Part shown: piece after piece, positions 1-64,000 of the stretch
Layout of the letters: every line of letters starts with the position of its first letter
Numbering within the stretch: position 1 is the first letter of the stretch
From: Allomeiothermus silvanus DSM 9946
Lineage (GTDB): Bacteria; Deinococcota; Deinococci; Deinococcales; Thermaceae
Length of the DNA: 64,000 nucleotides
Direction: 5' to 3'
Assembly (NCBI RefSeq): GCF_000092125.1
Contig: NC_014213.1
Location: forward strand, 62,001 to 126,000
Notes under the pieces: model-generated
What the model saw: only the letters and a program-made list of their open reading frames with translations
Told to the model about the DNA's origin: nothing
Databases searched by the model: none
Translations under genes and position numbers: made by a program

Positions 1-308
1 ACTGGGCCACGAACCATCTGGGGATGAGCGAAGAGAAGCGGGCGGAGTTAGAGCGGCAAGGATGGGGGATCGAAGTGTACCATCGGGGGCTCAAGCAGTG
101 CTGTGGGGTGGAGCGGGCCCAGGTGAGGAAGGCGGTCTCCATCCTGCGGCACCTCCTCCTGGCTTTGCGGGCCTTCCTCCGGCTGGAGGTCTACCGGCTG
201 CGCAGGGGGGTGAGCTGGTACGAGGCCAAGGCGTCCATTGTTCGCGAGGCAATACGAAGTTATCTCGCCCATCCCCTCCACATCCTTCAGCCAACTGCGT
301 AAGTCCTA
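1..308 (+). mobile_element. IS4/IS701-like element, 3' end only (window edge)
   Basis: The bases repeat, in the opposite orientation, the 3' part of the complete element at 17616-18707. The right terminal repeat (AACTGCGTAAGTCCTA) ends at 308 and matches the transposase-3' end of the full copy. The left part lies outside the window. Confidence 0.85.
3..302 (+). CDS. DDE transposase, C-terminal 99 residues (5' end outside window)
   Basis: An open frame enters from the window edge and stops at 302. Its residues match the C-terminal third of the 343-residue transposase at 17622-18653 wherever I compared them. It carries the part of the DDE domain with the YHRGLKQCC motif (the Y-R-E-like region of IS4-type enzymes) and the hydrophobic C-terminal helix. 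The internal ATG at 24 is not the real start because the frame is open through base 3. It is probably an intact gene cut only by the window. Confidence 0.8.
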   Translation, partial: WATNHLGMSEEKRAELERQGWGIEVYHRGLKQCCGVERAQVRKAVSILRHLLLALRAFLRLEVYRLRRGVSWYEAKASIVREAIRSYLAHPLHILQPTA

Positions 309-438
309 CTGCTATCACGTATTTTTAAAAGCACTGATTATAGAAGCGAGGGAACCGGGATAGATGGAGTCCGATGGTTAAGAAGCGCTCCGCGACGACT
401 CCCCGGACTTCTAGCCCAGCGAATCATCACTGGGCGTG

Positions 439-597
439 CTAGATAGATTTGAACTTGGCATAGCGGCTTACCCGGCGCAACTCCGCAAGCTGTGCCTTAG
501 AGGTCAGCAGGGTAAACCGCCCGTCTCGCCACGCCCAGTACTCCCATGCTACGCGGGACGTTGGGGCAATCAGGGAGATGTTGGTGTCAAAAACCAC
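439..597 (-). pseudogene. PIN-domain toxin, truncated after the first half
   Basis: The minus-strand frame opens with VVFDTNISLIAP, the first acidic motif of the PIN fold, and continues through WEYWAWRDGRFTLLTSKAQL, closely resembling the intact PIN toxin at 878-1297 (RAWRHGRFQLFTSRWQL). It then stops at 439 after about 52 residues, where the family has about 135. The later conserved Asp residues are missing, so nuclease activity is not expected. It starts inside the 3' end of the antitoxin at 570-827 (overlapping genes, probable GTG start at 597). The truncation lies about 130 bases from the IS end at 308. Confidence 0.7.
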
Positions 598-827
598 CCT
601 CGTCGCTTTTTGCGGGCTTGTCGTACGGCATCTACTGCCATTTGGACGGCTTGCTTCTCGCTAATCTTGCTGGCTTTGGCCCCAGGTTTACTTACCTCGG
701 CATCCCAATCCGATAGCTGTACGGCCTCATCTAGGCTTTTCTCTAGCTCCTTGACCCACTTGCGCCCCTTGGCCCGCTTGAAGGCCTCGAGCTTTTTACG
801 GATTGCTTCGGGTAAAGCCGTGGCCAT
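570..827 (-). CDS. Small antitoxin-like protein paired with a broken PIN toxin
   Basis: This 85-residue charged protein starts at ATG 827. It is rich in Lys/Arg/Glu with a helical C-terminal half (QAVQMAVDAVRQARKKRR). The C-terminal segment resembles the antitoxin at 1294-1515 (ARMMAVEAVHSARKAKK), and each is followed by an overlapping PIN gene, so I infer an antitoxin. The cognate toxin downstream is truncated, leaving an orphan. The bases around the start are nearly the same as those around the start of the second module. Confidence 0.65.
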   Translation of the reverse strand: MATALPEAIRKKLEAFKRAKGRKWVKELEKSLDEAVQLSDWDAEVSKPGAKASKISEKQAVQMAVDAVRQARKKRRGWFLTPTSP

Positions 828-841
828 ATCTTGAGGATAGC

Positions 842-877
842 ATGCCCCGACGCGCCAAAAGCGAAGGCTCCATCTTC
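842..877 (+). pseudogene. Integrase N-terminus remnant (copy 1)
   Basis: ATG 842 opens a plus-strand frame MPRRAKSEGSIF, typical of the first residues of phage-type tyrosine integrases, but the match ends after about 12 codons, where the toxin gene of the next module ends. The same fragment recurs at 1530. Confidence 0.45.
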
Positions 878-1297
878 TTAGAGAAGTTTCAGGGTAGCTT
901 CTGGCTTGAGGATTCGGGTGGTGGTGTTCCCAGTAAGCCTTTTCAGTGCGATGATATGTCGGTCATTGGTGCAAAGGATATGCGCCCCGGCTTGAAGTGC
1001 AATGGCGATAATCTTGTCGTCATCCGAATCCGCGAGCACGATGTGGCTTACATTTACCGGCTGTAAAACTGTGGCATGCGTTTTCAAGCGGTTGAGCAGC
1101 ACGTCGAATTTGGATTTGGCAATGTAGGCCTGGATCAGCTTGCTGGAACTTACTTGCTTGATTTCCTTGAGCTGCCACCTCGAGGTGAAAAGTTGGAATC
1201 GCCCATGTCGCCAAGCTCTGAGGATTTCGCGCTCAGGGGAAGGCTCCAGCAGCGCCACAACGAAAACGTTGGTATCCAGCACCAGGCGCAGTTTCAT
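878..1297 (-). CDS. PIN-domain toxin (VapC-like ribonuclease)
   Basis: 139 residues, the usual length for the 'putative toxin-antitoxin system toxin, PIN family' group. Acidic residues of the PIN active site are visible in order: LVLDTNVFV near residue 8, an internal Glu, ADSDDDKIIAIAL near 90-102, and CTNDRH near 110. Proteins of this fold are Mg-dependent RNases held inactive by the partner antitoxin. The start codon overlaps the antitoxin stop (ATGA at 1294-1297), so the pair is co-transcribed. All key acidic positions look intact. Confidence 0.85.
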   Translation of the reverse strand: MKLRLVLDTNVFVVALLEPSPEREILRAWRHGRFQLFTSRWQLKEIKQVSSSKLIQAYIAKSKFDVLLNRLKTHATVLQPVNVSHIVLADSDDDKIIAIALQAGAHILCTNDRHIIALKRLTGNTTTRILKPEATLKLL

Positions 1298-1515
1298 TTT
1301 TTGGCTTTGCGTGCCGAATGCACCGCCTCTACCGCCATCATCCTTGCGGTTTTTAGGTTTTGCTTTTTGGGGTTAGGGCTGTCTAGCATTTTTTCAAACT
1401 CGTCATCTGGGTCAGGGATGAGTTTAAGGATGACTTGGCTGGGGGTCATCTTGCGGCTCTTGCTGATTTGCTCGAGCCGCTCAAGGGCTGCTTTGGAAAG
1501 TTTGAGCGTAGCCAT
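1294..1515 (-). CDS. Antitoxin of the PIN toxin module
   Basis: 73 residues from ATG 1515 (a longer frame extends upstream but its first codons lie in the integrase-like remnant). The N-terminus MATLKLSKAALERLEQISK looks like a short beta strand followed by a helix, as in ribbon-helix-helix DNA-binding antitoxins, and the C-terminus is basic. Its stop overlaps the toxin start. Family assignment rests mainly on gene order and size. Autoregulation of the operon is the family norm and was not shown here. Confidence 0.75.
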   Translation of the reverse strand: MATLKLSKAALERLEQISKSRKMTPSQVILKLIPDPDDEFEKMLDSPNPKKQNLKTARMMAVEAVHSARKAKK

Positions 1516-1565
1516 ATCTTGAGGATAACATGCCCCGACGCGCGAAAAGCGAAGGCTCCATCTTC
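1511..1565. repeat. Duplicated TA upstream region (partner at 822-880)
   Basis: The bases from the antitoxin start codon through the ATGCCCCGACGCG segment occur almost unchanged at 822-880. The repeat includes the divergent integrase-like start, so the unit duplicated was larger than the TA genes. Confidence 0.8.
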
Positions 1566-1646
1566 CAGCGCAAGGGCGGAGGTCCACCCTCATTGCTGAA
1601 CCTTAAGCCTTGGGAAGCGGACCCGCTGACATCCTCCCTGGACTGA
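1530..1646 (+). pseudogene. Integrase N-terminus remnant (copy 2)
   Basis: Frame starting MPRRAKSEGSIFQRKGG, the beginning of many phage-type tyrosine integrases, then degenerating to a stop near 1646. No core-binding or catalytic domain follows on this strand. Confidence 0.45.
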
Positions 1647-1660
1647 AGTCCTTGTCATTA
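1627..1660 (-). mobile_element. Probable IS200/IS605 end (subterminal hairpin)
   Basis: TGACATCCTCCC followed by the small hairpin GGACT-GA-AGTCC resembles the right-end signature seen at 10097-10125 (TGACATCCTCCCCG plus hairpin). Only the end is recognisable; no transposase or TnpB domain could be read beside it. Confidence 0.4.
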
Positions 1661-1862
1661 CCCACATCTCAACCCTGTATGGTTCGAGACGATGGAACTG
1701 CATCCCGAGGATCCGGTTCCATGGGCCAGCGGAGGCCGGGCTGGGCGACGCACCACGGGTAAAACGGGCCGAGGGTATGGCCGCGGCCATGCTTCGGGCC
1801 CCGGGGGAGAGCCTACCCCTGAGTACCGGCATCGCCGGGCCGCCGAAGCGGCTCCACTGGGG

Positions 1863-1997
1863 ACCAAGAGCGCCAAGGCCGCTCGGGAGGTGCTGGCCTA
1901 CCTGGAGACCTCGAGGCAGCAGGGGCGTGAGCTGTTGGACCGGCTCATCGCCGAAAGCCAGGCGCTCGGCCTCGACCGTCCGCACGCCAAAGACTAG
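1863..1997 (+). other. Unrecognised coding-like fragment
   Basis: The last about 44 codons of a frame ending at 1997 (AREVLAYLETSRQQGRELL and onward) look like a helical protein, while the upstream part of the frame (1692-1860) is low-complexity and probably not coding. I do not recognise it. It is likely the tail of a decayed mobile gene, overlapping the recombinase remnant by a few bases in a tail-to-tail arrangement. Confidence 0.25.
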
Positions 1998-2315
1998 AAC
2001 ACCTCCGGCAGCGCCCTGGCGGCCTCCTCCAGGCGCTTCCTGGAGACGTGCACGTAGATCTGGGTGGTGGCGATGGAGGCGTGGCCCAAGAGTTCCTTCA
2101 CCTCGTCGATCCCCCGCCCGGCCTCCATCAGCGCCGAGGCGTAGGAGTGGCGCAGCTTGTGGGGGGTGAGCCGGGCCCAGTCCTTGAGCCCCGCCCGCCG
2201 CGCCACCCGCTTGAGCATGGCCTGCACCGTGCGGGCCGGGAAGGGCTTCCTCCAGCTCCAGGTAGCGGCGGAAGCAGTGGAGGAGCTCGGCGTGGGGGTC
2301 TTGCGCAGTTCCCAT
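1994..2315 (-). pseudogene. Tyrosine recombinase (XerD-like), internal deletion and frameshift
   Basis: The frame from about 2315 encodes a short N-terminal piece (LLHCFRRYLELEEAL). A shift into the frame ending at 1994 then gives the C-terminal catalytic domain: TPHKLRHSYASALMEAG (catalytic H-x-x-R) and LLGHASIATTQIYVHVS (H and nucleophile Tyr). The middle (the rest of the core-binding domain and the first catalytic Arg region, roughly 150-200 residues) is missing, so it cannot be active. It follows a VapC stop at 2318 directly on the same strand. Confidence 0.75.
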
Positions 2316-2317
2316 GT

Positions 2318-2755
2318 TCAACCCTCCGCAAACGCGGGAACGGGCACGGTGGGCACCAGCCCCCAGGCCACCCGGTAGAGCCTGCGGTCCAGGGTGAAGA
2401 AGCGCCCCCTCTCCTGCTTTTCCCGGAGCCAGGCGAAGGAGGCGAGCTGGAGGGCGTCCGCCCCCCTCAAGGGATGCTCCTCAACCAGGGCGCCAGCCAG
2501 CTGGACCCCGGGGAGGCTCAGGGGAACCCGAAGGAAGGAAGGCCAGTCGGCCCGGAAAGCGGCGCTCAGAGAGGTCTGGCGCCGCGAGGTGAGGGCCCTT
2601 CCCCGGCGCAGGGCGTGGAAGGCGGCCAGGGTCTCCACGTAGGCCAGGTGGGAGGCGGCGAGGAGCGCACCCGGGCGCTGGGCCAGGTCCACCGCCCACC
2701 CAAAGGGGTCCTCCGGCTCCAGATAGTACAGGCGCACCAGGACGCTGGTGTCCAG
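2318..2755 (-). CDS. VapC-like PIN toxin with unclear start codon
   Basis: The PIN fold begins LFLDTSVLVRLYYLEPED, whose Asp (codon 2752-2750) is the first metal ligand. Later EEHPLRGADALQLASF supplies the second acidic cluster and FFTLDRRLYRVAW the last Asp. The only standard start in frame near the 5' end (GTG 2737) lies after the first catalytic Asp, so translation may begin at a non-standard codon (CTG 2755 or slightly upstream), coupled to the antitoxin stop at 2766. Either the start is unusual or the toxin has lost its start and is silent. Confidence 0.7.
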   Translation of the reverse strand: MDTSVLVRLYYLEPEDPFGWAVDLAQRPGALLAASHLAYVETLAAFHALRRGRALTSRRQTSLSAAFRADWPSFLRVPLSLPGVQLAGALVEEHPLRGADALQLASFAWLREKQERGRFFTLDRRLYRVAWGLVPTVPVPAFAEG

Positions 2756-2765
2756 GAAGAGTGGC

Positions 2766-2942
2766 TCAGCGCCGGAGGTCTTGGAGGACGGCGTCCAGGG
2801 GGACCCCCTTCCCTTGGCCGCGCCAGGGCTTGAGTCGAGGCTTGGGCCCTTCCGGGGGCTCCAGCGCTACCGCCTCCGCCAGGCGCCGCCATTCGGGCGC
2901 CTTGAGAAGGGTCTTCAAACGGGCCTCCTTGGTCTTGGACAT
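2766..2942 (-). CDS. Small antitoxin (58 aa) upstream of VapC
   Basis: ATG 2942 opens a 58-codon frame beginning MSKTKEARLKTLLKAPEWRR and ending VPLDAVLQDLRR. It sits directly upstream of the VapC frame, the stop lies within a few bases of the toxin start, and the composition (basic helix, Pro-rich linker, acidic/hydrophobic tail) fits small VapB-type antitoxins. It is short enough to be missed by length cut-offs. Identification is by position and character, not by a strong motif. Confidence 0.65.
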   Translation of the reverse strand: MSKTKEARLKTLLKAPEWRRLAEAVALEPPEGPKPRLKPWRGQGKGVPLDAVLQDLRR

Positions 2943-3191
2943 GGCTCCATCCTACCTTCCCGGGAAAGGGTGTCCTCGAGGGCCCCCGCCCTCGGGACAA
3001 GTTTACTTTGGCGCAATATCATAGCGGCACCGGGACCGCAGGGAAGCCCCGTCCTGAAGGGAAGAACGCCGGTCGGGGAGGGCTTGCCTGCCGCCCGGTG
3101 ACGTTGCGACAAAAGGGGCGGGGTTGCGACAGATCATGCCTTTACACGGGGTGGGAAGTACGCCTGAACGGTACAGGAGGCGAAGCGCCAC

Positions 3192-3255
3192 CGATGGGGG
3201 GTCGTGCCGTGTTCAATCTGGGCTAAAGACCAAGTTTGGTGAGACCCCCCCACTT
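3192..3255. repeat. Imperfect inverted repeat 1 in the 2.9-3.6 kb gene-free stretch
   Basis: GGGGGGTC (from about 3194) pairs with GACCCCCC (about 3243-3250), and the interior holds TTCAATCTGGGCT, also found in the next palindrome. Apart from this pair of palindromes and the GntR promoter, I see no gene in 2943-3578. Confidence 0.55.
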
Positions 3256-3290
3256 CCGCTCCTGCCAGCCCCCGCCCCGGGGAAAAGGGT

Positions 3291-3346
3291 GGGGTCGTAC
3301 TAGCCTCAATCTGGGCTTAAGCCTAGATTCAATGTAGTACAACCCC
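3291..3346. repeat. 56-bp near-perfect palindrome
   Basis: Arms 3291-3318 and 3319-3346 are complementary at 22 of 28 positions with no loop. The centre is GGCTTAAGCC, flanked by AATCT/AGATT and GTACTA/TAGTAC and closed by GGGGT/ACCCC. It lies between two divergently transcribed units, so it is not an ordinary terminator for either. Confidence 0.75.
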
Positions 3347-3578
3347 CCCTCTTCGGCTCCGGCCAACTCATCTTCTAAGAGGATTTATCATAAAACGCTC
3401 AAAAACAGGGTGGCAAGCTCATGCCGGCGATGTGTAATTATGCCGTAATTATGAGAGGCGTTTTTGCGATAACCATCGCATTTGGCAGAGGAATGACGTT
3501 TTGCGACTCTATCAAGTAGTCCGATACGCGGAAGGGTGCCTGGGCGGAAGGGGTCTACGCAAGCAGGTTTACACGGAG

Positions 3579-3606
3579 TTGACAGGGAGAAGGGCTTTGG
3601 TATACA
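3579..3606 (+). promoter_or_regulatory. Sigma-70-type promoter of the GntR/CoA-transferase operon
   Basis: TTGACA (3579-3584), 16-base spacer, TATACA (3601-3606), about 27 bases before the GTG start at 3633. The strong -35 box and the position support it. Confidence 0.7.
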
Positions 3607-3622
3607 AGTTTGGTGTACCAAA
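3597..3622 (+). promoter_or_regulatory. Probable GntR-family operator overlapping the -10
   Basis: Two adjoining imperfect palindromes, TTGGTATACAA and TTGGTGTACCAA, cover the -10 box and the likely transcription start. FadR/VanR-type GntR regulators bind T-G-T/G-T-n-ACCA-like sites, so autoregulation by the adjacent gene is a fair inference. Confidence 0.5.
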
Positions 3623-3632
3623 AGGGGGTGCT

Positions 3633-4193
3633 GTGGTCGCTTCGCAGACCGACGAGGCTTATCGAGAGATGCGTAGCCGCATCCTGACTCTTAGGCTCCG
3701 GCCTGGGGAGGCCATGAGCGAGCGGCGGTTGGAGGAACTCCTCAGGGTCTCCCGTACCCCCATCCGCGCCGCCCTGGAACGCCTGGCTCAAGAGGGCTTG
3801 GTGCGCCGCGAGGGGCGGGGCTACCGGGTGGCCCCCATTGATCTGGACGAGCTGGCGGAGGCCTTTAGTCTCCGGGCGGTCCTCGAGGCCACGGCGGCGC
3901 GCTGGGCTGCGGCCCGCCGTCTCCAGGAGGCCCCGGAGGCCCAGGCCCTCCTGGAGCGCCTGGAGGGGGTGGCGGACCTCGACGCCGAGCTAGCCTTGGC
4001 CACGGAGTTCCACCTGGCCTTGGCCCGGCTTTCGGAAAACCGCTTCCTGGTGGAGGCCCTCTCCCGCCTGCTTCCCCAGATCTACCGGGCCCGCTTCGTG
4101 GAAGCTCTCTCCCCCGAGGGCCGGGCCCAGGCCCACCGGGAGCACCGGCGCATCCTGGACCTCATCCTCCTGGGCGAGGGGGAGGAGGCGGCC
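3633..4193 (+). pseudogene. GntR-family (FCD) regulator, 5' part, interrupted by IS3 element
   Basis: GTG 3633 is chosen because the promoter and operator occupy the upstream in-frame codons; a G-rich Shine-Dalgarno lies at 3623-3628. The first about 70 residues form the GntR winged helix (MSERRLEELLRVSRTPIRAA). An FCD ligand domain follows (FSLRAVLEATAARWAA, then HREHRRILDLILLGE). The frame is cut after codon 187 at 4193 by an insertion element. The remaining 34 residues lie at 5431-5535. Removal of the element and one copy of the GCC target repeat restores one 221-residue frame, so the insertion is recent. Its targets are presumably the CoA-transferase/ABC genes downstream. Confidence 0.85.
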
Positions 4194-4263
4194 TGAAGTG
4201 CTGCCCCAAATTTGGACCACCCCAAGAGAGAGACCGAGGGGTGTAGCCTGAAGGGGTAGCGAG

Positions 4264-4551
4264 ATGCGCAGGTGGTCAGCGAAGGAAAAGGTAAAAATTG
4301 TGTTGGAGGTCTTGTCGGGTCAAAGGACCGTGGCCGAAGCCTGCCGAGCTCACGAGGTCGCAGAGTCCGTGCTCTACAGGTGGCAACGGGCGTTCTTGGA
4401 TAACGCCCATGCCGCCTTCTCCCATAGCTGCGCAGAACAAGAGGCCCGCGTCCGCGAACTGGAACGCTTGGTCGGCCAGATGGCCCTGGAGCTGGAGGTC
4501 CTAAAAAAAGCCTCGGGACTCTACCGGCAAAGGAAAGGCGGGAGCTGGTGA
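4264..4551 (+). CDS. IS3 transposase OrfA (helix-turn-helix)
   Basis: 95 residues beginning MRRWSAKEKVKIVLEVLSG. It contains the IS3 OrfA helix-turn-helix (TVAEACRAHEVAESVLYRW) and a C-terminal leucine-rich coiled coil (ELERLVGQMALELEVLKK). A run of seven A residues (4503-4509, read CTA AAA AAA GCC) is a good slippery site for a -1 shift into orfB about 40 bases before the orfA stop, which would make the OrfAB fusion transposase as in other IS3 elements. Confidence 0.85.
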   Translation: MRRWSAKEKVKIVLEVLSGQRTVAEACRAHEVAESVLYRWQRAFLDNAHAAFSHSCAEQEARVRELERLVGQMALELEVLKKASGLYRQRKGGSW

Positions 4552-5387
4552 TGGCCCTCAAGGAGGCCTATCCCCTCCGCCTGCTGTGCCGGGCCCTTGG
4601 GGTGCCCCGGAGCACCCTCTACTACCGGTCTAAGGGTCCCAATCCCGAGGAGGCGGTCCTCCGAGGCCGCTTGCGGGAGCTGGCGGGGGCCTGGCCCCGG
4701 TATGGATACCGGCGCCTCGCCGCTCTCTTGCGGGGGGAGGGCTTCGGGGTGGGGGAGAAGCGGGTGCGCTCCCTGATGCGGAGGGAAGGCCTGCTCCTTA
4801 CCCGGAAGCCCCTCAAGCCCAGGACCACTCTCCCGGAAGAGCTTCTCCCGGAGGGGGTGCCCAACCTTCTGCTGGGGCTTGAGGTGACCGGCTTCCACCA
4901 GGTGTGGGTGGCGGACCTGAGCTACGTGGTCCTGGGGGAGGGGGTGGCCTACCTGGCGGTGGTGATGGACCTCCACACCCGCAAGATCCTGGGGGTGGCC
5001 CTGGGGCCGAGGCTGTCCCAGGGGCTTGCTCTTGCGGCGCTGGAGATGGCCCTTAGGGAGGGATGCCCCGAGGTGCACCATTCGGACCGGGGGGTGCAGT
5101 ACACCTCCAGGGCCTATGTGGAGCGGCTTTTGGGGCTAGGGGTGAGGCTGAGCTACGCGGGGACGGGGAGGCCCTGGGAGAACGGGCACGCGGAGCGGCT
5201 GATCCGGACCGTCAAGGAGGAGTGGGTGGACCTGCGGGAGTACCGGACTCTGGAGGAGGCGCGGGCGTCGGTGGAGGCGTTCGTCTTTGAGGTGTACAAC
5301 CGCAAGCGTCCGCACTCGGCCTTGGGGTACCTGACGCCTGAAGCTTTTGTGGACAGCCTGTTGAAAGGGGGTGGGAGCCCTGACTAA
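4548..5387 (+). CDS. IS3 transposase OrfB (DDE integrase)
   Basis: 279 residues with an N-terminal HTH_21-type segment (LLCRALGVPRSTLYYR) and an rve integrase core. The catalytic triad is visible: HQVWVADLSYV (D), VHHSDRGVQYTS (D), WENGHAERLIRTVKEEW (E). GTG 4548 overlaps the orfA stop, but the productive form is probably the frameshift fusion. All catalytic residues are present, so the element may be active. Confidence 0.9.
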   Translation: MMALKEAYPLRLLCRALGVPRSTLYYRSKGPNPEEAVLRGRLRELAGAWPRYGYRRLAALLRGEGFGVGEKRVRSLMRREGLLLTRKPLKPRTTLPEELLPEGVPNLLLGLEVTGFHQVWVADLSYVVLGEGVAYLAVVMDLHTRKILGVALGPRLSQGLALAALEMALREGCPEVHHSDRGVQYTSRAYVERLLGLGVRLSYAGTGRPWENGHAERLIRTVKEEWVDLREYRTLEEARASVEAFVFEVYNRKRPHSALGYLTPEAFVDSLLKGGGSPD

Positions 5388-5430
5388 ACTGACCGGTGAG
5401 GTGGTGCAAATTTAGGGGCGCAGTACAGCC

Positions 5431-5535
5431 CGCCTCGTCACGGCCCACCTGGAGCGGGCCTACCTGCGCCTGCGGGAAGGCCTGGAGCGGAGTTACCGGG
5501 GCCTCCTCGCCCTGGGGGCGGAGGTGCGGCGGTGA
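5431..5535 (+). pseudogene. GntR-family regulator, 3' part after the IS3 element
   Basis: The codons read ARLVTAHLERAYLRL and so on, typical of the last FCD helix, and stop at 5535. It continues exactly the frame broken at 4193. The stop overlaps the GTG start of the CoA-transferase (GTGA at 5532), showing that the regulator was the first gene of the operon. Confidence 0.85.
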
Positions 5536-6734
5536 GGGCCTTGGAGGGCATCCGGGTCTTGGAGCTCGGCCAGTTCATTGCCGCCCCCTTCGCGGGCCAG
5601 CTCCTCGCCGACCACGGGGCCGAGGTGATCAAGGTGGAGCCCCCGGAGGGCGACCCTATGCGCCAGTGGGGGATCCAGCTGAAGGAGGGGCAGTCCCTGT
5701 GGTGGCCGGTCATCGCCCGCAACAAGAAGAGCGTGGTCCTGGACCTGCGCCACCCCCATGGGCGGGCTCTTGCCCGGAGGCTCGCCCTGGCCTCGGACGT
5801 CCTCCTGGAGAACTTCCGCCCCGGGGTCTTGGAGAGGCTCGGCCTGGACCCCAGGAGCCTCCTGGAGGAGAAGCCCTCCCTCGTCGTGGCCCGCATCAGC
5901 GGCTTCGGCCAGGAGGGGCCGTACCGGGACCGGGCAGGCTTCGGCAGCGTGGCCGAGGCCATGGGGGGGCTGCGCCACCTGGTGGGCTTCCCCGACCGGC
6001 CCCCTCCCCGGGCGGGCCTTTCTCTCGGGGATACCCTGGCCGGCCTCTTCGCCGCCTTCGGGGTCCTGGCCGCCTTGAGGGTGCGGGAGCGGACCGGAAG
6101 GGGACAGGTCGTGGACATGGCCCTCACCGACGCGGTGATCGCCGCTTTGGAGAGCGTCCTCACCGAGTACAGCGCCACGGGAAGGGTGCGGGAACGCACG
6201 GGGAATACCTTGCCTGGCCTGGCCCCCTCCAACCTCTACCCCACCCGGGACGGCCGCTACCTCCAGATCGGGGCCAACGCCGATGGGCCCTTTTCTCGCC
6301 TCTGCCAGGCCATGGGCCGCCCCGAGCTGGCGGAAGACCCCCGCTACGCCACCCACCGGGCCCGGGGGGCGCACCAGGCGGAGCTGGACGAGCTCATCGC
6401 GGCCTGGACCCAGGAGCATGCCTTGGAGGAGCTGGACCGCCTCCTCGCCCGCCACGGGGTGCCCGCAGGGCCGGTGAACACCGCCAAGGAGGTGGCGGAA
6501 GACCCCCACTTCCGGGCCCGGGGAGCGGTGGTGGAGGTAGAGACCCCCTTGGGCCGTCTCCTCATGCAGGGGGTGGTGCCCAGGCTCTCGGAAACCCCCG
6601 GGGGGATCGCCTGGGCTGGCCCCTCCCTGGGAGTCCACACCCGGGAGATCCTGGAGGAGGTCTTGGGCCTAGGGGAGGAGGCCTGGGCCGAGCTGGTGGC
6701 GGAAAGGGTGGTGGCATGGGCGGAGAGGGCGTAG
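5532..6734 (+). CDS. CaiB/BaiF-type (class III) CoA-transferase
   Basis: 400 residues, normal family length. Recognisable blocks: LEGIRVLELGQFIAAPFAG at the N-terminus, GAEVIKVEPPEGDP, NKKSVVLDLRHP, a conserved LLENFRPGVLERLGL segment, and the C-terminal GVPAGPVNTAKEVAEDPHF. Members move CoA between a CoA thioester donor and a carboxylic acid through an aspartyl intermediate. The acceptor cannot be read from the sequence. Four downstream genes overlap or abut (ATPase, permease, binding protein, HMG-CoA-lyase-like protein), so the acceptor is probably the imported acid. A GTG start is used. Confidence 0.9.
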   Translation: MRALEGIRVLELGQFIAAPFAGQLLADHGAEVIKVEPPEGDPMRQWGIQLKEGQSLWWPVIARNKKSVVLDLRHPHGRALARRLALASDVLLENFRPGVLERLGLDPRSLLEEKPSLVVARISGFGQEGPYRDRAGFGSVAEAMGGLRHLVGFPDRPPPRAGLSLGDTLAGLFAAFGVLAALRVRERTGRGQVVDMALTDAVIAALESVLTEYSATGRVRERTGNTLPGLAPSNLYPTRDGRYLQIGANADGPFSRLCQAMGRPELAEDPRYATHRARGAHQAELDELIAAWTQEHALEELDRLLARHGVPAGPVNTAKEVAEDPHFRARGAVVEVETPLGRLLMQGVVPRLSETPGGIAWAGPSLGVHTREILEEVLGLGEEAWAELVAERVVAWAERA

Positions 6735-7501
6735 GGATCCGGTTTTGTGGGGTGACCGTCCGCTTCGGCGCGTACACCGCGGTCGCCCGGGTGGACCTGG
6801 AGGTGGGGCCCGGGGAGTTCGTGAGCCTGGTGGGACCCACAGGATGCGGCAAGAGCACGCTCTTGAACATGGCCGCGGGCCTCCTTCCCCCCTCGGAGGG
6901 GGAGGTCTACCTGGGGGGGAGGCCCCTGAGAGAGCTCAACCGGGAGGCTGGCTACCTCTTCCAGCAGGACGCCATCTTTCCCTGGAAGACCGCCATGGAC
7001 AACGTGGCCTTCCCCCTTCTCCTCCGGGGAGTACCCCTGTCCGAGGCCCGGGCCCGGGCCCAGGCCTGGCTGGAGAAGGTGGGGCTGCGGGGCTTCAGCC
7101 ACCGCTACCCCCACCAGCTCTCCGGAGGGCAAAGGAAGCGGGTGGGCCTGGCCCAGGTGCTCATCGCCAACCCCCACCTCCTCCTCATGGACGAGCCCTT
7201 TTCCGCCCTCGACGTACAGACCCGGCAGCTCATGGAAAACGAGCTTCTGGAGCTTTGGCAAGCGGATCGGAAGACGGTGCTCTTCGTGACCCACGACCCC
7301 GAGGAGGCCATCGCCCTCTCCGACCGGGTGGTGGTCCTCTCGGCGGGGCCAGCCGCCAGGCCCATCGGCGATTTCCCCATCCCTCTGCCCAGGCCCAGGG
7401 ACGTGGCGGAGGTCCGGCTCACGCCGGAGTTTTTGCGCATCCACCGGGAGATTTGGAATCTCCTCCGGGGGGAGGTGATGCGGGCCCATGCAGGGGCTTA
7501 G
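6716..7501 (+). CDS. ABC importer ATP-binding protein (NitT/TauT family)
   Basis: 261 residues from ATG 6716, overlapping the CoA-transferase end by 19 bases. Walker A is GPTGCGKST near residue 41, the Q-loop is LFQQDAIFPWKT, the signature is QLSGGQRKRVGLAQ, Walker B is LLLMDEPFSALD and the switch His is in FVTHDPEEAIALSD. The Q-loop and overall spacing are those of SsuB/TauB/NrtD proteins. It energises the permease encoded next. The same frame stays open far upstream, but that part is a shadow of the CoA-transferase. Confidence 0.9.
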   Translation: MGGEGVGIRFCGVTVRFGAYTAVARVDLEVGPGEFVSLVGPTGCGKSTLLNMAAGLLPPSEGEVYLGGRPLRELNREAGYLFQQDAIFPWKTAMDNVAFPLLLRGVPLSEARARAQAWLEKVGLRGFSHRYPHQLSGGQRKRVGLAQVLIANPHLLLMDEPFSALDVQTRQLMENELLELWQADRKTVLFVTHDPEEAIALSDRVVVLSAGPAARPIGDFPIPLPRPRDVAEVRLTPEFLRIHREIWNLLRGEVMRAHAGA

Positions 7502-8261
7502 GGTTAGGCTTTGGCAGACGGGACTTTTCCTCGGTTTCCTAGGGCTTTGGGAGGGGGCTTCTCGAGCTCGCTGGATCGACTCCTTCTTCTTCTCCCGCCC
7601 CTCGGAGGTCGCTCAGCGGGTCTTCCGCTGGTTCGCCGAGGGGGAGATCTACCGCCACCTCTGGATCACCTCCTTGGAGATGCTTCTTACCTTCCTCATC
7701 GGCACCCTTCTGGGGGTGGTCATGGGGCTCTGGCTCGCCCTTTTCCCCGGGGTCTCGGCGGTTCTGGACCCTTACATCAAGGCCCTGAACGCCATCCCCC
7801 GGATCGTCCTCGCCCCCATCTTCACCCTCTGGTTCGGCCTCGGCGTCCTCTCCAAGGTGGCCCTGGGGGTGACCCTGGTCTTCTTCGTGGCGTTCTTCAA
7901 CACCTACCAGGGGGTGAAGGAGGTGAGCCCGGTGGTCCTGGCCAATGCCAGGCTGCTCGGGGCGGGCGGGGGCCAGCTCCTCCGCCACGTTTACCTTCCC
8001 TCGGCGGCGAGCTGGATCTTCAGCTCCTTGAGGACCTCCATCGGCTTCGCCGTGATCGGGGCGGTGGTAGGGGAGTACCTGGGCGCGGCAGCGGGCCTGG
8101 GCTACCTCATCGCCCAGGCCGAGGGGGTCTTTGACACCACGGGGGTCTTTGCGGGCATGGTGGTGCTCATGGTGTTCGTCCTGATCCTGGACGCCCTGGT
8201 GGGGACCGTGGAGCGGCGGCTCCTCGTCTGGCGCCCAAGAGGGGAAGGAGGTAAGGGATGA
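7488..8261 (+). CDS. ABC importer permease (NitT/TauT family)
   Basis: 257 residues with about six predicted membrane segments (for example LGVVMGLWLALFPGVSAVL and GMVVLMVFVLILDALVGTV). It has the EAA-loop-like ANARLLGAGGGQLLRHVYLP segment that contacts the ATPase, and ALNAIPRIVLAPIFTLWFG, typical of SsuC/TauC permeases. It overlaps the ATPase by 14 bases and the binding protein by 4 bases, so the three are one translational unit. Confidence 0.9.
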   Translation: MQGLRVRLWQTGLFLGFLGLWEGASRARWIDSFFFSRPSEVAQRVFRWFAEGEIYRHLWITSLEMLLTFLIGTLLGVVMGLWLALFPGVSAVLDPYIKALNAIPRIVLAPIFTLWFGLGVLSKVALGVTLVFFVAFFNTYQGVKEVSPVVLANARLLGAGGGQLLRHVYLPSAASWIFSSLRTSIGFAVIGAVVGEYLGAAAGLGYLIAQAEGVFDTTGVFAGMVVLMVFVLILDALVGTVERRLLVWRPRGEGGKG

Positions 8262-9256
8262 GGCAGGTGGTCGGGATCCTTTTGGTTCTTTTGGCGGCTT
8301 TCGGTCTAGCCCAGGCCAGCCCTCCGAAGCGGGTGATCTTAGGGGTGGGGGGGAAAACGGCGGTGGTCTACCTGCCCCTCACCGTGGTGGAGCGGCTGGG
8401 GTTTTTCAAAGAGGAGGGCCTGGACGTAGTGATCCAGGACCTGCAGGCGGGCTCTCGCGCTCTCCAGGCTCTCATCGGGGGTAGCGTGGAGGTGACCATG
8501 GGCTTTTACGACCACACTATCCAGATGCAGGCCCAGGAGCGGGACATTGTGGCCTTTGTGGAGGTGGGCCGCTACCCGGCTATCGTCCTCGCCGTGCGCT
8601 CGGACCTGGCGGGCGAGGTCCGGGGGATGGCCGACCTCAAGGGGCGCAAGGTGGGGGTCTCGGCTCCCGGGAGTTCCACCCACTTCTTCCTCAACTATCT
8701 CCTGGTGAAAAACGGCCTCAAGCCCCAGGACGTCTCCGCCATCGGCATCGGGGCCGGGGCCCAGGTGGTGGCCGCGGTGCAGAACAAGCAGGTGGACGCC
8801 ATCTCCAACGTGGAGCCCGCCATCACCTTCCTGGAGGAGCGGGGCCTCATCAAGGTCCTCGCCGACACCCGCTCGGCGGCGGGGGCCCGGGCCGTTTTGG
8901 GGGGGGAGTACCCGGCCGCGGTCCTCTACACCACCCGGGCCTGGCTGGAGAGAAACCCCGACACCGCCCAGAAGCTGGTCAACGCCATGGTGCGGGGCCT
9001 TCGGTGGATGCAGGGCAAGAGCCCCGAGGAGATCGCTCAGGTCCTCCCCGAGGAGTACTTTCTGGGGGATAAGGCCCTTTACCTCAAGGTGCTCAAGAAC
9101 TCCCTGGGCTCCTTTTCTCCCACCGGCCGCTTCAGCGACACCGCCCCCCTGAGGCCCCTCACCCTGCTCTCCGCCTTTGATCCAAACGTGGCCCGGGCCA
9201 AGATTGACCTCAAGCGGACCTACACCAACCAGTTCGTGGACCGGGCGCCCAAGTGA
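8258..9256 (+). CDS. ABC importer substrate-binding protein (NMT1/SsuA-like)
   Basis: 332 residues with a signal peptide (hydrophobic GILLVLLAAFGLAQA) and no lipobox, so it is periplasmic. The fold is the NMT1/SsuA type: LPLTVVERLGFFKEEGLDV, then GFYDHTIQMQAQ, LKGRKVGVSAPGSSTHFF and AISNVEPAITFLEE. Known relatives bind sulfonates, nitrate, thiamine precursors or aromatic acids. The adjacent CoA-transferase and lyase favour a carboxylic acid, by inference only. Confidence 0.85.
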   Translation: MRQVVGILLVLLAAFGLAQASPPKRVILGVGGKTAVVYLPLTVVERLGFFKEEGLDVVIQDLQAGSRALQALIGGSVEVTMGFYDHTIQMQAQERDIVAFVEVGRYPAIVLAVRSDLAGEVRGMADLKGRKVGVSAPGSSTHFFLNYLLVKNGLKPQDVSAIGIGAGAQVVAAVQNKQVDAISNVEPAITFLEERGLIKVLADTRSAAGARAVLGGEYPAAVLYTTRAWLERNPDTAQKLVNAMVRGLRWMQGKSPEEIAQVLPEEYFLGDKALYLKVLKNSLGSFSPTGRFSDTAPLRPLTLLSAFDPNVARAKIDLKRTYTNQFVDRAPK

Positions 9257-10074
9257 TGGCCAGGGCCCTGCGGGACGTAACCTTGCGGGATGGCCTCCAG
9301 GCGCTGCCCCGGATCCTCCCCACGGAAATCAAGGTAGCCCTCTACCGGAGGCTCCTTCGGGCGGGGGTGCAGGCCTTCCAGGTGGCCTCCTTCGTCTCCC
9401 CCAAGCGCCTCCCCCAGATGGCCGACGCCGAAGCGGTCTGGGAAGCCCTGAGGCCCCTAGGGGGGGTACGGGACGCCCTCATCCTCAACCTCAGGGGCTA
9501 CGAGCGGGCCCGAGCCCTGGGGGTGGACCGGCTAGAGATGGTCCTCTCCCTTTCCGAGGCTTACGAGAGGCGAAACGCCGGGAGGGGCCTCGAGGAGGCC
9601 TGGGGCGAGCTGGGCGAGGTGGCAAAGCGGGCAGCCCAGGAGGGGGTCCACCTGGAGGTGGGATTGGCCTACGCTTGGGGCGGGGAGGCCTCCGAGGACG
9701 AGGTTCTGCGGGCCGCCGAGCGGGCGGTGGGGCTCGGGGCGGGGGCCTTGGGCTTGGCCGACACCACGGGCCGGGCCCGCCCCGAGGCTGTTCACCGCCT
9801 GGTCCTCCGGGTGCGGGAGGCTCTCCCCCACCTTCCCCTCCGCGTCCACCTCCACGAGGGGGGTCTGGGGTTGGAGAACGCCCGGGCGGCCCTGGAGGCC
9901 GGGGCCACCGCCCTGGACGCCACCCTGGGGGGCCTGGGGGGGAGCCCCTTCGCTGGGGAGGTAGGGGGGAACCTGGCCTGGGAGCGCCTCGCGGAGGCGG
10001 GCCTGGCCCCCCTGGACCGACAGGTCCTTGAAGAGGCCTGGACCTGGCTGGAGCAGGACCTAGGGCATGGCTAG
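9253..10074 (+). CDS. HMG-CoA-lyase-like protein with altered active-site motifs
   Basis: 273 residues (or 272 from ATG 9256), a TIM-barrel HMGL-like lyase. The first metal/CoA motif is kept (RDVTLRDGLQALP). The His pair is VHLHEGG, where the family has H-x-H-D. The cysteine loop of HMG-CoA lyases (GGCP[FY]A) reads GLGGSPFAG, so the reactive Cys is Ser. The downstream Asn and GGNLAWE are close to the family's GN-x-A-x-E. Such enzymes split 3-hydroxy-3-methylacyl-CoA by retro-Claisen cleavage; here the activity may be changed. It is the last gene of the operon. Confidence 0.8.
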   Translation: MMARALRDVTLRDGLQALPRILPTEIKVALYRRLLRAGVQAFQVASFVSPKRLPQMADAEAVWEALRPLGGVRDALILNLRGYERARALGVDRLEMVLSLSEAYERRNAGRGLEEAWGELGEVAKRAAQEGVHLEVGLAYAWGGEASEDEVLRAAERAVGLGAGALGLADTTGRARPEAVHRLVLRVREALPHLPLRVHLHEGGLGLENARAALEAGATALDATLGGLGGSPFAGEVGGNLAWERLAEAGLAPLDRQVLEEAWTWLEQDLGHG

Positions 10075-10096
10075 GGTTCTGGCCTTGCTTCAGAAC

Positions 10097-10474
10097 TGAC
10101 ATCCTCCCCGTTCTTCAGAACGGGGGTTCCTGCACGGAACTTACGAGGTTGGAGTCTACACAAACCGTAGCTCATGCCTGTACTCCATCCAGCCCCTTCC
10201 CTACGGAAGGAGCCTGACCTGCGCCGCGCCGGGGCGCGGTCGGTCGGGCCGTGTCAGTCCAGGCGCGGCACAGCCGCGGTCGCTACGCGACTACCCTCGG
10301 CCCATGCCGCAACACATCAAGCGCTGCGGCAGCGATGTTGAGAGAAGCTACGGACCGGAATCTCAAAGGGGCCCAGGAGGACCTGGCGGAAAACGCAGCG
10401 CAGTATATTGAAAGCCAACCAGGCCCAGTCGCTGGAGGCGGACGATCCCCTATCGGGACGGCGTGCCGCCGCAC
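10097..10474 (-). mobile_element. IS200/IS605 right end with tnpB 3' remnant
   Basis: TGAC (10097) followed by the hairpin CCCCGTTC-TTCA-GAACGGGG (10106-10125) is a typical right end. On the minus strand upstream of it, a degenerate frame ends SVASLNIAAAALDVLRHG, resembling the last conserved helix of TnpB (D-x-N-A-A-x-N-I-L). No RuvC motifs remain. Confidence 0.55.
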
Positions 10475-10550
10475 ACCCGCAGCCGAGGGGGTCTTTGCCC
10501 CCCAGCTACCCGCCGACCCCAGCCAGACCCGGGCCCGTGGGTCGGAGGTG

Positions 10551-10908
10551 CGCCGGGGGAAGGTCTGGAGTTACCAAGTCAGGCCCTGCAGGAGTGGGTG
10601 GGGTTTCCGGGGCTCAAGCAGTGGGTGGGGGAGCGGGAAGGGTATGACAAGCGAACCCGTAACCTCAAGCGAAGCCGCAGCTATGCCCTCACCCGTCTGG
10701 ACCGGGAGGCCGCTCGACTGGCCGGGCTCATTCGCAGCCGAGAACCATGACTTCCTGGTGCGCGATGTGAGTTTTGCCATGGATCGGCGCCCCCTCGGGT
10801 TTTGCGATCAACTGCTTGCGGCCATGGCAGGTGTCCAATCTGACCGCCGCGATAGAGCGTTTTGCCGCCAAACCCTTCGAACCGCTGGCGCGGTCGGGGG
10901 TGGTGTGA
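10551..10908 (+). pseudogene. ISAs1-family transposase, C-terminal remnant, frameshifted
   Basis: The pieces in order are WVGFPGLKQWVGEREG, SYALTRLDREAARLAGLIR, FLVRDVSFAMDRR and, in another frame, NLTAAIERFAAKPFEPLA. These match the order W-PGL-x-Q, YYITSL, RDV-F-ED and NIA-A-LR-x-A-A of ISAs1-type transposases. Stops and shifts separate them and the N-terminal half is absent. Confidence 0.5.
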
Positions 10909-10930
10909 GTTCACGTACCGGCCCTGTGCA

Positions 10931-11102
10931 CTAGCCCGCCCAGAACGACAACTCCTGGAACACCCCCAGGTCGCGGTAGTTCAGCGTCCACACCGGAGCT
11001 CCGGCCTTCAGGGCCAGCAGCACCACGCGGGCATCTTCCAGGGTGCCCCTCCACTCCGGCCTCCCCGCCAGCAGAACCTGGATCCTCTCGAGGCGTAGTT
11101 TC
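10931..11102 (-). pseudogene. PIN-domain protein, C-terminal remnant
   Basis: The minus-strand codons read LEDARVVLLALKAGAPVWTL followed by NYRDLGVFQELSFW and a stop at 10931. This is the last third of a VapC-type PIN domain (second acidic cluster and the W-T-x-N-x-RD motif). The N-terminal part is missing, replaced upstream by a dispersed repeat at 11099. Confidence 0.6.
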
Positions 11103-11571
11103 GCCGAGTGGAGCGAGATGCTACAAGACGTGTTTGCCTAACGGGCAAAGCAGCTTTCGCCGCGAGACGCTTCTTTCGCCGCCGATAGGCGGGGTAGCGG
11201 GGTGGGGTGCGGAGCGAGGGGTGGAAGGGGGCGGCAACACATCTGCGTTGCCGGATCACCGAAGACGTGATGTCCTGAGTCACGGTATGTCCCTCCTGTC
11301 CGTGCGATGCAAGCTGATACCTATGCGAGTACAGCCGAGAAGCTCGCTCGCACGGTGAACCAGTCTGCCGGCGCCTGCAACTAGGCCCCGCAAGCCGCAA
11401 GGCGGGACAACCTGTGGAACAAGTTCCTGGTCTTCGCGGGGGAGGCCCTTTAGCGCTCCGCCGATACCCCGCACGGCCAACCAGGCGGTGCGGGTTATAC
11501 TACAGTTTTTACGATCAGCCGCGGTACGAAGCTTCCCGCTCGCTAACCGGACTGTTTAGGCATGGGGTGGG
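11103..11571. other. Gene-free stretch with dispersed repeats
   Basis: I find no convincing gene. The stretch contains two copies of a TTTCGCCG-containing dispersed repeat (11099 and 11174), a segment shared with 55578-55607 (GACGTGTTTGCC and GAGACGCTTCTTTCGCCG), and the 81-bp hairpin repeat at 11466-11546. Confidence 0.6.
11466..11546. repeat. 81-bp dispersed hairpin repeat, copy A
   Basis: CCCGCAC (11468-11474) pairs with GTGCGGG (11488-11494), followed by an AT-rich tail (TACAGTTTTTACGATC) and GGTACGAAGCTTCCCGCTCG. It is nearly identical to 40910-40990. It lies just beyond the 3' end of the VapC gene, where a terminator could act. Confidence 0.8.
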
Positions 11572-12015
11572 TTACGCCTTCTTCCCCGGTACAAGAACCA
11601 CGGCCTCAACGTCGTGGCCTAACCTGAGGAAGTGGCTGGGGTTGAGGGTGAGCAGCCGCTCGGCCTTGGCCTTGAGGGCAGCTTGAGCGATCAGGGCATC
11701 GTAAATGGCTCCGCCCACAAGGTTCAGCTTTTCCAGCCGCTGCAGCACCGCACGGTAGTCGGCTACGCTCAGGGCTATGGTCTGGAAGCCCCGGAGGTTT
11801 TCCTCGATGAGCTGTAAGGCTACCGGGGGCGGGATGGCGGGGCGCAGGGGCAGGCGGGTCAGCACCGCGTACAGCTCGGCCAAGGTATGGGTGGCTACCG
11901 CGCCGTCGTGAACCCCTTCGAGGGTCTGCTCGAGCCATTCCCAAGCCGCGGTGTGGGCCGGGTGGGACAGGACAAAGGCAGCAACCAAGCTCGAGGTGTC
12001 GAAGAGTAGCTTCAT
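11572..12015 (-). CDS. vapC: VapC toxin (PIN ribonuclease)
   Basis: 147 residues with all PIN motifs: LLFDTSSLVAAF (first Asp), HTLAELYAVLTRLP (Glu), GGAIYDALIAQAA (Asp) and LLTLNPSHFLRL (the last position has Asn-Pro-Ser where some members have N-x-x-D). It should cut specific RNAs when released from VapB. ATG 12015 overlaps the antitoxin stop (ATGA), showing translational coupling. It looks complete, unlike several other PIN genes in this window. Confidence 0.9.
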   Translation of the reverse strand: MKLLFDTSSLVAAFVLSHPAHTAAWEWLEQTLEGVHDGAVATHTLAELYAVLTRLPLRPAIPPPVALQLIEENLRGFQTIALSVADYRAVLQRLEKLNLVGGAIYDALIAQAALKAKAERLLTLNPSHFLRLGHDVEAVVLVPGKKA

Positions 12016-12263
12016 CGGGAGAGTTCGTCCAGGCGTTCTTCCCTCAGATGGATCAGGGCTTGGCCGAGGTCCGCCGTGGCCCCGCTCTCCACCACCAATA
12101 CCCGTCCCTTGCGCCGCAAAGGGGGTGGGGTGCGCTGAGGCAGCAAGGTCAGCTTGCCGTCCTCGAGCTGTACCTCGAGGACATCATCAGGCCTCAAGCC
12201 CAAGCGCTCACGCAGCTTTTTGGGGATAAGTATCCGCCCAAACTTGTCCAGGGTGATTTGCAT
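12012..12263 (-). CDS. vapB: AbrB/SpoVT-type antitoxin (VapB)
   Basis: 83 residues. The N-terminal swapped-hairpin AbrB domain is clear: MQITLDKFGRILIPKKLRER, then LGLRPDDVLEVQLEDGKLTL. The C-terminal half (VVESGATADLGQALIHLREE) would wrap the toxin. AbrB-type VapB proteins bind their own promoter; a repeated element overlapping the start codon (12260-12292) is a likely operator. Confidence 0.9.
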   Translation of the reverse strand: MQITLDKFGRILIPKKLRERLGLRPDDVLEVQLEDGKLTLLPQRTPPPLRRKGRVLVVESGATADLGQALIHLREERLDELSR

Positions 12264-12292
12264 ATTGCCAATATTAGCATATTTTTGCCAAA
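12260..12292 (-). promoter_or_regulatory. Probable VapB operator overlapping the start codon
   Basis: On the minus strand two direct repeats, TTGGCAAAAATATGC and TTGGCAATATGC, stand 18 bases apart. The second contains the vapB ATG. The position suggests autoregulation blocking both transcription and initiation. Confidence 0.5.
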
Positions 12293-12337
12293 TTGACGCA
12301 CTCTATCGAGAGGGGGGTGTGTCCTGGATTCAGGCAA

Positions 12338-13423
12338 TTAGGCTGCAGTGGGGAAAGCGGCGTGTCGGACGGCGTGGAAAGGTGTGACGGGGTTGTGGGA
12401 GAAGAACCGCGAGCGGACCAGGGCCTTAGCGCTCGCTCCGGATTCGCTCCAGTGGGCCCCGGTGATCTTGAGTCTTTGGCCGATGACGTGCTTGTTGGCG
12501 CCTTCGATCTGACCTGGGCCGATGACCTCGATACCTTCCCGCTTGAAGCGGGGATAGTCGGTGAGGTCAAGGTGGGCCTGATGTTGCAAGAAGTGGAGGG
12601 CTTTGTGGGCCACCCCTCGCTCCACTCGGCGAAAATACGCCTCGCCTGAGATACCCACTCGGCTCGCGCCTTGCGCTTTAGTAGCCTTCAAAGCCCCTCT
12701 GTGCCGAAGCGGCGGAATCAGGTCACGGGACCCTACCCCTCGTCCATCAAACCCACCATCCGCCAGGATGACCCAGTCCCCCCGTTTCCCGTAAGGGCTC
12801 ACCCTTCGTTTGAGCGTGGAGAGAGGGGAGCTGTCCCCACTGGGACCTCTACCCGAGAGCACGCCCAGGATCAGCTGACTGCGTGTCCCCACGGCATAGC
12901 TCCCCTTTACCCAGCTCCGAAAGGGTCTACCCCGCCGGGTCTGAAAGTAGGCGCGGGCCTGGGTGGGGCGAAACCCGGTGCTATCTAAGGCTACTGCCTC
13001 CTCCACCACTCCTAAGCTCTGCAATAACTGCCGGTTCATCTCATCCAGGTGACTCGCACGAAAGCGTTGATACATCCGGCTGAGGGTGCGGTAGTGAGGC
13101 ACCGCTTCGAGTTCCAGTGCCTCCCTGAGTTCCTGGCTCATCCGCAAAAGCTCTACAAAGTCACGGTAGCTCATCTTGAAGTAGAAGCACAACACGACGC
13201 AGGCGGCCAGTTGGGGGAGGGTATATGTCTTGGGGCTATTGGGGTGGCTGTATTTGGGAAAGACCGTTCGGTGAACAGCGGCGCCAGCCGTCTGTCCCGA
13301 CAGGGGATCGTCCGTTCGGGTTTGGGCATGGATGATTCGCGCAACCTCCAGGTGCAGGCTCGGTCGTGACTGGGCTGCTTTACCCGCCCGGCAAGAATGT
13401 CTGGGGGAGCGTTGATGACCCAT
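12338..13423 (-). CDS. DDE transposase (IS5/IS4 superfamily)
   Basis: Up to 361 residues; the true start may be later than 13423 because the first about 35 residues are not transposase-like. The N-terminal DNA-binding part reads YTLPQLAACVVLCFYFKMS, typical of IS5/IS4-type elements. The DDE core has AVALDSTGFRPT (D) and DWVILADGGFDG (D), with a Glu in the C-terminal IEGANKHVIGQRLK region. I could not define terminal repeats or a target duplication. Confidence 0.75.
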   Translation of the reverse strand: MGHQRSPRHSCRAGKAAQSRPSLHLEVARIIHAQTRTDDPLSGQTAGAAVHRTVFPKYSHPNSPKTYTLPQLAACVVLCFYFKMSYRDFVELLRMSQELREALELEAVPHYRTLSRMYQRFRASHLDEMNRQLLQSLGVVEEAVALDSTGFRPTQARAYFQTRRGRPFRSWVKGSYAVGTRSQLILGVLSGRGPSGDSSPLSTLKRRVSPYGKRGDWVILADGGFDGRGVGSRDLIPPLRHRGALKATKAQGASRVGISGEAYFRRVERGVAHKALHFLQHQAHLDLTDYPRFKREGIEVIGPGQIEGANKHVIGQRLKITGAHWSESGASAKALVRSRFFSHNPVTPFHAVRHAAFPTAA

Positions 13424-13564
13424 CTGGCTCTACTATACAAACCTTGCAACAGAGCAATCTAAGGTTGGTATGAAGCGGCGCAGACTCTGGGTCCGCAAGA
13501 CCCTCCAGCGCGATAACCCGGGAAAGCCCAGGGCCGCTGCCCCCTCAACAACCCCGGACAGCCT

Positions 13565-13759
13565 CCTCTCCTTTCCCCCGAACTCCGGGAAGCCTGCTGC
13601 CAGGCCCTCCTCAAGCCCCATCTCCGAGACGGACTCTGGACCATCAGGAACGCCGCCGAGTGGCTCTGGCTGGGGCTGGACCGCCCCGTGGATCCCAGAC
13701 GGGCCTGGAGTGGGCTTTGCTCCCTTCCGGCCCCGGGAGGGGGCACCGGAGGCGGGTGA
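13565..13759 (+). pseudogene. IS630-type transposase fragment (helix-turn-helix part)
   Basis: The frame reads LLSPELREACCQALLKP, then LRDGLWTIRNAAEWL and PVDPRRAWSGL. This matches the second helix-turn-helix of IS630 transposases (GLWT-x-x-x-V-A-x-W-L ... V-x-x-x-x-x-W-x-x-L). No DDE domain follows, so it is a remnant. The rest of 13424-13774 shows nothing else I recognise. Confidence 0.4.
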
Positions 13760-13774
13760 AGCAGCAAGCCAGAC

Positions 13775-14905
13775 TCAGCGCGGTGAGCTCGAGGGGTATA
13801 GTTCCGCCGCGTTGGCGTGCAGGACGCGCTCCGCCGCCCACCTTGCCTCAGAGTCGCTGAGGTCGCCACCCTGAACGGTGACCTCCAGGACATCGGCCAG
13901 CACCCGGCGGCCCCAGCGGGCCGCTAGCCAGAACAGTTCGGGAGTACGCTGGGCGTCGGTGGAAAAGAGCACCTTGCGGATCGGGGCCAGGTGCAACGCT
14001 TCGTGCACCGCGGTGCGCATCCCGTGCACGCTGGTATAGGGAATGGTCAAGCCAACGTCGAGGTATGCGCCGGGGTATACGCTGGCTAGGTACCCGGCCT
14101 CACGCACGAAGGGGTAGCAGTGGAGCAGCACTACCTTCAGCCCTTTGAACCGAGGTTCCTCTAGGACCGCTCGCAGGTGCAGCGGGTTGGCCCGGCGCAG
14201 ATCCAGGTCGGGGTCGCCGTAGCCGGTATGGAACTGCACGGGCAGCTCGGTCTCGGCGGCGACCTCGAAGGCCTTCCACACAGCCGCATCCAGGAGGGTT
14301 TTATTCGTAATTTTGGGAACTTCCCCGGCTTGCAAGCGGCGTTTGAGGGCGGTATAGCTCTGCTCTATCTCGAGGCCCGGTGGAATAATCTCAAGCCCGG
14401 AGCGATAGGCAATAATGCTCTTGAAGCCCGCCAGTGTAGGGGCGGTTGCATACAACAACTCGACGAAAGCCCGCTCGAGGCCAGCATAGCTGTCGTGCCA
14501 GGGAATCAGCTTGGCGAGTTCGGTCTCAAGGCGCAAAATCCGCCGCACCGGCACCCCGGCCAGAGCCCCGCTCTCCTCTACCCCCATCAGCTGATCGGGC
14601 CAGATACCGTCGTCGATCAGCCACTGGGAGATGTTGGCCTGGGCGAACATCCGGCGCGCCAGCTCGGCGTACTCCCAGCCCTGCCGGGCCGCTCGCACCG
14701 CGGGAGCCGTGGCCTCACAGCCATAAAATTCAGCCAGGTCGCGCAAGCTGCGGCGAAAAAAAAGGGTGTCGGGAACGAATTGCGAAAGCACCCGAGGGTC
14801 GTAGGCCTCGCTGAAGTAGGGCTCGAGGGGAGTCGAACGCCAGATTTCCTCGCGGAACAGGGCGTGGGCGTGGTGGTCGTAGATGGGGATATGCGATAGC
14901 TCCAC
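13775..14905 (-). CDS. Amidohydrolase, FluG N-terminal-domain type
   Basis: 376 residues from GTG 14905, chosen for its strong AGGGGGAAGG upstream and its position 9 bases after the preceding stop. It is a TIM-barrel amidohydrolase_2: IPIYDHHAHALF (H-x-H), QFHTGYGDPDLDLR (His), VVLLHCYPFVREAGYL (His) and VLFSTDAQRTPELF (Asp). It is encoded directly after a glutamine-synthetase-like gene. The two together correspond to the two halves of fungal/bacterial FluG fusions. The likely role is hydrolysis of a gamma-glutamyl amide or related product, by inference. Confidence 0.8.
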   Translation of the reverse strand: MELSHIPIYDHHAHALFREEIWRSTPLEPYFSEAYDPRVLSQFVPDTLFFRRSLRDLAEFYGCEATAPAVRAARQGWEYAELARRMFAQANISQWLIDDGIWPDQLMGVEESGALAGVPVRRILRLETELAKLIPWHDSYAGLERAFVELLYATAPTLAGFKSIIAYRSGLEIIPPGLEIEQSYTALKRRLQAGEVPKITNKTLLDAAVWKAFEVAAETELPVQFHTGYGDPDLDLRRANPLHLRAVLEEPRFKGLKVVLLHCYPFVREAGYLASVYPGAYLDVGLTIPYTSVHGMRTAVHEALHLAPIRKVLFSTDAQRTPELFWLAARWGRRVLADVLEVTVQGGDLSDSEARWAAERVLHANAAELYPSSSPR

Positions 14906-14913
14906 CCTTCCCC

Positions 14914-16251
14914 CTAGTAGCGCTCGGCCAGCAAGCGCACTTCCTCCTCGAGGCTCAGCTCCTTGAGGGCTTCCCACTCCATTTGTTTCACCGCAAGGTA
15001 CGCCCTGGCCCGTGCGGGACCCAGAGAGTCGAGCAACACCGTGTCCTCCCTCAGCGCGTCCAAGGCTTGACCCAAGCTGGTCGGCAGCGGGTCGAATCCC
15101 ATCCGTTCACGCTCCTCCGACGAGAGCAGCCCGGGGTCCACCGTCGCTTCAGGGGGCAGCGGGAGTTCGCGCCTCAAGCCATCCATCCCCGCTGCCAGCA
15201 GCGCCCCCAGCGCCAGGTAGGGGTTGGCGCTGGCGTCTGAGGCTTTGAGCTCGAAACGGGTAATCCCCGCGCTGCCACGGCTCACCCGCAGGGCGGCCTC
15301 GCGGTTGTCGTAGCCCCAGGCGCGAAAAGCCCCGGCCCAGAAATGGGGGCGGATGCGCCGGAAGGAGTTAGGCGTCGGAATGGTAAGCGCGGTCAAACCG
15401 GGCAGGTGGGCCAGCACCCCGGCTAAGAAGTGCCGACCGGTGGGGCTAAGCCCCGTAGGATGCGCGGGATCGCCCAAGGCGTTATTCTCCCCTTCCCAGA
15501 GGCTCAGGTTAAGGTGGCAGCCACTTCCGGCAGCATCTTCGAAGATTTTGGGTAGAAAGCTCGCTACCAAGCCGTGCCGCACGGCCACCCCGCGCACGGT
15601 TTCGCGGTAAACGATCTGATGGTCGGCGGCTTCCAGGGCGTCGCTATAGCGAATCGAAAGCTCCTGCTGGCCGGGGCCGGACTCGGGGTAGTAAAACTCG
15701 GGCTGCAGGTCTTGGGCCAATAGGGCCCGAGTAAGTTCGTGAATGAAATCCTGGTGGCGGTTCATCGCACCGGTCGCGGCGAAGACGCTGCGGTCGGCCG
15801 GGCGATACCCTTCTCCCTCCGGCCACAAGAGGAAAAACTCGTTTTCAAACGCCGCCTTGGCGCAGAGGCCCAATGCGGCCAGGGCCGCGATCTGCTGGCG
15901 CAGGTACTCGCGCGGGCAGTGTTCCCAGGCCCGCCCCCCCACGCGCATATCTCCAATCACCTGAGCCTGGCCAGGAGCGTAGGTCAGCAGCTTGAGGGTA
16001 TCCCAGTCAGGTACCAATCGGGCCTCCCCCACCGGCCCTAGGCCGCTGTCCTTGGCCACCATGTCGTACATCACCGGGAGAGCTTGCTGCGCCATAGCAA
16101 TGCCCACCCCCTCGGGCAGACCGTCGGCCAGCAAGCTCACGTGGGCGGCTTTGCCCCGGATCAAATTGGCGTGGTCGCACCACAGGATGCGCACCCACTC
16201 GACTCCAGCCCGCTCGAGCCTCTCACGTATCGCTTCCATGGGCATCTCCAT
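14914..16251 (-). CDS. Glutamine-synthetase-like gamma-glutamyl ligase
   Basis: 445 residues, class GlnA-like but outside the housekeeping GS group. Metal and ATP motifs are visible: AAFENEFFLLWPEG (E-x-E), ESGPGQQELSIRYSDALEAA, GSGCHLNLSLWEG, PNSFRRIRPHFWAG, and the adenylyl-site-like RFELKASDASANPYLALGAL. Such proteins (PuuA, IpuC, GlnA3/4 types) join glutamate to amines using ATP. The neighbours (amidohydrolase, formylglutamate-hydrolase-like protein, Lrp regulator) point to catabolism of an amine or an amino acid rather than ammonia assimilation. Confidence 0.85.
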   Translation of the reverse strand: MEMPMEAIRERLERAGVEWVRILWCDHANLIRGKAAHVSLLADGLPEGVGIAMAQQALPVMYDMVAKDSGLGPVGEARLVPDWDTLKLLTYAPGQAQVIGDMRVGGRAWEHCPREYLRQQIAALAALGLCAKAAFENEFFLLWPEGEGYRPADRSVFAATGAMNRHQDFIHELTRALLAQDLQPEFYYPESGPGQQELSIRYSDALEAADHQIVYRETVRGVAVRHGLVASFLPKIFEDAAGSGCHLNLSLWEGENNALGDPAHPTGLSPTGRHFLAGVLAHLPGLTALTIPTPNSFRRIRPHFWAGAFRAWGYDNREAALRVSRGSAGITRFELKASDASANPYLALGALLAAGMDGLRRELPLPPEATVDPGLLSSEERERMGFDPLPTSLGQALDALREDTVLLDSLGPARARAYLAVKQMEWEALKELSLEEEVRLLAERY

Positions 16252-16261
16252 CGCGCATCGG

Positions 16262-17092
16262 CTAGGCCAATCGCTCCATCAACTCGGCCAAAAACTCCCG
16301 AAACGCCGCATTCAAGTCCCGAATCATCGCATCGTTAGGGCGCTCTTGGTCGTCCTCGTAACGCAGGTATAAGGCACGGTTGAACTCTAGGCCAAACCCC
16401 CATACCGGTCGTGGGCGGGCCGGATCGCTGTAGCGCTGACTGATCTGGTCGCTCTTCCAGGGCTCGCCCAGGGTGATGGCCTCGGTGGGCTGACCGCGCA
16501 GCACCGGCGCAAAGTGCCTCTGAGCCAGGCCCAGCACCTCCCGGGCTACGCGCTTGGGCAGGCTGGAATGGCTCGCCACGGGGTCGCCCTGGGCATCGGT
16601 GCCCGCCATCAGACATATCCCAGGCCGCGGTTTCCCTGCGTCCGGGCCGATCGCCGGGCCGGTGGGCTGCATGGAATGGCCATTGACCAGAAGCCGGATG
16701 GCATGCGTTCGCAGCATCCGCTCGATCTCGGCGTGGAAGCTATCCCAGTAGCGCCGTAACCGTTCCTCTCGCTTCTGTGCGTCCAGAGCAAAACCGGAGG
16801 GATACAGGGGCCGCCCTTCAAAGTCGGTGAGCTTGATCACCCCGTTAGCGCCCGCTTCCTCCCGGTCCCGGTTGAGATCTACCACGAAACGGCTGAACGG
16901 GGCCTGCAGGGGGTGAGCCTCAGGGGTGTGAAACAGCACCTCGGTATGGGGGTCACCCTCGCGGAAGAGCCAATCCAACCGGGCCTGACGTGCCAGGGAA
17001 TCGTAGAAACGCTCGCCCAGCATCTCGGCCAAGACCTCGGCAGGAACCTGAAAGGAACTGTGGGGGGTGATGACTAAAGCCGGCAGTTTCAT
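16262..17092 (-). CDS. N-formylglutamate-amidohydrolase-like protein
   Basis: 276 residues from ATG 17092, which overlaps the regulator stop; the longer frame upstream is inside the regulator. Features of the FGase family: LVITPHSSFQVP at the N-terminus, a VVDLNRDREEAG segment, RLLVNGHSMQPTGPAIG (where the family has D-x-H-S) and AITLGEPWKSDQISQRY. These are zinc-dependent hydrolases of N-acyl glutamate or related compounds. No hut genes are nearby, so histidine breakdown is not supported. Confidence 0.75.
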   Translation of the reverse strand: MKLPALVITPHSSFQVPAEVLAEMLGERFYDSLARQARLDWLFREGDPHTEVLFHTPEAHPLQAPFSRFVVDLNRDREEAGANGVIKLTDFEGRPLYPSGFALDAQKREERLRRYWDSFHAEIERMLRTHAIRLLVNGHSMQPTGPAIGPDAGKPRPGICLMAGTDAQGDPVASHSSLPKRVAREVLGLAQRHFAPVLRGQPTEAITLGEPWKSDQISQRYSDPARPRPVWGFGLEFNRALYLRYEDDQERPNDAMIRDLNAAFREFLAELMERLA

Positions 17093-17544
17093 AACGGGAG
17101 CGCGGTGCCCTCCTTGAACTCCTCCAACACGATGCATGTCTCGACCCGACCCACTACCTGCTGGCTCTCGGAAAAGCGCCGCAGAAAATCCCGCAGCGCA
17201 ACGTGATCGCGTACCGCCACCTTGAGCAGGGCATCATCGGAACCGGTCAGGGTGTAGCACTCCAGCACCTCCGGCAGCCCCTCTACCGCGCGGCGCAACG
17301 CCGGAAGGTTAGAGGCATCGAGGTTGTTCTTGAAGGTTAGTTTGAGAAAGCACAGCAGGTCTAAGCCCAGCTTACCACGGTCTAAAATGCCTACTGTACG
17401 GCGGATGTATCCCTCCAGGTGGAGCTTGTGAAGCCGCTTGTGCACCCCTGCTGGGGAAAGCCCCGACGCGCGCGCTAGCTCGGCTCGGGGAATCGATGCA
17501 TTTTGTTGCAGCAGTCCCAGCAGTATACGGTCGGTCTCGTCCAT
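17089..17544 (-). CDS. Lrp/AsnC-family transcriptional regulator
   Basis: 151 residues. The N-terminal helix-turn-helix reads MDETDRILLGLLQQNASIPR, then ELARASGLSPAGVHKRLHKL. The C-terminal RAM domain shows VLECYTLTGSDDALLKVAVR, where the family's G-x-x-D-Y/L ligand site lies. It is the first gene of the minus-strand operon and overlaps the next gene by 4 bases. An amino acid is the expected effector. A TTGACA-like box lies 39-44 bases before the start (TGTCAA on the plus strand, 17583-17588), and an IS begins only about 30 bases further upstream. Confidence 0.9.
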   Translation of the reverse strand: MDETDRILLGLLQQNASIPRAELARASGLSPAGVHKRLHKLHLEGYIRRTVGILDRGKLGLDLLCFLKLTFKNNLDASNLPALRRAVEGLPEVLECYTLTGSDDALLKVAVRDHVALRDFLRRFSESQQVVGRVETCIVLEEFKEGTALPL

Positions 17545-17615
17545 AGGGGTTGTTTTTTACTCTGCCTTATGGGGTGGACAAATGTCAACCGAGTGCAGAT
17601 GTTTGGTAAAATTAA

Positions 17616-18707
17616 TAGGACTTACGCAGTTGGCTGAAGGATGTGGAGGGGATGGGCGAGATAACTTCGTATTGCCTCGCGAACAATGGACGCCTTGGCC
17701 TCGTACCAGCTCACCCCCCTGCGCAGCCGGTAGACCTCCAGCCGGAGGAAGGCCCGCAAAGCCAGGAGGAGGTGCCGCAGGATGGAGACCGCCTTCCTCA
17801 CCTGGGCCCGCTCCACCCCACAGCACTGCTTGAGCCCCCGATGGTACACTTCGATCCCCCATCCTTGCCGCTCTAACTCCGCCCGCTTCTCTTCGCTCAT
17901 CCCCAGATGGTTCGTGGCCCAGTACTCCGCCTCCCCGTCCTTGGAGAGCGTTCGGAACACCCTCACGAACCCAAAACCCCGAAGATGAACCACCCTCCCC
18001 TCCCCAGGGATTTCCACCTCACGGATGGGTACATTTCCCTTCCCCTCCGGGTTGACCAGGCGGTTGCCCTTCAGCCGCGTCAGAAACCGCCAGCCAAAGC
18101 TGACTATGGCCTTGAGGTTCTCCAAGCTGGCATACCAGCTGTCCATCAGGACATATTCCGGCTGAAACCCCCGCTCCTTCGCTTTCTGGAGCATGGTCTG
18201 AAAGTGGTCGTTTTTGCTCTTCCCATCCTGGGGCTTGTCGTAGACCCGAAAGTCGCAGGGGATCAGGGCCTGCCCCTCCGTCCACAGCAGGGTCATGAGG
18301 GCGATGCCCCTAACCACCCTTTGGTGTTTGCCGCTCCAGTGGTAACTCACCAGATCCATGTCCCGAGCGTAGGGCTTATCCAGGGTGGTGTCGTCCAGGA
18401 TCAGCAGCCCCTCCCTGAGCTTCACGAAGGCCTTGGCCTCCTGCCACAGCGCCGCCGTGTCGGGCGGCTGTCTTTGCAGCAGGCGGGTAAAGGCATCATG
18501 GGCGGGAGGGCTCTTCTCCTTTGGACTACAGCGAGCGGCCTCGGTACAGGTGAAGACCCGCTGAGCGGCGATGAGAAAGTGGATGTAGTCCAGGTCATCG
18601 CACTTCGGTGGGTTCATGGGCATCACCCCCTTTGGAGAAGCTTGGCTAAGCACTCTCCTCCTAGCACACAGAAGAATGTCCAGTCAACTGCAACTGCGTA
18701 ACTCCTA
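17616..18707 (-). mobile_element. Complete IS4/IS701-like insertion sequence
   Basis: Ends TAGGACTTACGCAGTT (17616) and, inverted, TAGGAGTTACGCAGTT (ending 18707) differ at one base. The flanks carry ATTAA on both sides (17611-17615 and 18708-18712), a 5-bp target duplication (or TTAA if the border is one base different). It is inserted between the divergent Lrp operon and the liv operon. Confidence 0.9.
17622..18653 (-). CDS. DDE transposase, IS4/IS701-like
   Basis: 343 residues as drawn; MNPPKCDDLDYIHFL (ATG 18617) is a likelier start because the first 12 residues are poor. Catalytic features: LLILDDTTLDKPYARDMD (first Asp, DDT motif), YVLMDSWYASLENLK (second Asp) and the YHRGLKQCCGVERAQ region containing the Glu. 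A strongly hydrophobic helix follows near the end. The gene fills the element between its terminal repeats. A second copy, inverted, is at the left edge of the window, showing the element is multi-copy. Confidence 0.9.
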   Translation of the reverse strand: MLSQASPKGVMPMNPPKCDDLDYIHFLIAAQRVFTCTEAARCSPKEKSPPAHDAFTRLLQRQPPDTAALWQEAKAFVKLREGLLILDDTTLDKPYARDMDLVSYHWSGKHQRVVRGIALMTLLWTEGQALIPCDFRVYDKPQDGKSKNDHFQTMLQKAKERGFQPEYVLMDSWYASLENLKAIVSFGWRFLTRLKGNRLVNPEGKGNVPIREVEIPGEGRVVHLRGFGFVRVFRTLSKDGEAEYWATNHLGMSEEKRAELERQGWGIEVYHRGLKQCCGVERAQVRKAVSILRHLLLALRAFLRLEVYRLRRGVSWYEAKASIVREAIRSYLAHPLHILQPTA

Positions 18708-18722
18708 ATTAATATACCGATA

Positions 18723-18752
18723 TTGCGAAATCCACAGAGTAAATGATACATT
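18723..18752 (+). promoter_or_regulatory. Possible promoter of the liv operon
   Basis: TTGCGA (18723-18728), 18-base spacer, TACATT (18747-18752). The region 18708-18853 is AT-rich compared with the genes. No good Shine-Dalgarno precedes ATG 18854. Confidence 0.4.
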
Positions 18753-18853
18753 GTGGGCCATATCGTTACCGATGTGTTTCCGGTGCGATTTTGCTCTAGA
18801 GGAACCAAAGTCTATATGCCTCCCACAGAAAATTCTCGGCTGTTTGCATCCTT

Positions 18854-19612
18854 ATGCTCGAGACCCATGACCTTAGCAAAACTTTCAACGGGCTGATGGC
18901 CCTTCAGCAGCACCATCTACAGCTACAGCGGGGGGAGATCGTGGGGGTAATCGGCCCTAATGGTTCCGGCAAGAGCACCCTGTTCAACCTTATTAGCGGT
19001 TTCTTGCGTCCGAGCCAAGGCGGAGTGCGGTTCGAGGGGCGCGAAATCAGCCGTCTGGCCCCGGCCGCCATCGCCCGGTTGGGGATCGCCCGCACCTTCC
19101 AAGGCACCCGGCTGTTCAAAAACCTGAGCGTGCTGGAGAACGTGCGGGCAGGGGCCCAGCTGCGCTACCCGGTAAACCTGGCGGAGGTCGTGAGCGGACT
19201 CGGCCGGGCAAAAATCCACCCTCCCGCCAGCGAAAAGATGGCCTGGGAGTTGCTGGAGATGGTCGGGTTGGAAGCGGTGGCCGATTGGCCTGCGGGTAGC
19301 CTGCCCTACGGCAATCAGCGGCGATTGGAGATCGCCCGGGCGCTGGCCACCGCTCCCAAGCTGCTTATGTTAGACGAGCCAGCCGCCGGGCTTGACTCGA
19401 GCGAGACCCTCACCCTCTTGCATTTGATCCGCCAGGTGCGCGACAGGTATGGGCTGGCGGTGCTCCTTATCGAACACGACATGGACTTGGTGATGAACCT
19501 ATGTGAGCGCATCCAGGTGCTGGCTTATGGCCAGGTCATCGCCGAAGGCACCCCGGCGGAAGTGCAATCCGATCCCAGAGTACAAGAAGCTTACCTGGGA
19601 GGGACCGCATGA
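18854..19612 (+). CDS. livG: Branched-chain amino acid-type ABC importer ATPase (LivG-like)
   Basis: 252 residues. Walker A GPNGSGKSTLFNLISGFL, the LivG-type helical insertion after ARLGIARTFQGTRLFKNLS, a signature that reads LPYGNQRRLEIARAL (the family often has L-x-x-G-x-Q-R), Walker B LLMLDEPAAGLD and switch LLIEHDMDLVM. It pairs with LivF and the LivH/LivM permeases. The substrate class for this family is wide (branched-chain amino acids, amides, urea, aromatic acids). The neighbouring gamma-glutamyl ligase and aldehyde dehydrogenase genes suggest an amine or amino-acid substrate. Confidence 0.9.
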   Translation: MLETHDLSKTFNGLMALQQHHLQLQRGEIVGVIGPNGSGKSTLFNLISGFLRPSQGGVRFEGREISRLAPAAIARLGIARTFQGTRLFKNLSVLENVRAGAQLRYPVNLAEVVSGLGRAKIHPPASEKMAWELLEMVGLEAVADWPAGSLPYGNQRRLEIARALATAPKLLMLDEPAAGLDSSETLTLLHLIRQVRDRYGLAVLLIEHDMDLVMNLCERIQVLAYGQVIAEGTPAEVQSDPRVQEAYLGGTA

Positions 19613-20322
19613 ACGCCCTGGAGGTTCAAGGGCTCGAGGTGGCCTACGGCGCGGTGCGGGCCCTCAAAGGGGTGAACCTTTCCGTAGGCCAGGGGGAGGT
19701 GATCACCTTGCTGGGCGCTAATGGAGCCGGCAAAAGCACTACCCTGCGGGCCATCTCCGGACTGGTGCGGCCCCGCGCGGGAAGCATCACCTATAGGGGA
19801 GAAGCCCTGACCCGGCTGAGCCCAGCCCAGATCGTACGTCGAGGGATTGCCCACTGCCCCGAGGGGAGGCGGGTCTTCGCCGGGCTCTCGGTGCAGGACA
19901 ATTTGCTGCTGGGAGCCAGCGGACGCCGCGACCCGGAAATCGGCCTTGATATTCAGAGAATGTTCACGCTCTTCCCCATCCTCGCCGAGCGCCGCAACCA
20001 GGCGGCGGGGACGCTTTCCGGGGGGGAACAGCAGATGCTGGCCCTGGCCCGAGCGCTGATGAGCCGTCCCACGCTGCTGCTGCTGGATGAACCTAGCTTG
20101 GGTCTGGCTCCGCTGGTGGTGCGCAGCATCTTTGCCACCCTCAAGGAATTAAAAGCCGCCGGGAGCACCATTTTGCTGGTCGAGCAAAACGTGAAGCTAG
20201 CCCTGGAGCTGGCGGACCGGGCCTATGTGTTGCGCACGGGTCAGGTAGTCCTCGAGGGAAAGGCCGAAGAGCTTCGCGACGATGCGCGGGTTGCTCGGGC
20301 CTATCTGGGAGGGGCCGCGTGA
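19609..20322 (+). CDS. livF: Branched-chain amino acid-type ABC importer ATPase (LivF-like)
   Basis: 237 residues, overlapping livG by 4 bases. Walker A LLGANGAGKSTTLRAISGLV, IAHCPEGRRVFAGLSVQDNL (LivF hallmark EGR-x-V/I-F), signature TLSGGEQQMLALARAL, Walker B LLLLDEPSLGLAP and switch LLVEQNVKLALEL. It forms the heterodimeric motor with LivG. Confidence 0.9.
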   Translation: MNALEVQGLEVAYGAVRALKGVNLSVGQGEVITLLGANGAGKSTTLRAISGLVRPRAGSITYRGEALTRLSPAQIVRRGIAHCPEGRRVFAGLSVQDNLLLGASGRRDPEIGLDIQRMFTLFPILAERRNQAAGTLSGGEQQMLALARALMSRPTLLLLDEPSLGLAPLVVRSIFATLKELKAAGSTILLVEQNVKLALELADRAYVLRTGQVVLEGKAEELRDDARVARAYLGGAA

Positions 20323-20349
20323 GGACAACGCTGCCCGGGGAGACATGCC

Positions 20350-21255
20350 ATGAGTGAGCTCGAGTACATCCTGCAACAGCTCATCAACGCCCTCTCCGTC
20401 GGCAGCCTCTACGCGCTGGTGGCGGTGGGTCTTTCCATCATCTTCAGCCTGCTGCGGCTGACCAACTTCGCCCACGGGGACATGATGATGATCGGAGCCT
20501 TCGCTACCCTCTTCGCCCAACTCGCCGGGATGTCCTTCCTGGCGGCGGTGGGGGTGGGTATCTTGGTCTCGGCCCTCGCCGGGGTGATCATCGAACGGGT
20601 GGCCTACCGCCCGGTGCGGGGGGCGCCGGACGTGACCATGTTGCTGACCTCGGTGGCCCTGACGTACATCCTCGAGAACCTGGGGATTCTGCTCTTTAGC
20701 TCGAGCCCCCGCAACTTCCCCTTGCCTGAGTGGATGAATCACCTTTACCGCTTCGCCGACGGTCGCATCACCTTCAACAACATCAACCTGCTGACGCTAG
20801 GGGTCACCTTGCTGGCCTTGCTGTTTCTGAACTGGTTTGTGCGGCGCACCCGGGTAGGGCTGGGAATGCGGGCCGCCGCCGAAGACCTCACCGCCGCGCA
20901 CTTGGTAGGACTGGACGTTAATCAGGTAATTGTGGTGGCCTTCGTACTGGCCTCAGCCTTCGCCGGGGTAGCCGGGGTCTTGTGGGCGGCCCAAGCCGGG
21001 GTGGTGGAGCCGCAAATGGGGTTCACTCCACTGCTCAAGGCTTTCGTGGCCGCAATCATCGGCGGCTTCGGCTCGATCCCGGGGGCCATCGTGGGTGGCT
21101 TCGTACTGGGGGGACTAGAGGTACTCATCCAGTCCCTACCTGGGCAGTGGGGCTTATCGTCCTACCGCGATGCGCTGGTATTTGCCTTGCTGATCGCATT
21201 CTTACTCTTTCGCCCAGGGGGCATCTTGGGAGTTCGGCAGGAGGTGAAGCTCTGA
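20350..21255 (+). CDS. livH: Branched-chain amino acid-type ABC permease (LivH-like)
   Basis: 301 residues with about eight membrane segments. It starts LEYILQQLINALSVGSLYAL and has LTNFAHGDMMMIGAFATLF, the classical LivH N-terminal signature, and GMRAAAEDLTAAHLVGLDV, the ATPase-coupling loop. It ends next to livM with the stop codon inside the probable livM start region. Confidence 0.9.
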   Translation: MSELEYILQQLINALSVGSLYALVAVGLSIIFSLLRLTNFAHGDMMMIGAFATLFAQLAGMSFLAAVGVGILVSALAGVIIERVAYRPVRGAPDVTMLLTSVALTYILENLGILLFSSSPRNFPLPEWMNHLYRFADGRITFNNINLLTLGVTLLALLFLNWFVRRTRVGLGMRAAAEDLTAAHLVGLDVNQVIVVAFVLASAFAGVAGVLWAAQAGVVEPQMGFTPLLKAFVAAIIGGFGSIPGAIVGGFVLGGLEVLIQSLPGQWGLSSYRDALVFALLIAFLLFRPGGILGVRQEVKL

Positions 21256-22292
21256 AGTACGCACGCCTGCTCGTGCTCTTATCCTTGACTGGGTTGTTGG
21301 CCGGGTTGGGCCCACACTTCCTGCCGGAGTACTGGGTGCGGGTGCTAATCGTCCTGGGGATTAACGTCATCCTGGTCTCGAGCCTGGGCCTCTCCAACGG
21401 CTTCACCGGGGTGTTCTCGCTGGGCCACCCGGGATTCGTTGCGCTAGGGGCGTATGCTTCGGGGATTCTGACCCTCGAGCTTTCCAAGAAAGCCGCCTAC
21501 TTACCCGACTTGCCGGGGTTTCTGGCGGGAGTCCAGCTGCCTTTTCTTCCCGCGACGCTCCTGGCCGGGGCACTGTGCGCACTGGTGGCCTCCTTGATCG
21601 GCATCCCGCTGATGCGGCTGTCGGGGAACTATGTCTCGGTGGCGACGCTGGGCTTTCTGGTAATTGTCAATGTCGTGCTGGTCAACGCCGAGCGGTTCAC
21701 CCGGGGCTCGCGCACGTTTACCGGTATCCCGCCCTACACCGACCTCGGATGGGTGGCCGGCTGGGCGGTGGTAACCCTGTTGGTGCTCTCGCGGGTGGCC
21801 TACTCCCCGCTGGGGCGGGCCATGCGGGCTACCCGCGACGACCCCATCGCCGCCCAGGCGGTGGGGATCCACCTCCTGCCCGCACGGCTGCTGGCCTTCA
21901 CCATCGGGGCGTTTTTCGCTGGGGTGGGCGGGGCCTTGTACGGGCACTACTTGGTCTCCTTCTCGCCGGCCACTTTCTACGTGGCGATGCTCGTCCAGCA
22001 GCTCACCATGTTGGTGCTGGGCGGCCAAGCCAGCCTCACCGGGGCCGTGGTGGGGGTTACGGCCATCACCGTGCTCTCGGAGGTGCTCCGGAACCTCGAG
22101 CGCGGCTTCAGCTTGGGGGCGCTCCAGGTTCCGGCGGTATTCGGCGCCAGCCAGATCGCGTTGGGCTTCATCTTCATCCTGGTGATGGTCTATCGCCCCC
22201 AGGGGCTGTTGGGCGATTGGGAGCTACGGCTCGTGAACGGGCCTCGGGCCCCGGAGAAGGCCGGGCCGATGTACAAAGGAGGAAAGGCATGA
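21252..22292 (+). CDS. livM: Branched-chain amino acid-type ABC permease (LivM-like)
   Basis: About 346 residues. The frame is open far upstream inside livH, so the start must be chosen: a GGAGG at 21240-21244 precedes CTG 21252, with GTG 21273 as the alternative; no ATG is available. The protein shows NVILVSSLGLSNGFTGVFSL and GHPGFVALGAYASGIL (LivM signature), and GRAMRATRDDPIAAQAVGIH, the coupling loop, plus about nine to ten membrane segments. The C-terminus ends with a short charged tail, and the stop overlaps the livK start (ATGA). Confidence 0.85.
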   Translation: MKYARLLVLLSLTGLLAGLGPHFLPEYWVRVLIVLGINVILVSSLGLSNGFTGVFSLGHPGFVALGAYASGILTLELSKKAAYLPDLPGFLAGVQLPFLPATLLAGALCALVASLIGIPLMRLSGNYVSVATLGFLVIVNVVLVNAERFTRGSRTFTGIPPYTDLGWVAGWAVVTLLVLSRVAYSPLGRAMRATRDDPIAAQAVGIHLLPARLLAFTIGAFFAGVGGALYGHYLVSFSPATFYVAMLVQQLTMLVLGGQASLTGAVVGVTAITVLSEVLRNLERGFSLGALQVPAVFGASQIALGFIFILVMVYRPQGLLGDWELRLVNGPRAPEKAGPMYKGGKA

Positions 22293-23440
22293 AGAAACTA
22301 GGGGTAGTACTCGGCAGCTTGGTGATGGTCTCGCTCGCGCTGGCCCAGGGAACCATCAAAATTGGCAACGCCTACAACCAGACCGGCAGCATGAGCTCGC
22401 TCGATGTCCCGGCCTCCAACGGGGCCAAACTGGCGGTAAAGGAGATCAACGCCGCTGGAGGGGTGCTGGGGATGAAGCTCGAGCTGGTCTCCTACGACGG
22501 AAAAACCGATCCTGCCACCATCACCAATATGGCCTCCCAGATGATCAACAGCGACAAGGTAGTGGCGATCGCCGGCTTCACCGACTCTGACTCGGCCCTG
22601 GCGCTGGGCCCCATCGCCCAGAAGGCGGGGATTCCTTTCGTCACCGCCGGGGCCACCTCGCCGCAGTTGCCGGATCAGATCGGCAGCGAAATGTTCTTGG
22701 CATGCTTTGGCGACAACGTGCAGGCCGCCGTGGGGGCGGAGTTCGTCTACAAAAACCTGAAGGGCAAGACCGCCTATCTGGTGTGGGACAAGAGCACCGA
22801 GTACACCACCCTACTCGGCAAGTACTTCAAAGAGGCCTACGCCAAGGTCGGCGGCAAACTGCTGGGCGAGGATACCTACAAGTCAGGGGACAAGAACTTC
22901 TCCGCCCAGATCACCAAGATCAAGGCCCTGTCCCAGAAGCCCGACGTGCTGTACATCGCCGCCATGCCCGACGATATCGGCACGGTGGTCAAGCAGTTCC
23001 GTCAGGCCGGGCTCTCCCAGCCCATCGTGGGCGGCGACGGTTACGACACCCCGCTCTTGGTGCAAGTAGCCGGCAAAGCCGCCGATAACGTCTACTTCAC
23101 CACCCACGCCTTGATGGACCCGCAGAAGGGCACCCCCGAGGTCAAGAAGTTCATCGCAGCCTACCGGAAAGAGTACGGCAAAGACCCCGAGAACGCCTTT
23201 GCCGCCCTCGGTTACGATGCCATCTACCTGCTGGCCGACGCCATCCGGCGGGCCGGAGCCCCCGACCCGGCCAAGATCACCGCGGCCTTGAACCAGACCA
23301 AGGGTCTCAAGGCTGTGACCGGAACCATCACCTTCGCCGGTAGCCGGGTGCCGCAAAAGGCGGTGACGGTGATCGGGGTCAAGGACCTCAAGCTCAACCT
23401 AGCGGCCTCGATGGCCCCGAGCTACGTGCCCAAGCCCTGA
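22289..23440 (+). CDS. Branched-chain amino acid-type periplasmic binding protein
   Basis: 383 residues from ATG 22289 with AAAGGAGG just upstream. Signal peptide MKKLGVVLGSLVMVSLALAQ with AxA-like cleavage, no lipobox. Type I periplasmic fold: IKIGNAYNQTGSMSSLDVPA, LAVKEINAAGGVLGMKLELV, ALGPIAQKAGIPFVTAGATS and FAALGYDAIYLLADAIRRAG. It delivers substrate to LivHMGF. Ligand specificity cannot be read from the sequence. Confidence 0.9.
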   Translation: MKKLGVVLGSLVMVSLALAQGTIKIGNAYNQTGSMSSLDVPASNGAKLAVKEINAAGGVLGMKLELVSYDGKTDPATITNMASQMINSDKVVAIAGFTDSDSALALGPIAQKAGIPFVTAGATSPQLPDQIGSEMFLACFGDNVQAAVGAEFVYKNLKGKTAYLVWDKSTEYTTLLGKYFKEAYAKVGGKLLGEDTYKSGDKNFSAQITKIKALSQKPDVLYIAAMPDDIGTVVKQFRQAGLSQPIVGGDGYDTPLLVQVAGKAADNVYFTTHALMDPQKGTPEVKKFIAAYRKEYGKDPENAFAALGYDAIYLLADAIRRAGAPDPAKITAALNQTKGLKAVTGTITFAGSRVPQKAVTVIGVKDLKLNLAASMAPSYVPKP

Positions 23441-23504
23441 TCGTAACAGCCGAGGGCCGAGGGCTGTCTCCCACCCTCGGCCCCCTGCTACCAGCGGAGC
23501 GAAC

Positions 23505-24254
23505 ATGAACCTGTGGGAAGTTTACAACCAGTACTTCAAAACCGCTACCTTCACCGACCTCACCCATACCTTCTTTCCCGGGCAACCCAAGTTTCCGGCG
23601 CTGCCCGATGAGGAACACAGCCACTTTTGCCGCCTCGAGGACGGTGCCCTCTTCGACATCCAGAAATATAGCTTCGTGGGGCAATGGGGCACCCACGTAG
23701 ACCCCCCCTTGCACATGATCTTAGGCGGGCGAAGCATCGATCAGCTCGAGGTACGCGAAACCCTGCTGCCGCTGGTGGTGGTGAATGTGGCGGATAAGGT
23801 GGCGGGCGATCCCGACTACTGCATCCAAATGGAGGATGTCGAGCGGTGGGAAGCCCAGCACGGCCCGATCCCTTTCGGTTCACTGGTGGCGATGCGCACC
23901 GACTGGTCCAAGCGCTGGCCCGACCCGGCGGCGATGGCCAACCGCGACGCCGATGGAGTACAGCACTTTCCCGGATGGAGCCTGGAGGTGCTGCGCTTTT
24001 TGCTCGAGACCCGCCGGGTCGCCGCCATTGGGCACGAGACTACCGATACCGACGGTGGGATCGCCTGTAGCCGCGAGGATAGCGACTGGGCGCTAGAAAA
24101 ATACATCCTGGCTCACGACCGTTGGCAGGTCGAGCTGTTGACCAACTTGGACAAGGTACCCGAGGCTGGGGCGCTGGTGGTGGTGGGCTGGCCCAAGCCC
24201 AAAGGAGGCAGCGGGTTTCCAGCCAGGGTGGTGGCGATTCACCGGGCTGCCTGA
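23505..24254 (+). CDS. Cyclase-family metal-dependent hydrolase (kynurenine formamidase-like)
   Basis: 249 residues. The family metal motif H-x-G-T-H-x-D-x-P-x-H appears as GQWGTHVDPPLHM, where the first His is Gln. DLTHTFFPGQPKFP at the start and AIGHETTDTDGG near residue 178 are also typical. Family members hydrolyse N-formylkynurenine, other amides or cyclic compounds. The protein lies between the ABC importer and the APC permease on the same strand, so it probably acts on the imported compound. Substrate unknown. Confidence 0.75.
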   Translation: MNLWEVYNQYFKTATFTDLTHTFFPGQPKFPALPDEEHSHFCRLEDGALFDIQKYSFVGQWGTHVDPPLHMILGGRSIDQLEVRETLLPLVVVNVADKVAGDPDYCIQMEDVERWEAQHGPIPFGSLVAMRTDWSKRWPDPAAMANRDADGVQHFPGWSLEVLRFLLETRRVAAIGHETTDTDGGIACSREDSDWALEKYILAHDRWQVELLTNLDKVPEAGALVVVGWPKPKGGSGFPARVVAIHRAA

Positions 24255-24285
24255 GCCGAACAATTGTCCTGGTTCAAAGCAAAAA

Positions 24286-24301
24286 ATTGTACCTATACAA
24301 T
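24286..24301. promoter_or_regulatory. Palindromic operator candidate before the APC permease
   Basis: ATTGTA-CCTA-TACAAT is a perfect 6+6 inverted repeat and contains a TATACA -10-like hexamer. GntR-type regulators often bind TTGTATACAA-like sites, and a MocR-type GntR protein is encoded two genes downstream. Confidence 0.5.
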
Positions 24302-24416
24302 CCTTGTCCCAACCCCTATAGTTGCAAGCGAAGCCCCAAGCAAGCCCCTGCTGCATTTGCAGGGATGGTCTCTCCAGGTCAATTTTGCTGCTCGCTTGCG
24401 GCCCAAGGAGGGATGG

Positions 24417-25976
24417 ATGAGCAAGGACGAATCTTCGGCTCACCACGATGACGTGAAACGGCTGCATGAGCTAGGGTATGCCCAAGTCTTGCGCCGACAG
24501 ATGAAGTCGTTCTCCAATTTCGCGGTCTCCTTCACCATCATCTCGGTGCTCTCGGGCTGCTTGACCCTGTTTGGCTACGGCATGAATACCGGGGGCCCGG
24601 TGGTGATGACCGTGGGCTGGCCGCTGGTGGGGCTGCTGGTGACCTTCGTGGGCCTGGCCATGGCCGAGGTGTGCTCGAGCTATCCGACGGCCGGTGGGCT
24701 GTACTTCTGGTCGGCCAAGCTGGCCCGCAGGAACCCCGCGGCCTGGAGTTGGTTCACCGGCTGGTTCAACCTGCTGGGCGAGGTGGCGGTGACGGCGGGG
24801 ATTGACTTCGGGCTAGCCTACTCGATCGGGGCCCTGCTCTACCTGACCACCGGCATCACCCCCACCCCACCGGTCATCATCACCATCTACGGCCTGGTGC
24901 TGCTGGCCCACGCGCTGCTCAACACCCTGGGAATCCGCCTGGTGGCGCTGCTCAACGACGTGAGCGTCTGGTGGCATGTGCTGGGAGTGGTCATCATCGT
25001 GGCCGCCGTGATGATCGGGGCTCCCCACCTGAACTCGCCCAGCTGGGTATTCACCCACTTCGTCAACAATACGGGCTTTAGTCCGGGTGTATACGTATTT
25101 CTTCTCGGCTTGCTGCTGGCCCAGTACACCTTCACCGGCTACGACGCCTCTGCCCACATGGCCGAGGAAACGGTCAACGCCGCGGTAGCCGCACCCCGCG
25201 GCATCGTTAACTCCATTCTGGTTTCCTTGGTGGCAGGATGGGTTTTGCTGATCGGTCTGAACTTTGTCATCCAGGACTATAAAGCCGTGTTAGGCACCGC
25301 TACCGGGGTGCCTCCGGTGCAGATTTTCCTCGACACGGTGGGCAAAACCGGGGGGATTTTGCTCCTGTTGATCGTGATCGGGGCCCAGTTCTTCTGCGGC
25401 ATGTCCAGCGTCACCGCCAACAGCCGGATGCTCTACGCTTTCTCGCGCGACGGGGCCGTGCCGGGAGCCCAGCTATGGCACAAGATCAACCCTAAAACCC
25501 GTACCCCCACCAACTCCATCTGGTTCTGCGTGGTATTCTCTTTTATCCTGGGTCTTCCCTACCTCTGGAACGCCACCGCCTACGCCGCGGTAACTTCCAT
25601 CGCGGTGATTGGCCTGTATATCGCCTACATCATCCCGGTCTACCTGCGCCTGCGGGCGGGAGAGAGTTTTCAGCGCGGACCGTGGCACCTAGGGCGCTGG
25701 AGTAAGCCGGTAGGTTGGATCGCGGTGGGCTGGGTGGTCTTTATCTCGGTGCTGTTTTGCCTGCCCCAGGTCAGCCCCATCACCTGGAGCACCTTCAACT
25801 ATGCGCCGATCGCGGTGGCGGTGGTGTTAGCCATCTCGGGGGGTTGGTGGCTGCTCTCAGCCCGTCATTGGTTCAAGGGTCCCAAGGTGCAGGGTAATCC
25901 TGATGAACTCGCAGCGATAGAACGCGAGCTCGAGAATCTGGGCAAGGCCGCTCCGGCAGGCTCGAGCACGGATTAA
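24417..25976 (+). CDS. APC-family amino acid/amine permease
   Basis: 519 residues from ATG 24417, preceded by AAGGAGGG; the frame upstream of it is not protein-like. About 12 membrane helices. SFTIISVLSGCLTLFGYGMN is the first APC helix, AEVCSSYPTAGGLYFWSAKL the conserved G-x-x-Y-x-W motif, and GYDASAHMAEETVNAAVAAP the amino-acid/amine permease motif with the Glu. GABA permease and polyamine porter types look like this. It fits as the uptake step for the gamma-glutamyl ligase pathway encoded next. Confidence 0.85.
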   Translation: MSKDESSAHHDDVKRLHELGYAQVLRRQMKSFSNFAVSFTIISVLSGCLTLFGYGMNTGGPVVMTVGWPLVGLLVTFVGLAMAEVCSSYPTAGGLYFWSAKLARRNPAAWSWFTGWFNLLGEVAVTAGIDFGLAYSIGALLYLTTGITPTPPVIITIYGLVLLAHALLNTLGIRLVALLNDVSVWWHVLGVVIIVAAVMIGAPHLNSPSWVFTHFVNNTGFSPGVYVFLLGLLLAQYTFTGYDASAHMAEETVNAAVAAPRGIVNSILVSLVAGWVLLIGLNFVIQDYKAVLGTATGVPPVQIFLDTVGKTGGILLLLIVIGAQFFCGMSSVTANSRMLYAFSRDGAVPGAQLWHKINPKTRTPTNSIWFCVVFSFILGLPYLWNATAYAAVTSIAVIGLYIAYIIPVYLRLRAGESFQRGPWHLGRWSKPVGWIAVGWVVFISVLFCLPQVSPITWSTFNYAPIAVAVVLAISGGWWLLSARHWFKGPKVQGNPDELAAIERELENLGKAAPAGSSTD

Positions 25977-25990
25977 GCGTAGGATCGGCG

Positions 25991-27472
25991 ATGCTCGAGC
26001 CCAAATCCCGCCATGATCTCAAGCTCAACCGACGCCGCACGCAGGCCCTGTATCGGCAGATCGCCGAGCAGATCAAGACCCGCATCGCCAGCGGGGAGCT
26101 GCCCGGGGGGACCCGTTTGCCGCCCATCCGTACGCTGGCCGCCGAGCTTGGGGTCACGCGTTTGACGGTACAAAACGCCTACCGCGAGCTCCAAGCCGAG
26201 GGACTGATAGAGGCCACGGTAGGGCGGGGAACCTTTGTAGGGCCAGAAACCCACCCCTCGCTGCTGCACCTGCACCTGGGAGAGCGGCTTACCCCGATGG
26301 GGGTTCTCCACGACGTACACAAGGTGCAGCAGGTACGCGGGGTACGCAACCTGGCGCTGGCCAGCCCGGATCCCCACCTTTTCCCGACCGAGGAGTTCTG
26401 GGCCAGCCTGGAAGCACTGCACCCCCAGGGCAGCGAGGTATTTCAGTACGGACCGGTGATCGGTGACCCACACCTGCGCTTGGCCATCTCCGGGCTGTTG
26501 GCGCAGCGGGGCCTGGAAGCGCAGGCCGAAGAGGTGTTGATCACGGTGGGAGGGTTGCAGGGGCTGGCCTTGACCGCCCGGGTTCTCTGCCAGCCAGGGG
26601 ACGAGGTCATCATCGAACAGCCCACCTACTTGGGGTTTCTCAACATCCTCCACACCCTAAAGCTGCGCCCGCTCCCGGTGCCGCTGGATGAGCAAGGCCC
26701 CTCCTTACGCCACCTCGAGGCCCTGCTGAAGAAGCACCGTCCGCGCTTTTACTACACCCTACCCAACTTCCATAACCCCACCGGAATGTGCTTCGCCCCC
26801 GAACGGCGCCAAGCGCTGGTAGACCTGGCCATCCGCTATGGCCTGACGCTGGTCGAGGACGATACCTACGCCCACCTGGCCTACGATATGCCCCCGCCGC
26901 CTCCGCTCCGGGCGCTGGACCGCTCCCATGTGCTCTATCTCTCCAGCTTCTCGAAGGTGCTGATGCCGGGTCTACGGATCGGCTTTGTGCTGGCGCCGTC
27001 CAAGCTGCTGGAGGGATTGCTGGCCCTGCACAGCGCCTCGGACATCTGCGGCCCACCGTTGCTGTTGCAGCGGGCCACGGCCCGGTTTATCCAACAGGGG
27101 GGCCTCGAGCGCCACCTGCGCAAGGTGGTGCCCATCTACCGCGAGCGCCGGGATACCTTGCTGGATGCGCTCCGGGCCCAGATGCCCCGATCGGTGCGGT
27201 GGACGCAGCCCAAGGGGGGCTTCTCCTGCTGGCTGAGCCTACCGGCCTATTTCCCTCCAGGAGGGCTATACCAGGCGGCTTTGCAGCGGGGGGTGGCGAT
27301 TACCCCCGGCGAAGCGTTTCTCACCCAAACCCAGGACCATACCCATATGCGGCTGTGCTTCGGCTACCAAGGGAGCGAGGCGTTGCGAGAAGGGGTGGCC
27401 CAATTGGCCCCGCTGATGCGAGAGCAAGCCGCCCGGCTCACCCATACGACCCCAATTGCGGAGGTGCTATGA
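25991..27472 (+). CDS. MocR-type GntR regulator with aminotransferase domain
   Basis: 493 residues. N-terminal GntR winged helix (ALYRQIAEQIKTRIASGELP, then AAELGVTRLTVQNAYRELQ) fused by a linker to a fold-type I aminotransferase domain. The PLP lysine lies in YLSSFSKVLMPGLRIGF, and NFHNPTGMCF is the phosphate/PLP ring motif. Such proteins (PdxR, GabR, TauR) sense an amino compound as a PLP adduct and regulate adjacent genes. Its position between the permease and the ligase, overlapping the latter by 4 bases, suggests it controls this cluster. Confidence 0.9.
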   Translation: MLEPKSRHDLKLNRRRTQALYRQIAEQIKTRIASGELPGGTRLPPIRTLAAELGVTRLTVQNAYRELQAEGLIEATVGRGTFVGPETHPSLLHLHLGERLTPMGVLHDVHKVQQVRGVRNLALASPDPHLFPTEEFWASLEALHPQGSEVFQYGPVIGDPHLRLAISGLLAQRGLEAQAEEVLITVGGLQGLALTARVLCQPGDEVIIEQPTYLGFLNILHTLKLRPLPVPLDEQGPSLRHLEALLKKHRPRFYYTLPNFHNPTGMCFAPERRQALVDLAIRYGLTLVEDDTYAHLAYDMPPPPPLRALDRSHVLYLSSFSKVLMPGLRIGFVLAPSKLLEGLLALHSASDICGPPLLLQRATARFIQQGGLERHLRKVVPIYRERRDTLLDALRAQMPRSVRWTQPKGGFSCWLSLPAYFPPGGLYQAALQRGVAITPGEAFLTQTQDHTHMRLCFGYQGSEALREGVAQLAPLMREQAARLTHTTPIAEVL

Positions 27473-28848
27473 GTCAGCAGTCCACACCCAAGCCGCGGGG
27501 CCTGCTCAGCCTGGAGACCCTGGCCCAGCAGGTGCAAGCGGGAGTTATCGACACCGTGGTCGCCGCGTTCCCCGATCACTACGGCCGCCTGCTGGGAAAG
27601 CGCTTCGATGCCGAGTACTTTCTCCAGGAGGTGAGCGACCACGGCACCCATGGCTGCGATTACCTGCTCACCACCGATATGGAAATGAATCCGGTGCCGG
27701 GATACCGCTTCGCCAGCTGGGAGCTGGGGTATGGCGATTTTCACCTGGTGCCCGACCTCTCCACCTTGCGTCAGGCTAGCTGGCTCGAGAAGAGCGCCCT
27801 CGTCCTGTGCGACCTGGAGCGCGAGCACCAGGGCCTCGTCACCGTAGCCCCACGCTCGCTGCTCAAGGAGCAGGTGCGGCGCTCCGCGGAGCTAGGGTAC
27901 CAGGTGCTGGCGGCTTCCGAGCTGGAGTATTACCTCTTCACGACCTCTTTCCGCGAGGCCCAGGCCCAGGGGTATCGGGGTCTCGCGCCAGCCGGATGGT
28001 ACATCGAGGACTACCACCTGCTGCAAGGCAGCCGGGTTGAGGAGTACACCGGCGCGGTACGCCGCCACCTCAAGCACTCGGGAATCCCGGTGGAGAACTC
28101 CAAGGGGGAGTGGGGGCTGGGCCAGCACGAGATCAACGTGCGCTATGCCGAGGTGTTGGAGATGGCCGACCGGCACGTGCTGTACAAGCAGTGCATGAAG
28201 GAGATCGCCGACCAGATGGGGCTGTCGGTGACCTTTATGGCCAAGTTCGCCAACGGCCAGGCCGGCTCCAGCAGCCACCTGCACCTGAGCCTCTGGCGGG
28301 AGGGACAGAGCGCTTTCGCCGGTACGGGGGCCGAAGGCTCGGAGGTGTTTGGCTGGTTTTTGGCTGGCTGGATCGCCCACGCCGAGGAGTTCATGCCATT
28401 TTACGCCCCTACCGTCAACTCCTATAAGCGCTACGAGGACGGCTCTTGGGCGCCCACCCGACTGGCTTGGAGCCTCGACAACCGCACCGCCGGTTTCCGG
28501 GTGGTGGGCCGCGGCCAGAGCCTGCGCATCGAATGCCGCATTCCGGGGGCCGATTGCAATCCTTATCTGGCCTTCACCGCAGCTCTAGCCTCCGGTTTGG
28601 ACGGTATCCGCCGAAAACTCGAGCCACCCCCCGCTTTCCGGGGAGACATCTACGCCGCCCAGCACCTGCCGCGGGTTCCCTATACGCTGGGGGAAGCCTG
28701 CGAGCGCTTCGCCCAGAGCCCGTTTGTGCGCGAGGTACTGGGCAGTGAGGTGCAGGAACACTACGCGCACTTTTTTCATAGCGAATGGCAGGCGTATATC
28801 CGTGCGGTCAGTGACTGGGAACGGCAGCGCTACTTCGAGCGCATCTAG
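27469..28848 (+). CDS. Glutamine-synthetase-like gamma-glutamyl amine ligase (PuuA-like)
   Basis: 459 residues from ATG 27469, which overlaps the MocR stop. The long frame upstream is a shadow. GS motifs: LAASELEYYLFTTSF (E-x-E), SKGEWGLGQHEINVRYAEVL, AGSSSHLHLSLWREG, VNSYKRYEDGSWAPT and RIECRIPGADCNPYLAF. It has the architecture of gamma-glutamylputrescine or gamma-glutamylmonoamine synthetases rather than housekeeping GlnA. It would ligate glutamate to the amine taken up by the permease. The SDR and ALDH follow. Confidence 0.85.
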   Translation: MSQQSTPKPRGLLSLETLAQQVQAGVIDTVVAAFPDHYGRLLGKRFDAEYFLQEVSDHGTHGCDYLLTTDMEMNPVPGYRFASWELGYGDFHLVPDLSTLRQASWLEKSALVLCDLEREHQGLVTVAPRSLLKEQVRRSAELGYQVLAASELEYYLFTTSFREAQAQGYRGLAPAGWYIEDYHLLQGSRVEEYTGAVRRHLKHSGIPVENSKGEWGLGQHEINVRYAEVLEMADRHVLYKQCMKEIADQMGLSVTFMAKFANGQAGSSSHLHLSLWREGQSAFAGTGAEGSEVFGWFLAGWIAHAEEFMPFYAPTVNSYKRYEDGSWAPTRLAWSLDNRTAGFRVVGRGQSLRIECRIPGADCNPYLAFTAALASGLDGIRRKLEPPPAFRGDIYAAQHLPRVPYTLGEACERFAQSPFVREVLGSEVQEHYAHFFHSEWQAYIRAVSDWERQRYFERI

Positions 28849-28859
28849 AAAGGAACCCT

Positions 28860-29633
28860 ATGCGATTGAACCATAAAGTGGCCCTGATCACCGGAGTGGG
28901 TAGCGGCATTGGCCGCGAATCGGCCCTGCTGTTTGCCCGAGAAGGAGCCCAGATAGTGGGGGTCGACCTCAATCCGGAAACCGGGGAAAAAACCCGACAG
29001 GACATCGTCCAAGCAGGGGGTCAGGCGATCTTCATCCAGGCCGATGTCTCCCGGCATTCCGATGCAATGCGCATGGTGGAGGCAGCCGAGGAGAGCTTTG
29101 GCCGGCTAGACATCCTGTTTAACAACGCCGGAATCTCCCACGCCCAAGACGACGACGCCATCCACACCCCCGAGGAGGTGTGGGATCTGACCTTTCAAGT
29201 CAACGTCAAGGGCGTGTTCTTAGGATGCAAGTACGGCATCCCCGCGTTGCGGCGGGCCGGAGGGGGATCGGTGATCAATACCGCCTCCTTCGTGGCCCTG
29301 TTGGGCGCCGCCACCCCGCAACTGGCCTATACCGCCAGCAAGGGAGCCGTGCTGGCTATGAGCCGGGAACTGGCGGTTATCCACGCCCGCGAGGGGATTC
29401 GGGTCAATGCCTTGTGCCCCGGCCCCTTGGAGACCGAGCTGCTGATGAAATACCTCGATACCCCGCAGAAGCGCCAGCGCCGCCTGGTCCATATCCCCAT
29501 GGGCCGCTTCGGGCAGGCTAAGGAGATCGCTCGAGCGGCGCTCTACCTGGCCTCGGATGAGTCCTCCTTCGTCACCGGCAGCACCTTCTTGGTGGATGGG
29601 GGCATCACCGCCGCGTACGTAACCCCGGAGTAA
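28860..29633 (+). CDS. Short-chain dehydrogenase/reductase
   Basis: 257 residues. Cofactor motif ALITGVGSGIGRESALLFAR (T-G-x3-G-x-G), Asp after the second strand (VGVDLNPETGEK, suggesting NAD over NADP), ILFNNAGIS, the catalytic Y-x3-K in LAYTASKGAVLAMSRELA and the Ser in VINTASFVALLG. Its place between the gamma-glutamyl ligase and the aldehyde dehydrogenase suggests it oxidises an alcohol intermediate, for example from an amino alcohol such as ethanolamine or alaninol; this is inference. Confidence 0.9.
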   Translation: MRLNHKVALITGVGSGIGRESALLFAREGAQIVGVDLNPETGEKTRQDIVQAGGQAIFIQADVSRHSDAMRMVEAAEESFGRLDILFNNAGISHAQDDDAIHTPEEVWDLTFQVNVKGVFLGCKYGIPALRRAGGGSVINTASFVALLGAATPQLAYTASKGAVLAMSRELAVIHAREGIRVNALCPGPLETELLMKYLDTPQKRQRRLVHIPMGRFGQAKEIARAALYLASDESSFVTGSTFLVDGGITAAYVTPE

Positions 29634-29637
29634 TGCC

Positions 29638-31038
29638 GTGGCCGAGACCCAAGTGACCATCACCCCCGTAGACGGTAGCGTGTATGTGGAGCGATCCCTG
29701 GCGACCCCAGAGGAAGTCGAGCGTTGCCTTGCAGCCGCAGCCCAAGCGCAGCGGCGCTGGCGAAGCGTCCCTTTGGTTGAGCGGGCCGAGATCTGCAGCC
29801 GCATGGTGCAGTCCCTAACCCGCCGGGTGGACCAGCTGGCCCTCGAACTCACCTGGCAGATGGGCCGCCCGGTGCGCTATACCCCTAAGGAGATTGCGGG
29901 GGGGTTCGCCGAGCGAGCCCGCTACATGATCGCTGCAGCCTTTACCGCGCTGGCCGATGTGCCTACCGAGCCGAGAGAGGGGTTTGTACGCTTCATCCGG
30001 CGGGAGCCCTTAGGGGTGGTGCTGGTACTGGCCCCCTGGAACTACCCCTACCTGACCTCGGTCAACACGGTGATCCCCGCTATCATGGCGGGCAATTGCG
30101 TGGTGCTCAAGCACTCGGCCCAAACCCCCCTGGTGGCCGAACGCTACGCCGAGGCCTTCGCCGAGGCGGGCTTACCCGAAGGGGTGTTCCAGTATCTCTA
30201 CCTGAGCCATCCGCAAGTAGCCCAGGTGATCGCCGATCCGCGCATCGCCTTCGTAGCCTTTACCGGATCCGTGGAGGGGGGGCGGGCAGTGCAGCAAGCC
30301 GCCAGCCACCGTTTTATCGGGCTGGGCCTCGAGCTCGGCGGCAAGGATCCCGCCTACGTGCGGGCCGACGCGGATTTGGGCTTCAGCCTGGAAAATCTGG
30401 TGGATGGGGCGATGTTTAATTCCGGACAAAGCTGCTGCGGAATCAAGCGCATCTACGTCCACCACAGCCGCTTCGCGGAGTTCGTGGAAGGCTTTGTGGC
30501 GCTTACCCTGCAGTATCAGCTGGGGAATCCGCTCGACCCCCAGACGACCCTAGGCCCCGTGGTGCGCAGCAGCGCCGCCGAAGCCATCCGGGCGCAGGTG
30601 GACGAAGCGGTGAGCCAGGGGGCACAAGCGCTCATTGATCCCCGGAAATTTCCTGCCGCTCAAGCGGGCACGCCCTACCTTGCCCCGCAAGTGCTGACCC
30701 GGGTGGATCACCGCATGCGGATCATGCGCGAGGAGACCTTCGGCCCCGTAGTCGGCATCATGTCGGTGCAGGGGGATCAGGAGGCCCTGGAGCTGATGAA
30801 CGATTCCCCGTATGGCCTCACCGCCTCTATCTGGAGCCAAGACCTCGAGGCCGCGCTGCGCCTGGGAGGGCAGCTCGAGACCGGAACCTGCTTCCAGAAC
30901 CGCTGTGACTATCTGGATCCGGCTCTGGCCTGGACCGGGGTGAAGGATTCCGGGAAGGGGTGTACGCTCTCGGTGGTCGGCTATGAACAGCTGACCCGGC
31001 CTAAGTCATTCCACATGCGTGCGCTCCGCCCTGGGTAG
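29638..31038 (+). CDS. Aldehyde dehydrogenase (NAD-dependent)
   Basis: 466 residues from GTG 29638, 4 bases after the SDR stop. APWNYPYLTSVNTVIPAI carries the N of the oxyanion hole, FVAFTGSVEGGRAV the cofactor turn, LGLELGGKDPAYVRAD the general base Glu, and NSGQSCCGIKRIYVH the nucleophilic Cys. All are present. It should convert the aldehyde from the SDR or an oxidase step to the acid, as PuuC does in the gamma-glutamyl putrescine route. Last gene of the plus-strand block. Confidence 0.9.
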   Translation: MAETQVTITPVDGSVYVERSLATPEEVERCLAAAAQAQRRWRSVPLVERAEICSRMVQSLTRRVDQLALELTWQMGRPVRYTPKEIAGGFAERARYMIAAAFTALADVPTEPREGFVRFIRREPLGVVLVLAPWNYPYLTSVNTVIPAIMAGNCVVLKHSAQTPLVAERYAEAFAEAGLPEGVFQYLYLSHPQVAQVIADPRIAFVAFTGSVEGGRAVQQAASHRFIGLGLELGGKDPAYVRADADLGFSLENLVDGAMFNSGQSCCGIKRIYVHHSRFAEFVEGFVALTLQYQLGNPLDPQTTLGPVVRSSAAEAIRAQVDEAVSQGAQALIDPRKFPAAQAGTPYLAPQVLTRVDHRMRIMREETFGPVVGIMSVQGDQEALELMNDSPYGLTASIWSQDLEAALRLGGQLETGTCFQNRCDYLDPALAWTGVKDSGKGCTLSVVGYEQLTRPKSFHMRALRPG

Positions 31039-31127
31039 GGGTGACGTGTACCTGCTGTTGCTGCTCCCGATGCCGGTCTGATCCCGGTGCCACGGCGCGT
31101 TTGTCCGAAAGGACGCTCGTCACCCCT
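31037..31127. terminator. Inverted repeat between convergent genes
   Basis: AGGGGTGACG (31037-31046) is complementary to CGTCACCCCT (31118-31127). Inside, GTCC-GAAA-GGAC forms a small tetraloop hairpin (about 31103-31114). There is no T run. It could act as a two-way terminator for the aldehyde dehydrogenase and GGDEF genes. Confidence 0.4.
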
Positions 31128-33375
31128 GGGAGTACGCCACGGTGACCCCCGAAGCCTTGGCCCGGTACATCCGGGTATCCGCAGCGATGAGCAGCGCGTC
31201 GGGGGTTTCCCCGTCCTCCGGGTAGGCGGCCAGGCCGATGTTCGCCCCCAGGCACAGCTCTCCAAAACAGATCGCCGCGATGGCCCGGGCGTAACGGTAG
31301 CAAACCACGAGGGCATCCTCTTGGGAAGTATGGGGGAAGATGGCCGCGAACTCATCCCCACCCCAGCGGAACAGGTGGTCCCCGCTGCGCCGTTCGCCCT
31401 CCAGGGCGCGGGCCACCTGGATCAGAGCCTGGTCCCCGGTAGCGTGGCCCAGGCAGTCGTTGATGGCCTTGAAGCCCTTCAGGTCAAGCACCACCAGAGA
31501 GAGGGGGTATCGGCAGCGGACCGCCCGGTGCAGTTCCTCCGGGAGGATGCGGTCAAACGCCCGGCGGTTGGGCAGCCCGGTGAGGGGGTCGGTGAGGGCC
31601 GCCTCCTCGAGGAGGCGGTGGGTGCGGCTTTCATGAAGGAGGGTCGCCATGGGGGCGGAGAAAAAGCGCGCGGCCCGGAGGCTGTCCTCCCCGAAGGCAC
31701 GAGGGTCGTGCAGGTTGTCCAGATTCAGATAGGCCAGCACCTCCCCGCGGTAGAGCATGGGCTGGCAGAGGTTGGCCTGGATCTCCCGCACCCGGCCCGC
31801 GGTGTCTATGACCTCAGGAGGGGCGGTTTGGTGGCTCACCTCGAAGATGGCTAGCTCCTCGGTGGTCATGAGGCGCGGCTCTCCCCTATGGGCGGGCTCC
31901 TCCCCCCGCCGGTACCACACCAGCGCCGCTTGTGGGCTTATCGCCAGGGCCTGCAGCCCCTCCAGGTCGTAGCCCACCGCGGCCCTAAAGCGGTATTCTC
32001 CCCCCTCCCGCACCAGCAGGCTTCCCGTTTCGCTGCCCGGCACCTGCTGGATGGCTTCGTGCAGCACCCGTTGGTAAAGCTCTTCCAGAGGCTTTTCCAA
32101 GAGTTCCTGCATGAGATGGTTTACCCCCTCGTGTCGGGCCTTCTCTACCAGCCGCTCGAACCCCACCCCGAGGGTGCGGCAGAACAGGAGTAAGACCTCC
32201 CGCTCCGCCTTTCGCCAGGGCCTGGGGCGCTTCTCCCCCACCACCAGCACAAACCGGCTCCGCACAGACCCCGGGGTGGGAACGGGATGGGCCACGAAGG
32301 TACGCCAGTCCAGCCTCCGCAACGCCGCCACCCCCCGAGGATCCTCCGCGTAGGCTTGGGTGTAGTAGGGCTCTGCCGTCCGGTAGACCTCCCAGGCCAG
32401 GCCCCGGTCGTAGGGCAGCCCCTCTTGTAGGACTGCGAGCAGTCCCGGCTCTGTCACCCCTCGATGGGCCAGGGCCTCCATCCGGGCACCCTGGGCCACC
32501 CAGACCACCCCGGCTTCTAGCTCGAGCTCTTTCAGCAGCAGCGCAAGGGCCATCTCGGCCGCTTCTTGCAAGGTGTGAACCCCCTGCAATCCGGTGGCGA
32601 GTTCCGAGAGCAGGCGGCGCACTTCCAGATCGGCCAGGCGGTCGAGCTGGAGGCTCACCGTCTCAGCGAAGCGGATAAGGCCCTCTACCTCTTCGTTCAG
32701 GAAGGGTCGGCTGCGCTCGAGGTTGAGCACCGCCACCCCCTCGCCCCGTTCAAAGAGGGGTAGCGCCAGCTCGGCGAGGGTGGAAAAGCCAGGGGCTGCG
32801 ATGTGGCAGGGCTCTTTGCGCACGTCAGGTACGTGTTGGGGTCTTCCCTCCCGAAACGCCCGGCCCTCCACCCCTTGCGCCGGGATTTCCTGCAGGTTCA
32901 GCGGAGGAACGCTGCTGAGGCAACGGAAGCCTTCCCCGTGCGGTACCCACACCCCGATATGCCCTCCTTCTCCCAAGCTGGCTAGGAGTTCGGGCAGGCG
33001 GTGCAAAAGGGCCTGGCGGTGTTGTATGGGGGTGAGGGCCTGCAGCGCTTCCGCGACGAGCCGGTGGCTCTTGGCCAGGGCCCGGGCCTGGCGGTGGGCC
33101 CTGCGCAGGCTGTCGCCGACGCTGTGGGCGAGCCAAGCAGACAGAAGTAAAAACACCCCACCCATAGCATTGAAGCCAGGAAGCAGCAAAGCAGATAGCC
33201 CCGCCGCCAGGAACCCCCAGTAAAAGCCATATACGCTGGCGGTGGTAGCGGTAAAAATCATCAGCCAGGGGAGCGTGTAGGCGAAAGCCTGGTCCCACAC
33301 CCTCTCGCGAATTCCCAGCAGGAGGGAGCATAGGGCGATGGACAGGTAGAGTAGGGTTCTCAGCCTATACTTCAA
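31120..33375 (-). CDS. Membrane diguanylate cyclase with GAF domains
   Basis: 751 residues. Three to four N-terminal membrane helices (residues 5-90, for example SVYGFYWGFLAAGLSALLLP), then tandem GAF-like regions (about 100-250, 270-410, 420-570) and a GGDEF domain (about 580-745). DPLTGLPNRRAFDRILPEEL starts the domain. The active loop is RWGGDEFAAIF, intact, and RSGD five residues before GGDEF is a standard inhibitory site. It should make cyclic di-GMP and be product-inhibited. GAF ligands are unknown. It is transcribed alone. Confidence 0.9.
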   Translation of the reverse strand: MKYRLRTLLYLSIALCSLLLGIRERVWDQAFAYTLPWLMIFTATTASVYGFYWGFLAAGLSALLLPGFNAMGGVFLLLSAWLAHSVGDSLRRAHRQARALAKSHRLVAEALQALTPIQHRQALLHRLPELLASLGEGGHIGVWVPHGEGFRCLSSVPPLNLQEIPAQGVEGRAFREGRPQHVPDVRKEPCHIAAPGFSTLAELALPLFERGEGVAVLNLERSRPFLNEEVEGLIRFAETVSLQLDRLADLEVRRLLSELATGLQGVHTLQEAAEMALALLLKELELEAGVVWVAQGARMEALAHRGVTEPGLLAVLQEGLPYDRGLAWEVYRTAEPYYTQAYAEDPRGVAALRRLDWRTFVAHPVPTPGSVRSRFVLVVGEKRPRPWRKAEREVLLLFCRTLGVGFERLVEKARHEGVNHLMQELLEKPLEELYQRVLHEAIQQVPGSETGSLLVREGGEYRFRAAVGYDLEGLQALAISPQAALVWYRRGEEPAHRGEPRLMTTEELAIFEVSHQTAPPEVIDTAGRVREIQANLCQPMLYRGEVLAYLNLDNLHDPRAFGEDSLRAARFFSAPMATLLHESRTHRLLEEAALTDPLTGLPNRRAFDRILPEELHRAVRCRYPLSLVVLDLKGFKAINDCLGHATGDQALIQVARALEGERRSGDHLFRWGGDEFAAIFPHTSQEDALVVCYRYARAIAAICFGELCLGANIGLAAYPEDGETPDALLIAADTRMYRAKASGVTVAYSQG

Positions 33376-33691
33376 GTTACCTCCGCCCCTTCGAGGGGCT
33401 CCTCAGCAGGTGACAGCCTTTCAAGTTGGCATAGTTTACCATCTCCCGTTGGCAACGGGGGGTGGCCGCCTCTCCCCGACACCCCATCGACTACCGGATA
33501 CCCCCCACCCCTTACAAAACAGGGTAGCGCTACCCGCGCGGGGCCATGGGGTCATTTACCCCCGACCGGGCCTCCGCGCGCTGTCCTGAGGCCACGAAGC
33601 TGGCCGTTACCGGCTTAATTCTCTCGCTGTTGTTGCGCCAGGCCCGCCGCGATCACCACGGGAGGGACCTGCGGTTGCTGCGAGGGGCCGG
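33376..33691. other. Gene-free stretch with a 14-bp palindrome
   Basis: No gene seen. GGGTAGCGCTACCC (33522-33535) is a perfect palindrome. The GGDEF gene is transcribed leftwards away from here and the ABC genes leftwards into here, so the stretch holds the GGDEF promoter and the 3' end of the ABC operon. Confidence 0.55.
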
Positions 33692-34891
33692 TTAAAGGTA
33701 CTCGAGCGGGCTCTGCCGCGCGGTCTGCAGCGCGGGCGGTAAGGCGGCCAACAGGCCCAGGGGCAGCAAGAGCAAAACCCGGGCCACCAGGTCAAGGCTA
33801 AGCTGCGGGGGCGGCAAGAAAAAACCCAGCCGCTCTCCCAACAGCCCCGACCCGGCAGCGGCCAACCCCCAGCCCAGCAAGAGCCCCAAAAGCACCCCCA
33901 GCGCCACCTCGAGCAGCGTCTCCAGCAAGACCACCCCGAAAACCACCCCCCGCCCGGCGCCCAGCGCGCGCAGCAGGGCGGTATGGCGGCGACGCTCCAG
34001 GCCCCCTGCGTACACCCCCTGCCCTACCAAGAGCGCCGCCAACGCCAGCACCAGCAGCGATAGCGCTCCGTAGGCCATTTGGCCCTGCAGCAATAGCTCG
34101 CGGGTCTGGGCGAAGACCTGCCCCGGGAAGACCGCCTGGGCCAAGCCCCCGCGGTTGATCTCCTGGGCCACCTGGTACACGTCGGAAAGGCGCTTGCCGG
34201 TGTAGAGCACGGCGGTCACCTGGCGCTCCTGCAGGCCTTCGCCGTGGACCTCCCAGTAGGCCTCGATGGGCACGAAGATAGCCCGGTCCCAGGGGCCCCC
34301 GGTGGCCTCCAGCACCCCTACCACCCGGTACTCTTCCTCCTGGTGGTGGGCCTCGGCGGTGGCGGCCTCGGCCTGGCTAGCGAAAAACCCGTGGGCGCTG
34401 AGGAACCGGTCGCCGAGCTTCAAGCCGGTCTCCCGCGCTGCCCTGGCCCCCAGCACCGCCTCATAGGCACCTGCGAAGGCCCGCCCCGCACGCAACCGGA
34501 AGTACGGCGGCGCGGTGGGCTTCAGGCGCAGGCTGAAAATCTCGGCATTGGTGCCCAACAAGGGCAGGCCGCGGTAGTTGTCGCCGAAGGCCAGCGGCAC
34601 CACCCGGCGGCTTCGGGGGTCGCGCGCCAGCCACTCATACACGGGGTAAGGGAGGTTGGCGATGGGCGGCTGAAGCAGGTACAGGCTCGAGAGCACCGCT
34701 TGGGTGGGGCTGCCCTTGGCCGCGATGAGCACGTCGAAGACCTGCGCGGCATCCGCCGCCCCGCGCTCCAAGGAGCGCAGCACCAGCGGTACCACCAGCG
34801 CAGTAGCGCTGGCCAGGGCCACCCCGAGCAGGGTGAGGGCGGTGGTAAGCGCCCGCACCCGCAGATTGCGTACCACGATCCACAGGGTCAT
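33692..34891 (-). CDS. MacB/FtsX-type ABC permease
   Basis: 399 residues: one N-terminal membrane helix (TTALTLLGVALASATALVV), a large extracytoplasmic domain (about 50-260) and three C-terminal helices (for example ALSLLVLALAALLVGQGVYA), the MacB/LolC layout. ERRRHTALLRALGAGRGVVF is the coupling region. This class does mechanotransmission or lipoprotein/peptide export rather than import. It overlaps the ATPase gene by 4 bases. The small secreted protein encoded first in the operon may be its partner. Confidence 0.85.
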   Translation of the reverse strand: MTLWIVVRNLRVRALTTALTLLGVALASATALVVPLVLRSLERGAADAAQVFDVLIAAKGSPTQAVLSSLYLLQPPIANLPYPVYEWLARDPRSRRVVPLAFGDNYRGLPLLGTNAEIFSLRLKPTAPPYFRLRAGRAFAGAYEAVLGARAARETGLKLGDRFLSAHGFFASQAEAATAEAHHQEEEYRVVGVLEATGGPWDRAIFVPIEAYWEVHGEGLQERQVTAVLYTGKRLSDVYQVAQEINRGGLAQAVFPGQVFAQTRELLLQGQMAYGALSLLVLALAALLVGQGVYAGGLERRRHTALLRALGAGRGVVFGVVLLETLLEVALGVLLGLLLGWGLAAAGSGLLGERLGFFLPPPQLSLDLVARVLLLLPLGLLAALPPALQTARQSPLEYL

Positions 34892-35553
34892 GCGGTCCTC
34901 GTGGCGGGATGCGGGTAAAGCTCGAGGCGGCGGGGAAAGCGCTCCATCACCCAGGGGTCGTGGGTGGCCACCACCAGCGTGGCCCCGAGGGTCTTGGCCG
35001 TCTGGGTGAGCAAGTCCAGCGCCGTCGCGGCGCGGGAGCGGTCCAGGTGAGCGGTGGGCTCATCGGCCAGCAAGAGCCGGGGGCGGTGGGCCACCGCCCG
35101 GGCCAGGGCCACCCGCTGCCGCTCCCCGGTGGAAAGCCGCTTGGGGGGGTGGGACAGGCGCTGCCCCAACCCCACCGCGCGCAGGATCTCGGCAGCCTGG
35201 CGCAGCGCCGCCGCCCCGCGCACCCCGGCGATGCCTAACCCCAAGAGCACGTTCTCGAGCGCGGTGTACCCCTCCATGAGGTAGAAGTCCTGGAACAAGT
35301 ACCCCACCCGCTCCCGCCGGTAGGCGTCGCGCTGGGCCTCGCTAAGGGTGGCCAGGTTGCGCCCGTCCACCCATACCTCCCCCGCGCTGGGCCCGCGCAG
35401 CCCGGCCAACAGGTGCAGCAGGGTGGTCTTCCCGCTCCCCGAAGGCCCCAGCAGCACCGCCTGCTCGCCGGAAGGGATTTCCAGGTCCGGAAAGCAGAGC
35501 GTCACGTCCTCGCCGTAGCGGCAGATCACCCCCCGCAGGCACACCTCGGCCAT
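34888..35553 (-). CDS. MacB/LolD-type ABC ATP-binding protein
   Basis: 221 residues from ATG 35553. Walker [19 protein letters not shown]-loop GYLFQDFYLMEGYTALENV (LolD/MacB style), signature [18 protein letters not shown], Walker B LLADEPTAHLD and switch His in VVATHDPWVMERF. The start overlaps the stop of the upstream gene. The frame extends far upstream but that part is a shadow. Confidence 0.9.
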   Translation of the reverse strand: MAEVCLRGVICRYGEDVTLCFPDLEIPSGEQAVLLGPSGSGKTTLLHLLAGLRGPSAGEVWVDGRNLATLSEAQRDAYRRERVGYLFQDFYLMEGYTALENVLLGLGIAGVRGAAALRQAAEILRAVGLGQRLSHPPKRLSTGERQRVALARAVAHRPRLLLADEPTAHLDRSRAATALDLLTQTAKTLGATLVVATHDPWVMERFPRRLELYPHPATRTA

Positions 35554-35975
35554 CAGCGCACCTCCTCGACCCTGTCCGCGTAGATGCGCACCAGGCTCAC
35601 GAAGCCGGTCGCGGCATCCTCCTTGATGCCCACCTCGAGCCGCCCCACCACCCGGATGCGCTGGGTGGTAGGCTCGGCCAGCCGCCCCGGCGGCATGATC
35701 ACCAGCACGATATCGGGGGGCCAGTCGGCGGCGCTGGAGCAAAACGGACAGGTGGCTAGCGGAGCTTTGGTCAGCACAAAAAAGTCCAGCTTGGGCTTCA
35801 GGGGCGGCGCCATCCAGCCCGCCATCACCACCTGCTTGCCGGCGAGGGCTTGCAGCTTGGGGGAAAACTCCACCCCGCGCACGGTGGTCTTGCTGTAGAG
35901 TTCGCTGAACTCGAGGGGGCTTTGGGCCAAGCCCAGCCCCCCTAGGGCCAGCAAGATGATCGGCAGCCAACGCAT
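35553..35975 (-). CDS. Small secreted protein, DUF3299-like
   Basis: 140 residues with a signal peptide (WLPIILLALGGLGLAQ). The mature part has VVMAGWMAPPLKPKLDFFVL and a CPFC pair (LATCPFCSSAADWPPDIVLV), as in DUF3299 periplasmic proteins, which often accompany MacB-type transporters. It may bind a metal or a thiol. Function unknown. It overlaps the ATPase start, so the three genes form one operon. Confidence 0.65.
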   Translation of the reverse strand: MRWLPIILLALGGLGLAQSPLEFSELYSKTTVRGVEFSPKLQALAGKQVVMAGWMAPPLKPKLDFFVLTKAPLATCPFCSSAADWPPDIVLVIMPPGRLAEPTTQRIRVVGRLEVGIKEDAATGFVSLVRIYADRVEEVR

Positions 35976-35990
35976 AGGGCTTCCCGCCTC

Positions 35991-36023
35991 GCACCCTGCG
36001 CCAGCAACCCTAGCGCAGGGTGC
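35991..36023 (-). terminator. Hairpin terminator after phoA
   Basis: GCACCCTGCGC (35991-36001) is fully complementary to GCGCAGGGTGC (36013-36023), an 11-bp stem with an 11-base loop, between the phoA stop and the next minus-strand operon. No T run. Confidence 0.6.
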
Positions 36024-36039
36024 CCACTCGGACCGGGGC

Positions 36040-37797
<1,758 letters not shown>

Positions 37798-37831
37798 CGG
37801 AATTCCCTCCCGGCTAAACCATAGGTAAAAA

Positions 37832-37849
37832 CCCTCAGGGAATTGTCAG
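37832..37849 (-). promoter_or_regulatory. Candidate Pho box before phoA
   Basis: On the minus strand CTGACAA-TTCC-CTGAGGG gives two 7-mers with the 11-base period of PhoB sites. The first half-site CTGACAA recurs upstream of the metallophosphoesterase (56772-56778) and of the 58-kb importer (58068-58074). Confidence 0.45.
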
Positions 37850-37890
37850 CCGCGCTGCCCCTGGAGGCATTCCATGCTATCCTTGGCGAA

Positions 37891-39309
37891 ATGTACCGGA
37901 TCGCAGCCATAGCCGCCCTGCTAGTAGCCTGTAACGCTCAGAGCCCCGGTCCGGCCCCCACCCCCGGCTTAGCCTGCCCCCGCCTGGGCTCTCCGCCGCA
38001 AAAGAGCAGCGCGCTGGTGACCGCCTGGAGCACCTACCTGGGAAAAGGGAGCAGCGACGCCGCCAACGCGGTGGACCTGGCCCCCGATTGCAGCCTGTTG
38101 ATAGGAGGCACCTTCAGCGGGAGCGATTTCGGGAAAACCCCTACGGTGTTTTTGGGGGGCTCGAGCGGGGCAGTGCTGCGGCTGGAGCCCACCGGGGCGG
38201 TGCGGGCCGTGGCCCGGCTGGGCAGCGCGGTGGCCGACCTCGAGGCGTGTGTTTCGCTGCGCGAAAGCAGCGAGGCCAGGTGCGACTCCGGGACGTTGGC
38301 CGTAGCCGGGGACTTCGGTCTGGCGGTGCTGGCGCCCGATCTGGAATCCCTCCTGTGGAGCGTGGGCGACCAGGGGGCGGCCAGCCGGGTAGCCATCGGC
38401 AGCGACGGTACGGTAGCGGCCCTATTCGGCAAGGCGGTGCGCATCTACGGGGCGACGGGAAAACTGCTGGGCACGCTCACCCTGGCGGATAGCGCGGTCA
38501 ACGACGTAGCCGTGGATGGCCGGGGCCAGCGGGTCTTCGTGACGGGCTTCGCCCAGCGCGACGGCGGCCCCTGCAGCCAGCTTCAGGTGGCCTGGGTGCG
38601 GGCTTACAGCTATGCCGGAAGCCCCCTCTGGAAAGCCTACGACTGGACCCACGCCCAAGCTGCCGCCGCAAACAGCAGCTGCGCCGATACCCGCGGGGTG
38701 CGTCTGGCCCTGGGGCGCGACGGCTGGCTGTACTTCGCCGGGGAGAGTGCAGGGGGCAATAGCATCTTTCGCTTTAGCCCCCAAGACCTCGCAAGCCCTG
38801 CCCCCAACGTCAAGTCGGACAAGTACACCGACCCGTACAACACCGCCTCCAACCCCATCACTTACCTGGCCCGGCTGGACCCCGCCTCCGGGGCCAACCT
38901 AGCCGGGCAGTTCCTCCTCGCCCGGCTGGACTCCGGCAGGGGGAACACCCTGCGCCCGCGCGCCCTGGCGGCCGACGAGGCCGGTCGGGTGTACATCGGA
39001 GGGATCGCGGCCTACGCGATCGCGAGCCGTGCCTCCCTCACCCTCGACGGGGAGGTCCTCCCTCCCTACGCCGGAGACGACGCCTGGGTGCTGGTGGCGA
39101 GTCCCGACCTAAAGGAACGCCTGCTGTGGATGGTGTGGAACGCCGGGGGCAAGGGCGAGGTGCGGGGCCTGGCCGCAGGCGGGGGCATAGCAGCCCTGGC
39201 GGCCCGGGTGAACGCCGCCCCGCTACATCTGAACAACGCGCTGCAACCCGACGCCCCCAGCGGCGGTGGTCCCGGCTTCGCCTCCGCCTGGCCGGGCTGG
39301 CCGCCTTGA
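37891..39309 (+). CDS. Secreted lipoprotein with repeated beta-propeller-like segments
   Basis: 472 residues from ATG 37891. The lipobox ALLVACNAQ puts a lipidated Cys after about 13 residues. The rest has repeated beta motifs of the type LAPDCSLLIGGTFSG, VAVDGRGQRVFVTGFAQ, LGRDGWLYFAGES and LAADEAGRVYIGGIAA, like SBBP or NHL-type propellers. I do not recognise a specific function. It is divergent from phoA and shares the intergenic region holding the candidate Pho box. Confidence 0.7.
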   Translation: MYRIAAIAALLVACNAQSPGPAPTPGLACPRLGSPPQKSSALVTAWSTYLGKGSSDAANAVDLAPDCSLLIGGTFSGSDFGKTPTVFLGGSSGAVLRLEPTGAVRAVARLGSAVADLEACVSLRESSEARCDSGTLAVAGDFGLAVLAPDLESLLWSVGDQGAASRVAIGSDGTVAALFGKAVRIYGATGKLLGTLTLADSAVNDVAVDGRGQRVFVTGFAQRDGGPCSQLQVAWVRAYSYAGSPLWKAYDWTHAQAAAANSSCADTRGVRLALGRDGWLYFAGESAGGNSIFRFSPQDLASPAPNVKSDKYTDPYNTASNPITYLARLDPASGANLAGQFLLARLDSGRGNTLRPRALAADEAGRVYIGGIAAYAIASRASLTLDGEVLPPYAGDDAWVLVASPDLKERLLWMVWNAGGKGEVRGLAAGGGIAALAARVNAAPLHLNNALQPDAPSGGGPGFASAWPGWPP

Positions 39310-39375
39310 CGGAGGGGCCGCCCAAGCCCTAGCATCGGGGCTAACCCTGCGCTTCAGGGCCACAATCCGCACGTT

Positions 39376-40827
<1,452 letters not shown>

Positions 40828-40909
40828 AGCCTTTGCCGTGTCGGGGCGTGCTCTCCTCGAGGTATGGCTACAGTTCTACCCGATAAAATCAGTAAAGCGT
40901 TTGCCAGAA

Positions 40910-40990
40910 TACCCGCACGTCCAATCAGGCGGTGCGGGTTAAACTACAGTTTTTACGATCAGCCGTGGTACGAAGCTTCCCGCTCGCTAA
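40910..40990. repeat. 81-bp dispersed hairpin repeat, copy B
   Basis: ACCCGCAC (40911-40918) pairs with GTGCGGGT (40932-40939). It nearly repeats 11466-11546, and its last 32 bases are the final codons and stop of the sulfite reductase gene (residues SEREASYHG). It lies between convergent genes and can serve both as terminator. Confidence 0.85.
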
Positions 40991-42647
40991 AGCGTTCCCA
41001 AAGCGTCTGTACACCCACGCGGTGGCAGTAGTCACCGAAGGCCTCCCCCTCCTGCCGCTCGAGCTTGTAGGCCTCGAGGAGGGGCTCGAGGCGGCGGGCG
41101 ATCTCCTCGCGCCTCACGTTATCGAGGTAGACCTGGCCCAGGCGGGTCCCCAGGTGGCTGCCGCCCAGGTAGACGGTGTAGGAGTTCAAGCTGCGGCCCA
41201 CCAGGCCCACCTCGGCGCTGTAGGGGCGGGCGCAGCCGTTGGGGCAGCCGGTCATGCGGACGTGGGGGACGGGGCCGTCCTTCAGCCCGAGCCTCTCCAA
41301 GAGCCCGTTGATCTCCCGGATCACCTGGGGCATCACCCGCTCGCTCTCGGTGATGGCCAGGCCGCAGGTGGGCAGGGCCGGGCAGGCCATGGCGTTTTGC
41401 ACCGCCAGCGGGATGCTGCCGGGGAGCGCCACGCCGTGGTCGCGGAAGACGGCCTCGACGGCGGTCTGGTCGGCAGGATCAAGGCCAACAAAGAGGATGT
41501 TCTGCTGGGCGGTGAGGCGCACCTCGGGGGAAAAGCGCTGCACCACCTCGCGGATCGCCGCGCGCAGGTTTTCCTTGACCCGCCCGTTCTCCACAAAGAG
41601 CCCGAAGAAGAGCTTGCCGTCGCCTTGCGGGTGCCAGCCAAGGTGGTCGTCGCCCGAGAGCCACGCCAGCGGTCGGGCCTCGCTCAGGGCGTAGCCCACG
41701 TAGCGCTCGACCTCGGCCTTGAAGCGCTCGAGGCCCCAGGCCTCGACCAGGTACTTCATGCGGCTATACTTGCGGTCGTCGCGCCGCCCGTGGTCGCGCT
41801 GCACCTTGACGATGGCCTCCACGACTTCGAACAGCTGCTCCGGGCGGACGGTGGCGAGGGGCTTGGCCAGGGCGGGGTGGGTGTCCTTGGCCCCGTGGCT
41901 CTGGCCCAGCCCGCCGCCCACCAGCAAGGTGAAGCCCTCGAGGCGCTCCCCCTCCACCACCGGGACGATGCCGACGTCCTGGGTGTAGACGTCCACGCAG
42001 TTGTCACCGGGAAAGGCAAAGCCGATCTTGAACTTGCGCGGCAGGTAGGTCTCGCCGTAGAGGGGTTCGTTTTCTTCCAGGCTCGCGGCTTTCTCCCCAT
42101 CCAGCCAGATCTCGTAGTAGGCGCGGGTTTTGGGCTTGAGCCGGTCGGAGAGTTCCTTGGCGTAGCGGTATAGCCCGGCGCGCTGTCGGTCGGCTAAAGG
42201 CGCGGGGCAGGCCACGATGTTGCGCACCACGTCCCCACAGGCCGAGAGGGTGGTGAGGAGATTTTGGTTCAAGACCCGAATCAGCGGCTTGAGCCCGCCC
42301 TTGCGCACCCCGTGGTACTGGATGGCCTGCCGGGTGGTGATGCGCAGCGTGGCGTTACCCAGTTCGTCGGCCAGGCGGTCGAGGGCCAGGTATTGCTCGG
42401 GCGTAAGCACCCCCCCAGGGATGGCCACCCGGATCATGAAGGAGTAGTCGGGCCCCAGGCCCTGCGCCTTGCGCGCCTTGCGCACGTCGCGGTCGTCCTG
42501 CTGGTAGATGCCGTGAAACTTGAGGATCTGGTAGCCCTCTTCGCTGAAGTGGTCGCTGCCGTCGTGGAGCTCGGCGTCGACGGGCCCGCGCAAGCGGTTG
42601 CTGGCGATCTTCACATACTCGACTTTGGATAGCTTAGCTTCTGCCAT
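40959..42647 (-). CDS. sir: Ferredoxin-dependent sulfite (nitrite/sulfite) reductase
   Basis: 562 residues with the two repeated halves of the family (RVAIPGGVLTPEQYLAL, LRITTRQAIQYHGVRKGG). The Cys ligands of the [4Fe-4S]/siroheme pair are CPALPTC and GCPNGC in the C-terminal half. It reduces sulfite to sulfide with six electrons. The operon setting (sulfate transport, sat, cysC, cysH, siroheme genes) supports sulfite over nitrite. The last nine residues lie in a dispersed repeat, so the natural C-terminus may have been replaced. Confidence 0.9.
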   Translation of the reverse strand: MAEAKLSKVEYVKIASNRLRGPVDAELHDGSDHFSEEGYQILKFHGIYQQDDRDVRKARKAQGLGPDYSFMIRVAIPGGVLTPEQYLALDRLADELGNATLRITTRQAIQYHGVRKGGLKPLIRVLNQNLLTTLSACGDVVRNIVACPAPLADRQRAGLYRYAKELSDRLKPKTRAYYEIWLDGEKAASLEENEPLYGETYLPRKFKIGFAFPGDNCVDVYTQDVGIVPVVEGERLEGFTLLVGGGLGQSHGAKDTHPALAKPLATVRPEQLFEVVEAIVKVQRDHGRRDDRKYSRMKYLVEAWGLERFKAEVERYVGYALSEARPLAWLSGDDHLGWHPQGDGKLFFGLFVENGRVKENLRAAIREVVQRFSPEVRLTAQQNILFVGLDPADQTAVEAVFRDHGVALPGSIPLAVQNAMACPALPTCGLAITESERVMPQVIREINGLLERLGLKDGPVPHVRMTGCPNGCARPYSAEVGLVGRSLNSYTVYLGGSHLGTRLGQVYLDNVRREEIARRLEPLLEAYKLERQEGEAFGDYCHRVGVQTLWERFSEREASYHG

Positions 42648-42660
42648 GGTGATTCCTCGT

Positions 42661-43410
42661 TTACCCCACGGCTCCCGCGGCGGCCAGCTCGACCGCCCTG
42701 AGCCGCTCGCGTAGCCGCACGACCTCCCCCACGACCCACACCGCGGGGGACTGGACCTCCACCTTCCCCTCCGCCACCTGCCCCAAGCTGGACACCACCA
42801 CCCGCTCCTCGGGGGTGGTGCCCCGCTCGATGAAGGCCACCGGCTCCCCCGGCCTACGCCCCGCTGCGATCAGCGCACCGGCGATGCGCGCCCGCTCCCC
42901 CACCCCCATCAGGATCACCAGGGTGTCCACCCCGGCATAGGGCGTGCAGTCGGGCAGCCCTCCCCCCTGGGCATGCCCCGAGAGCACCGCAAAGCCCCCC
43001 GCTACCCCGCGCAGCGTCAGGGGGATACCGGCCATCCCGGGCACCGCCAGGGCCGAGCTCACCCCCGGCACCAGCTCCACCGCGATGCCCTCTCGGGCCA
43101 GGAACGCCCACTCCTCGCCCCCCCGCCCATAGACCATCGGATCGCCCCCTTTGAGCCGCACCACCTTCCGCCCGGAGCGGGCGTGGGCCAGCAGCAAGGC
43201 GAGGATCTCCCCCTGGACCCGCTCCTGTTCCCCCCGCTCCTTGCCCACGTAGTGGAGCTGGGCCAGCGGGTGGACCAACTCCAACACCGCCGGGCTCACC
43301 AGCCGGTCGTAGAGCACCACTTCCGCCTCCTGCAGCACCCGCACCGCCCGCAGGGTCAGCAGTTCGGGGTCCCCGGGACCCGCCCCCACCAAATACACCT
43401 TGCCCTTCAC
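42661..43410 (-). CDS. cobA: Uroporphyrinogen-III C-methyltransferase (SUMT)
   Basis: 249 residues. KVYLVGAGPGDPELLTLRAV is the N-terminal SUMT signature, VVRLKGGDPMVYGRGGEEW the second, and VPGVSSALAVPGMAGIPLT the SAM-site block. It methylates uroporphyrinogen III twice to precorrin-2, the first step of siroheme synthesis for the sulfite reductase encoded downstream. It overlaps the precorrin-2 dehydrogenase gene by 4 bases. Confidence 0.93.
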   Translation of the reverse strand: MKGKVYLVGAGPGDPELLTLRAVRVLQEAEVVLYDRLVSPAVLELVHPLAQLHYVGKERGEQERVQGEILALLLAHARSGRKVVRLKGGDPMVYGRGGEEWAFLAREGIAVELVPGVSSALAVPGMAGIPLTLRGVAGGFAVLSGHAQGGGLPDCTPYAGVDTLVILMGVGERARIAGALIAAGRRPGEPVAFIERGTTPEERVVVSSLGQVAEGKVEVQSPAVWVVGEVVRLRERLRAVELAAAGAVG

Positions 43411-44087
43411 AGCGTTGCCCCCTCCACCGATAGGCTTCCCTGCTGCGGCTGCGGGGGATGGTACAAAGCCGCCAGCAGCACCTCCCGCGCCGCTTCCACC
43501 TCCCCTAGAGCCACCAACTCCAGCGCCGGGCTATCCACCATGCGGTACCAGGCGGCTTTGCGCGCCGCGAAGTCGTGGGGATAGGCCCGCAAAACAAGGG
43601 GCCGGAAGGAGCGCAGCAGCTCCAGGTAGCGCGCGTACTCGGGGCCGTACTCCCCGGCCAGCCGCTGCTTGATGCGCACCCCCAGCGCAGGAGCCGCCCC
43701 GCCGGTAGAGACCGCGATCACCAGGTCCCCTTGGCGGTGCACCGCGGGCAGGATGAAGTCGCAGTGGGCGGGGTCATCCACCGCGTTGAGCCACACACCC
43801 CGCTCTCGGGCTTCCCGCGCGACCATCTGATTGACCCACCGGTTGGCGGGGTGGGAGAAGACCAGCGCGAAACCCTCCAGGTCGCCGGGGAGAAAACCGC
43901 GCCGCAGCCAGGTAAGGGCCCCCTCGGCTAGCCAGCATTCCAGCTCGGGGTGCTCGAAGGGGGATATCAGGGTCACCTTGGCCCCCGCCTCCACCAACCC
44001 CCGCACTTTGGCCTCGGTCTCCCAGCCGCCCCCCACAAACAGCACCCTCCGGCCCCGCAGATCCAGCATCACCGGGTAGTAGGCCAT
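43407..44087 (-). CDS. Precorrin-2 dehydrogenase / sirohydrochlorin ferrochelatase-like (CysG-N, Met8)
   Basis: 226 residues. Rossmann motif VLFVGGGWETEAKVRGLVEA, AVDDPAHCDFILPAVHRQGD with the catalytic Asp region, and VIAVSTGGAAPALGVRIKQR, all of the CysG N-terminal/Met8 family. It oxidises precorrin-2 to sirohydrochlorin and, in CysG/Met8, also inserts iron. No separate SirB gene is seen, so a dual role is likely. Confidence 0.9.
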   Translation of the reverse strand: MAYYPVMLDLRGRRVLFVGGGWETEAKVRGLVEAGAKVTLISPFEHPELECWLAEGALTWLRRGFLPGDLEGFALVFSHPANRWVNQMVAREARERGVWLNAVDDPAHCDFILPAVHRQGDLVIAVSTGGAAPALGVRIKQRLAGEYGPEYARYLELLRSFRPLVLRAYPHDFAARKAAWYRMVDSPALELVALGEVEAAREVLLAALYHPPQPQQGSLSVEGATL

Positions 44088-44089
44088 CG

Positions 44090-45067
44090 CTAGACCACCT
44101 CCGCAAAGCGCTCGAGCCGGCGGGGCCGGTAGTAGACGACCGACCCCTCTTGCAGATCCAGATGCCCCAGCTCGGAGCGGGGCAGCTCGATCTCGATGCG
44201 CTCCCCGGACTCCACCGCCTCGACCTCGAGCCGCGCCACCGCCCCCACCCGGCGCAGGTGCTTGAGCACGCCCGGGCGGTAGCCCTCGGCGGGCCGGGCC
44301 GAAAGGGCGAACTCGTGGGGCCGGACGAAGCCTTCGGTAAGGGCATTGGCGCGCCCCAGAAAGTGGTACACGAAGGGCGTGGCGGGGTGGTCGTAGACCT
44401 CCTCGGGAGAACCCACCTGCTCGATCCTGCCCTGGTTGAACACCACCACCCGGTGGGCGATCTCCAGCGCCTCTTTCTGGTCGTGGGTGACGAAGATGCT
44501 GGTCAGACCGATCTCATCGTGCAGCCGGCGCAGCCAGCGGCGCAGCTCCTCGCGTACCTTGGCGTCCAGCGCGCCGAAGGGCTCGTCCAGCAAGAGCACC
44601 CTGGGCTCGACCGCGAGGGCCCGGGCCAGCGCGACCCGCTGCCGCTGACCGCCCGAGAGCTGGGCGGGGTAGCGCTGGGCGGCCCAGTCGAGCTGAACCA
44701 AGCGCAGCAGTTCGTGCACCCGGGCCTCGAGCGCCCGCCTATCCGGGCGGCGGGAGCGGGGGCGCACCCGAAGCCCAAAGGCCACGTTCTCAAAGACCGT
44801 CATGTGCTTGAACAGCGCGTAGTGCTGGAAGACGAAACCCACCCGCCGCTCGCCCGGCGGGCGAAAGGTGGCCTCCTCCTCGCCAAACCACACCCTGCCG
44901 GTATCGGGGATCTCGAGGCCCGCGATCACCCGCAACAGCGTGGTCTTTCCCGAGCCGGAGGGGCCCAGGATGGCCACCAGTTCGCCGCTCCTGACGTCGA
45001 GGCTCACGCCCTCCAGCGCGGTAAAGCTGCCGAAGCGCTTGCTGAGGTTCTCAATCCGAATGTTCAC
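44090..45067 (-). CDS. cysA: Sulfate/thiosulfate ABC importer ATPase (CysA)
   Basis: 325 residues. Walker [20 protein letters not shown]-loop [20 protein letters not shown], signature [19 protein letters not shown], Walker [17 protein letters not shown], switch [14 protein letters not shown], and a TOBE-like C-terminal domain starting near 240 ([16 protein letters not shown]). The [14 protein letters not shown] and regulatory-domain pattern are those of CysA. Its 5' end overlaps cysW by 17 bases. Confidence 0.92.
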
Positions 45068-45902
45068 GCCGCATCCTCCAGGTCAACAGGCTCTTGGCCG
45101 CCAGCGTCCCCAGGGCCAGCAGGGCCAACAGCGAGGCCACCGCGAAGGCCGCCGCGCCCTGGTACTCGTTGTAGAGCATCTCCACGTAGAGGGGCATGGT
45201 GGTGGTAAGGCCGCGGATGTGCCCCGAGACCACCGCCACCGCGCCGAACTCACCCATCGCGCGGGCGTTGCACATGATCACGCCGTACAGCAGGCCCCAG
45301 CGGATGCTCGGCAAGCTGACCCGCCAGAAGACCTGCCACCCCGAGGCCCCCAGCGTCAGCGCGGCCTCCTCTTCCTCGCGGCCCTGGGCCTGCATCAGCG
45401 GGATAAGCTCGCGGGCCACGTAGGAAAAAGTCACGAAGGCCGTCGCCAGCACCATGCCGGGGAGGGCGAAGATGATCTTGAGGTCGTGGGCCTCGAGCCA
45501 GGGTCCCAGGAAACCCTGCCGCCCGAAAAGGAGCACGTAGACCAGCCCCGAGATCACCGGCGAGACCGAGAGGGGAAGCTCGACCAGGGAGATCAGGAGG
45601 CTGCGGCCGGGAAAGCGGTACTTGGCGATGGCCCAGGCCGCCGCGACGCCAAAGAGGGTATTGAGCGGGACCACGAGGGCCACCACCGTGAGGGTCAGCC
45701 GGATCGAAGCCTGCGCGTCCGGCTGGGTGATGGCCCCGAGGTAGCTCCCCAACCCCTTGTGAAGGGCTTGGGCGAACACCGCGATGAGGGGCAAGACCAG
45801 GAAAAGCCCCACCAAGGCCAGGGCCAGCCCGACCAGCGCGGTTCTGACCCAGCCCGCCTCGCCCCCAGGCTTTCGGCGAAGGGCGGGAAGGGCGCGGCTC
45901 AT
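45051..45902 (-). CDS. cysW: Sulfate ABC permease (CysW)
   Basis: 283 residues with six membrane segments ([20 protein letters not shown] first). The CysW family shows here as [38 protein letters not shown] and the coupling loop [20 protein letters not shown]. It forms the channel with CysT. Confidence 0.92.
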
Positions 45903-46744
45903 TCGCCCTCCAGGCGGCGGGAAAGCCGCACCTGTATGCCGTTGATCAGCAGCAACAGCCCCAGCGCAAGGGCCAGCATGCCCACGCCGATGGCCGCCGC
46001 CCCCGTGTAGTCGTACTGCTCCAGCCGCGCCACGATCAGCAAGGGGGCGATCTCGGTCTGGAAGGGCAGGTTACCCGAGATGAACACCACCGAACCGTAC
46101 TCCCCCAAGGTGCGGGCGAAGGCCAGACTGAAGCCGGTGAGCAACGCGGGAAGCAGCGGGGGCAAGATCACCCGGCGGAAGGTCTGCCAGGGGCTGGCCC
46201 CCAGGGTCAGGGCGGCCTCCTCGAACTCCTTGCCCAGCCCCTCCAGCACCGGCTGTACCGTGCGCACCACGAAGGGGATCCCGATGAACACCAGCGCCAG
46301 CACCACCCCCAGCCGGGTATAGGCCAGCTTGATGCCCCAAGGTTCCAGGAGCGAGCCGACCCAGCCCTCCGGGGCGAGCAGGGCGGTGAGGGTGATGCCC
46401 GCCACCGCGGTGGGCAGGGCGAAAGGGAGGTCCACCAGGGCGTCCACCAGGCGCCTGCCGGGGAATTCGTAGCGTACCAGTACCCAGGCCAGCAGGAGCC
46501 CTAGGGGCACGTTAACCAGCGAGGCGATAGCGGCGGCCCCGAAGGAAAGCCCCAAGGCCGCTACCACCCGCGGCGAGGACACCACCGCCCAGAACTCTCC
46601 CCAGGAGAGGCTCGAGGCCTTCAGAACCAGCGCCGCCAGGGGGATCAGCACGATCAGGCTCAGGTACAAGAGGCTATAGCCCAGCGACAGCGCAAAACCG
46701 GGCAGGATCGCTCGAGGGGAACGGCGGCTAGGGAACGTCACCAT
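45899..46744 (-). CDS. cysT: Sulfate ABC permease (CysT/CysU)
   Basis: 281 residues with six membrane segments. [20 protein letters not shown] at the start, [40 protein letters not shown], the coupling loop [20 protein letters not shown], and [20 protein letters not shown] are CysT hallmarks. It overlaps cysW by 4 bases. Confidence 0.92.
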
Positions 46745-46759
46745 GACACCTCGAGCGGG

Positions 46760-47746
46760 CTACGGGCCGGGCTTGTAGATCCGGTCGAACACCCCGCCAT
46801 CGTTGAAGAAGCGGGTCTGGGCCGCGCGCCAGCCGCCGAAGTCCTTGACGGTAAAGAGGGAGATTTTGGGGAATCGGCTCGCGTAGCGCTGGGCCACGCT
46901 CGCCAGGCGCGGGCGGTAGTAGTTGCGGGCGATGATCTCCTGCCCCTCCTGGCTGTAGAGGAACTGCAAGTAGGCCTGGGCGACCACCAGGGTGCCCTTT
47001 TTCTGCACGGTGCGGTCCACCCAGGTCACCGGCGGCTCGGCCAGGATGCTCACCGAGGGGACCACGATCTCGAACTTGTCGGCCCCGAACTCCTTGAGGG
47101 CCAGGAAAGCCTCGTTCTCCCAGGCCAGGAGCACATCGCCGATACCCCGCTCGACGAAGGTGGTGGTCGAGCCGCGGGCTCCCGAGTCGAGCACCGGCAC
47201 GTTCTTGTAGAGCGCGGCCACGAACTCCTGGGCGCGCTCCTCGCTGCCGTACTTGCGCCGGGCGAAGCCCCAGGCGGCCAGGAAGTTCCAGCGGGCCCCG
47301 CCCGAGGTCTTGGGGTTGGGGGTGATGACCTGGACGCCCGGCTTTACCAGGTCTTCCCAGTCCCGAATGCCCTTGGGGTTGCCCTTCCGCACCAAGAACA
47401 CGATGGTCGAGGTGTAGGGCGAGCTGTTGAAGGGCAGGCGGCTTTGCCAGTTGGCCGCCAGCAATCCCTTGTCGGCGATGGCGTCGATGTCGTAGGCCAA
47501 AGCCAGCGTCACCACGTCGGCCTCGAGGCCATCGATCACGCTGCGGGCCTGCCGCGCCGAGCCGCCGTGGGACTGGTTGATGGTCAGGCTCTGGCCGGTG
47601 CGCTCCTTCCAGTACTTGGCGAAGGCGGCGTTGATCTCGGCGTAGAGTTCGCGGGTAGGGTCATAGGAAACGTTGAGCAGGTTGAGGTTTTGCGCCAGGC
47701 CCGCTCCGGCGAGCAGGGCCAGTAGGGTCAGCAAGGGTCGTAGCAT
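46760..47746 (-). CDS. Periplasmic sulfate-binding protein
   Basis: 328 residues with a signal peptide ([15 protein letters not shown]). [20 protein letters not shown] and [20 protein letters not shown] are the Sbp/CysP signatures (the SHGGSARQ loop contacts sulfate), and [20 protein letters not shown] the second ligand loop. Sbp and CysP cannot be told apart from this alone. Confidence 0.9.
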
Positions 47747-47758
47747 GGGAATCCTCCT

Positions 47759-48934
47759 CTAGATTGTCTGGTAGGCCGCCCGCAGCACCTCGGCCACCTC
47801 GGGCCGGGTGAACTCCGGCGGCAGCGGGGCCCCCGAGCGCAGCAGCTCGCGCACGCGGGTCCCCGAGAGGATCAGGTGGTGTTCCCGGTCGTGCGGGCAG
47901 GTGCGCGCGGAGACGATGGAGCCGCAGGTACGGCAGTAGAAGGTGTGCTCGAACTTGAGGATCTCGATGCCGATCTCCTCCGGGCGGAAAGCTTCGAAGA
48001 TCTCCTGCGCCTCGTAGGGGCCATAGTAGCTGCCCACCCCGGCGTGGTCGCGCCCCACGATGAAGTGGGTGCAGCCGTAGTTCTTGCGGCTGATGGCGTG
48101 CAGGATAGCCTCGCGCGGCCCGGCGTAGCGCATGGCCGCGGGGTAGACCCCCAGCACGACCCGGTCGGGGGGGTAGTAGCGCTCCAGCAATACCTCGTAA
48201 GCCCGCATCCGCACCCTCGCGGGCACGTCGTCGGCCTTGGTGGCGCCCACCAGGGGGTTCAGGAACAGGCCGTCAAGGTGCTCGAGCGCCACCTTGTGCA
48301 GGTACTCGTGGGCGCGGTGGATGGGGTTGCGGGTCTGGAAGGCCACCACCGTGCGCCAACCGCGAAAGAGGGCGCGGGTCTCGCGGGGGGTGAAGTGGTA
48401 GCGGGGGAACTCCCCCCGGTCCAGCCGGAATAGGCTCACCCGCCCGGCCAGGTTGACCTCCCCCTGGGCCAGCAGGGCGGCCACGCCGGGGTGGGCGGGG
48501 TCGGTAGTGCGGTAGACCTCGAGGGCCTCCCGGTGCCGGTCGGGTTCGTACTGCTCGGCGACCTCCAAGAGCCCCACCGTCTCGCCGCCTCGGGTCAGGC
48601 GCACCGTGCCCCGGTACCGGCGGGCTTCGGCCTTGGGTACGCTTAGGGTGATGGGAAGGCTCCAGGGCAGGCCGCTGGCCAGGCGCAGGCGCTCGACCAC
48701 CGAGCGGTAGTCGGCCTCGCCCAAGAATCCCTCCAGCGGGGAGTACACCCCGGTGGCGATGAGCTCGAGGTCGGCGTAGCCGCGCTCGGAGAGCTCGAGG
48801 GCGGGAAGGTGGGCGTATTCACGGGGATCGGCCTGCACCAGGCGGTTCACCAAGGCTCCCCCGTGCGGGGCCACGCCCCCCTCCCGCGGGCCTTCCGGCG
48901 GGTTTTTGTAGACAAGGTTTGTCAACTTTTCCAC
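47759..48934 (-). CDS. sat: ATP sulfurylase (sulfate adenylyltransferase)
   Basis: 391 residues from GTG 48934, with AAGGAG upstream; the frame continues another 20 codons into the cysH 3' region. It is the Sat/Met3 type rather than Cys[21 protein letters not shown] (Q-T-R-N-P-x-H and H-x-x-H), [10 protein letters not shown]-like [33 protein letters not shown], and a zinc-like C-x2-C...C pattern ([15 protein letters not shown]). It activates sulfate with ATP to APS. Confidence 0.93.
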
Positions 48935-48960
48935 GACAACAACTCCTTCGAATGGCCGCG

Positions 48961-49625
<665 letters not shown>

Positions 49626-49629
<4 letters not shown>

Positions 49630-50162
49630 GCCCGCACCTCCACGTCCACTCCCAGCCGCTCGAGCGCCTCCAGCAGGCGGTCCAGGCACTCCTGGAAGCT
49701 CATCTGGTCGGTGCGCAAGTGCACATCGGGGTGCAGGGGCGGCTCGTAAGGGTCGGAAACGCCGGTGAAGTGGGCGATCTCCCCCTTGAGCGCCTTGGCG
49801 TATAGCCCCTTCACGTCGCGCTGGATCAGCGCCTCCAGCGGGGCGTCCACAAAGACCTCCAGCTTCTTGGGGGCTTGCGCGAGCACCTCCTCGCGGGTAA
49901 CCCGGTAGGGGCTGATCGCGCTCACCAGCACGATCACCCCGTGCTTGGCCAGCAGGTTGGCCACGAAGCCGATACGCCTTATGTTGGTGTCGCGGTCCTC
50001 GCGGCTAAAGCCCAGCCCCTTCGACAGGTGCTCGCGCACCGCGTCGCCGTCGAGGTGTTCGACCTGGTGGCCCGCCTCGTAGAGGTGGACCTCGAGGGCT
50101 TTGGCCAGGGTGGTTTTGCCCGCGCCGGAAAGCCCGGTGAACCAAACCACTACCCCGCTCAT
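49626..50162 (-). CDS. cysC: Adenylylsulfate kinase (CysC)
   Basis: 178 residues from ATG 50162. Walker [60 protein letters not shown] and [20 protein letters not shown] are the family blocks. It phosphorylates APS to PAPS. Together with an iron-sulfur CysH this allows either APS or PAPS to be the sulfur donor. Confidence 0.93.
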
Positions 50163-50770
50163 GCTTCCGCCCACCCCGCGTAGCTGTCCAGCAGCACCCG
50201 CCAGGCGTCGCGGGCCGCCAGGTCTGCCACCAGCGCCGCCGCGGCCAGCACCCAGGCCGGGAAGCCTGGGTGGTGTAGCGTCACCTGCTGATCGGAGCCG
50301 ATGCGGGCGAGGAGCCGGGTGGGGCCAAACTCCACCTCCACCGGCTGCACCCGGTTCTCGCTGCTTTCGCGCTGCGAACCACACGTCTCGAGGTACACCC
50401 ATCCCGAGGCCGAGCCCGCTGAAAGCTCCAGCGATGCGCTCGAGCTATGCTGGGCCCCTACCCGGCGAAGCTGGAGGTGCTTTCCTTCGAGCCTGGCCTG
50501 CAGGGCAAAGGCCCGCAGGCCGCTAGAGAGCGAGCCCAGAAGCTCGCCCTGATGGAGCTCGAGGTACAGCTTTTCCCCAAAGATCACCCCACCCAGCCGC
50601 CCGGTGAGCCGCGCGCCGTCCCAGGCCAGCCGCACCCGGTACCGCAGGCCGGGGCTTTGCACCTCGCCGTGGATGCGCTGCGCCTCCCGGCGATCTCCGG
50701 GGAACCGGACCTCGGGGGGTGCAGGATAGTCCTTGAAATCAGGAAAGGGTTTGTGGTTCAACACGCTCAT
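50159..50770 (-). CDS. Hypothetical protein, first gene of the cys operon
   Basis: 203 residues, not recognised. The sequence begins [19 protein letters not shown] and is beta-rich without signal peptide or membrane segment. The C-terminal part ([19 protein letters not shown]) is alpha-helical. An AGGAG lies inside the leader ORF just upstream and the ATG follows the leader stop after one base. Its stop overlaps the cysC start by 4 bases, so it belongs to the sulfate assimilation operon and is presumably tied to it. Confidence 0.7.
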
Positions 50771-50771
50771 G

Positions 50772-50888
50772 CTACGCTCCTGTCATCGACGATTCCCAAT
50801 GCCGACGGCCAATCCTACGGCCCGGAAAACAGCATCCGGAACACCCAAGCGCAAGCATGATCCGCAACTTAGCCATAGCTTCGAACAC
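50772..50888 (-). CDS. Cysteine-containing leader ORF (38 aa) after the SAM riboswitch
   Basis: GTG 50888 follows AAGGAGG by five bases, and the frame ends at TAG 50774-50772, one base before the next ATG. The peptide contains LALGCSGCCFPGRR, with three Cys codons (TGT, TGC, TGT) within five residues, and a second cluster of basic residues. The SD is formed partly by the 3' strand of the riboswitch P1 helix. I infer a SAM-controlled, possibly cysteine-sensing leader peptide coupled to the first operon gene. It is shorter than most gene-calling limits. Confidence 0.6.
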   Translation of the reverse strand: MFEAMAKLRIMLALGCSGCCFPGRRIGRRHWESSMTGA

Positions 50889-50897
50889 ACAAACCTC

Positions 50898-51012
50898 CTT
50901 ATCTTTCCCGGATGGCCACCGGGTCGGAATTGGCACCTTAGTAGGCGCTTTAGAAGGCCTCCGCAGGTTGCCGCAGCTTCACAGGGCCGTTCCCTCCGCT
51001 GCTCTGGATAAG
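50898..51012 (-). ncRNA. SAM-I (S-box) riboswitch at the head of the cys operon
   Basis: On the minus strand P1 is CTTATC (51012-51007) with GATAAG (50903-50898). Conserved pieces in order: CAGAGCAGCGGAGGGAACGG, CCCTGTGAAG, GCGGCAACC, GGTGCCAATTCC and GGGAAAGATAAG. The GATAAG strand runs straight into GAGG, forming the Shine-Dalgarno of the leader ORF, so ligand binding would hide part of it. Confidence 0.92.
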
Positions 51013-51070
51013 ACCTCAGGGTGGGGCTGCCCCACCCCGTCCCGGCGCCCACCGGGATGAAGAGCAGGCT

Positions 51071-51097
51071 AGCATAAGTGACAAAACTTGTAAACAA
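51071..51097 (-). promoter_or_regulatory. Probable promoter of the cys operon
   Basis: Minus strand TTGTTT (51097-51092), 15-base spacer, TATGCT (51076-51071), about 60 bases before the riboswitch P1. Confidence 0.4.
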
Positions 51098-51117
51098 TCC
51101 CCTCGGTTCTGGGGGAA

Positions 51118-51147
51118 TTGACAGCCATAGAGATATTCACCTATAGT
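51118..51147 (+). promoter_or_regulatory. Promoter of the MarR/YhgE operon
   Basis: TTGACA (51118-51123), 18-base spacer, TATAGT (51142-51147), 15 bases before the GTG at 51162. Near-consensus. Confidence 0.7.
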
Positions 51148-51161
51148 GACTGTCCGTTGAG

Positions 51162-51617
51162 GTGATTGTTTTGGCCGAACCGGAAATCAAGGCCGAGTTG
51201 CCACTTCCCGCAGAACTCCTGCCCTATCTCGGCTTCGTGCTGTCCAAGGCCACTGCTTCCCTGCATGGGTGGGTCAACGCGGAGCTGGCCGGTTTGCGGC
51301 TGGACTTTAAGCAGGTCGGTTTCCTCGCCCTGCTCTACTTGCAAGGACCGCAATCCCAGATAGAGCTGGGGCGCAAGCTGCGCATCGACCGCACCACCGT
51401 GGTAGGGATGGTAGACGACCTCGAGGCCAAAGGCTACCTCGAGCGCCAACCCAACCCCCACGACCGCCGGGCTTACCGCCTGGTGCTCACCCCCTCCGGC
51501 AGAAGAGCCATCGAGCAGGCTGAGAAGATCGTGCTGCGCACCCAGGAGGAGTTTCTTTCCCCGCTGCAGCCCGGCGAGCGCGAAACCCTCCTGGCCTTGC
51601 TGCGCCGCCTGATCTAA
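51162..51617 (+). CDS. MarR-family transcriptional regulator
   Basis: 151 residues. Winged helix: LALLYLQGPQSQIELGRKLR, then IDRTTVVGMVDDLEAKGYLE and RQPNPHDRRAYRLVLTPSGR (the wing with the D-x-R-A/R motif). MarR proteins usually repress an adjacent efflux gene and respond to small aromatic or toxic compounds. The neighbouring membrane protein is transcribed from the same promoter. Start GTG 51162; TTG 51171 is possible. Confidence 0.9.
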   Translation: MIVLAEPEIKAELPLPAELLPYLGFVLSKATASLHGWVNAELAGLRLDFKQVGFLALLYLQGPQSQIELGRKLRIDRTTVVGMVDDLEAKGYLERQPNPHDRRAYRLVLTPSGRRAIEQAEKIVLRTQEEFLSPLQPGERETLLALLRRLI

Positions 51618-51654
51618 CCCGGTGAGAAACACCACCCCAGCGAAGGAGCTTCCC

Positions 51655-53856
51655 ATGCCACCGTCTTTCCAGACTTCCTCCTCCCCTACGGCAAAACTTG
51701 GCTTTTGGAGTTTTCTGGCCCGTGAACTGGTCCATGTAGGGTCCAACCGCCAGGTGGTGCTGTTGCTGCTGGGCATCGCCTTGCTACCCGCGCTGTTCGC
51801 CCTGATCCAGATCACCAGCGCCTGGGATCCCTACGGCAATCTGGCGCATCTGCCGGTGGGACTGGTCAACCTCGATGCGGGAACCCGTTTCGCCAACGAG
51901 CGGATAGATCTCGGCCAAGAACTCGAAAAAAGCTTGCTGGAGAAGAAAAACTTTGACTTCAAGATCTACCCCTCCGCCCAGGCCGCGCGTTCCGCGGTGG
52001 ATCGGGGCGAGGTGTACTTCGCCGTGATCATCCCCCCCGGTTTCAGCACCCAGGCCCTGCAAGGGCGGGGGGAACACCCGGCCAACCTCGTCCTGGTGAG
52101 CGCAGAGGGAAATAGCTACTTCGCTTCGACCATCGGCAAGCGTTTTGCCATCACGCTCAGCGACAGCGTCAACGCCACCCTCGAGGAAAAGCGCTGGATC
52201 GCGGTACTGCACACCTCGAGCGGGCTAGCGCAACTCAAGCAAGCCCTGGGGGAGCTACGCGGGGGAGCCAGCCAGCTGCTAGCAGGCGCCAGCGCCTTGC
52301 ATAGCGGCAGCCAGGCGCTGGCCCAGGGCATCGCAGCCGCCTCCAACGGGGCCGCCCAGCTCCATCAGGGGGCGCAAACCCTCAGCCAGGGGGTGGGTGC
52401 CCTCACCGACGGGATGAACCGGCTCTCCAACGGGATCCGCACGGTTGTGGGCAGGTTGCCCAGCGAAGCCCAGCTCGACCAGCTGGATAGCGGCAGCCAA
52501 CATCTCGCAGACGGCGCATCCCGGCTTTCTCACGGCTTGCACGAGCTCGAGGGCGGCAGCGCTCAGCTGGCCTCGGGCAGCGCCCAGCTCAAAGACGGCC
52601 TGGGACAGTTGGCCCAGGGCAGCGTAATGCTGGCTGAGAAAAGCCAAGAACTCTCCCGCGGACTGGCCAAGCTGGACGCGCTCAAACTGGGCGGCCCCAA
52701 CAGCCCCCTCTCAAAGGGCATCGCCGAGGCCTACACGGGTTCGCTGGCCTTGCACCAGGGGGCTGCGGCCATCGCCGAAAAGACTGCCCAAGCTGCCTCC
52801 GGGGCGACAAGCCTCAACGCAGGAGCCACCCGCCTCTCGCAGGGAATGAGCGAGGCCGATACCGCCAGCCGAGAACTGGCCGCCGGTGCTCAGCAGCTAG
52901 GCCAGGGGGTCCAGGCTTTGGTGAGTGGCACGCGGCAGCTCAATAGCGGGATGCAGAGCATGGCCGCACGGCTACCCGGCGAAGGCGATCTGGTGCGCCT
53001 GAGTAACGGCGCACAGGAGCTAAGCCAGAAATCCGGCGAGCTTAGCCAGGGCCTGAACAAGCTCGCCGCAGGCAGCCAACAGCTCAGCGCCGGGAGCGGG
53101 AAGCTCGAAAGCGGGGCGGAAAGGCTGTCTCGAGGAATCGAGCTGGTCTACCAAAAAATCCCTGCGTCCAGCCCGCTGAGCGGAGACGCCCGTGGACTGG
53201 CCACCTCGGTCGTACCCCGCAACGAGAATCTGCACCCGGTGCCCAACAATGGCCTCGCCACCGCGCCCTTGTTTGCAGGCTTCTCGCTGTGGATGGGGGT
53301 GCTGATTTTGAGCATGTTCTTCAACTACAGCCACCTCCCCGAGACGGCGCGGGGAGAAAGCCAGCTGGCCAAGGTGCTGGTAAAGCTCGCCCCAGCAGCC
53401 CTCATCGCCGTAGCCCAGGCCCTCGCTACCGGCGGAATCATCGCATTTCTGATGCGCGGCGCGGTAGCCAACCGGTTTGGATTTTTCCTGGTACTGCTCC
53501 TGGGGGCGCTGGCCTTTATGGCGGTGGCCGGAGCCATCATGCTGCTGCTAGGCGGAGCGGGGCGGGCGCTGGTCTCGCTGCTGTTGATCCTGCAGTTCGT
53601 CTCCGCCGGGGGTAACTTCCCTATCGAGCTTTCGCCGCCCTTTTTCCGCTTGATCCACCCCTGGCTCCCGGTCACCCACCTGCTCGAGGCCATGCGCGCT
53701 ACGCTGTTTGGCTCCTATGCGGGAGACTGGTTCCACCCCGCTTTGACCCTGCTCGCTTTCATGGTAGGGGGGCTGGTTCTGGCTACCCTGGCCGGGCGGC
53801 GCTGGGTGTACGTCAAAGACGAGGAGTACCGGCTCGAGCCGGCGCTGCTGAGCTAA
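51655..53856 (+). CDS. YhgE/Pip-type membrane protein with repeated L-x-x-G segments
   Basis: 733 residues from ATG 51655 with AAGGAGCTT upstream. One N-terminal membrane helix (QVVLLLLGIALLPALFALIQ), a long extracytoplasmic region, then five to six C-terminal helices (about 560-710; MGVLILSMFFNYSHLPETAR, ALAFMAVAGAIMLLLGGAG). The middle (about 195-500) consists of repeated segments such as GASQLLAGASALHSGSQALA and LSNGIRTV, with a Leu-x-x-Gly rhythm, as in YhgE/Pip and phage-infection proteins. Membership in the ABC-2-type permease group is likely. Its role as an exporter is inferred from MarR control. Confidence 0.8.
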   Translation: MPPSFQTSSSPTAKLGFWSFLARELVHVGSNRQVVLLLLGIALLPALFALIQITSAWDPYGNLAHLPVGLVNLDAGTRFANERIDLGQELEKSLLEKKNFDFKIYPSAQAARSAVDRGEVYFAVIIPPGFSTQALQGRGEHPANLVLVSAEGNSYFASTIGKRFAITLSDSVNATLEEKRWIAVLHTSSGLAQLKQALGELRGGASQLLAGASALHSGSQALAQGIAAASNGAAQLHQGAQTLSQGVGALTDGMNRLSNGIRTVVGRLPSEAQLDQLDSGSQHLADGASRLSHGLHELEGGSAQLASGSAQLKDGLGQLAQGSVMLAEKSQELSRGLAKLDALKLGGPNSPLSKGIAEAYTGSLALHQGAAAIAEKTAQAASGATSLNAGATRLSQGMSEADTASRELAAGAQQLGQGVQALVSGTRQLNSGMQSMAARLPGEGDLVRLSNGAQELSQKSGELSQGLNKLAAGSQQLSAGSGKLESGAERLSRGIELVYQKIPASSPLSGDARGLATSVVPRNENLHPVPNNGLATAPLFAGFSLWMGVLILSMFFNYSHLPETARGESQLAKVLVKLAPAALIAVAQALATGGIIAFLMRGAVANRFGFFLVLLLGALAFMAVAGAIMLLLGGAGRALVSLLLILQFVSAGGNFPIELSPPFFRLIHPWLPVTHLLEAMRATLFGSYAGDWFHPALTLLAFMVGGLVLATLAGRRWVYVKDEEYRLEPALLS

Positions 53857-53942
53857 CCGGACTGTTTAGCGATAGGGTTCCGGGGCTCCTCGAGGGGGGC
53901 CTCGCACGTTCCTCACGTCGCCTGCAGGTACTCTTAGTAGGC

Positions 53943-55013
53943 ATGGATACGAGCAAGTTGCAACCCAAGGACTGGATCCCCCTCATCAAGCCCTATGCCA
54001 AGCCGGATCTGAGGCGCAGTCTCCACCAGGTAGGCAACACCCTATTGCCCCTTCTCTTGCTGTTTTACCTGGCCTACTTGGCGCTGTCGGTCTCTGTGGT
54101 GCTGACCCTGGCCCTGGACTTTGTGGCCGCGCTTTTCGTAGTACGCTTGTTCATCTTGCAGCACGATGCGGGCCACGGATCATTCTTCCCCAAAAAGTGG
54201 GCCAACGATCTGCTGGGCTTCTTCGCCGGGATACTGACTTTGGTGCCCTACCACCACTGGCAACTCTCCCATGCCCGCCACCACGCCACCAGCGGCAACC
54301 TGGACAAGCGGGGAGTGGGCGATATCTACACCTTGACCCTAACAGAATACCTGCGCGCTTCCCCCTGGGAGCGCCTCAAGTACCGGATTTACCGAAATCC
54401 CCTGGTGATGTTCCTGGTCGGGCCCATCTACACCTTTATGCTCTCCTATCGCCTTCCTTTGGGTTTCGGCGCCGATAAACCCTTGGTGCGCAACTCCGTG
54501 GCCCTTACCAACCTTTTTTTGGTCCTCCTCTGGGTGGGAATCGCCCTGGGGTTCGGCCTAAAGACCCTGCTTTGGGTCTACCTGCCCATCCAGTACTTCG
54601 CCGGGATGGTGGGGATCTTCCTCTTCTACGTCCAACATCAATTCGAGGACGCCTATTGGGAACACGACCCCCGCTGGGAACACCTGAAGTCGGCCATGGA
54701 AGGCAGCACCTATCTGAAGCTCCCCAAGCCGCTGCAGTGGCTCACTGGGAATATCGGTTTCCACCACATCCATCACCTCTCTCCCAAAATCCCCAACTAC
54801 AATCTGGAAAGGGTACAGCAAGAGGTGGATCTCGTCCAGGTGGCCCCTACGGTCACCCTAAGGGATGCCTTCGCCATCGCCTTTGCCGACTTACACCTGC
54901 ACGATGAGGAAAGCCGCAAGCTCATGGGCTTCCGCGAGGCCGGCCGCCGTATCAGGGAAGCGCGACGGGCCCAGGCAAAAAGCGGGTATCCCGGTTACCA
55001 ATCCGCGCCTTAA
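53943..55013 (+). CDS. Membrane fatty acid desaturase
   Basis: 356 residues with four or more membrane segments and the three histidine boxes that hold the di-iron centre: LQHDAGHGSF, LSHARHHATSGN and NIGFHHIHHLSPKIPNYNLE. The spacing matches acyl-lipid/acyl-CoA desaturases. It inserts double bonds in fatty acyl chains at the membrane, which would adjust fluidity. It has no partners nearby. The 17-base segment CTAACCGGACTGTTTAG just upstream (53853-53870) also flanks repeat copy A at 11546. Confidence 0.9.
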   Translation: MDTSKLQPKDWIPLIKPYAKPDLRRSLHQVGNTLLPLLLLFYLAYLALSVSVVLTLALDFVAALFVVRLFILQHDAGHGSFFPKKWANDLLGFFAGILTLVPYHHWQLSHARHHATSGNLDKRGVGDIYTLTLTEYLRASPWERLKYRIYRNPLVMFLVGPIYTFMLSYRLPLGFGADKPLVRNSVALTNLFLVLLWVGIALGFGLKTLLWVYLPIQYFAGMVGIFLFYVQHQFEDAYWEHDPRWEHLKSAMEGSTYLKLPKPLQWLTGNIGFHHIHHLSPKIPNYNLERVQQEVDLVQVAPTVTLRDAFAIAFADLHLHDEESRKLMGFREAGRRIREARRAQAKSGYPGYQSAP

Positions 55014-55051
55014 AGCCCCTGGCTCCAACCATGGGGAGCTACGGGCGGGCC

Positions 55052-55195
55052 GTGGTTCCCCTGCCGCCGCAATACAAGGGCCAGCAATGCGCGCGATGCG
55101 GGATCCGGTGGTAAAAGCGCACGCACCGCTGTCCGCGCTGCGGCTTCGTCCTGGATCGGGACCAGGGCGTGGTGCGCAACATCCTGCGGCGCGGG
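55052..55195 (+). pseudogene. TnpB zinc-finger remnant (IS200/605)
   Basis: The codons read VVPLPPQYKGQQCARCGIRW, a stop, then KRTHRCPRCGFVLDRDQG and VVRNILRRG. This is the C-terminal zinc finger and the D-x-N-x-A-x-x-N-I-L segment of TnpB with an in-frame stop and changed residues. It is fused directly to a truncated PIN gene. Confidence 0.65.
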
Positions 55196-55529
55196 CCAGT
55201 TGGAAGATGCGCTCGAGCACGGAGTCCTTTCCGCTGTGACCTTCACCGAGGTGCTGGGCAAACTGGTGGGTAAAGGCGTACCTGCAGACCAGGCCGAGGC
55301 CGACCTCGACGAGTTGGGCCTCGAGGTGGTGGATTACGACCGAGAATTGGCGAAGGTAGCAGCCTACTTCTATGCCCGCAGGAACCCCTACAACCTCAGC
55401 CTCGGGGCCTGCGCCGTGCTGGCCTTGGGCGAGCACCTGGGGCTGCCCATCCTTACTGGCGAGCAGGCGTGGGCCAAGCTGCCGGGGCTGCGGGTCAAGG
55501 TGCGGCTGATCCGTAAAGTTATGCCATAA
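55188..55529 (+). pseudogene. PIN-domain protein lacking its N-terminus
   Basis: The frame (TTG at 55200 is only a formal start) reads LEDALEHGVLSAVTFTEVLG, then DRELAKVAAYFYARRNPYNL and LSLGACAVLALGEHLGLPIL, then LTGEQAWAKLPGLRVKVRLI. These are the second to fourth blocks of a PIN toxin. The first Asp block (about 25 residues) is missing, cut off by the TnpB remnant. It is probably inactive. Confidence 0.65.
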
Positions 55530-55797
55530 ACCCCACCCAAAGGGTTCCGCTTAGGGCAAGTCAAAGCCCCCTCAATACGTGTTTGCCCGAGACGCTTCTT
55601 TCGCCGAGCGGAGCTAGGGGTAAGGCAAAGCAACTGCTGCACGTGCTCCCCATGGAGTCGCCACCCGGATATCGCCGCGAAGATACGCCGCGGGCCCCAA
55701 AAAGAAGAGCAGAGCATAGGGGTTTCTTTATGACGATCCCCAAGACTGAAATCCCGGGGCTTGTCCCTTTTCGAGTTGTGCCCTCTTCCCACCCTCT
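55530..55797. other. Gene-free stretch with a dispersed repeat
   Basis: Contains GTGTTTGCCCGAGACGCTTC followed by TTTCGCCGAGCGGAGCTAGG (55599), related to copies at 11099, 11174, 63356 and 63907. I see no gene. Confidence 0.6.
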
Positions 55798-56742
55798 TCA
55801 ATTCTTGGGTAGGTTCTCCCGCACCATCAAGGGCCGAAAGCTGAATATCCCTGGGGTATCGGTATCCACCTCGACCTGGACTGCATGAACCCGGGCGCTA
55901 CCATAGACTTCTAAGCGGTAGAAGTTGCCGATGTTGGAGGCATCGCTCTCGCTGTACCAGGGCTGATCCACGATGAAGGTGTGCGAGTCACCATGGACCA
56001 GCAGCACCGGCCTGCCAAAAGCCTTTACTTTGCTCTTGAGCAGCGCCAGTATCTCAGTGAAGCCTGAGCGCTTGTCCTCGCTGGTTTCCTCGAACATCGG
56101 ATCGGCCTGCCAGAACAGCACTACTGCCTTGGCGCCTTCAGAACTGGCCTTGGCGAAGGTACTCTCCAGCCAGGACAAATTGGCGGCGTTGCGCTCGATG
56201 TACTCGTTTACCGCGGCTTGGTTGCGCTGGAGGTTGTTGTTGCTACCCACCACGTGCAGCGTGGCGAACACCACCCCTCCCAGGCTCCAGCGCTCATTCT
56301 CCACGAACTTGGCAAACTTGGGGTCGGCACTTTGCTGTTCCAGGGTCATCTTCTGCGCCCCAAAGCTTTGGTTGTTGGTGAAAAAGGTCTGGCGCACGAA
56401 GGCAAGCCGCTCGATGGGATCGTACTTCCCCGCTTTCTCGCGGTGGCAGTCGGTCCATTCGTTATCACCCGGGGTGTACACCAAAGGGGCGCTGAAGGTA
56501 TTGAACAGGTCGCGGATCTTGAGCATGTACGCGTCGGTGCAGGGGCTCGAGCCCGATTTGATGTCGCCGACATGGACGGTGAAGCTCGGCCGGGCAGCGT
56601 TTATGGCCTTGACGAGGTTCTCGAAAGGAGCCATCTCGCCATAAGGCATGTCGCCGATAGCCACAAAGGAGAACCTCTCGGCCAGGGCAAACGAGGTGGC
56701 TAGCATCACGGCTATGAGGACCATCCGAAAACGGTTTTTCAT
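55798..56742 (-). CDS. Secreted calcineurin-like metallophosphoesterase
   Basis: 314 residues with a signal peptide (MVLIAVMLATSFALA). Metallophosphoesterase motifs: FVAIGDMPYGE (D-x-G-like; the usual H is replaced), TVHVGDIKSGSSPCTD, YTPGDNEWTDCHREK (G-D-N-E), VVLFWQADPMFE and LLVHGDSHTFIVD (G-H-like GDSH). It probably hydrolyses phosphodiesters or phosphomonoesters outside the membrane. A candidate Pho box lies in its upstream region. The nearby importer may take up its products. Confidence 0.8.
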   Translation of the reverse strand: MKNRFRMVLIAVMLATSFALAERFSFVAIGDMPYGEMAPFENLVKAINAARPSFTVHVGDIKSGSSPCTDAYMLKIRDLFNTFSAPLVYTPGDNEWTDCHREKAGKYDPIERLAFVRQTFFTNNQSFGAQKMTLEQQSADPKFAKFVENERWSLGGVVFATLHVVGSNNNLQRNQAAVNEYIERNAANLSWLESTFAKASSEGAKAVVLFWQADPMFEETSEDKRSGFTEILALLKSKVKAFGRPVLLVHGDSHTFIVDQPWYSESDASNIGNFYRLEVYGSARVHAVQVEVDTDTPGIFSFRPLMVRENLPKN

Positions 56743-56760
56743 GCTTCCTCCCGGCGTGAT

Positions 56761-56778
56761 GCTAAGGGAAGCTTGTCA
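56761..56778 (-). promoter_or_regulatory. Candidate Pho box before the metallophosphoesterase
   Basis: Minus strand CTGACAA-GCTT-CCCTTAG, 11-base period, first half identical to the phoA and 58-kb importer sites. Confidence 0.35.
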
Positions 56779-56864
56779 GAAAACCATAGCCTCAACCGCT
56801 GGGGCAGGAGGGCACGCCGCGCGGTATGCCCGTTATGCGCTTTGGGCCTTCATTTTAAAGCGGA

Positions 56865-58006
56865 TGTGAACCCGGACAAACACATGTGAGACTCTAAGCT
56901 GGGATAAAAAGAGGGGAACCGACCAGGAAAGGAGGTTCCCCAGGTGCAGTTTACCACCGTTGGCCGAGAGATATGGAGAGGCGCTAGACAAGCACAGAGG
57001 CTGGCCGAGGCCAACGCAAGCGACCCAGAGGTCCAGGAACGTCTGCGCAAGCTCCGACTGGTCAAAGCCCTGCGTGAAAGTAAAAAGAGCTGGAAGGAGA
57101 TCCAGGACCTGGTCGGGATCAGCCGGGCCACCTACCACCGCTGGCAAAAAGCCCTAAAAGAAAAGGGCCTGGCTGGACTCAAACCCCGCTCCCGCCGCCC
57201 TAAGCACCTGCGCACAAAGGTCCACTGGACCCCAGGGCTGCTCATTAGAATAGAAACTCTCCGCAAGGAAAACCCCACCTGGGGACGCTGGTCCATCTGG
57301 CTTACCCTCCGCAAGGAGGGTTTCCAGATGAGCGAACGCACGGTGGGGCGCATCCTGGCCTACCTGGAGAAGCACCGACGTATCGAGAGCGTGGCCGGCT
57401 ACCTGGCCCGGACTCAAAGAGGGAAGCTAAAGCGAAGGGTAAACCGGCCCTACGCCAAAAGGAAGCCCCGAGGATACGAGGCCAGGGCTCCTGGGGACCT
57501 GGTCCAGGTGGACACCCTCACCCTGACCTTAGGACCGGGAAGCATGGTCAAGCACTTCTCGGCGATTGACCTCCATAGCCGGTTTGTCCTGGCGGAGGTG
57601 CACAGCCGGGCCACGGCTAAGCTTTCTGAGGGGTTCTTGTCCTTGCTTCTGGCCAGGGCCCCTTTTCCCATCCGGGCCATCCAGGTGGATGGGGGCAGCG
57701 AGTTCATGGCCGAGTTTGAGGAGGCCTGCTGTGCTCTGGGGATTGCCTTGTTTGTGCTACCGCCGAGGAGTCCTAAACTCAATGGTCACGTGGAGCGGAT
57801 GCAGCGGACCTTCAAGGAGGAGTTCTACACCCGGCCTTTGCCCACCCCGCTCAGCGAGCTGCAGGCAGAGCTGGATACCTACCTGGACTACTACAACCGC
57901 CGAAGGCCTCACATGGCCCTGGGGGGTCTTGCTCCGCTGGAGTTTTTGGCTAAGATGCAAGAGGAGTCGGTTCCTCAAAGAGTCTCAAATGTGTTGACCG
58001 ATTACA
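56865..58006 (+). mobile_element. IS481-family insertion sequence
   Basis: The left end TGTGAACCCGGACAAACACA continues into TGTGAGACTCT, matched on the right (read inverted) by TGTAATCGGTCAACACA continuing into TTTGAGACTCT. The borders are TG and CA. GGA flanks both sides (56862-56864 and 58007-58009) and may be the target repeat. Confidence 0.7.
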
Positions 58007-58029
58007 GGATGTTGGCAGTGTTGCCCTAA
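56944..58029 (+). CDS. IS481-type transposase (integrase core)
   Basis: 361 residues. N-terminal helix-turn-helix (LVKALRESKKSWKEIQDLVG, then SRATYHRWQKALKEKGLAGL) and the rve core with DLVQVDTLTLTLG (D), AIQVDGGSEFMAEF (D) and HVERMQRTFKEEFY (E), with YNRRRPHMALGGLAPLEFL after it. All catalytic residues are present. The last eight residues and stop lie beyond the right border at 58006, so they are host-encoded. Confidence 0.9.
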   Translation: MQFTTVGREIWRGARQAQRLAEANASDPEVQERLRKLRLVKALRESKKSWKEIQDLVGISRATYHRWQKALKEKGLAGLKPRSRRPKHLRTKVHWTPGLLIRIETLRKENPTWGRWSIWLTLRKEGFQMSERTVGRILAYLEKHRRIESVAGYLARTQRGKLKRRVNRPYAKRKPRGYEARAPGDLVQVDTLTLTLGPGSMVKHFSAIDLHSRFVLAEVHSRATAKLSEGFLSLLLARAPFPIRAIQVDGGSEFMAEFEEACCALGIALFVLPPRSPKLNGHVERMQRTFKEEFYTRPLPTPLSELQAELDTYLDYYNRRRPHMALGGLAPLEFLAKMQEESVPQRVSNVLTDYRMLAVLP

Positions 58030-58067
58030 CGCTTTATGATGAGAGTCGCCCAAGTCCGCCGCGAAAA

Positions 58068-58085
58068 CTGACAACGGTTTGACAG
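58068..58085 (+). promoter_or_regulatory. Candidate Pho box before the 58-kb importer
   Basis: CTGACAA-CGGT-TTGACAG, two 7-mers with an 11-base period, 36 bases before the ATG at 58121. This is the best Pho-box match of the three in the window. Confidence 0.5.
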
Positions 58086-58120
58086 GGGAGTCATACGTTC
58101 TCGTCAAGGAGTGTGCCCAG

Positions 58121-59191
58121 ATGAGATACAAGCGAGCATTAACCCGACGCGAAGTGCTTAGGCTTGGCGGCGTAGCCACTGGCTCGTTGACCCTTGGTTT
58201 GCTTATGAAAGGGCAGGCGCAGAGCAAGACCCTCAATACCATCGCCCTGCCCCCCGACTGGGCCAACTACGGCGAGATCATGGCGACGTTCACCAAGAAG
58301 TATGGCATTACCATCAACAACGCCTCGCCCAACGCCAGCTCTGCAGAGGAGTTGCAGGCCTTGCGCTCGCTCAAGGGCCAAAGCCGCGCCCCCGACGTGG
58401 TTGACGTAGGGCCGTCATTCGCTATTCAAGGTAAGCAGGAAGGGCTGTTCGCGCCCTATAAGGTGAGCACCTGGGACTCCATCCCCGCCAACATGAAAGA
58501 CCCCGATGGCTACTGGTATGGCGATTATTTTGGGGTGATCTCCTTCGGCGTCAACGCCAGCGTGGTCAAGAAAGTGCCCAAGACCTGGGCTGACCTTAAG
58601 GATCCAGCGTACAAGGGCCAGATCGCTCTCAACGGCAGCCCGCTCACCGCCGGGGCTGCTTTTGCCGGGGTATGGGCAGCCGCGCTCGCCAACGGGGGTT
58701 CACTCGACGACATCACCCCCGGCATTGATTTCTTTGCCCAACTCAAGAAAATGGGCAACTACATTCCTGTGGATGCCACCCCGGCCACCGTACAGACCGG
58801 CCAGACTCCCATCGTGGTGGACTGGGACTACCTCAACCTAGGCTACTCCAAGGAGTTCGCCGGCAAGCTTGACTGGAGAGTGAGCGTGCCCGAAGACGGG
58901 GTGTATGGCAGTTACTATTGTCAAGCCATCAGCGCCTTTGCGCCCAATCCGGCCAGCGCCCGGCAGTGGATGGAGTTTCTCTACTCCGATGAAGGGCAGC
59001 TCTTATTCCTCAAAGGCTATGCCCATCCGGTGCGTTTCAACGATATGCTGCGGCGTAAGGTCATCCCCACTGAGTTGCTCGCCAAGCTGCCACCCAGCGA
59101 GCCTTATACCAAAGTACGCTTCGCCACCCAAGAGCAGCTCAAGAAGGCCCAGGAAACCCTCAAAGCCCAGTGGGCCGCCAAGGTGGGCTAG
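58121..59191 (+). CDS. ABC importer substrate-binding protein (family 1, Fe/phosphonate/polyamine-like)
   Basis: 356 residues from ATG 58121, with AAGGAG ten bases upstream. A twin-Arg-like LTRREVLRLGGVATGSLTLG leader precedes the mature domain, hinting at Tat export. The fold is the type II family 1 kind: PDVVDVGPSFAIQGKQEGLF, YFGVISFGVNASVVKKVPKT, LKDPAYKGQIALNG, and ARQWMEFLYSDEGQLLFLKG. Ligand not known. The order with two permeases and a PotA/UgpC-like ATPase fits phosphonate, phosphodiester or iron uptake; the Pho-type site favours a phosphorus compound. Confidence 0.85.
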   Translation: MRYKRALTRREVLRLGGVATGSLTLGLLMKGQAQSKTLNTIALPPDWANYGEIMATFTKKYGITINNASPNASSAEELQALRSLKGQSRAPDVVDVGPSFAIQGKQEGLFAPYKVSTWDSIPANMKDPDGYWYGDYFGVISFGVNASVVKKVPKTWADLKDPAYKGQIALNGSPLTAGAAFAGVWAAALANGGSLDDITPGIDFFAQLKKMGNYIPVDATPATVQTGQTPIVVDWDYLNLGYSKEFAGKLDWRVSVPEDGVYGSYYCQAISAFAPNPASARQWMEFLYSDEGQLLFLKGYAHPVRFNDMLRRKVIPTELLAKLPPSEPYTKVRFATQEQLKKAQETLKAQWAAKVG

Positions 59192-59203
59192 ACCTAAGAG
59201 CCC

Positions 59204-60046
59204 ATGGAGTGGCTTAACCGGTTATTGTTTTCTGGACCGCTGTTGCTATTTGTGGGGGCATTTCTCCTGCTGCCCAGCTTGCAGCTTGGGTATTTGGCGC
59301 TGTCTGACGGGCACGGGGGGCTGACGGTACGCTACCTCGAGGCCCTCGGTCAACCACAATACCGGGTGGCATTCCAAAATAGCATACTCCTAAGCGGAAC
59401 TACCGCGGTCTTAGGGGGCATTCTAGGGACCATGCTGGCTTTTTTGACCAGTGCTGGCCGGGGGTGGCTAGCCGAGGCGGTAACTGCTTTCAACGGGGTG
59501 GCGGCCAACTTCGCCGGGGTTCCGCTGGCTTTCGCCTTTATCGCCACTTTGGGCACTACCGGACTGCTCACCCAGTTCCTCCGGCAAGCGCTGGGGCTGG
59601 ATCTCTACGGCCTCGGGTTCAGCTTGTTCTCGTACTGGGGGCTAGTGGTGGTGTATTTGTACTTTCAGATCCCGCTGATGTTTCTGGTGATGGCTCCGGT
59701 GGTCAGCGGGCTGCGCCGCGAGTGGCGCGAAGCCGCGTACGGGCTGGGAGCTACGCCATTTCAGTACTGGACCCGGGTGGTGTTCCCCCTCATCCTGCCG
59801 GCGACCCTAGCAGGTACTATCTTGCTCTTCGGCAACGCCTTTTCGGCCTATGCCACTCCCTACGCGCTCACCTCGGGAGTATTGCCCCTGGTGCCTTTGC
59901 AAATCGGTAGCGCCTTGCAGGGTAACGTCTCCGCCGACCCGCAGCAAGGAGCGGCGCTGGCTTTGGGCATGGTGGCCTTGATGTTGGCGTCGCTAGGTCT
60001 TTACTTAGCCCTCGCGCGGCGCCATTCGCGCTGGAGAAACCAATGA
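59204..60046 (+). CDS. ABC importer permease 1
   Basis: 280 residues, six membrane segments (LLLFVGAFLLLPSLQLGYLA first). The coupling loop is EAAYGLGATPFQYWTRVVFP with EAA-x3-G-x9-P spacing. It overlaps the second permease by 4 bases. Confidence 0.9.
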   Translation: MEWLNRLLFSGPLLLFVGAFLLLPSLQLGYLALSDGHGGLTVRYLEALGQPQYRVAFQNSILLSGTTAVLGGILGTMLAFLTSAGRGWLAEAVTAFNGVAANFAGVPLAFAFIATLGTTGLLTQFLRQALGLDLYGLGFSLFSYWGLVVVYLYFQIPLMFLVMAPVVSGLRREWREAAYGLGATPFQYWTRVVFPLILPATLAGTILLFGNAFSAYATPYALTSGVLPLVPLQIGSALQGNVSADPQQGAALALGMVALMLASLGLYLALARRHSRWRNQ

Positions 60047-60801
60047 CCCGCCGCTTGCTGCTGGCCTTGTTCGGGCTGTATTTCCTCCTGCCCCTCTTGG
60101 CGACGGCGATCTACAGCTTGTGGGCGGGAGGACAGCGCTACGATCTGTCAGCCTACGCGCGCATTTTGGGGGATCCACAATTTCGTAGCAGTTTCACCCT
60201 TTCCTTTACCCTGGCGGTGGAGACGGTAGTGCTGTCGCTCTTGTTGCTGATCCCGGCAGTGTTCTGGGCCAATCTGCGCTGGCCCGGGCTTCGCGCACTG
60301 CTGGAGGTGGTCTCGGTCATGCCCTTTGTGGTGCCCCCCATCGCGCTGGTGGGGGGACTGACGGCACTGTACAAAGGCCCAGCGTGGTGGATCGGCAGTC
60401 CGCAGTTTTTGATTGTGGGATACACTGTGCTGGCCTTGCCTTATACCTACCGTGCTCTAGACGCGGGGATGCGTGCGATCGATCTCAAAACCCTGAGCGA
60501 AGCCGCTCTTAGCCTGGGGTCGAGCTGGCTGGGACTGCTGTTGCGGGTGGTGGTGCCCTGCATCCTGCCCTCCATCCTGAGCGCTGCCTTGCTCACCCTA
60601 GCGATCGTTATGGGTGAATTCACCTTTGCCAACGTGCTGCTGTTCAATACCTTCGCGGTCTATATCAACTACGTGGGGCAGACCCAGGGCACCGGAGCAG
60701 CAGCGCTCTCGCTGCTAAGCTTCGCGCTCACCTGGCTGGCGATGATTGCAATACTGCGTAGTGGCCGCCAGGGGCAGCCCAGCCTGGGAGGAGGTCGCTG
60801 A
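60043..60801 (+). CDS. ABC importer permease 2
   Basis: 252 residues, six membrane segments (LALFGLYFLLPLLATAIYSL first). Coupling loop LSEAALSLGSSWLGLLLRVV. SVMPFVVPPIALVGGLTALY is typical of the second permease in PhnSTUV- and Fbp/Pot-like systems. The stop overlaps the ATPase ATG by one base. Confidence 0.9.
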   Translation: MTRRLLLALFGLYFLLPLLATAIYSLWAGGQRYDLSAYARILGDPQFRSSFTLSFTLAVETVVLSLLLLIPAVFWANLRWPGLRALLEVVSVMPFVVPPIALVGGLTALYKGPAWWIGSPQFLIVGYTVLALPYTYRALDAGMRAIDLKTLSEAALSLGSSWLGLLLRVVVPCILPSILSAALLTLAIVMGEFTFANVLLFNTFAVYINYVGQTQGTGAAALSLLSFALTWLAMIAILRSGRQGQPSLGGGR

Positions 60802-61850
60802 TGGCGGCGCTGCGCCTGGAAGGGCTGCGGCGCCGCTTTGGGAATGTCGAGGCATTAGCAGCCTTCAACCTCGAGGTGGCCTCGGGAGAACTGGTGACTT
60901 TGCTGGGGCCCTCTGGCTGCGGCAAGACTACTCTGCTGCGTATCGTAGCCGGGTTCGAGCAGCCCGACGCCGGTCAGGTCTGGCTCGAAGGGGAGGACAT
61001 CACCAAGACGCCGCCTAACCGCCGTCATATGGGGATGGTCTTCCAGGCGTATAGCCTCTTTCCCAACATGAGCGCAGAGGAGAACGTACGCTTCGGCCTG
61101 CGGCTGCGTGGCCTCAGCCGGGCCGAACAGGAGCAGCGTCTGTCCGAGTTGTTCCGCCTCATTGGGCTTGAGGATGTGCGCAAGCGCTACCCTCACCAAC
61201 TCTCCGGTGGGCAGCAGCAACGCATCGCCTTAGCCAGGGCGCTGGCCCCTAGGCCCAAGGTGCTGCTGATGGACGAACCACTCTCGGCGCTAGATGCTCA
61301 GGTGCGCCAAACCCTGCGGGAGGAGATCCGCCGTATCCAGCAAGCCGAGAAGATCACTACCCTATTCGTAACCCACGATCAGGAGGAAGCCCTCACCCTC
61401 TCAGACCGGGTAGTGGTGATGAACCGCGGCAAAATCGAGCAAGTCGGTTCGCCCCGTGAGGTGTACCTGCGTCCAGCTTCGGCCTTCGTAGCCGGATTCG
61501 TGGGGGTCTCCTCGGTGTTGGAAGGAGAATGGCTTACGGGCAACCGCGTACGTACCGCGGCAGGTAGCCTAATAGTGGCTCCTGGAGAGCATCCGGTTGG
61601 TGCGAAGGTAAAGGTGTTCCTCAGGCCCGAGAACCTCAGGCTGGCGAAGCCCGGTGGGGAGGGCCTCGAGGGGCGCATCGAGGAGAACGTCTTCATGGGA
61701 TCTTTCGTGCGGGTGCGGGTCAGGTTGCGCGATGGCCAGTCGCTTTGGATTGATCAGGGGCTCGAGGAGGCGGTACAGTGGCAGATCGGTGACGAAGTCA
61801 AGGTGGACAACGCCAGCTCGCTAGGCCATGGTGTAGTTGTCCTCGGTTGA
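60801..61850 (+). CDS. ABC importer ATPase (PotA/UgpC/PhnT-like)
   Basis: 349 residues. Walker A GPSGCGKTTLLRIVAGFEQP, MVFQAYSLFPNMSAEENVRF, signature QLSGGQQQRIALARALAPR, Walker B LLMDEPLSALDAQVRQTL, switch VTHDQEEALTLSDRV, and a C-terminal TOBE domain (about 240-345). It drives the two permeases. Last gene before the TnpB element. Confidence 0.9.
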   Translation: MAALRLEGLRRRFGNVEALAAFNLEVASGELVTLLGPSGCGKTTLLRIVAGFEQPDAGQVWLEGEDITKTPPNRRHMGMVFQAYSLFPNMSAEENVRFGLRLRGLSRAEQEQRLSELFRLIGLEDVRKRYPHQLSGGQQQRIALARALAPRPKVLLMDEPLSALDAQVRQTLREEIRRIQQAEKITTLFVTHDQEEALTLSDRVVVMNRGKIEQVGSPREVYLRPASAFVAGFVGVSSVLEGEWLTGNRVRTAAGSLIVAPGEHPVGAKVKVFLRPENLRLAKPGGEGLEGRIEENVFMGSFVRVRVRLRDGQSLWIDQGLEEAVQWQIGDEVKVDNASSLGHGVVVLG

Positions 61851-61974
61851 CCGAATATACTGCGCAAGCTCCTGCCTGAAGGCCTCGTCATCAGTAAATT
61901 GCGGCGCGGATACCCCTGCCTTCAGGCATGGGGCCGTTGACTTGGAGCGCCGCCCCTCCTTTCGCATGATGTGC

Positions 61975-61980
61975 TACAAT
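61975..61980 (+). promoter_or_regulatory. -10 element giving a leaderless tnpB transcript
   Basis: TACAAT at 61975-61980 is followed by GTG at 61987, only six bases on. Transcription would start at or next to the GTG. Confidence 0.5.
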
Positions 61981-61986
61981 GGCTTT

Positions 61987-63222
61987 GTGCAGACTCTTAC
62001 TCTCCGCTGTACCCTCAAGCCTACTCCTGAACAGGCGGCGGCGCTTGCGGCCACGGTGCGGTTGTTCGCCCAGGGCTGCAACCACGCCCTGAGGGTGGCT
62101 AAGGAGCACGGGGAGTTCCGCCGGTTCAAACTGCACCGCTTGGTGTACAGAGACCTCCGCGCGATGGGCCTCAGTGCCAACCTCGCCGTGCAGGCCATTG
62201 CCCGTGTGGGCAAAAAGAAGGGCAGCCGGGCGAAGTTCTACCAGCCCACCTCCTGTACCTTCGACCCGCGCACCCTCTCGCTGCGGGAGGAGTCGGTTTC
62301 GCTGACCACCGTTGCGGGTCGAATGCTCATCCCGATGAAGCTGGGGAACTACCAGCGGGGGGTGCTGAAGCGGGCCAGGAGCGTGCAGGGTGGGGTGCTG
62401 ACCCAGGGGCCGAAGGGCAGGTGGTATATCAACCTGATCCTTCGCCTCGACGTTCCCACCCCGCCCACCAGCGGGGGCAAGGTGGTGGGCGTCGATTTGG
62501 GGCAGAAGGCCCTGGCCACCCTCTCCAGCGGGGTGCAGTTTTCCGGCGGTTCCCTCAAGGGAAAACGTCTGCATTATCTGGCGAAGCGGGCTGAAGTACG
62601 GAGTAAGCTCGACACCGAACGCACCAGAGGACTCAAGAACCTTTGGGAACGGCTTAGCGGTAAAGAGCGCCGCTTCGTGGACCACACCCTGCACACCCTG
62701 GCCAGGCGCATCGTGGATGGGTTGGAGCCTGGTGACACCCTCGCTATCGAGGATTTGACCGGGCTTAGGGGCCGCACCACCAAGAGGGGTAAGAAGGAAA
62801 GGCACCTCCACAACCTCTGGCCCTACGCCCGATTTCGCTCCCTGTTGGAGTATAAAGCGGCTCTGAAGGGGGTGCGGGTGGTGGCCGTAGACCCCAGGCA
62901 CACCAGCCAGGAGTGCCCCCGCTGCGGACATACCGCCAGGGAGAACCGTAAAAGCCAGGCCCTCTTCCGTTGCCAGTGCTGCGGTTTCCAGCACAACGCG
63001 GATTGGGTGGCCGCGCATAACGTTGCCTTGCGTGCAGGGCCGCAGGCCCTCCCGCAGGGGATCGTTGCCCAAAGAGCCGGCTCGATGGGCATTGGCCGTG
63101 AAGGTTTTGGGCGCTTTGCGCCTGACCGGTGTAAACCGGCCCGGATTCGTGGGGGTCTCCTCTGCACCGTCCTCCCTCGGAAAGCCCCCGGCTTTAGCCG
63201 TGGGGTGGTTTACTACCCATAA
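61987..63222 (+). CDS. tnpB: TnpB RNA-guided nuclease (IS200/605 OrfB)
   Basis: 411 residues from GTG 61987 (ATG 61969 would add six). N-terminal wedge QTLTLRCTLKPTPEQAAALA; RuvC I in VVGVDLGQKALATLSSG (D), RuvC II in TLAIEDLTGLRG (E), zinc ribbon CPRCGHTARENRKSQALFRC and QCCGFQHNADWVAAHNVAL with the RuvC III Asp. All catalytic residues are intact. A C-terminal tail of about 60 residues overlaps the right end, where the guide RNA of TnpB elements is encoded. It sits directly beside a CRISPR array without being part of it. Confidence 0.92.
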   Translation: MQTLTLRCTLKPTPEQAAALAATVRLFAQGCNHALRVAKEHGEFRRFKLHRLVYRDLRAMGLSANLAVQAIARVGKKKGSRAKFYQPTSCTFDPRTLSLREESVSLTTVAGRMLIPMKLGNYQRGVLKRARSVQGGVLTQGPKGRWYINLILRLDVPTPPTSGGKVVGVDLGQKALATLSSGVQFSGGSLKGKRLHYLAKRAEVRSKLDTERTRGLKNLWERLSGKERRFVDHTLHTLARRIVDGLEPGDTLAIEDLTGLRGRTTKRGKKERHLHNLWPYARFRSLLEYKAALKGVRVVAVDPRHTSQECPRCGHTARENRKSQALFRCQCCGFQHNADWVAAHNVALRAGPQALPQGIVAQRAGSMGIGREGFGRFAPDRCKPARIRGGLLCTVLPRKAPGFSRGVVYYP

Positions 63223-63225
63223 GTC
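63060..63225 (+). ncRNA. Probable omega-RNA (reRNA) scaffold at the TnpB 3' end
   Basis: The tnpB 3' region and the terminal hairpin (63185-63205) are where the guide scaffold of TnpB elements is made. The 5' limit is a guess. The sequence after 63225 would act as guide. Confidence 0.4.
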
Positions 63226-63439
63226 TTGATTTCGTTGCTATACGCATCCCTTCGACCAGGGTTTGCAGTTTAAACATTTCGGACAACCCTATAGAACCCC
63301 CTACTCCAAGTTTCACGGTGCGCAATGAAGGCTCCTCCAGACCCCCGTGGCGTATTTTCGCCGAGCGGGGCGAGGGGTGGGGATGGCCGTAGGCCATACC
63401 GGCTTTGCCCGTAATCTGGCTGATGGGGTAGCTGCCTTG

Positions 63440-63762
63440 GTTTCAATCCTCACTCGAGCTTTCGCCCGAGTGCAACTTTCTAAGGCGCTCCTAGACAAGC
63501 CTCAATGTCTGTTTCAATCCTCACTCGAGCTTTCGCCCGAGTGCAACCTTTGGCCTAATCACACCATTGGAATATTTCAAGGTTTCAATCCTCACTCGAG
63601 CTTTCGCCCGAGTGCAACCAGAATTGTATTTAGGTATTCCTGTGTAGTCAGTCCGTTTCAATCCTCACTCGAGCTTTCGCCCGAGTGCAACGGCAGTAAG
63701 TATTGACAAGCCGCTCGAGTTATGCGTTTCAATCCTCACTCGAGCTTTCGCCCGAGTGCAAC
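63440..63762 (-). CRISPR. CRISPR array: five 37-bp repeats, four spacers, no cas genes
   Basis: Repeats start at 63440, 63511, 63582, 63655 and 63726, each 37 bp and identical by eye, running from GTTTCAATCC to GTGCAAC. Spacers are 34, 34, 36 and 34 bp. The interior CTCGAGC-TTTC-GCCCGAG region can fold into a hairpin. Read on the minus strand the repeat ends in GATTGAAAC, the usual 3' end (8-base tag), so transcription is leftwards and the leader should lie at 63763 and beyond. Confidence 0.97.
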
Positions 63763-63888
63763 CTATGTGGATATTTCTAACAGCTACGGAGATACCATCA
63801 AGGGGTGTGGAAATACGCTGAGGGCGGTGTATCCTTCCTCCTGGCAAAAAAGTGAGGGCTTGAAGCCCGAGGGAGGAGGCACACCGCC
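63763..63888. other. Flank after the array: expected leader side
   Basis: About 126 bases between the array and the next start codon, with a purine-rich GGAGGAGG at 63871-63878. No clear leader promoter on the minus strand was found. Confidence 0.5.
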
Positions 63889-64000
63889 ATGGGGAAGCGT
63901 ACCAAAGTGGCTGCTTCGCCGATAGGCGAACACCTTGAGGCCCGTTCGTCATCTCCCACCTGGGAGACGTTGCGGGATTGGCTGAGGGGGAAGATCCGGG
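63889..64000 (+). CDS. 5' part of an unidentified gene (window edge)
   Basis: ATG 63889 with GGAGGAGG eleven bases upstream opens a frame of at least 37 codons, MGKRTKVAASPIGEHLEARS followed by SPTWETLRDWLRGKIR, still open at the end. Charged and helical. It might be a transposase, given the setting, but I do not recognise it. The codons VAASPIGEH come from a TTCGCCGATAGGCGAA sequence related to the dispersed repeat. Confidence 0.55.
   Translation, partial: MGKRTKVAASPIGEHLEARSSSPTWETLRDWLRGKIR

Follow-up and report, generated by a model that had tools for sequence, protein, structure and literature searches.

The sulfate-assimilation locus described here raises the question of how a SAM-I riboswitch could act on an operon from which it is separated by a short, cysteine-containing open reading frame. 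The locus lies within a 64,000-nucleotide stretch (the window) of plasmid pMESIL01 of Meiothermus silvanus DSM 9946 (type strain VI-R2; PMC3035272). On the minus strand the operon runs from gene 1 through cysC and cysH to sat; beyond sat come a sulfate-type ABC transporter and a siroheme-synthase-like gene (Table 1). The true start of cysC is probably nearer 50165 than the start of the listed ORF. Gene 1 begins at ATG 50770 behind its own Shine-Dalgarno (SD) sequence, AGGAG, and both an SD and a start for this gene are present in every ortholog genome. It is without a match in Pfam and NCBIfam, and a search against 84,980 species recovered it only from Calidithermus chliarophilus, C. roseus and one Thermaceae MAG. 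It belongs to an unnamed Thermaceae family with WDG..GRLGG repeats, which has paralogues at other places in the same genomes. No match to the locus was found among plasmid records, a set from which the home record was possibly excluded.

Table 1. Features of the sulfate-assimilation locus, in window coordinates
Feature	Position	Strand	Basis or remark
SAM-I (S-box) riboswitch aptamer	50896..51014	(-)	RF00162, 84.6 bits, E 1.5e-18
Leader SD, AAGGAGG	50894..50900	(-)	AAGG inside P1 3' strand, AGG outside
38-codon leader ORF, GTG 50888, TAG 50774-50772	50772..50888	(-)	Product VFEAMAKLRIMLALGCSGCCFPGRRIGRRHWESSMTGA, 38 aa
RBS-hiding helix, 5' arm: leader codons 10 to 16, the last of these being the first Cys codon	50843..50860	(-)	Helix 44-61/124-140 of alignment A3
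Apical helices of hairpin, with Cys codons 2 and 3	50792..50842	(-)	Helices 62-74/103-115 and 84-88/97-101 of A3
RBS-hiding helix, 3' arm: gene 1 SD and start codon	50767..50783	(-)	Alignment and folds
SD of gene 1, AGGAG, inside leader	50777..50781	(-)	Sequence
Gene 1 of operon, 203 aa	50159..50770	(-)	WDG..RLGG-type repeats; conserved in six Thermaceae genomes
cysC, adenylylsulfate kinase	49626..50402 (as listed ORF)	(-)	PF01583, E 2.9e-59
cysH-type PAPS/APS reductase	48961..49689	(-)	PF01507, E 1.3e-34
sat, ATP sulfurylase	47759..48994	(-)	PF01747, E 2.9e-98

A reading of this DNA made from the letters alone (the sequence-only reading) had called a clear minus-strand S-box, and the covariance search bears this out: the score in Table 1 compares with an RF00162 gathering score of 44.4, and the match spans model positions 1-108 of 108. 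The context agrees, with methionine/cysteine-type genes downstream (gene 1, cysC, cysH and sat). On these grounds of sequence the element is taken to be a SAM-I riboswitch that presumably binds SAM. Over the leader region, Rfam at a permissive threshold returned no family besides the S-box. Orthologous S-boxes stand at the same place in a genome of the same genus (G001), in C. chliarophilus (G002), in C. roseus (G003), in G012 and in a Thermaceae MAG (G011).

The 3' strand of P1, GAUAAGG, contains the first four of the seven bases of the leader SD, so that P1 would bury this site in part, as the same reading had proposed; that only four of the seven are covered is itself a point against a SAM gate. 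With P1 forced to form, the mean predicted accessibility of the leader SD here was 0.12, compared with 0.33 when the 5' strand of P1 was blocked. The corresponding values in the relatives were 0.09-0.35 and 0.51-0.55, giving the expected direction in five of five genomes (all folding was computed at 37 °C, and these bacteria grow hotter). The window contains 11 instances of AAGGAGG-N4-9-RTG where 1.96 would be expected, and the motif thus tends to mark real starts. The overlap of P1 with the SD is kept in this genus, in Calidithermus and in Meiothermus. Within this branch of the family it is a trait of the sulfate operon, and it favors a direct action of SAM on translation. No terminator-like site was found in the interval between the S-box and gene 1, which makes translational control the natural reading.

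The overlapped SD is put to more than one use within the family. Three Meiothermus genomes (G008, G017 and G021) have neither gene 1 nor a distinct leader, and their cysC starts directly from the S-box-overlapped SD (GATAAGGGGG). This direct use, together with conservation of the overlap, favors the earlier proposal that SAM gates the leader SD. Two other Meiothermus genomes, G010 and G014, use this SD for a Cys-free leader of 22 or 16 codons that overlaps the cysC start (ATGA in G014, whose S-box is weak, at 29.9 bits). The S-boxes of Thermus, like those of the met genes of the present genome, are followed by other hairpins and then a distant start. No S-box was found near gene-1 homologues or sat in the genomes of other families (G050, G052, G054-G056, G058 and G070). 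The cysC products of G008, G017 and G021 carry an N-terminal extension of ∼35 residues from the overlapped SD, as if the leader had been fused in frame.

Elsewhere in the window, a second S-box (39376-39529 (+), 61.1 bits) lies upstream of an O-acetylhomoserine sulfhydrylase-like gene. A chromosomal copy of it (C1:3203306-3203459) is identical in score and in the 3' flank (over 124 nt), which implies that riboswitch and gene were duplicated between chromosome and plasmid. Another chromosomal S-box (within C1:1982860-1985996) precedes an O-acetylhomoserine sulfhydrylase-like gene and has a transposase gene ∼120 nt upstream, by which the promoter of that locus may have been displaced. Just upstream of the S-box of the sulfate operon are two G+C-rich hairpins (51016-51060 (-)), with similar twin hairpins in G012; a conserved TTTACAAGTTTT..TATGCT stretch precedes the twin hairpins and is a candidate promoter. 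A strong promoter-like site, TTGACA-18-TATAGT at 51118-51147 (+), is placed for the divergent MarR-family gene at 51162.

The leader ORF starts in the context AAGGAGG-TTTGT-GTG, with 5 nt between SD and GTG, and its TAG is one base (C50771) from the ATG of gene 1. Every sequence detail that had been given for it (38 codons, the Cys codons, the one-base gap in this genome and the AGGAG within) is right. Gene 1 and the S-box occur together in G001, G002, G003 and G012, and in diverged form in G011. The first four match the present genome in SD, 5-nt spacing and GTG, except that the SD of G002 is GAGGAGG. Counting the present genome (G000), the leader frame is open and the GTG invariant in five of five, and the only indels are of 3 nt; each of the two other frames over the leader has stops in one or more genomes. 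The peptides of the relatives read VFEAMANWRVMRGLLCSGRCCPG..., VLEAMSKSQIM.VLSCSGRCCP... and VSKQVAMNPNPRVLSCSGRCRRS....

The leader stop is not conserved, and the ORF overruns the start of gene 1 by ∼30 nt in G001, G002, G003 and G012. The one-base gap, whose conservation the sequence-only reading had named as a check, is therefore private to this genome. The Cys cluster, named in the same check, is kept in part: the four further genomes share the SD, the GTG, an open frame and two Cys codons, the third Cys codon varies, and the comparison comprises five sequences, two of them near-identical. No protein-level selection on the leader was found between the distinct genomes, where non-silent and silent changes stand at 14:4 to 21:4. 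G012 and C. roseus have almost the same leader and gene 1, though G012 is assigned to another genus, and either a recent transfer or a misplacement of G012 would account for this.

When the RNA from the leader SD to gene 1 +30 is folded singly, a long hairpin is predicted in all five genomes, in which leader codons 10-16 form a helix with GGGAGCACACCAUG, the segment holding the gene 1 SD and start. This hairpin, which lends plausibility to a coupling mechanism, does not figure in the sequence-only reading. RNAalifold recovers the same hairpin from the five-genome alignment, and 89% of the alignment cells in its principal helix (44-61/124-140) are paired, compared with 37%-45% for slid versions. 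Three to four pairs are changed on both sides (UA/CG, CG/GC, UA/CG and GC/AU), and four double-changed pairs are reached by 31 of 500 column shuffles, against which the covariation is suggestive, not decisive. Relative to dinucleotide shuffles, the hairpin energy has a z of -3.1 in C. roseus and C. chliarophilus, -1.8 in G012, -1.1 here and +0.6 in G001. When a covariance model of the hairpin was run against 111 Deinococcota genomes, the five known loci were the only strong matches. The folds also contain a basal helix between the leader start and codons 5-8 of gene 1, the register of which differs among genomes.

In the free RNA, the predicted accessibility of the gene 1 ribosome-binding site (RBS; -13..+3) is 0.17 here and 0.00-0.18 in the relatives. 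In a synonymous-codon control (300 versions; three genomes), accessibility as low was reached by 1 version in G012, 11 in G001 and 39 in G000; in the same three genomes, total energy was not below that of the synonymous versions. Removal of the RNA that a leader ribosome would cover or have passed raises RBS accessibility from 0.00-0.17 to ∼0.4-0.5 once the A site is at about codon 10 or later in G000, G002, G003 and G012, and the site is then predicted to stay open to the end of the leader (the ORF modelled for G003 begins too far upstream, its leader being the stretch from codon 206). In G001, the same procedure leaves the RBS open from the first leader codon. On this model, leader translation should open the operon; a stall is unnecessary, and a stall at the Cys codons would prolong the opening.

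Considered together, these observations make it probable, in our judgment, though with appreciable reserve, that the SAM-I switch acts at the level of translation on the leader ORF, and that ribosomes translating this ORF in turn open the sulfate-assimilation operon. With SAM bound, P1 would form and cover part of the leader SD, the leader would go untranslated, and the SD and start of gene 1 would stay in the hairpin. At low SAM, ribosomes would translate the leader, move beyond about codon 10 and unwind the 5' arm, freeing the SD and start of gene 1, such that gene 1 and the operon would be translated. Reinitiation at TAG-C-ATG could contribute in this genome. The Cys codons fall within the zone where a ribosome would keep the hairpin open, and, more speculatively, slow decoding at low Cys-tRNA could prolong the open state.

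The direct start of cysC at the S-box SD in G008, G017 and G021 also fits a history in which this SD once drove the operon and gene 1 was inserted later, leaving a leader that is translated but of little importance while gene 1 uses its own SD. Such a by-product would show no amino-acid constraint, as is the case for this leader, and the hairpin is weak both here and in G001. The Calidithermus hairpin, in contrast, is strong and has compensatory changes, and SD and GTG are kept in all five genomes; we therefore consider this history unlikely, while according it real weight. A reading without any leader, in which translation of gene 1 starts from the S-box SD in the other frame and adds an extension of ∼39 residues, draws on G001, G003 and G012, where no stop interrupts that frame between the vicinity of the S-box and gene 1. 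It is highly improbable given that every genome provides gene 1 with an SD and a start of its own, and in G000 and G002 an extension in the gene-1 frame to the S-box SD is ruled out by in-frame stops.

The S-box could instead act on transcription, through Rho or a hidden terminator, with the leader ORF merely exposing or shielding RNA. Untranslated leaders often invite Rho. Rho has also been suggested for the Cys leaders of mycobacteria (PMC1262725). At the present locus, P1 meets an SD rather than an antiterminator, and this, with the lack of an intrinsic terminator noted above, makes a transcriptional switch improbable.

The relay from riboswitch through leader to operon would be refined, rather than displaced, if the leader were in addition a true cysteine sensor. 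In this two-input form, low Cys-tRNA would stall ribosomes at the CSG-C-C codons and hold the gene 1 RBS open; at high cysteine, the ribosome would proceed and, in the relatives, pass over and cover the start of gene 1. The operon genes supply the sulfur of cysteine, which suits such a sensor, as do several features of the codons themselves (50843-50841, 50834-50832 and 50831-50829 here). Two Cys columns are invariant in the five genomes, amid flanking DNA that is equally conserved, and the third shifts or is lost (G002). The first, invariant codon sits at the top of the RBS-hiding helix, and a ribosome with this codon in its A site would thus cover nearly the whole 5' arm (columns 44-61). The second invariant TGT, at columns 73-75, has its third base unpaired. 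Cysteine is encoded by TGT in 13 of 14 leader codons, against the TGC habit of the operon genes (2 TGT, 11 TGC).

Other properties of the leader weigh against cysteine sensing. The composition readily accounts for three Cys in 35 codons (P 0.32 here, 0.30-0.64 over the genomes), and the gene-1 frame over the same DNA is about as Cys-rich, with two to four Cys codons; three Cys within six residues is mildly unusual, with a P of 0.04 here and 0.04-0.32 in relatives, and is seen in 1.4% of window ORFs of 28-60 codons. The Cys bases lie mostly within paired, conserved RNA, and conservation of the leader can be explained largely by base pairing. Amino-acid changes far exceed silent ones, the lack of cysteine in the leaders of G010 and G014 suggests that it is dispensable, and the predicted opening of the RBS is not Cys-specific, as a ribosome at nearly any codon after about 10 would suffice. 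We regard a true cysteine sensor as possible but, on balance, doubtful.

Leaders with some of these properties are known. In translational attenuators of the ermC/cat type, leader sequence holds a downstream RBS in a hairpin until a ribosome occupying the leader releases it. Their signal is an antibiotic acting with a specific stalling peptide, whereas here a riboswitch would control the leader start, and in most relatives the leader overruns the RBS. The mgtA leader of Salmonella joins metabolite or ion sensing to amino-acid-dependent translation of a short ORF; unlike the present locus, with which it is not homologous, it is transcriptional and responds to Mg and proline. At ppe2 of M. tuberculosis, a B12 riboswitch has been shown by experiment to be a translational OFF switch that masks the SD of the uORF uPPE2, on whose translation ppe2 depends through overlapping stop and start (PMC11260477). 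Both systems place a riboswitch over the SD of a short ORF ahead of a gene that depends on it, or here would do so. The ligand there is B12 rather than SAM, and the available portion of that report describes no RBS-hiding hairpin with a uORF arm and proposes no amino-acid codon cluster. In place of the ppe2 stop/start overlap there is a 1-nt gap here, ATGA in G014, and the ∼30-nt overrun in G001, G002, G003 and G012.

Among Actinobacteria, where Cys-codon leaders of cys genes are established or predicted, polycysteine leader ORFs precede mycobacterial cys operons (Canestrari et al. 2020, cited in PMC9094748; first predicted in PMC1262725) and, like the present leader, are short ORFs with clustered Cys codons ahead of sulfur-assimilation genes. 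They differ, so far as the available parts of these sources extend, in having Cys runs near the stop, a leaderless start (by title) and no mention of a riboswitch; the 2005 comparison found no conserved hairpin (PMC1262725). The uORFC-8-2 motif upstream of cysS in Rhodobacterales likewise has conserved Cys codons (uORF positions 14-15) in a uORF within a structured leader, but it precedes another gene, lacks a riboswitch and ends in an intrinsic terminator, indicative of transcription attenuation (PMC8632094). Riboswitch-gated coupled uORFs and Cys-codon leaders are thus each known, and their combination is one for which we found no description. As the sequence-only reading had supposed, we found no paper in which one leader carries both a SAM riboswitch and Cys codons, nor any on sulfate-operon riboswitches in Meiothermus, in a search that took in a minority of subscription papers.

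The proposed relay, from riboswitch to small ORF to operon, departs from the usual picture of a riboswitch acting on its own gene. Within the Thermaceae, the series from a direct cysC start, through a short Cys-free leader, to a Cys leader with a hairpin would show a stepwise rise of such a relay. Rather unlikely, in our estimate, is the full AND gate, in which the SAM-I riboswitch decides whether the leader is translated and cysteine supply sets how long the hairpin over the operon start stays open. Were it true, one RNA would read both end products of the pathway, cysteine only when SAM is low, and the system offers a simple test of whether one leader can read SAM and cysteine.
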